Positions 1-22,327 of a DNA stretch of 22,327 nucleotides are shown here, piece by piece (within the stretch, counting starts at the first letter, position 1; each line of letters starts with the position of its first letter). Location of the stretch: positions 1-22,327 of IMG/VR virus record IMGVR_UViG_3300045927_000145. One strand, given 5' to 3'. A program made the position numbers and the translations under genes. This stretch comes from a virus. The notes beneath the pieces were generated by a model. It had not been told where the DNA came from. It saw only the letters and a list, made by a program, of their open reading frames with translations, and did not search any database.

Positions 1-464
1 CGGACCCAGGGGGCGTCGGATCCCATGCGCACGTCGCAGAACAGACGACCGCGCCAGCCGGCAACGACGCGATCGCCCTCCAACCCCTCGACCTTCTGCA
101 GGCCCTCGGTGCCGGCCACGGCCTCGAGGTCGGTCAGGGCTGGATCCAGGACGACGTACTCCTTGATGGCCTCGCGGGCCTCCGGAGGCACCGGGCGGAC
201 CTCGCCGCGCAGCCGGGCGATCTCGACCGTGCGGGCCTGGACGTCGCCCTCAAGCTCGGCGACCTTGCCCTCCGCAGTGCGCAGCTCGCCGGCGAGCCGA
301 TCGAGGGCCTCCTGGTCGACCACCTTGACCTCGACGACCTCGGGGGGCAGGGGTGGCAGCGGAGGCGGAGGCGGCGGCTCGGGCCCTGTGCACCGGCCCA
401 GCCCGAACGCCGCGGGGATCGCCACGAGGGCCAGGGCAAAGGCGATCAGGCGGAGGCGGGTCAT
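1..464 (-). CDS. Spanin-like protein with TM anchor, proline tract and coiled coil (3' end off window)
   Basis: The reading frame is open from the ATG at 464 to the window edge, giving 154 visible residues. Residues about 5-23 form one hydrophobic segment (LRLIAFALALVAIPAAFGLG) that could be a signal anchor. A proline run follows at 29-41, then a heptad-like charged stretch at about 45-90 (VVDQEALDRLAGELRTAEG onward) that should form a coiled coil. A membrane anchor with an external coiled coil is the layout of inner-membrane spanins such as lambda Rz, and the gene lies last in a run of lysis-type genes. Cys25 follows the hydrophobic stretch, but the preceding residues GLGR do not make a good lipobox because Arg sits at -1. 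The start lies 2 nt after the stop of the 52-residue gene, with a G-rich stretch (GGGGG) as a possible ribosome site. The residues after 100 are not recognised, so a structural role is possible. Confidence 0.55.
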   Translation of the reverse strand, partial: MTRLRLIAFALALVAIPAAFGLGRCTGPEPPPPPPLPPLPPEVVEVKVVDQEALDRLAGELRTAEGKVAELEGDVQARTVEIARLRGEVRPVPPEAREAIKEYVVLDPALTDLEAVAGTEGLQKVEGLEGDRVVAGWRGRLFCDVRMGSDAPWV

Positions 465-466
465 GC

Positions 467-625
467 TTACCCCCGCCGGCGACGCGTCCGACGCACCACC
501 ACCCAGACGGCGTGGAGCGGCAGCGAGGTGACGAGGACGCCGACGTAGGTGGTCGAGCACTTCGAGGCAACCACGCCCAGCAGGATCAGCGCGTGCGCGA
601 ACACGTGCATCCCGATGGTGCTCAC
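467..625 (-). CDS. Small 52-residue membrane protein, holin or anti-holin candidate
   Basis: This short gene starts at a GTG that overlaps the stop of the 111-residue membrane protein in the sequence GTGA, and ends at a TAA at 467-469. The predicted protein begins MSTIGMHVFAHALILLGVVA. It has two hydrophobic stretches, at about 7-21 and 27-44, and a strongly basic tail (RRTRRRRG). Two short membrane segments with a positively charged cytoplasmic end fit a small class II-type holin, but no family is recognised. ATG at codon 6 is an alternative start. Support comes from the tight coupling on both sides (4-nt overlap before, 2-nt gap after) and from position between other membrane and lysis genes. 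No homology was tested. Confidence 0.6.
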   Translation of the reverse strand: MSTIGMHVFAHALILLGVVASKCSTTYVGVLVTSLPLHAVWVVVRRTRRRRG

Positions 626-957
626 GAGTCACCTCCACCGTCCGAAACGTTCGGTGCCGTCAGCTTCTTCGACGCCCACACGACGCCGTAGCTGCCGACG
701 ACGGTTGCGACCGACATGAGCGCGATCCCGGCGAGCGACGCTTCCCAGCCCTCACCCGGGAGCGCCAGGAAGCCGGCCCGCCAGCCGACGATCCCGAGGA
801 GGAACGAGTACAGGAGCGCGTTGTACCGCTTCCGGTTGCCCTTGTTGGGGTCGGGGCTCGTGCGCCCGATGGGCAGCGTCGCCCATTCCGAGAGCCCCAT
901 CGCACTTCCACCGATGGTCACGAACTGCACCAGGTAGCGGGCGAGCATGTCGTCCAT
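622..957 (-). CDS. Holin-like membrane protein (111 aa)
   Basis: The ATG at 957 overlaps the stop of the preceding gene (TGATG), so the two are translationally coupled. The protein has a semi-hydrophobic N-terminus (about 6-20), a polar loop rich in Asn, Lys and Arg (PDPNKGNRKRYN, 36-46), then two clear hydrophobic segments at about 47-66 and 73-94, and a short polar tail ending GGGDS. Size, membrane content and neighbours (M23 endopeptidase two genes upstream, spanin-like genes around it) suggest a holin, which would form the inner-membrane holes that release the endolysin. No signature motif identifies a particular holin family, so the role is inferred from layout. It could instead be a small membrane protein of unknown function. 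Confidence 0.6.
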   Translation of the reverse strand: MDDMLARYLVQFVTIGGSAMGLSEWATLPIGRTSPDPNKGNRKRYNALLYSFLLGIVGWRAGFLALPGEGWEASLAGIALMSVATVVGSYGVVWASKKLTAPNVSDGGGDS

Positions 958-1412
958 CAGCGTCTCTCCTTCAGCAGCTCACCGAGCTGTGTCTTGACCT
1001 CTGCGATCTGACCGCCGACGTGCCCGAGAGCTCCGTGAAATCCGGCGATCGTGGCGTCGAACGTGGCCTTGGCGACGAGATCCTGGTAGAGCCGTTGCTT
1101 CTGATTCTCGGCCCACTCCATGTGCGATTCCTGCCAGGCATGGAGCGCGGCGATCTTTTCCTTGTTCTCCTCGTGCATCCGATTCGCTTCTTCCTTGCGC
1201 GCGCTTTCTCTCTCTGACCTGGCCGACTCGTTCGCCTCCATCGTCGCGCTCAGGGCTCGGAACGCCCCGAACAGTCGAATGAGGGCACCGACGGCGGAGC
1301 CGAGCAGGACGCCCATCGCCGCCACGAGGACGCGCATCACGATGTCGCCGGTCGTGGTCTGCGGAGCATCGTGCGAGGCGAGCTGGGCCAGCACGGCGAG
1401 GAGCACGCTCAT
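957..1412 (-). CDS. Membrane-anchored coiled-coil protein, lysis-associated (151 aa)
   Basis: The ATG at 1412 overlaps the stop of the M23 endopeptidase gene (ATGA). A longer in-frame extension to 1730 lies entirely inside the endopeptidase gene and is rejected. The N-terminus is hydrophobic (MSVLLAVLAQLA), followed by a stronger membrane segment at about 24-50 (IVMRVLVAAMGVLLGSAVGA). Residues 56-115 are highly charged and helical (SARSERESARKEEANRMHEE onward), as in a long coiled coil. The C-terminal 35 residues look like a second amphipathic helix ending LKERR. An inner-membrane anchor plus coiled coil could be an i-spanin, or a holin partner. Together with the partial gene at the left edge, this gives two candidates for the i-spanin role. 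Confidence 0.55.
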   Translation of the reverse strand: MSVLLAVLAQLASHDAPQTTTGDIVMRVLVAAMGVLLGSAVGALIRLFGAFRALSATMEANESARSERESARKEEANRMHEENKEKIAALHAWQESHMEWAENQKQRLYQDLVAKATFDATIAGFHGALGHVGGQIAEVKTQLGELLKERR

Positions 1413-1885
1413 GGCACCTCCGGCAGCGGGTCGACCAATCCTCGGAGCCACAGCAGCGGGTGGATCGGCGTGTCGTTGATCCGCACTTCCCAGTGGAGGT
1501 GGGGCGGGATCCCTGGGCGGTCGGCGTTGCCGGTCTTCCCTGTTCGGCCGAGCTGGTCGCCGGCTTTCAGCACGTCGCCGATGGCGCACGAGCGCGACTT
1601 CAGGTGGGCGTACCTCGTCTCGAGCCCGTCCGGCCCGGCCAAGTAGACGACCTCGCCGTAGGTGGTCGAGACGCCCGAGCGCGTCACCATGCCGTCGTGG
1701 GCCGCATGGCACGGCCAGTCCTGCACGCACAGCTCGTCGACTCCCTTGTGGGCCTGCGGCTTGCCCTGCTCGTTGGTCCTGGTCCAGCCGAAGTCGCCGA
1801 TGGAAGGGTTAGCGGTTGAGGTACGCATCGGCGGGAGACCGTCGTCACCGGGCAGGCGACCGAGGAGCGGGTGGACGCGGATCAT
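1409..1885 (-). CDS. M23 (LytM-type) peptidoglycan endopeptidase, probable endolysin
   Basis: This 158-residue protein carries the zinc-metalloendopeptidase signature of peptidase family M23: HKGVD (His46, Asp50), RYAHL (His94) and HLHWEV (His129, His131). The usual Gly-rich strands lie between them (GEVVYLAGPDGLETRYAHL; GDVLKAGDQLGRTGKTG). In the family, His46, Asp50 and His131 hold zinc and His94 and His129 assist catalysis, cutting peptide cross-links in the cell wall. All five are present, so the enzyme should be active. There is no signal peptide, so release through a holin is expected, consistent with the membrane protein genes that follow. The ATG at 1885 overlaps the stop of the HTH gene (ATGA). 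The protein is essentially the catalytic domain alone, with a 30-residue leader and no evident wall-binding domain. Confidence 0.9.
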   Translation of the reverse strand: MIRVHPLLGRLPGDDGLPPMRTSTANPSIGDFGWTRTNEQGKPQAHKGVDELCVQDWPCHAAHDGMVTRSGVSTTYGEVVYLAGPDGLETRYAHLKSRSCAIGDVLKAGDQLGRTGKTGNADRPGIPPHLHWEVRINDTPIHPLLWLRGLVDPLPEVP

Positions 1886-2229
1886 CGCGCCGCCCTGTGC
1901 TCAGCCTGGATGCGTCTCCGGCGCCGCTGCTCCTCCTGGATCTCGCTATAGAGCCCCTTGCGTAGACCCAGGCGTTTCACCTGGTAGCACATGACGCGAT
2001 TCGAGACCCCGAGAAACTCCCCCGCTCGCTTCTGCGTCGAGAAGCGATCCATGGCGCCCTTGTAGGCCAGTCGCTCCAGAGCCTCGAGTACCGTCTCGTT
2101 CGGGCGGCGCCGCAGGTCCACCGCGTCGAGCAGGCTCATCAGGAGTCGGGCGAGCGGCTCCTCCCCGAGATCCTCGATGCGCTTACGCGCGACGTGCAGC
2201 TCGTGGGTCTCCGTCAGCGTCAGGCTCAC
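1882..2229 (-). CDS. Fis-type helix-turn-helix DNA-binding protein (115 aa)
   Basis: I chose the GTG at 2229 because it overlaps the stop of the upstream gene as GTGA and has GAGGG 4 nt before it. A longer frame to 2589 only shadows the upstream gene. Residues 63-89 (FSTQKRAGEFLGVSNRVMCY, then QVKRLGL) match the C-terminal Fis-like helix-turn-helix of sigma-54 activators and Fis: an Ala-Gly turn, LGVS, then a recognition helix ending in KRLGL. A helical region of about 60 residues precedes it (VLEALERLAYKGAM), and a very basic tail follows (EEQRRRRRIQAEHRAAR). The family binds DNA as a dimer. Its place between a tail-fibre-like gene and the endolysin suggests a late regulator or DNA-binding accessory protein; the target is unknown. 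Confidence 0.75.
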   Translation of the reverse strand: MSLTLTETHELHVARKRIEDLGEEPLARLLMSLLDAVDLRRRPNETVLEALERLAYKGAMDRFSTQKRAGEFLGVSNRVMCYQVKRLGLRKGLYSEIQEEQRRRRRIQAEHRAAR

Positions 2230-3317
2230 GGAACCCTCGTGAACCGCACCGCGTCGGCCACGACGCTCGCCGTGCCGGCCGAAGCCTTGCGAACGGTCAC
2301 ACTCGCCTGCCCGGTGACGAACTGGTGTGTTCCGAGCGCGGAGGCCGATGTCCACTGCCCGCTGATCCTCTGGTCGCGCGTCACCGAGGCGAGCAGAGCA
2401 GACCCGTCGCGGATCTCGTAGACCGTGGCCGGGTCGCGCGTGCTCGTGCTCGTCCAGTAGGCCTCGACCGCGAGGCGGCCCGCTATCCCAGCGCGCCACG
2501 TCCAGGTCGATCCCGTGGCAGTTGTCACGTGCGCGGTCCCGCTGCCGCCAGGCGGATATCGGGTCGACGCGGGGGCGGTCTCCGACCATGATCCGCTCGA
2601 AGAGACTGACGCGGAGTCCACGTTGTCCACGACCACGAGGTCAGGTCCGGGCGCTGGACCCGTCGACACAAGGTCCGAGCGCGTGAGGTTCTGGACCGTT
2701 CCAGGGATGACCACGGCCGTGATCGTCGCGGGAACGTCCAGGTACGTGTTGTCCGGGTTCGTGATCGTAAGCGTCACAGTCTGCGGCGCCGTCGGAGACG
2801 AGACCACCGCCACGGTGAACGTCATCGACGTGCAGCTCGCCCACTGGACGGCCGACACCATCACGTCCTGGGAGTTGTCGGTCACCTGGAGCCCGCTCCT
2901 CAGATTCGTGCCGGTTACCGTTACCTGGACGGTTTGTCCCGCGAACCACTGCGCCGGGGCAATGCTCGAGACGGTGATCCGTGGCCAGCCGCTGATCTCG
3001 TTCGAGAACTGCGCCGAGGGCGTGACCGTCCCGCCGACCGTGCAGGTTGCCTTGACGGCGACGAAGCTGGTCGTGCAGTCCGGAGCGGTGAGGTTGAACG
3101 CGGTGACGTTGCCCGTGGGAGTGACGGTCGAGTACGTCCCACTGGCCGTACCGCGGTGGACGGTGTACCCCTTCGTGTCACACCCAGTCGTCGGGAAGGC
3201 GACTGGGTCCCACCGGGCCGGGATCTCTCCGGCGAAGACCCGACACGCGGTCCACCCGCAGATGACCAACGAGATGACGATCGCCGCCAGCAGGCCCAAG
3301 AACCGTGCTCGCTTCAT
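2226..3317 (-). CDS. Signal-anchored FnIII-like / IPT-TIG / golvesin-like domain protein (363 aa)
   Basis: The ATG at 3317 is preceded by AGGAGG at 3325-3330, 7 nt away, and this site overlaps the stop of the beta-helix gene. Residues 3-29 form a basic start and a long hydrophobic core (MKRARFLGLLAAIVISLVIC), a Sec signal or anchor with a Cys at 20. Residues 33-110 resemble a fibronectin type III domain (ARWDPV, GYTVHRGTASGTYS) with four Cys. Residues 112-203 resemble an IPT/TIG Ig-like fold (PAQWFAGQTVQVTVTGTNL; VTLTITNPDN). Residues 227-363 match the golvesin C-terminal-like/xanthan-lyase-type binding domain (VVVDNVDSAS, GSWSETA, AYWTSTSTRDPATVYEI, and the terminal VVADAVRFTRV). Such domains usually sit on exported adhesins or polysaccharide-active enzymes, so a cell-surface or glycan-binding tail accessory is likely. 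The export signal is unusual for a virion part. Confidence 0.7.
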   Translation of the reverse strand: MKRARFLGLLAAIVISLVICGWTACRVFAGEIPARWDPVAFPTTGCDTKGYTVHRGTASGTYSTVTPTGNVTAFNLTAPDCTTSFVAVKATCTVGGTVTPSAQFSNEISGWPRITVSSIAPAQWFAGQTVQVTVTGTNLRSGLQVTDNSQDVMVSAVQWASCTSMTFTVAVVSSPTAPQTVTLTITNPDNTYLDVPATITAVVIPGTVQNLTRSDLVSTGPAPGPDLVVVDNVDSASVSSSGSWSETAPASTRYPPGGSGTAHVTTATGSTWTWRAGIAGRLAVEAYWTSTSTRDPATVYEIRDGSALLASVTRDQRISGQWTSASALGTHQFVTGQASVTVRKASAGTASVVADAVRFTRVP

Positions 3318-3324
3318 GGTCTGT

Positions 3325-3330
3325 CCTCCT
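3325..3330 (-). promoter_or_regulatory. Strong Shine-Dalgarno for the golvesin-like gene
   Basis: On the minus strand this reads AGGAGG, 7 nt before the ATG at 3317. It overlaps the TAG stop of the beta-helix gene (TAGGAGG). It decides the start at 3317 over the ATG nine codons upstream. Confidence 0.85.
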
Positions 3331-6300
3331 AGGGGCTCATACAAAACGAAACCAGCATCGTGCCCGCCGCAGCTACGGAAGCGCTGCCGACGACCTTGAT
3401 ATCAACCTTCCGGGAAGCAGCGATCGCGGGGACGTGCGTCAGGTCTGTGCACGTCGTGGCCGATCCGGTGATCGTGCAGGTAAGACTCGTCGCGGAGGTA
3501 TTGTCCATAAGAGTGACAACCCAGGTCTCGCTGCCGGTGGGCGCAGCATCAACCTCGACGCGAAGCTGGTGGGCTTCCAGCGCCGCTGGCGTCAACGACT
3601 GCGCGTTGGTCTCGACCGCGAAGAGCGTTGCACTCCCGTTGATGGAGACGTACCTGGTGGCGTTCTCGGCTGGGTCGAAGTGCCCAGGGAACCAAGTCGT
3701 GCATGGCCGCGGTGCCGGATCGTTGGCGGAAACAACGACCGTCCCGCTGAGGTCTGGAAGGTAGGCGTTACGGTCGGCCGTGGGAAGACGCGTCAGCATG
3801 CAGATCTCGTCGTTGTCGGTGATCTCCGTGTAGCCGCCGGTCGCGCCGTCCGGCTCGACTCCCTTGAAGCAGATGCGCTGGCCGGCGCCGTCGTCCTCGT
3901 CGTAGGATCCGAGCCAAAGCGTCGAGTCGGCCTGGAATGAAAAGCTCTTGCGGACCTGGACGTCCTCCCCGGGCAGGTAATCCCAAAACACACACGGAGC
4001 CCCGCGCGTGGGGCAAAAACTCTTGTCGTAGATTTCGAGCAGTGGGGACTGCGCGAAGGCACCGGCGTTACTGGAGCCGAAGATCCCGATGGCCGGGTCA
4101 GTCGACCCGACGTCGTGATGCGCGGCAAGCTGAAACGCCGGGTATCGGTGCGAGCCCCGAGGGTGCGGCCAGGCCAGCTTGTTCCCGAACATCGACCCGC
4201 CGTCGGTGTAGATCCCGCCATCCCACGGGACGAGGAACACCGGACGGTTCCAACCGAATTGGGTCATGTCGTTGGGCTGCCCCGCGAAGATCGTGAGCGC
4301 CGAGCCGTAGGTGAATGTGTTCACCGGCGGGGTGAGCGGCTCGTAAATCGCGACGCCGCCCATGTGAACGCCGAAGATGGGCCGGTCCCGTGTCTCGCCC
4401 GCCGTGCCGGTGCTCGAATCGGTCTCAACCCCAACGGCGTCAATCAGCGGCCCGGAGCAAACGGTCTGCGCAAAGAAGCACGGGCCATCAGCACCGCAGT
4501 CACCATCCACCAAGCACCGCTTGGACCCGTCGCCGCTACAGAAGCTCTCTCCGATGTTGCACCCACCGCCGACGATCCATGAGTTATCGCCAGCGGCGTC
4601 CTTCCCGCCCTTGTAGTGTGACCCGCCGATATTCGGCATGTTCTTGTATTCGTCGAGTCGGTCCCAGGCCGCGGTGCATGAGCCCCCGGAAACGGGGCAC
4701 CGGACACACGATTCGCCCGCCGGGCATTGCACCGCGGTCTTGCACCGGGTCGCGGTGGTCGTCGAGCAGTACCCGACGACGCATTTCTCGCTGGGGCAAT
4801 CCCCGTCGGCGTTGCAGGCGGTGCTCGTCGTCGTCTCGCATGAACCGATGTCCTGGAAGGCCGACCACTCCCCGATCGCGCCCCCGTCGAGGGTGCCGTC
4901 CGTGTCGCTGTCGCTGTAGGCCTTGGTCGGATCATCGAGCCGGACCCAGCGCTGGAATGGAACCTGGGCCATCGTGCAGTTGTTCCCGCTTCCACAGTGC
5001 GGTTGGTCGGCCGAGGAGAGCACGCGGTTCTTGCCGTCGCGCATGTCGGCCACGAGGGCATCCTGCTTCCCTGTCGAAGCTGTTGCCGGATTTGTGTCAA
5101 CAAATGCCGTGGTGTCGTTCTCGTCGGAATCCACGCGGAGCAGACCATCCGTGCTGGGGAGATCAGCGAGGGCCGTGGCGATGTCCGTATAACCGTCGCT
5201 GCGGCGTTCCTGATTGATCCAGTCGACGAAGACGCCGGTGAAGAACGTCGTGGCGCGGCCCAGCGAGGTGGTGCCTACGGAATGCGTGGACGCGCTGGTC
5301 GAGTCGTCGAAGTTGACCACGTTGACCGGGGTCGCCTGTTCGTAGTTGTTCCAGATGTTGAAGTCGCGCGCGCCGTCCATGCCGCTGTCGTTGATGAGGC
5401 CCCACTCGTTCGTGCCGGCAGCGTTGCCCGTGGCGATGCCGCGGAACTGGTTGGCGGCGTTCAGTTCCAGGATGCCGCCGTCATAGCGCGTCCTGTTCGT
5501 CGCCGGGTTCCACGTCCAGCACGGGTCAGTGAGGTTGTCGTCGTCGAAGCAGATGGCCGTCGCTTCACTCGCGCTTGCGTACCCGAACTTGATGGTGGGG
5601 ATACCCATCGTCACCTGCCCCCGCCGGTCCCCGGCCCCATCCCTCGCCCAGCGCATGACCTCCGTCGCGTTCCCTCCCGAGTTGTCGTAGGACGTCAACG
5701 TCAGGTCCGCGGTCGCGTTGTTGTCCCGCTCGAGCGTCCACAGCAGACGATCCCCTCCCGTGGTGGACATGAAGCGCATCCCGCACGAGAACCCGTCGCC
5801 GGTCTGGCAACGGAACCAGTGGCTGGCCGCGGTCGATCGCAGGTTGACGTTCGAGTCCCATACGGTGTTGTCGGAGGCCGCGATCCTGGTCTTCTCGGCA
5901 TCGCCGATGTAGGTACGCACCTCGCCGGTGGAGGTCGTCACGCGCTCGATGACCGTGCCGCGCACATAGGAGTCGCCTGTCTGGAACTTCGGGTCGTAGA
6001 CAGTCACGACGGTCGATGACGCGGCCTCGGCCTCGACGTAGCAGCGAGTATTGCCGCCCTGGACGAACGGCGAGTACACGGAAGCCTGGACCGCGCCGTC
6101 GAAGTAGAGCCCACAGTCGCCGGACGTGTCGTAGTCCTGCACACATCCGGTTCCGGCACCGGTGCAGCAGTCGTAGGGGTTGTCGAGCCCGAGGCATTCC
6201 GCGCTCGCGTTCTGCGCGGTCATCGCGTAGGACACGTCGATCAGCGTGACGCCGTTGACCCCGTCCTGACCCACGGGAAGCGTGGTGCCGCCAGGACCTA

Positions 6301-7336
6301 TGAAGGCCATGTCGGCCCGCTGCGCCGGGGTCCCGATGTGGGTGTTCAGAATCGTGATGTCCCGGCCGCCGGTCGCGTAGACGTGGTAGAGCGGCTCGGG
6401 GTACGGCGCCCCCGTGCACGTCCCGGTGCCGACCCCCGTGCAACACGGGAGCGGGGCTCCTGACCCGGTGCATGACGTGTTGTCGCGGCGTTCGCGCTCG
6501 AGGACGCCACCGATGATGATGTTCCCGGTCTGCTGGTCGCCCCCGGTGGCCTCGAACGTGATGCAGTACTTCGTGACGTGCTCGCAGTCGATGGCCTGGA
6601 TCAGGTTGAGGGAGCTGGTCCCTCGAATCCGCATCCCGATCTCTTGGTCGGCAACCTGAATCTTGGAGATGAGCGCGTTCTGAGCGTTGACCAGGTCGAG
6701 CCCCGTGCTACCCGCCAGCGGCCCGTTGAAGATGTTCAGGTTCGAGATCTCCAGCTTGGCGCCGGCGGCGACCTGGAACCCGGTGGTGGCGATATCGTTC
6801 ATGTTGAGGCTGCAGCCGGTGACAGCCTTCGCTCGTGCGCCCACACCGCCCGCAGGCGCGTAGGTCAGAAGCGTTCCGGACACGTTAGCCTTGAACCCGC
6901 TGCCGTCCCCGAAGCACTTGACCGTCACGCCGTCAGGGATCGTGAGCGGGTTGACCGTGTACATCCCTCGGACGTGGAGCTCGCGCTCGGGTCCCGAGGC
7001 CGCAGCGTCGAGCGCCGCTTGGATCGCGGTCGTGTTCTGCGCGACGGTCCGAGCATCGTGCGCGCCGCTCTGCCATTGCATGTGGCGCACGTCCCAGGGG
7101 TCCGAACAATAGGTCCACTTCAGCGTGGTCGGGTCGCAGCAATACGTCTCTCCGGCTCCATCGCCGCTCGCGACCTGGAGCGCATACTTCGAGTTGCCGC
7201 ATCCGAGTTGACACGGTGCGGTGCCGCACTTGGTATCCGGGGAGTCGATGACCGAGACGACCGGGCCCGTCCCTTGGGCCCTGGCCGGTAGCGCGAGCCA
7301 TGCGAGTACCGTGAGGAGCAAGACAGCGCGCCGCAT
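3329..7336 (-). CDS. Large beta-helix tail fibre / depolymerase-like protein with signal peptide (1335 aa)
   Basis: The ATG at 7336 overlaps the stop of the preceding gene (TGATG); an upstream in-frame ATG at 7402 lies inside that gene. Residues 1-20 look like a Sec signal peptide (MRRAVLLLTVLAWLALPARA, with cleavage after ARA). A Cys-rich segment follows (37-77). From about 90 there is a right-handed beta-helix of the pectate-lyase 3 type: GAHDARTVAQNTTAIQAALD, then PDGVTVKCFGDGSG and many short beta rungs to about 470. The middle is beta-rich, and further Cys-rich blocks occur near 830-960. A LPDLSGTVVVS motif follows, and the C-terminal 110 residues form a beta sandwich (TSLTCTITGSATTCTDL). 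Beta helices of this kind in phages are receptor-binding spikes or polysaccharide depolymerases; no catalytic residues could be assigned. Its place after the hub fits a fibre. Confidence 0.75.
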   Translation of the reverse strand: MRRAVLLLTVLAWLALPARAQGTGPVVSVIDSPDTKCGTAPCQLGCGNSKYALQVASGDGAGETYCCDPTTLKWTYCSDPWDVRHMQWQSGAHDARTVAQNTTAIQAALDAAASGPERELHVRGMYTVNPLTIPDGVTVKCFGDGSGFKANVSGTLLTYAPAGGVGARAKAVTGCSLNMNDIATTGFQVAAGAKLEISNLNIFNGPLAGSTGLDLVNAQNALISKIQVADQEIGMRIRGTSSLNLIQAIDCEHVTKYCITFEATGGDQQTGNIIIGGVLERERRDNTSCTGSGAPLPCCTGVGTGTCTGAPYPEPLYHVYATGGRDITILNTHIGTPAQRADMAFIGPGGTTLPVGQDGVNGVTLIDVSYAMTAQNASAECLGLDNPYDCCTGAGTGCVQDYDTSGDCGLYFDGAVQASVYSPFVQGGNTRCYVEAEAASSTVVTVYDPKFQTGDSYVRGTVIERVTTSTGEVRTYIGDAEKTRIAASDNTVWDSNVNLRSTAASHWFRCQTGDGFSCGMRFMSTTGGDRLLWTLERDNNATADLTLTSYDNSGGNATEVMRWARDGAGDRRGQVTMGIPTIKFGYASASEATAICFDDDNLTDPCWTWNPATNRTRYDGGILELNAANQFRGIATGNAAGTNEWGLINDSGMDGARDFNIWNNYEQATPVNVVNFDDSTSASTHSVGTTSLGRATTFFTGVFVDWINQERRSDGYTDIATALADLPSTDGLLRVDSDENDTTAFVDTNPATASTGKQDALVADMRDGKNRVLSSADQPHCGSGNNCTMAQVPFQRWVRLDDPTKAYSDSDTDGTLDGGAIGEWSAFQDIGSCETTTSTACNADGDCPSEKCVVGYCSTTTATRCKTAVQCPAGESCVRCPVSGGSCTAAWDRLDEYKNMPNIGGSHYKGGKDAAGDNSWIVGGGCNIGESFCSGDGSKRCLVDGDCGADGPCFFAQTVCSGPLIDAVGVETDSSTGTAGETRDRPIFGVHMGGVAIYEPLTPPVNTFTYGSALTIFAGQPNDMTQFGWNRPVFLVPWDGGIYTDGGSMFGNKLAWPHPRGSHRYPAFQLAAHHDVGSTDPAIGIFGSSNAGAFAQSPLLEIYDKSFCPTRGAPCVFWDYLPGEDVQVRKSFSFQADSTLWLGSYDEDDGAGQRICFKGVEPDGATGGYTEITDNDEICMLTRLPTADRNAYLPDLSGTVVVSANDPAPRPCTTWFPGHFDPAENATRYVSINGSATLFAVETNAQSLTPAALEAHQLRVEVDAAPTGSETWVVTLMDNTSATSLTCTITGSATTCTDLTHVPAIAASRKVDIKVVGSASVAAAGTMLVSFCMSP
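4457..4561 (-). other. Second cysteine-rich block in the beta-helix protein
   Basis: Thirty-five residues carry six Cys (CSGDGSKRCLVDGDCGADGP within it). The C-x7-C-x5-C spacing and the DGDC core echo the block at 4676-4840, so the two are probably related modules. Confidence 0.6.
4676..4840 (-). other. Cysteine-rich block (EGF/EB-like) in the beta-helix protein
   Basis: Fifty-five residues carry ten Cys: CETTTSTACNADGDCPSEKC is followed by a second unit, CKTAVQCPAGESCVRCP. The alternating C-x5-C-x4-C pattern with GDCP and AGESC resembles the small disulfide-knotted repeats of exported bacterial proteins. It is rare in proteins that fold in the cytoplasm. Confidence 0.65.
6143..6196 (-). repeat. 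Cys motif copy 2 (C-x8-CC-TGAGTG-C)
   Basis: This segment encodes CLGLDNPYDCCTGAGTGC, the partner of the copy at 6416-6472 with the same Cys spacing except for one residue before the last Cys. Both copies lie inside the beta-helix region. Confidence 0.7.
6416..6472 (-). repeat. Cys motif copy 1 (C-x8-CC-TGxGTGT-C)
   Basis: This segment of the beta-helix protein encodes CTGSGAPLPCCTGVGTGTC. A second, similar copy lies about 275 nt downstream at 6143-6196. The four Cys and the TGxGTG core suggest a small disulfide-bonded loop projecting from the helix. Confidence 0.7.
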
Positions 7337-8130
7337 CAGAAGGGCCCTCCGCCGACCAAGAACGGCTGCCAGCGGTACACGTCGTCGTAGCCCCTCAGGC
7401 ACTTCCGCTGTTCACCTTGACGGCCGCTCCCCTCAGGCGGGCGAATGATGGCGAGTGCATCCCGCCACAAGTAGCTGGGGGCGGGGAGCTCGTCCTCGTG
7501 GCTCACGATGAGGACAGCCGCCTCGGGAGCCGCACCGGGCGGGGGCGCTTGCATCGGCGGTACCGGAGGGGCCGCGAGCGTTGCCCAGCGCCAGGCGCGC
7601 CGCGGGACCGTGATGGCGGTCGCCGCCGTACGAATATGCAGGCGCGCGACGCTGATGTTCATCCGCGATTGGAAACTGAGCCACTTGTACTGGCCGCGCC
7701 ACGCGCGCACGTCCTGCACGATCTCGACCGGACGATCGGCGGGCTTGGTCGTCCCGACCCCGGTCTCGCCGACGACGTAACCCGCTTCGCTGTTCGTGTC
7801 GTTGATCAGGAGCCTGGTGTCGTGCAGATAGCCGAAGATCGGACCGACCTGGAAGTCGTTGAGAATCGCTTCGATCGAGTGCAGCAGGCGAATCCAGAGG
7901 ACATCGGCCCAGGGCGGTATCCAGTACTCGAACCAGCTGTCGCCAACGACCGTTTCCTCCGGCCGATACCAGGTGTCTGGAACGGGGTTCTCGACGAGAA
8001 GGTCGATCTCCGGTGTCACGGCTGGACGGTTGCGCAGCTCGCTTTGGCGCTGGAGGACGACCTGCCACCAGCGCGGATCCATTTCCGTGCCCGGGCGGCG
8101 GTGCTGCTTCTTCCACTCGACCCAGGTCAT
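7336..8130 (-). CDS. Unrecognised minor tail protein, Trp-rich (264 aa)
   Basis: The start is the ATG at 8130, which overlaps the preceding stop as ATGA. A longer frame up to 8667 is out of phase with the preceding gene and rejected. I do not recognise the family. The protein is rich in aromatic residues, with about 15 Trp (for example MTWVEWKKQH, DPRWWQVVLQ, DSWFEYWIPPWADVLW, RRAWRWATL). It has a proline-rich linker near 198-212 (PPVPPMQAPPPGAAP) and no membrane segment. Between the hub and the beta-helix fibre, with coupling on both sides, it is most simply a minor tail or fibre-attachment protein. That assignment rests on position only. Confidence 0.5.
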   Translation of the reverse strand: MTWVEWKKQHRRPGTEMDPRWWQVVLQRQSELRNRPAVTPEIDLLVENPVPDTWYRPEETVVGDSWFEYWIPPWADVLWIRLLHSIEAILNDFQVGPIFGYLHDTRLLINDTNSEAGYVVGETGVGTTKPADRPVEIVQDVRAWRGQYKWLSFQSRMNISVARLHIRTAATAITVPRRAWRWATLAAPPVPPMQAPPPGAAPEAAVLIVSHEDELPAPSYLWRDALAIIRPPEGSGRQGEQRKCLRGYDDVYRWQPFLVGGGPF

Positions 8131-8612
8131 GCTTCCCGCCTGAGCTGTGTGGCGCCGCCGTTGTAGCGCACGTGGAGAGTTCCGCCTCCACTGACCATCT
8201 TCAGTTGTGTCTCGAGGCTCGAGAGTCCGATCGCAGCCTTGACATGCGCGTCCGGGATGATCACCGAAATGGTCGTGCCAGGAGCCGCCACGACGATGTC
8301 TATGGATTCGACGTACGCCCCTGATCCGAGTCGGACCTGGACCTTCCCCGTCCCGCCACCGGTCACCCAGGCCTCGAAGCGGACCTCGAGCAGGACCTCT
8401 CCCTGGAGCGTGGCGACCGCGGGCGGTATCGGAGCCTCCTGGTTGACCTTCGTGACGTAGGCCGCCCCGGCCTCCGTGACCTCGGCGAAGTTGTAGGCGA
8501 GCTGCTGGGTGATCAGCGCCTCCTGGTTGTTGTGCAGGTCGTCGAGGTAGGCCTCGATCACTGGGTTGTTGCCGACGAGCGCCGCGAGGTCGACCCACGG
8601 GAGGGCGCTCAT
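8127..8612 (-). CDS. Unrecognised minor tail protein, beta-rich (161 aa)
   Basis: The ATG at 8612 overlaps the stop of the hub gene (ATGA), and its own stop overlaps the next start in the same way. The first 60 residues look helical (VIEAYLDDLHNNQEALITQQ). The rest looks like a beta sandwich with alternating hydrophobic strands (EVLLEVRFEAWVTGGG, KVQVRLGSGAYVESIDIVV, TTISVIIPDAHV). No family is recognised. A helical N-terminus and a beta-rich C-terminus just after the tail hub would suit a tip accessory or fibre-adaptor subunit, but this is inference from position. Confidence 0.5.
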   Translation of the reverse strand: MSALPWVDLAALVGNNPVIEAYLDDLHNNQEALITQQLAYNFAEVTEAGAAYVTKVNQEAPIPPAVATLQGEVLLEVRFEAWVTGGGTGKVQVRLGSGAYVESIDIVVAAPGTTISVIIPDAHVKAAIGLSSLETQLKMVSGGGTLHVRYNGGATQLRREA

Positions 8613-10873
8613 GGCGGCACCGTGTAGGGCAGGGACCCGTCAGCGAAGCCGCTCTCGTCCGGTGCAACGAAACAGAACTCGCGTTGCCCTTCGGTCGCCG
8701 TGTCGTAGGTGACGCCCGCCAGGCTATTCGGTCCGACGATCGCCGGTCTGTTGAGCGTGCGGCGCTCGCGGATACGAAGTCGAACCACGCCGCGCGCCAG
8801 GTCCTGGGCGACCCGGACCATGTGGAATGTTCGCGGCGTGGTCTGCCTGGTTCCAGCTTGCAGGTCGGGGATGCTCCTGATGAGCACCGTGACCGTGTTG
8901 AGCAGGGATACGTCTTTGTACTTCAGAAACGCATCGATCTCGATCGGCGTCGAGGGGTTGGCGAGCTCCAGGAGGATGCGAGTCGCCGCCTTGCGGGCGA
9001 TGGTCTCTCCGTTCAGGTCAGGGAAGCCGAGCCGGCCGGTTCGCAGCCCACGCGTCTCGAGCTTGATCGGCTCCGACTTCCCGAAGGCGTCGACGCTATC
9101 GTCGTCCACAGCCGCCGGCAGCTGCCGGTCGTATTCGTTCTCCGCCGCGTTCCAGTCCGAGCCGAAGGTGACGCTGTTCACGGCGTCCGCGAACGAGCGC
9201 GACCACTTCGGCCGGTAGTCCTGGGAGACCCACTCCTCACCGATTGCGATGTTGGTCGGCGGCACCCGGAACAGCTTGTCGAGGCTCCACCGGCCCAACG
9301 AATCGACCACCGGACGGAGTCCGAACGATCGCAAGAGCTCCTCGACCCACTCCCGGACGTTGTCGATCGAGTCCGACTCCACGAACAACGCGGCATCGCC
9401 GGACGTAGCGCGGCCAGCGTTGTCGAAGGCCGGATGGGGCCAATACGCCGCGAGAATGTTCTCGGCGTGGTCGATGTTCATGAAGTCGACGTCGATCCCG
9501 AGACCATCACCGTCGCCGGCGTCGTAGGGACCGTTCGGCGCGGAGTCGAATGGACCCTCGAGGATCGGCCCGGGGCCCGCGTCGACCCAGACCGTGCTCG
9601 CCGTGCCTCCGGTGTTGTTGTGGATCTGGACCGAGAGCCCGTCGCCGCCGGGGAATCCTGGATCCCAGCGGAAGACGATTGTCGCGCGTCGGACGTCGAC
9701 CCCGAGGTCGAAAGCATGGAGCGTCGCGCTTCCTGTCCAGACGGTCCCCGTCCCGTCGTCGTCTAGGTGCACATTCTGGGTCGAGTTGCTAACGAGAATC
9801 CCGAGGCCATCGGCGAACGTAGCTCCGGCCTTCGCGAGCACGGTGAGCCGATACCACTTGCCCGGCGTCAAGACCGCCCCGAAGGCGCGGGAGATGCTGA
9901 GAGTCCCGGCGACCGTGCGGACCATCTTCACCGCCGAGAAGCCGCAAACGTGCTCGATGTCCTCGCGCGCGATCGTGCCCGCTCCGATGTTCTCCACCCA
10001 GCCGTCAAGGTTCGTGTCCGAGATCCAGTCCTCGAGGAAGGGGTTGCTGCCGACCGCGGCCGGCGTCGACGCCCCGGCTGCGTCTGTCGTAGTGAGCGTC
10101 CGCAGCGCGAGCTCGCCGACCCCGCCGCGCAGGACCCACACCGCCGTGATGCTCGTGTTGCCCGTCACCGGGAAGACATATGGGGACTGGCCCACCCCGA
10201 AGACGCGCCGCTCGACGCCCGTCAGGGCCCACTTCTCTCCGACGATCGCCTTGGCCCCATACCTGACGATCTCCTGGAGTTTCGCGTCCGTGTCCGAGAG
10301 GAGCGCGTAACCGCTCGCCGGCCAGTCCGATGGATCTCCGGAGAGAACGATCGTCGTCGCCAGGACGTCAAGGCCGGAGGGTTGGGTCTCCGTGTCGAGG
10401 CTCAAGCTTCCGCCGGAGACGGATTCGAACAATCCAGCGGACATCGCCGCGAGCACGTTCCCGAGGACGAATCGGTAGCCGCCGCCGTGCCGGCCCTGGA
10501 CCTCGTAGTCCTCGAGCACCAGCTGTTGGCCCGGCCACTCAGCCTCGGGCGTTCCCCGGAATCCGGCGCGCATGACCACGGTGGCCCGCGCCAGGCCCGC
10601 GCTGTCGTGGTCCTTGAGCCAGGCCGTCACCGTCTCGTCGAGATCCGGGGCCCAGAACGACTGCCCACCCACCTGCAGCCGCCCGGTCTTCGCGTCGTAG
10701 GTAGAGCCGTCCTCGGCTTCCGGCATAGCTCCGGAGAACACGGTCCAGCCGGGAGGATGCGAGAGCCCCGCTGCGCTCCGGTCCGTGACGAATCGGGTCT
10801 CGAGGTTCGGGAAGTCGTACGCGACGACGACGTCCTTGCCCGTGAGCTTGTCGCGCTGGGTGAGGTAGCTCAT
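8609..10873 (-). CDS. Tail hub / tail-tip protein with an apparent jelly-roll insertion (754 aa)
   Basis: The gene follows the distal-tail-like gene with an ATGA overlap. Residues 1-260 and 445-730 look like the two halves of a phage tail hub. The second half has the typical NGPYDAGDGDGLGIDVDFMN stretch (447-466), a helix VREWVEELLRSFGLRPVVDS, and a beta-rich domain ending in VVRLRIRERRTLN. Between them, about 275-437 looks like a carbohydrate-binding (CBM4/9-type) jelly roll: NPFLEDWISDTNLDGWVENI, then LTPGKWYRLTVLAKAG and further strands. The hub caps the tail tube at the tip and attaches fibres, and a sugar-binding insert would point at the cell surface. Assignment rests on remembered family patterns and gene order, so the hub role is likely but not proven. 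Confidence 0.7.
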   Translation of the reverse strand: MSYLTQRDKLTGKDVVVAYDFPNLETRFVTDRSAAGLSHPPGWTVFSGAMPEAEDGSTYDAKTGRLQVGGQSFWAPDLDETVTAWLKDHDSAGLARATVVMRAGFRGTPEAEWPGQQLVLEDYEVQGRHGGGYRFVLGNVLAAMSAGLFESVSGGSLSLDTETQPSGLDVLATTIVLSGDPSDWPASGYALLSDTDAKLQEIVRYGAKAIVGEKWALTGVERRVFGVGQSPYVFPVTGNTSITAVWVLRGGVGELALRTLTTTDAAGASTPAAVGSNPFLEDWISDTNLDGWVENIGAGTIAREDIEHVCGFSAVKMVRTVAGTLSISRAFGAVLTPGKWYRLTVLAKAGATFADGLGILVSNSTQNVHLDDDGTGTVWTGSATLHAFDLGVDVRRATIVFRWDPGFPGGDGLSVQIHNNTGGTASTVWVDAGPGPILEGPFDSAPNGPYDAGDGDGLGIDVDFMNIDHAENILAAYWPHPAFDNAGRATSGDAALFVESDSIDNVREWVEELLRSFGLRPVVDSLGRWSLDKLFRVPPTNIAIGEEWVSQDYRPKWSRSFADAVNSVTFGSDWNAAENEYDRQLPAAVDDDSVDAFGKSEPIKLETRGLRTGRLGFPDLNGETIARKAATRILLELANPSTPIEIDAFLKYKDVSLLNTVTVLIRSIPDLQAGTRQTTPRTFHMVRVAQDLARGVVRLRIRERRTLNRPAIVGPNSLAGVTYDTATEGQREFCFVAPDESGFADGSLPYTVPP

Positions 10874-11820
10874 GGCACCTCACCGTTGACGTTGAACCGG
10901 TAGTCATAGTGCCGGTACTCGACTCCGGGCCGGATGTCGACGCGCAGCTGGTCGTCGTGGAAGGCGTGGGTGTAGTGGTGTGCGTCGTTGGTCGAGCGGT
11001 CACGATCGACCCAGAGGACGACTCGACCAACGTACGGGCTCCCGAGCCACGCCGAGAAGCGCTTCGCGCCGGGGTCGATCGTGCCGTGGTTCACGAGCAC
11101 GTTCCGCAGGCTCAGATCGAGCCTCGTCTGCGCGGCGGTGAACCTCACGACCTCCGCTACCTTGTTGCCCATGTTGACCGCGACGCCGGTCTGCACCCGG
11201 TCGCTGACCTCACGGAAGCCCTTGTCCACCAGGTCGAAGACCGCACCGACGTAGACGCGGTCCCAGTAGGCGTTCGAGGCGGCGTTATAGCCCGCCACGG
11301 CGATGTCGTAGGTCAGGATGACGTCCACCCAGGCCGCGGAGGCATGGATCGTCTCGGCAGCGACCCGGAGGTACCAGGGGCCCGCGCCGGCGACGATCGA
11401 ACGGCTGGCCGCAGGGGCGAGCAAGACGCCGCTTCCTGGAGCCGACGTCCCGCCGGAATACTGCTCGATTGCGATCGACGCGTTGTCGAGCGCGCGCTGG
11501 TCCACGCCCTTGAGGAGCGCGGCCGCCGCGATCTCTCCGCTCCCGTAGAGCTTCAGGAATCCAACCGCATCGGCGGCGGCCGTGCGCTGACGCAACACCG
11601 CCTTGCTCCCGCCCGCGCCGCTGAGGGTGTTCTGCCGGACGGATTGAGTCGATGGGAACCCGATCCCAGGGCTGTGGAACTCTGCGGTAGTGACCTCGAG
11701 GATCTCATTCGAGCCGAGCGAGTCGTCCCATCCCGTGGGCACGAAGGGACCCGGGGCATCGTCCTCGAAGCTGTGGTTGTCCAGCTCCTCGACGCCGTAC
11801 AGGATGAGCGGCCGCCCCAT
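10870..11820 (-). CDS. Distal tail protein-like, with N-terminal jelly-roll features (316 aa)
   Basis: The ATG at 11820 overlaps the tape measure stop (TGATG). Being the first gene after the tape measure is the usual place of the distal tail protein (Dit). The N-terminal half (about 12-200) resembles a CBM-type beta sandwich: LDNHSFEDDAPGPFVPTGWD is the common 'N-sFE...P-gW' opening, and AYWDRVYVGAVF looks like its closing strand. The C-terminal 110 residues (VAEVVRFTAAQTRLDLSLRN, then WLGSPYVGRVVLWVDRD and YRHYDYRFNVN) are a separate beta domain. No enzymatic residues are visible. A minor tail protein other than Dit is possible. Confidence 0.6.
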   Translation of the reverse strand: MGRPLILYGVEELDNHSFEDDAPGPFVPTGWDDSLGSNEILEVTTAEFHSPGIGFPSTQSVRQNTLSGAGGSKAVLRQRTAAADAVGFLKLYGSGEIAAAALLKGVDQRALDNASIAIEQYSGGTSAPGSGVLLAPAASRSIVAGAGPWYLRVAAETIHASAAWVDVILTYDIAVAGYNAASNAYWDRVYVGAVFDLVDKGFREVSDRVQTGVAVNMGNKVAEVVRFTAAQTRLDLSLRNVLVNHGTIDPGAKRFSAWLGSPYVGRVVLWVDRDRSTNDAHHYTHAFHDDQLRVDIRPGVEYRHYDYRFNVNGEVP

Positions 11821-14800
11821 CAGCTCCTCCCGGAGAACGGCGCGATGCGGCCGCGACGGATGAGCGCCTCGAGCTCCTCGGCGATCGCCTCGATGAACCG
11901 GCGCGGGATCTCCTCCGAGAGCACCGGGGCGGCATTGGTGAACGAGATCGCGACCTCGGGGCCGCGGTTCACCAGCGTCTCGATGGCGCGTACGATCGCG
12001 CGCTGTGACTCGACGCTCTCGCGGCCCGGACCGCCGGTGATCGTCAGGACCTCCGGAACTGGCGCGGCGACCGTCGCCCGCAAGCGGGAGATCTCGTCGC
12101 TGAAGTCCGGCGCCGACGGCGGCTCGAACCGTGAGCTGAGGTCAGCCAGGACGTCCTGGATATCGGTGAGTCCGAGGGTGCTCGCGACGTGGTCAGCAGC
12201 CGGCCCCTCCAGCGGCAGCACGGCCTCCTGGCGATCGTCCTCGCTGAGGTGGAACAGCCCCTCACGCCTGGTCAGCCCGCCCTCGCGCAGGCCGATTGCT
12301 CCACCACCGAGCGCGGCTCCGAAACCCGCGCCGGCGGCCGCAGCTCCTGGCGTGCCGGCGGAGACGAGGCCGAGGTGTGCCGCCGCGACCGCCGGGGCCG
12401 TCAGGTTGATCGGGAACGGCGCCGCGGACATCGAGGCGAACGTGTTCGCGAACGTGAGCCCGAAGGCCTTGCCGAACTCCGCGGTGGCCTCGCTCGCGAC
12501 GGTGGCGGCCGTCAGCTTGCCGACAACGAGCCGCCGCAGCCCCCACTCCAGGAGCAGGGCGATCGACTGTGCGGCGACGCCCTTGATGAGTCGGCCGAAG
12601 GATCCGGCAGCTTCCTGTCCGAAGACCACGGCCTGGCCCGCCCAATGGGACAGCGAGCTGATCCCCTGGTTGGCCAGGTCGCCGAAGTGCTCGCCGATCG
12701 TCTCGACGAAGAACTCGGAGTAGCCGATCAGCTCGTCGAAGAAGTCCTGCCACTGGTCCGTGGCCGGCGGCTCGGCGGCTTCCTGGGCGAGCCCGTTGAA
12801 CCTCTCGAAGGCCTCCAGGTCGAAATCCGGCGTCGTCGGCGCCTCGAACTCCCCTCCTTCGAAGCCCGGGATCGCGAGCGGCTCGAAATCCTCTCTCAGC
12901 GCCTTGAGAATGGTGACCCGGTCGATGAGCTTCTGGAGTCCCTCGCCGGCGGTACCGCCTGCGGTAGCGACCGCGTCGCCCATCGCGAGGATGTCGGGGC
13001 CGAGCGCCTCGAGAATCGACGACAGGTCCACGCCTTGCGCCACCGCGAGCTCGACCTGCGCGGTGAGATCTCTGGCGAACCGCTCCCCCATCGCCTCCGT
13101 TGCCAGGCCGAGCGATGCGAGGATCTTTTCGAGGTCCGCCTGGCCCTCGACGGCCTGCTGCGTGGCGGAGGCGAATCGCCTCTCCTCGTCGGCCGTCGAT
13201 GCGATCGCGGCCTTGAGCTTCGCGAGCTGCTGTTCGGTCGTCCCGCCCGCCGCGACGATCTCCGCCGCCAGCTCGGGGAACTGCGCGGTCAGCGACTGCA
13301 GCTCCTTGTCCGGGTCGACGAGCGCGACGGCCTTCTTGAGCCTTTCGAGCTGCTCGACCGTCGTCCCGCCAGCGGCAACAGACGTGGCGGCGAGCTCGGG
13401 GAACCGCTGGGAGAGAGCACGCAATTCGTTCTGGGCATGCAGTAGAGGCGCGGCGAAGGACTCAACCGCTTGTCGAGCTGCCTCAGCGGCATCCCGAACT
13501 TCCTTGGGCAAAAGGTCAGCGCCAGATGCAAAGGTTGGCGGCGTGCGAAGACCGGATGGGATCACGACCGTCTTGGTGCTCGCTTCCGCGATCCTCTTGA
13601 GCAACCCTTCGGCGGCCTCGAGCGCTAGAACCTGCTCGTTGGTGATGACCACCAAGCCCTTGTCCACAGCCTTGCGGAGGCTGGCGACCGATACCTCCAG
13701 CGAGTTGATCGAGCTGGGAAGCGGTGCCTTCTGTAGATCGCGCTCGAACATCTTCTCCAATGCGGCATCGATGCCCGAGAGCTGGGAGAACAGCCGACCG
13801 AGTCCGAAACTCAGCGCCCCGACAGTCGCGACGAGCCCCACCATGCCGGCCTTCTGCGCGAGCGTGGCCGACGTCCAAACCGTCGTGAGGCTCGTGGTCC
13901 TGGCCATCGCAACCGCGGCTGTGTCGTTCATCAGGGCGAGACGGAGCAGCGCAGCACTGAACGTTCCGGTGGCGGCGGAGGCCTGGCCGAAGAGCCTAAT
14001 GGTCGTCCCGGTAACGATGAGCAGCGGGCCCGTTGCGGCCACGACGGCGCCGACGCCGATGACGACATCCCTGGTGCCCTCGTCCATCTCGCCAAAGGCC
14101 TGGGCGAAGTCCGCCCCGAGATTGGCGACGCGCAGCAGTACCGGGGCGAGCTGCCCCCCCAGGTCGATCGCGACGTCGTTGATGCGTTGCCGAGCCAGCT
14201 GCAATTGGGCGGCGTTGGTCTCCGCGCGTTTCCCGAACTCGGTCTGGAGCGCCGTAGCCTCGGACCATGCGTCCGAGCCCTGCTGGAGCGCGGCGGTCAT
14301 CTGGTCCGCCGCGGCGCTCGAGCGGAGGAGAGCGTCACGGACGCGCACGTTCTCGAGCCCGAGCTGCTCGAGGACACCGAAGACGTTGCCTCCGCGTTCC
14401 TCGAGGGTGCCGAGACCCTCGATGAAGCGGCGCACGGCCTCTGCGGCGTCCTCCTCGAACAGGGTCCGGAACTCCTCGACCGAGAGCCCAGCGGTCTCCG
14501 CGAAGGTCCGGAGCCGCTCGTCCCCGGTCCGGACCGACTTGGCGATCTCGATGAACGTGCGGCTGACCGCGGTCCCGCCCGCCTCGGCCTCGACCCCGAC
14601 GCTCGCGAGCGCGGCCGCGTAGGCCAGGACGTCGGCCTCGCTCAGGTTCAGCTGGCGGCCGGCACCGGCGATCCGGAGGCCCATCTCGAGGATCTCGCCT
14701 TCCGTCGCGGCGAACTTGTTCCCCAGCTCGACGATGGTCGACGCCAGGCGCTCACTATCGGAGATGGACGTCCCCATGATGTTCGAGAAGCGCGCCAGCC

Positions 14801-15329
14801 CGACCGCGCCCTGCTCGCCGGCGAGGTTCGTCGTGGCTCCGAGCTTGGCGATGGTCGCGGTGAACCCGACGAGCTCTGGGGCCTTCACGCCGATCTGGCC
14901 GGCGATCTCCGCGATGCGGTTCAGTTCGTTGACTTCGATGGGGATGGCGTTGGGACCCGCGGCGAGATCTCGGATCCCCTGTCGAATCTGGCCCAGCTCT
15001 TCGTCCGTGGCATCGATCGTCTTCCGGACTCCGGCGAAGCTGCTCTCAAAGTCGAGTGCGGCTTTCGTCGATGCTGCACCGATCGCGAGAACGGGGGCCG
15101 AGGCGAGCAAGGAGAAGTCGGTGCCGAAGGTCCGGATCCGGCTGCCGACGCGGTCGAGATCTCGGGAGACGTCGTCGAAGCTCCGGCGCGTGGCGGCCGC
15201 GGATCGGCTCGCGGCCTGCTCGACGCCGGTCGAGATCCCCGTCAGCTTCTGTTCCGTGACCCGGGCGAATCGATCGACAACGACGGTGCCGTCGTCCCGT
15301 ACGGTCAGGACCAGCTGGACGTTCGCCAT
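11820..15329 (-). CDS. Tail tape measure protein (1169 aa)
   Basis: This is the longest gene of the tail block after the fibre and directly follows the tail assembly chaperones, with its ATG abutting their TAG stop. Residues about 95-315 contain the conserved tape-measure core of the TP901/PhageMin_Tail family: FAGVRKTIDATDEELGQIRQ, NIMGTSISDSERLASTIVEL, then YAAALASVGVEAEAGGTAVS. Residues about 416-515 hold hydrophobic segments (VVIGVGAVVAATGPLLIVTG; GMVGLVATVGALSFGLG) that may insert in the membrane during DNA entry. A helical middle contains repeats (residues about 640-810). The C-terminus has the familiar EAVLPLEGPAADHV signature. The protein spans the tail lumen and sets its length; by the usual rule of about 0.15 nm per residue the tail would be roughly 175 nm. 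No peptidase domain is evident. Confidence 0.93.
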   Translation of the reverse strand: MANVQLVLTVRDDGTVVVDRFARVTEQKLTGISTGVEQAASRSAAATRRSFDDVSRDLDRVGSRIRTFGTDFSLLASAPVLAIGAASTKAALDFESSFAGVRKTIDATDEELGQIRQGIRDLAAGPNAIPIEVNELNRIAEIAGQIGVKAPELVGFTATIAKLGATTNLAGEQGAVGLARFSNIMGTSISDSERLASTIVELGNKFAATEGEILEMGLRIAGAGRQLNLSEADVLAYAAALASVGVEAEAGGTAVSRTFIEIAKSVRTGDERLRTFAETAGLSVEEFRTLFEEDAAEAVRRFIEGLGTLEERGGNVFGVLEQLGLENVRVRDALLRSSAAADQMTAALQQGSDAWSEATALQTEFGKRAETNAAQLQLARQRINDVAIDLGGQLAPVLLRVANLGADFAQAFGEMDEGTRDVVIGVGAVVAATGPLLIVTGTTIRLFGQASAATGTFSAALLRLALMNDTAAVAMARTTSLTTVWTSATLAQKAGMVGLVATVGALSFGLGRLFSQLSGIDAALEKMFERDLQKAPLPSSINSLEVSVASLRKAVDKGLVVITNEQVLALEAAEGLLKRIAEASTKTVVIPSGLRTPPTFASGADLLPKEVRDAAEAARQAVESFAAPLLHAQNELRALSQRFPELAATSVAAGGTTVEQLERLKKAVALVDPDKELQSLTAQFPELAAEIVAAGGTTEQQLAKLKAAIASTADEERRFASATQQAVEGQADLEKILASLGLATEAMGERFARDLTAQVELAVAQGVDLSSILEALGPDILAMGDAVATAGGTAGEGLQKLIDRVTILKALREDFEPLAIPGFEGGEFEAPTTPDFDLEAFERFNGLAQEAAEPPATDQWQDFFDELIGYSEFFVETIGEHFGDLANQGISSLSHWAGQAVVFGQEAAGSFGRLIKGVAAQSIALLLEWGLRRLVVGKLTAATVASEATAEFGKAFGLTFANTFASMSAAPFPINLTAPAVAAAHLGLVSAGTPGAAAAGAGFGAALGGGAIGLREGGLTRREGLFHLSEDDRQEAVLPLEGPAADHVASTLGLTDIQDVLADLSSRFEPPSAPDFSDEISRLRATVAAPVPEVLTITGGPGRESVESQRAIVRAIETLVNRGPEVAISFTNAAPVLSEEIPRRFIEAIAEELEALIRRGRIAPFSGRS
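12908..13004 (-). repeat. Tape measure repeat unit 3, degenerate
   Basis: This encodes LGPDILAMGDAVATAGGTAG followed by EGLQKLIDR. It shares the AGGT turn and the following QKL helix with units 1 and 2 but is otherwise diverged. Boundaries are approximate. Confidence 0.45.
13197..13280 (-). repeat. Tape measure repeat unit 2
   Basis: This encodes FPELAAEIVAAGGTTEQQLA plus KLKAAIAS. It matches unit 1 over its whole 28 residues with conservative changes. The core is FPELAA, VAAGGTT, QL, LK. Confidence 0.8.
13320..13403 (-). repeat. Tape measure repeat unit 1
   Basis: This encodes FPELAATSVAAGGTTVEQLE plus RLKKAVAL. It is closely matched by unit 2, which begins 123 nt (41 residues) later. Confidence 0.8.
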
Positions 15330-15713
15330 CTACGTGCCCTTCGCAGCTCTCAGGTCCGCCAGTCCGGCATCGATCTCGTCGAGCTCGGCGACGAAGTCCA
15401 GGAAGTCACGCCCGGTCATCGCGCCCGCCGTGGCCTCGATGACCTCCCGCTGCAGGCCGAATCTCCGGACGGACGGGCGGCTGAGGCCCATGAACGCCGT
15501 CCACGCCCTGCCCGAGCCCTCCGGCATGCGGTTCTCCTTGGAGTGCCAGTACAGCGGGCACCGCTGGCAATCCGCGTCCGACGCCAGTTCTAGGCCGGCC
15601 TCGGCTCGCTGTTCAGCGCATGCGCCGCAGGACCTGGGGCCGCGGTAGCTCTCCCAGAAGCCGGCCTCGGTGGCCGCGAAGTCCCGGAAGGCCCCAGCGC
15701 GGCCCCGTGTCCG
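15330..15713 (-). CDS. Tail assembly chaperone, -1 frame extension (gpT-like part of gpG-T fusion)
   Basis: This reading frame has no start of its own that fits. It is reached from the upstream chaperone by a -1 shift at GGGAAAC (15713-15719). The fusion would be 133 residues in frame 0 plus 127 here, 260 in all. In lambda-like phages the long form (gpGT) binds the tape measure and recruits tail tube subunits, at a few percent of the short form. The segment contains GAFRDFAATEAGFWESYRG, a four-Cys cluster (CGAC then CQRC, 16 residues apart), and a helical C-terminal part (RDFLDFVAELDEIDAGLADL). Its TAG stop directly precedes the tape measure ATG. An ATG-started frame from 15992 overlaps the upstream gene out of phase and is not taken as the start. 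Confidence 0.85.
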   Translation of the reverse strand, partial: RTRGRAGAFRDFAATEAGFWESYRGPRSCGACAEQRAEAGLELASDADCQRCPLYWHSKENRMPEGSGRAWTAFMGLSRPSVRRFGLQREVIEATAGAMTGRDFLDFVAELDEIDAGLADLRAAKGT

Positions 15714-16111
15714 TTTCCCCGTCCGGCTCCGTGCCGGTTCATCAGGTGGATCAGGATCGCGCCGACGACCCCGGGGTTGATGACACCGTTCGTGAGGTAC
15801 TCGGGGTCGAACTCCACGGGGAGGTAGCGCGGCGGATCGCTGCCGTCGACCCATGCCACGACGTTCTCCCAGCCGACGATCTTCTTCGCGCCGCGCTCCC
15901 GGATGAAGGCCATCCAGCGCTGCCGGCCCTCGCCCTCGCGGTTCTGCCCGATCGGCATTGCGTAGGTGTCGTCGAAGTCCCACGGCGTGCACAGGAAGAC
16001 CGTGTCGTTCGGGTCGGGCGGGGCCTCGCCGGGAGCGAGCTCCTTCCCGACCAGGCCGTGCTCGTCGATCACGAGCCTGATGCGGCCCCCCGAGGGATGG
16101 ATGATCAGCAT
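15590..16111 (-). CDS. Tail assembly chaperone, short form (gpG-like, 173 aa)
   Basis: The start at 16111 is set by GGGAGG about 7 nt before it. The frame extends further upstream, but only through the major tail protein gene. The protein opens MLIIHPSGGRIRLVIDEHGL and has an ordered first 130 residues (GVINPGVVGAILIHLMNRHG). After the slippery site the frame-0 tail is a low-complexity Ala/Pro/Arg stretch of about 40 residues. No family motif was recognised; the assignment rests on place (between major tail protein and tape measure), size and the frameshift signal. It would act as the free chaperone that keeps the tape measure soluble during tube assembly. Confidence 0.85.
   Translation of the reverse strand: MLIIHPSGGRIRLVIDEHGLVGKELAPGEAPPDPNDTVFLCTPWDFDDTYAMPIGQNREGEGRQRWMAFIRERGAKKIVGWENVVAWVDGSDPPRYLPVEFDPEYLTNGVINPGVVGAILIHLMNRHGAGRGNGHGAALGPSGTSRPPRPASGRATAAPGPAAHALNSEPRPA
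15672..15704 (-). other. Frameshift-stimulating stem-loop
   Basis: On the minus strand GGCCGCG (15698-15704) pairs perfectly with CGCGGCC (15672-15678) around a 19-nt loop. It begins 8 nt after the slippery heptamer, within the usual 5-9 nt spacer. The loop is G/C-rich, so a pseudoknot is possible but not shown. Confidence 0.75.
15713..15719 (-). other. -1 programmed frameshift slippery heptamer GGGAAAC
   Basis: In frame 0 the codons are CGG GGA AAC, so the heptamer is phased as G GGA AAC (X XXY YYZ). After slipping, the two tRNAs would pair with GGG AAA and the ribosome continues at CGG in the -1 frame. That frame is open to 15330. Lambda uses GGGAAAG at the same gene junction. Confidence 0.9.
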
Positions 16112-16137
16112 GCTGTACCTCCCTGGCGATCCTGGTC

Positions 16138-17253
16138 CTAGCCGCCCTGCGCGATGCCAGCGGTCTGCTCGCTGTTCTGGAGCCGCGCGCGGAACGGATC
16201 CGCGCCGGCGACGACCCACGCCCAGTCGGAGCCGTTGACGGCCTCCTGGGGCGTCTTGATGTTGAACGGGATGGTCACCGGGATCTTCTGACCGGGACCC
16301 GGAACGTTGATCGTGAAGTCCTCGGGGATGATGAGGTGCGGGAAGTCCCAGGCGAGCCGGTACTTCTTTGCCGTCGCGGTCCCCGGAATGCTCCGGCCGG
16401 TCCAGATGACCTGGGCCTTGTACTTCGCCGGCTCGCGGTCGGCGTTCTGGGCCTGAGCGAGCTGCGCGATGTCGTCGTTCTGGTCCTTGTATCGCGCCAT
16501 CGTGAGGATGAGCTTCGCCTCGGGGAACCCGTTGTTCGTCGGCTCTCCGGTACGCCCCGCGTTGCTGCCGGACTCGTAGTCCCCGGTCTGCTTCCGATCG
16601 AGCGTGATCTGGGCGTTCGTGACGAGAAACTCGTCGCCAGGCGCGAGGTTCCCCTCGGCGCCAGTGATCTGCTTCAGCAGGACCTGCACCTGCTGGAAGA
16701 TCGCCATGAGCGCGCGAGAGGGCGCGGTCGCCGCATCGAGGTTCGTCTGGTCGTTGGCGGCCGACGCGCCGCGCAGGACCTGGTCGAAGACCGTCCCCCA
16801 CCCGGCCATGAGCTTGCTCTCCTCGTGGTTGAGGTCGAGCTTCGTGAGCTTCAGCGAAGGCCGCTCCCAGATGCGCGCGCCCCCGAGGCCACCGTCGTTG
16901 ATCATCGTGCCGTAGTAGCCGTCGTTCGTCGGCTTGAACGGCATGACATGTTCGTACGCGATGCCGGCCTCGGTCTCCGTGACGGCGTCGGCACCCATGA
17001 ACAGGGCGAGCAGGCGCTCGAACCCGAGATAGCGCACGGTCTGCTTGAAGTCGCCCTGCGCGACGACGTTCCCCTGCATCGACCCTTGCGACAGCGAGTC
17101 CCCGACGTTCTCGTCGGCGATGTCCTCGGGGACGCCGCCGCTCAGGTTCTCGCTGGAGATCAGGATCTCGTCCTCGGCGGCGATCTGGACGGCGGTCCCC
17201 CACGCGGTCCCACGCCGGAATGCCCATTTCTGGTCGGCTGCTGTGCCACTCAT
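16138..17253 (-). CDS. Major tail (tube) protein (371 aa)
   Basis: The ATG at 17253 has a perfect AGGAGG 8 nt upstream (17262-17267), one of the best ribosome sites here, as expected for an abundant tube subunit. The protein has the features of phage tail tube families: an N-terminal beta arm (WGTAVQIAAEDEILISSENL), VGDSLSQGSMQGNVVAQGDF followed by a strand and FERLLALFMGAD, then a beta-rich body and an Ig-like C-terminal part (EDFTINVPGPGQKIPVTIPF). It lies between the terminator and the chaperone frameshift pair, its standard place. At 371 residues it is longer than typical (about 150-250), so it may include an extra surface domain. The function is inferred from order and fold pattern. Confidence 0.85.
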   Translation of the reverse strand: MSGTAADQKWAFRRGTAWGTAVQIAAEDEILISSENLSGGVPEDIADENVGDSLSQGSMQGNVVAQGDFKQTVRYLGFERLLALFMGADAVTETEAGIAYEHVMPFKPTNDGYYGTMINDGGLGGARIWERPSLKLTKLDLNHEESKLMAGWGTVFDQVLRGASAANDQTNLDAATAPSRALMAIFQQVQVLLKQITGAEGNLAPGDEFLVTNAQITLDRKQTGDYESGSNAGRTGEPTNNGFPEAKLILTMARYKDQNDDIAQLAQAQNADREPAKYKAQVIWTGRSIPGTATAKKYRLAWDFPHLIIPEDFTINVPGPGQKIPVTIPFNIKTPQEAVNGSDWAWVVAGADPFRARLQNSEQTAGIAQGG

Positions 17254-17261
17254 CGTCCGAA

Positions 17262-17267
17262 CCTCCT
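17262..17267 (-). promoter_or_regulatory. Consensus Shine-Dalgarno of the major tail protein gene
   Basis: The minus strand reads AGGAGG with an 8-nt spacer to the ATG at 17253. A small hairpin (GGGCG / CGCCC, 17272-17288) lies just before it in the 50-nt gap after the terminator gene. Confidence 0.8.
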
Positions 17268-17303
17268 ATCTGGGCGTTTCCGGCGCCCGTTATCTCGAGC
17301 TGC

Positions 17304-18353
17304 TCAGTGCGGTACTTCCTCGTGGAACACGACATCGATCTGGACCAGGTGGCCCTTCAACCCGATGCCCTTGATCTCCCCGGCTTCGACCGGCGTCGCC
17401 CACCGCGGCCGGTCGGCGAGGTAGCCCATGTAGTTCGGGCCCGTGCACAGGTCCCCGAACTCCGTTGTCTTGCGCGACAGGGCCCCGAGGATCTCCGTGG
17501 CGGCATGGCGCAGCGCCGCGGCTTGCGTGTCGCCCTTCTCCCACTGGTAGAACCCGATCAGGCGTACGCGTGCGCGCCACTCGTCCGAGCCGTTCGTGAG
17601 CGGCAGCGTGGTGATCTCGGGCTGCATGAGCCAGAACCGCGTGACGTTCTGCCCGAGACGCGTCGGGTCATCGAACAGCCCGGGGACGTCGAGCTGCAGG
17701 ACGCCGTTCTCCTCGAGGACCTTGGCAGACTGCCAGAACTTCTCTTCGGTGTAGACCTTGCCGACGTTGACGTCCACGGCTTCGATGATCGGCTTCAGCT
17801 TCGCCAGGAAGGCTTCGACGTCGGCGCCCGTGATCTCCTCCATCTGCACAAGATCCAGGAGCCACGTGCGCTGGGAGAAGTTCGGCAGGCCACCCGCGTA
17901 GTGGGTCTCGAAGCCGAACTTGTAGGCCGCCGAGGTCGCGAGGAACGGCGCCGTGATGATCCGGTGCCAGTCGTTCGTCGGGACGTCCGCCTCGGTCAGC
18001 GTGCGGTGGATGCCCCATGAGCCCCCGAGGTCGTAGGGGTGAAGCACGATCCTCAGAGGCATGCCGGCCGGGCCATTGGGACCGTTCAACGCTTCGTTGC
18101 GGTGCGCCCAGAGCATCGGGCGGTAGCGCCGGTCCCGCTCGGTCGGGATGACGTAATCGTCTCGCCACAAGATCACGCCCGAGACATGGTTTTGGACGTT
18201 CAGCTCGCCGCGCACGAAGAACTTCCAGGTGCCTTCCTTCGCGAGGTAGGCGCCCGCACCGTTCGCCTCGCGGCCGCTGTTGCCGGGGAACTCCGGAGGT
18301 AGGCCGGCCGTCTCCGCGTTGCCGTTCAAGGCCGCCATGGCGTCGGGGCCCAT
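17304..18353 (-). CDS. Tail terminator-like protein with extra N-terminal beta-sandwich domain (349 aa)
   Basis: The ATG at 18353 overlaps the stop of the neck gene (TGATG); an open frame to 18653 only shadows that gene. The C-terminal half (about 177-349) looks like a tail terminator. It begins with a helix (ADVEAFLAKLKPIIEAV), then GKVYTEEKFW, a strand TRFWLMQPEITTL, WRARVRLIGFYQWEKGDTQA, a helix and a final strand HLVQIDVVFHEEV. Tail terminators form the ring that stops tube growth and joins the neck, and this place before the major tail protein is typical. They are usually about 130-180 residues. The extra 175 residues (GTWKFFVRGELNVQNHVSGV, then MPLRIVLHPYDLGG and TWLLDLVQMEEI) look like a jelly-roll of the carbohydrate-binding type. 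Fusion is read directly from one frame; both domain calls are pattern-based. Confidence 0.65.
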   Translation of the reverse strand: MGPDAMAALNGNAETAGLPPEFPGNSGREANGAGAYLAKEGTWKFFVRGELNVQNHVSGVILWRDDYVIPTERDRRYRPMLWAHRNEALNGPNGPAGMPLRIVLHPYDLGGSWGIHRTLTEADVPTNDWHRIITAPFLATSAAYKFGFETHYAGGLPNFSQRTWLLDLVQMEEITGADVEAFLAKLKPIIEAVDVNVGKVYTEEKFWQSAKVLEENGVLQLDVPGLFDDPTRLGQNVTRFWLMQPEITTLPLTNGSDEWRARVRLIGFYQWEKGDTQAAALRHAATEILGALSRKTTEFGDLCTGPNYMGYLADRPRWATPVEAGEIKGIGLKGHLVQIDVVFHEEVPH

Positions 18354-18907
18354 CAGAACCTCTGCGCCCAGGCGTCCACGGTGCGCCGGATGCGAGCCTC
18401 GAGCACGGGCTTGTACTTCGTCTCGGCACCTTCGAAAATCTTGCGGCCCGGCATGCCGCGTCGGCCGATGGCGCGAGCGATCACGAACGCTACCGACCTG
18501 ATCACCGAGGCCTTGCGCCGGCGGCTCGCGATCCGGAGGTCGGCGTCGAGATCGAACTGCCCGCGGCGAATCTTCAACTCCACCCAGCGTTCGATGACCC
18601 TGAGTGGCGGAGCTGTGCGTCCCGGTCGTCGGCCGAGCTCGATCACCGGCCAATGGCTCGCGGTGGCGACGACCGAACCGGTGACTTCGAGGCTGCCGGA
18701 GGACGTCCGGACCTGCGGCTCGCTGCTGTGGACGCTTCCGACCGCCTCGCCCATGAAAACCGGGGTGCCGGTCTTGATGAATCCCTCGGCGTCGATCTGC
18801 GTCCGCGCGACGTCGCGCTCGAGCTTCGTATGGAGAGCGCTCGACTGCCGCGCGGCATAGGCCGGCAGCCTCGTCGCATGGCTCGCATCGATCGTCGCTC
18901 TCAGCAT
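18353..18907 (-). CDS. HK97 gp10-like neck / head-tail joining protein (184 aa)
   Basis: The protein carries the gp10-like pattern: a central WPVIELGRRPG, a basic helix, RSVAFVIARAIGRRGMPGRK and a C-terminal helix ending AWAQRF. In HK97-type phages gp10 proteins join the head connector to the tail terminator, and the order connector, gp10, terminator is exactly that seen here. I took the ATG at 18907, which follows the upstream stop with a 1-nt gap (TGAGATG). The ATG at 18934 would add nine residues and overlap the upstream gene by 26 nt. Neither has a clear Shine-Dalgarno site, so the start is uncertain. The N-terminal 70 residues are helical (QSSALHTKLERDVARTQ). Confidence 0.75.
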   Translation of the reverse strand: MLRATIDASHATRLPAYAARQSSALHTKLERDVARTQIDAEGFIKTGTPVFMGEAVGSVHSSEPQVRTSSGSLEVTGSVVATASHWPVIELGRRPGRTAPPLRVIERWVELKIRRGQFDLDADLRIASRRRKASVIRSVAFVIARAIGRRGMPGRKIFEGAETKYKPVLEARIRRTVDAWAQRF

Positions 18908-18908
18908 C

Positions 18909-19646
18909 TCAGAACCATCCCGCGCCGCGGCCATGACCGATGTACCGGGAGTCCCCGAGCTCGGAGTCGGGCTCCCACTCGATCGCTCCGCCGGCGCCGG
19001 CGACGTCTTGCGTGCGCGGCTTCAGAACCTCGTCGGCGGCCGCGCGGAGCTCCTCGGCGCGCTTAGCCCAGCGCTTGGCGATCCCGCCCAGGTCGATCTG
19101 ATCGGCGCCCAGGCTCGCGTCCTCCTGATCCGATGCGGTGCGCGCGACCCACGCGGCCAGCTTGCTCGCGATCAGGCTGATGAACCCCTCGTCCAGGGTG
19201 TTCGCAATCGTGGTGTCATCCGCGTTGTCGTCGTCGATCACCCACGGCGTCCGGTAGTGGATCCGCAGGGTTCGATCGCCTACCGGGCTCGACAGCCGGA
19301 GGACGTCCTCGTCGTCTGTGCTCTTCTCCTGGCGCCAGTTCTCCTCGGGAACCGGCGTCGTCAGCTCCTCGTCGGTCCCCGGATCGGTGACCAGCTCGAG
19401 CCGCATGATCTGCTCGGTGCCGTTGCTCCAGCTGGCGATCTCGTCCTCGAGGACCCACCGGCGCTTGACGTTGTCGCCGACGATCTCGTGGATCCGCACG
19501 TGTGGATGGAGGCGGTCGAGTGTGTCCTTCGCGTCGGCCAGCGCGTCGTCTTGCGCCGCGTCCGGAGGCCGGAGCTTGGACGACGACTCCAGGTTCCCGA
19601 GCCGGGTCACCGCCTGCGCCTTGTATTCCGTGCTGGTCTTCGCCAT
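18909..19646 (-). CDS. Head-tail connector (gp6-like adaptor candidate, 245 aa)
   Basis: The ATG at 19646 has AGGA 6 nt upstream and follows the capsid gene after a 72-nt gap. The protein is mainly helical at both ends (STEYKAQAVTRLGNLESSSK; FISLIASKLAAWVARTASDQ; WAKRAEELRAAADEV), with a beta-rich centre (RRWVLEDEIASWS, TLRIHYRTPWVIDDD). This fits the DNA-packaging adaptor/connector group that docks under the portal. Position directly after the major capsid protein and before gp10 supports it. The length exceeds the usual 100-200 residues, so a fusion or a different neck protein is possible. No catalytic motif is visible. Confidence 0.6.
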   Translation of the reverse strand: MAKTSTEYKAQAVTRLGNLESSSKLRPPDAAQDDALADAKDTLDRLHPHVRIHEIVGDNVKRRWVLEDEIASWSNGTEQIMRLELVTDPGTDEELTTPVPEENWRQEKSTDDEDVLRLSSPVGDRTLRIHYRTPWVIDDDNADDTTIANTLDEGFISLIASKLAAWVARTASDQEDASLGADQIDLGGIAKRWAKRAEELRAAADEVLKPRTQDVAGAGGAIEWEPDSELGDSRYIGHGRGAGWF

Positions 19647-19658
19647 CGGTTCCTATGG

Positions 19659-19692
19659 GGGGCGGGCCCACCGTGATTGGCGAGCCCGCCCC
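19659..19692 (-). other. GC-rich hairpin between the capsid and connector genes
   Basis: Nine perfectly paired G/C-rich bases (GGGGCGGGC and GCCCGCCCC) flank a 16-nt loop, 26 nt after the capsid stop on the minus strand. No U-run follows, so it is not a standard intrinsic terminator. It could slow or partly stop transcription, or protect the 3' end of the capsid message. Confidence 0.6.
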
Positions 19693-19718
19693 AGGGGGGT
19701 TTGGCCGTCAGTCAGCGA

Positions 19719-22208
19719 TCAAGGAATCGCGCGCTGCAGACCTCGGAAGTCCACGCACTCGGCGTCCCAGATGTGCCGCACCTTGAGCGTGATCTTCTCG
19801 TTCGTGAAGAAGGAGCCCACGTTCTGCATGTCCTGCACGAACAGGCTCGGCGTCTGGTTGCCGTTGAGGAAGCCGACCGAGACCGTCTCGGCCTCGTCCG
19901 GGGACGCGGCCATGATGTAGGTGTCCGCGTCGACGTCGTCGAAGTACAGCACCTCGTGGAGCTGCAGGCCGTAATCGCCCCGGACGATGTTCGGGACGTT
20001 CTGGTTGTCGAAGGTCAGCGACTTCGCCGTCCCGGCCGCCTGGTTGGAATCCGTGCCGACCAGCACCGGCTTGCGGTCCGACATGATCAGCTCGTAGGCG
20101 GCGTCGTAGATCGTCGAACCCACGAACACGTTGCGCGGCACGACGCGTCCCGCCTCGCGATCGTCGATGTCCTTCTGCTGGACCATCTCCCGACGCATGG
20201 TCTTCAGGTTGTTCAGCGAGAGGGCCGTGGTCACCAGATTGTTGTGGGTCGCGTGGAAGATCGCGGTCGCGTCGACCTGATAGTTGCCGTTGTTGAGGAG
20301 GACGTCCCACACGTCCTCGTTCAGGGTGCGCGCCGCCGCCCGGGCGAGCTTGCCGGGGATGCGCTGGAAGGCCCGGGTGTCGTCGTTGACGATCATCTCC
20401 CAGGTGTAGATGTAGAGCCCGCCGCGCTTGACGATCTTGAGCGTGATCTCTTCCTCGGTCGGCTCGTTGGCGCCGCCGATGTCGAGGTACGCCCCGCCTT
20501 CCGCGACGTTCGCGAAGTTCCCGAACTCGCCGAGCTTCAGGATTCGCCAGTTCTTGAAGTCCGTGACGTTCTCCGGGCTCGCGATCAGCCGCCACGTCAT
20601 GGGCTGCTCGGCGTACTCCCGGGCCAGCCGCTTGTGCTGGTACTCGGAGAGGATCGCCACGAAGTCCGTGGTGTTCTGTTCCTCGGTGACCCCCGCGGCC
20701 CTGTTCCTGAGCATCCACCGCACCTGGGGGTGGTGACAGACGTCCAGCAGGTCGAGCGACTCGAGGGCGCCGGGGAGCCGTTCGCGCCTGGGCCGGATGT
20801 AGAACTCCAGGCCCTCGCACTGATGGTCGCCCGTGAGGACGCTGTACGCGTGCCGGATGCCGCGGAACGCGTCGACGTGGGCGACGACCTTGCCATCCTT
20901 GTCGAGGATCGCGCCGCGCGGCTTCCCCTCGAGAAGCGCTTCGAGGGCCGCGAGCGCGTGGTGCCCCTTCGTGTACTGGGGCGAGGTGAGCCGGAGGGCC
21001 GCCTCGCGGCCGCTCTCGAGCAGCCCGCCGCCGGCGCCGGCGCTCTGGCCTTCGCCGAGCCCCTTCTTCAGGTCCGCGACGAATGCCGAGGCCTCCTCTT
21101 CCGTGATGTGCCCCATGGCCTCGAGGCGCGCGGTCAGCTTCCCGCGCAGGAACTCCTGTAGGCCCTTGGGCAGCGTCGCGGCCGCGGTCTTGAGGACCGA
21201 CTCGATCAGCGACTTGCCGTTGGCCTTCAGGATCTTCTTCACGGACTCGTCGAGTCCGTCGATGCGCTTGGCGAGGCCCTCGGTGGCCGCGCTCCCGGCG
21301 CCTCCACCGCTGCCCGCGCTCGCACCCGCCCCGGCGTCGCCACCGCCGCCGTTGCCCGAGCCCGCGCCGGAACCCTGCCCCGCGCCCTGACCCTGACCGG
21401 GGTCACCCGCCGGCGCCGGGTCGCTCTCGGGCGCCGTCCTGTACAGCGCCTCGAGCACCGCCCCTCTCGTGGCGGCCTCTGCCTTGACCGACAGCGCCTC
21501 GAAGAGCTGCGTCACCCACTCGCCGTGCCCTTCCACGAGCGCGGCGATCGTGAGGTCTTCGCCCTTCGGGGCCTTCCCTTCGAGCGCCGTGCGCTTGGCC
21601 TTGTCGCGCACGAGCCGGAGGAGCCTCGATACGAGTCCCTTCATCGTTGCCTCCTTGAGCGCTTCCAGTACCGACTCGAAGGCACCTCCGGCGCTCGGAA
21701 ATGACACCACGTCCCAACCGACGATCCGCGTGACTTCCTGCACGTCCACGCCGCCGCCCTTGATCTGCACGGACTTGATGCCGTCAGCGGGGACGTGAAT
21801 GCTCAGGCCGACGCGACGAGCCACGGCTCGCGCGCGCTCGAGGAGACCGCGGAACCAGCCTGCGTTGGTCCCGGGCATGATCTTCGCCCTGACGAATGCA
21901 CCCTCGGCATCGGTGTCGACCCAGGCCTCGGCGATCCTTCCGATCTCCGCCTCGGCGATCCGCTCCGGGAGGAACCGATTGAGTCCCGGGAATCGGCGCA
22001 GCAGCGAGGCCCAGTGGCCCGTGAAGCTGCCGTCGCCGGACTCGCTCATGTCGTAGAAGTGGATCGGCAATCCCTTCGCCAGCTTCGCGATCTGGTCGAG
22101 GATCGGGCGGCTCCAGCGGTTGCCGTTCTTCGACACGCCCTCACGAATCAGGATCGCTTGGAGCGACCCGTCTTCCTCGAGGAGGATGGATCCTTCGTCA
22201 GGGAACAC
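19719..22208 (-). CDS. Prohead protease - scaffold - major capsid protein fusion (829 aa)
   Basis: The GTG at 22208 has GGAG 6 nt upstream and follows the small upstream ORF by 3 nt. Residues 1-180 look like a prohead protease: SKNGNRWSRPILDQIAKLAK, GHW (His65), VGLSIHV (Ser136), VTRIVGWDVVSFPSAGGAFE. His65 and Ser136 are the likely catalytic pair of the assemblin-like serine fold. Residues 190-260 are helical; 265-310 are a Gly/Ser/Ala linker; 311-400 are coiled-coil-like, together suiting a scaffold. From about 415 to the end it resembles Mu gpT-like major capsid proteins: YTWEMIVNDDTRAFQRIPGK, LLNNGNYQVDATAIFHATHN, and the strands toward the end. All three roles are usually separate genes. 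Maturation would cut the chain; sites cannot be placed from sequence. Confidence 0.88.
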   Translation of the reverse strand: MFPDEGSILLEEDGSLQAILIREGVSKNGNRWSRPILDQIAKLAKGLPIHFYDMSESGDGSFTGHWASLLRRFPGLNRFLPERIAEAEIGRIAEAWVDTDAEGAFVRAKIMPGTNAGWFRGLLERARAVARRVGLSIHVPADGIKSVQIKGGGVDVQEVTRIVGWDVVSFPSAGGAFESVLEALKEATMKGLVSRLLRLVRDKAKRTALEGKAPKGEDLTIAALVEGHGEWVTQLFEALSVKAEAATRGAVLEALYRTAPESDPAPAGDPGQGQGAGQGSGAGSGNGGGGDAGAGASAGSGGGAGSAATEGLAKRIDGLDESVKKILKANGKSLIESVLKTAAATLPKGLQEFLRGKLTARLEAMGHITEEEASAFVADLKKGLGEGQSAGAGGGLLESGREAALRLTSPQYTKGHHALAALEALLEGKPRGAILDKDGKVVAHVDAFRGIRHAYSVLTGDHQCEGLEFYIRPRRERLPGALESLDLLDVCHHPQVRWMLRNRAAGVTEEQNTTDFVAILSEYQHKRLAREYAEQPMTWRLIASPENVTDFKNWRILKLGEFGNFANVAEGGAYLDIGGANEPTEEEITLKIVKRGGLYIYTWEMIVNDDTRAFQRIPGKLARAAARTLNEDVWDVLLNNGNYQVDATAIFHATHNNLVTTALSLNNLKTMRREMVQQKDIDDREAGRVVPRNVFVGSTIYDAAYELIMSDRKPVLVGTDSNQAAGTAKSLTFDNQNVPNIVRGDYGLQLHEVLYFDDVDADTYIMAASPDEAETVSVGFLNGNQTPSLFVQDMQNVGSFFTNEKITLKVRHIWDAECVDFRGLQRAIP
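21642..21656 (-). promoter_or_regulatory. Strong internal ribosome site within the protease-capsid gene (start at Met189)
   Basis: The minus strand reads AAGGAGG, a 5-nt spacer, then ATG in the same frame as the 829-residue protein. This would yield a 641-residue scaffold-capsid product without the protease. The match is stronger than the GGAG at the gene's own GTG start. Confidence 0.7.
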
Positions 22209-22211
22209 CTG

Positions 22212-22322
22212 CTACTCCGTGCCTTCTCCCGCCTCGGCGGTCTTCTTCGAACTGTCGAGAGGGAGATCGACCTGCGAACCGTCCTTGAACACGACGTGCA
22301 GGTAGGGCTCGATCGGCTTCAT
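22212..22322 (-). CDS. Short ORF at the window edge (36 aa or C-terminus of a longer gene)
   Basis: An ATG at 22322 opens 36 codons ending with TAG at 22212-22214, 3 nt before the protease-capsid start. The peptide reads MKPIEPYLHVVFKDGSQVDL, then PLDSSKKTAEAGEGTE. The frame is still open at the window edge, and no Shine-Dalgarno site can be seen in the 5 nt before the ATG. It may therefore be the end of a longer gene. No function is recognised. Confidence 0.5.
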   Translation of the reverse strand: MKPIEPYLHVVFKDGSQVDLPLDSSKKTAEAGEGTE

Positions 22323-22327
22323 CGTGT

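Follow-up and report, generated by a model that had tools for sequence, protein, structure and literature searches.

Phages lambda (C/Nu3) and Mu (I/Z) are known to make nested in-frame products from their protease genes. In lambda, the minor product joins protease and scaffold, the major product is the scaffold protein, and the two are nested in frame and end at a common stop, while HK97 takes its protease (gp4) from a separate gene and makes gp5 as a delta domain joined to the capsid protein. In the Mu-like phage PaMx73, an in-frame internal start behind a Shine-Dalgarno (SD) sequence has been proposed at Val177, inside the protease gene (PMC4378225). Fusions of a prohead protease to a major capsid protein have also been described, and the portions of these reports available to us make no mention of an internal start (PMC5513430, PMC6536676, PMC8601537). 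Such fused genes pose a puzzle of stoichiometry, as one protease per capsid subunit would amount to hundreds of proteases per head.

We analyzed a fusion gene of this kind in a stretch of viral DNA of 22,327 nucleotides (IMG/VR record IMGVR_UViG_3300045927_000145, positions 1 to 22,327), which is referred to as the window. The whole fusion ORF occupies 19719..22208 on the minus strand, as do all of its parts given below, and comprises 829 codons that encode a probable head-maturation protease, followed by a scaffold-like linker and then by a major capsid protein. Its GTG start codon (22206..22208), from which the full-length product would be made, is located three bases past the TAG of a preceding 159-aa ORF, which is seen whole in a second locus (L002). 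In a 53-kb record that carries the identical fusion gene, the ORFs upstream are presumably, on reading of the sequence rather than by database match, those of the terminase large subunit, the portal, and a minor head protein, followed by the 159-aa ORF; the same record contains no second PF25209 gene. Two contigs besides that of the window have a DNA-identical gene and add no evidence.

The major capsid domain (codons 505–826; 19731..20696) matches PF25209 (Phage_capsid_4) with 123.9 bits, well above the gathering score of 27. The models for known fusions align with the capsid part alone and stay below their cut-offs, at 169.7 bits against 525 for NF045541 (prohead protease/major capsid fusion protein; codons 497–826) and 153.4 bits against 475 for NF045540 (ClpP-like protease/major capsid fusion protein). 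The protease region, whose extent of codons 1–184 (21657..22208) comes from a profile built here, ends in FPSAGGAF. Its PHROGs match to phrog_15531, a head maturation protease, is weak in the window (E 0.013), and the same family matches all five members of the window's clade, A2, again weakly (best E 3.9e-4). Pfam and PDB profile searches with the protease domain of the window ORF gave no match, and tblastn with the protease part alone retrieved 0 isolated phages. AlphaFold models lacked the quality needed to search for similar folds, with a pLDDT of 48 for the N-terminal 257 residues and 38 for the full protein. The window's clade carries a different class of protease and, on the capsid tree, lies apart from most S78-type fusions. 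The scaffold-like region (codons 189–504; 20697..21644), for which a scaffold function is likely, would form the N-terminal part of a predicted short product of 641 aa. It includes a low-complexity stretch of ∼40 codons rich in Gly and Ala (21285-21407), most of which is missing in the four close relatives described below.

Just past the end of the protease region, the minus strand reads GCG CTC AAG GAG GCA ACG ATG AAG GGA. The internal SD sequence AAGGAGG (21650..21656) is followed, after the five-nucleotide spacer CAACG, by an ATG (21642..21644) that is in frame as codon 189. The initial annotation had placed this candidate start, Met189, at the boundary between the protease and the scaffold-like region and had considered its ribosome site better than that of the gene start. 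Direct reading of the sequence confirms the motif, the spacer, and the position, and the ranking is borne out by anti-SD pairing energies of −10.6 kcal/mol for Met189 and −6.1 kcal/mol for the GTG with its moderate site CGGAGT (22214..22219), calculated with an anti-SD sequence that may differ from that of the host. Among the 39 in-frame ATG, GTG, and TTG codons of the ORF, Met189 has the best pairing, and the next best reaches −7.0 kcal/mol. The two strands of the whole window contain 422 ATGs, 6 of which have a site of −10.3 or better; four of these belong to the coding (minus) strand, where the three other than Met189 are the first codons of other reading frames (17253, 16111, and 11820). 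The mRNA is also comparatively open, as evidenced by a local opening cost at Met189 of 10.8 kcal/mol, the 6.8th percentile of a gene whose median is 17.3, with 12.9 kcal/mol at the gene start.

A strong SD need not signal initiation, as it could be a by-product of the encoded protein, with AAG GAG arising by chance wherever a G+C-rich gene encodes a linker rich in Lys and Glu. Indeed, Lys-Glu-Ala is naturally written AAG GAG GCN in a G+C-rich gene, so that an equally strong site is expected from codon usage, and 76% of synonymous resamples of the window give one at Met189. The codons chosen in the window therefore give, by themselves, no evidence of selection, and the case for the SD rests on comparison across relatives.

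The initial annotation had named an outcome that would speak against the internal start, namely that close relatives lack Met189 or its ribosome site. The four relatives with about 50% protein identity (L003–L006) all retain the Met behind CAGGAGGA. In each of them AGGAGG is kept before the aligned Met, with a spacer that is one codon longer than that of the window and still suitable, and the SD energies are −2.1 to −4.6 at the gene starts and −10.3 at the internal starts. The best-scoring named phage, Microcystis phage Mae-JY22 (L019), has the same PSAGGAF end of the protease and keeps the Met, and its internal ATG has GGAGA eight bases away.

Other members of the capsid family show what the corresponding position does when the two parts are encoded separately. 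Four of them (L126, L127, L128, and L131) encode the protease in an ORF that ends at a stop of its own, and the next gene, for scaffold and capsid, lies behind AAAGGAG or CAGGAG and starts with MNKKLRxFL or a near match to it. The same type of N-terminus is found at the internal ATG of the fused relatives L121–L125. Split relatives start this gene at the place that corresponds to the start of the window's scaffold-like region. Faecalibacterium phage FP_Epona (L036) and two other loci (L195 and L180) are split as well, and the capsid tree requires at least five changes between the fused and split states over the bootstrap range. Since the gene start of the split forms matches the internal ATG of the fused forms, the same signal serves some lineages as a normal gene start and is internal to an ORF in others.

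These changes of state also suggest a second alternative, in which the full-length fusion alone is made, its protease cuts itself free in cis or in the prohead, protease and capsid protein remain at 1:1, and the SD and ATG are an unused leftover of the ancestral separate gene. With fused and split forms interchanging, leftovers are to be expected, and the protease would share a chain with its likely substrate. A site that has no use is expected to decay, however, and its state across divergent fusions bears directly on this point.

Three scans of viral contigs, together with named phages, gave 237 ORFs with both protease and capsid, which clustered at 70% into 97 representatives; a scan of genome_contigs returned a single distant capsid gene and nothing else. 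In 95 of the 97 divergent fusion genes, an in-frame ATG is present 5–65 codons past the end of the protease profile. The ATG with the best SD of the whole ORF falls in this stretch in 57 of the 97, where random choice among in-frame ATGs predicts 10.6, and the median SD energy is −5.8 for boundary ATGs and −2.0 for the remaining in-frame ATGs (p 3e-25). Within the same stretch, the effect is slight or absent for ATGs in the +1 and +2 frames. As the 5–65 stretch had been picked after ∼20 phages were seen, the count was repeated without every locus seen earlier, which at 50% clustering gave 25 of 35 where 3.5 were expected. The result also stands at 40% clustering, with 13 of 20 where 2.3 were expected. 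Named members of the family in which the internal SD and ATG were found include MD8, Psul1, RcKemmy, and S1.

The family-wide comparison also supplies what the window alone could not. Boundary sites are stronger than their matched synonymous resamples (p 3.5e-6), while other in-frame ATGs do not exceed theirs and are slightly weaker. In 56 disjoint pairs, conserved residues at the SD codons have the identical codon in 91% of cases, compared with a background of 63%; synonymous conservation is raised at codons neighboring the SD too, and not solely on it. Open mRNA is confined to the site, with an opening energy of 7.8 kcal/mol at the internal start, 14.9 at 15–45 codons downstream, and 14.7 at 15–35 codons upstream. 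Unlike what chance spelling of a charged linker would produce, the site also corresponds to a real gene start in split relatives, and we regard the by-product explanation as very improbable. The explanation by an unused leftover is improbable too, if somewhat less so, considering that the boundary ATG persists in nearly all fusions with an SD beyond that of the resamples, open mRNA, and excess synonymous conservation. A third possibility is that the SD-like stretch has no part in initiation and instead delays ribosomes during elongation, which would allow the protease to fold. Although a pause would be well placed at a domain border, pausing requires neither an in-frame ATG at start-codon spacing, nor open mRNA, nor a match to the N-terminus of split relatives, and we consider it the least probable of the three.

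The strength of the boundary SD varies over the family. It is −5.8 or better in 71 of the 97 representatives and −4.5 or better in 83, and about a quarter of the members have a weak one. Most of these exceptions retain the ATG, which in some cases follows an A-rich leader, and in a few a strong SD precedes a GTG or TTG. L176, L158, L145, and L088 keep the boundary ATG but have next to no SD, often with an A-rich leader instead; translation in their hosts may not depend on an SD. In the ClpP-type lambdoids L020, L025, and L026 (MD8, Gifsy-2, and mEp043), two ATGs with an SD are candidates, of which one (ETWM) falls inside the end of the ClpP fold and the other (EFxxM) just past it.

The internal site of the window is thus present, strong, accessible, and conserved, and it matches the gene start of split relatives. 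The reading that we favor, with a probability of roughly 0.85 on the sequence evidence, is that one gene with two in-frame starts and one stop would yield many scaffold-capsid chains and few protease-bearing ones. The upstream GTG, with its site of moderate strength adjoining the stop of the preceding gene, would give a minor full-length protease-scaffold-capsid protein, and Met189, with its strong and accessible site, would give the major product, a scaffold-capsid protein of 641 aa. Having scaffold and capsid domains of its own, the minor form would be able to co-assemble and carry the protease into the prohead, there to remove the scaffold. We infer the use of both starts, their ratio, the co-assembly, and the cleavage; the initial annotation's expectation of many capsid subunits per protease would follow from the same arrangement. 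A conserved second start would resolve the puzzle of stoichiometry, predict which proteins are made, and locate the real start of the capsid precursor for annotators and structural biologists.

Comparison with the described fusions suggests how far the arrangement may extend. The NF045540 and NF045541 proteins resemble the window in having protease and capsid in one ORF with a homologous capsid domain, and differ in that the window's protease belongs to another class. In Lactococcus phage c2, the l5 gene (NC_001706; L275:9418-10860) is likewise a protease-capsid fusion with a strong SD and an ATG right after the protease part, AAAGGAGA and ATG131, and in the NC_001706 record the mature protein begins at codon 206, 75 codons past ATG131. 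The c2 l5 capsid gave no match to the window's capsid family in the searches run and is therefore probably an independent fusion. Rhodococcus phage RRH1 (L277) has Met274 behind CGGAAGGA at the boundary. The actinophage fusion of Gordonia phage EpicDab (L276:5081-7408, gp9) has no strong boundary SD; there, an ATG behind AAAGGAA precedes the protease domain, so that the N-terminal membrane part may lie outside the main product. Overall, it is likely that phages with fusion genes routinely make their major capsid protein from an internal start in the protease gene, at least one probably independent fusion (c2) included, and that the full-length form, a minor subunit carrying the protease, brings the enzyme in by co-assembly. 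If this reading is correct, database entries for fusion-gene capsid proteins would carry the wrong N-terminus. A conserved second start also makes it testable whether the protease reaches the head as a tag on a minority of capsid subunits. The new elements would be the nesting of the capsid protein itself behind an internal start and the breadth of this arrangement across the family, for which the part of the literature searched gave no earlier report, though one may exist elsewhere.

HK97 resembles the window in that a scaffold-like domain, removed in HK97 by the phage protease, is fused N-terminally to the capsid protein. Its protease gene is separate, in contrast to the fusion in the window, and it is the split relatives that resemble the HK97 layout. 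With Mu I/Z and PaMx73 the window shares an internal in-frame SD start in a protease gene, and Val177 of PaMx73 is close to the position in the window; the short product of those phages, however, is a scaffold alone with the major head protein separate, whereas in the window scaffold and capsid form one chain. Like lambda C/Nu3 and Mu I/Z, the window has an in-frame internal ATG with its own ribosome site past the protease, and a common stop; unlike in those systems, its capsid domain is part of the same chain as the scaffold-like region, and the 53-kb record with the identical gene has no second PF25209 gene. The resemblance to lambda C/Nu3 that the initial annotation had drawn is therefore partial. 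It fails as a matter of membership, since the nested product in lambda is scaffold only and capsid protein E has its own gene, while in the window the capsid domain lies in the same chain. It holds for the way of working, a nested in-frame arrangement with a common stop in which a minor product would bear the protease and a major product the scaffold.
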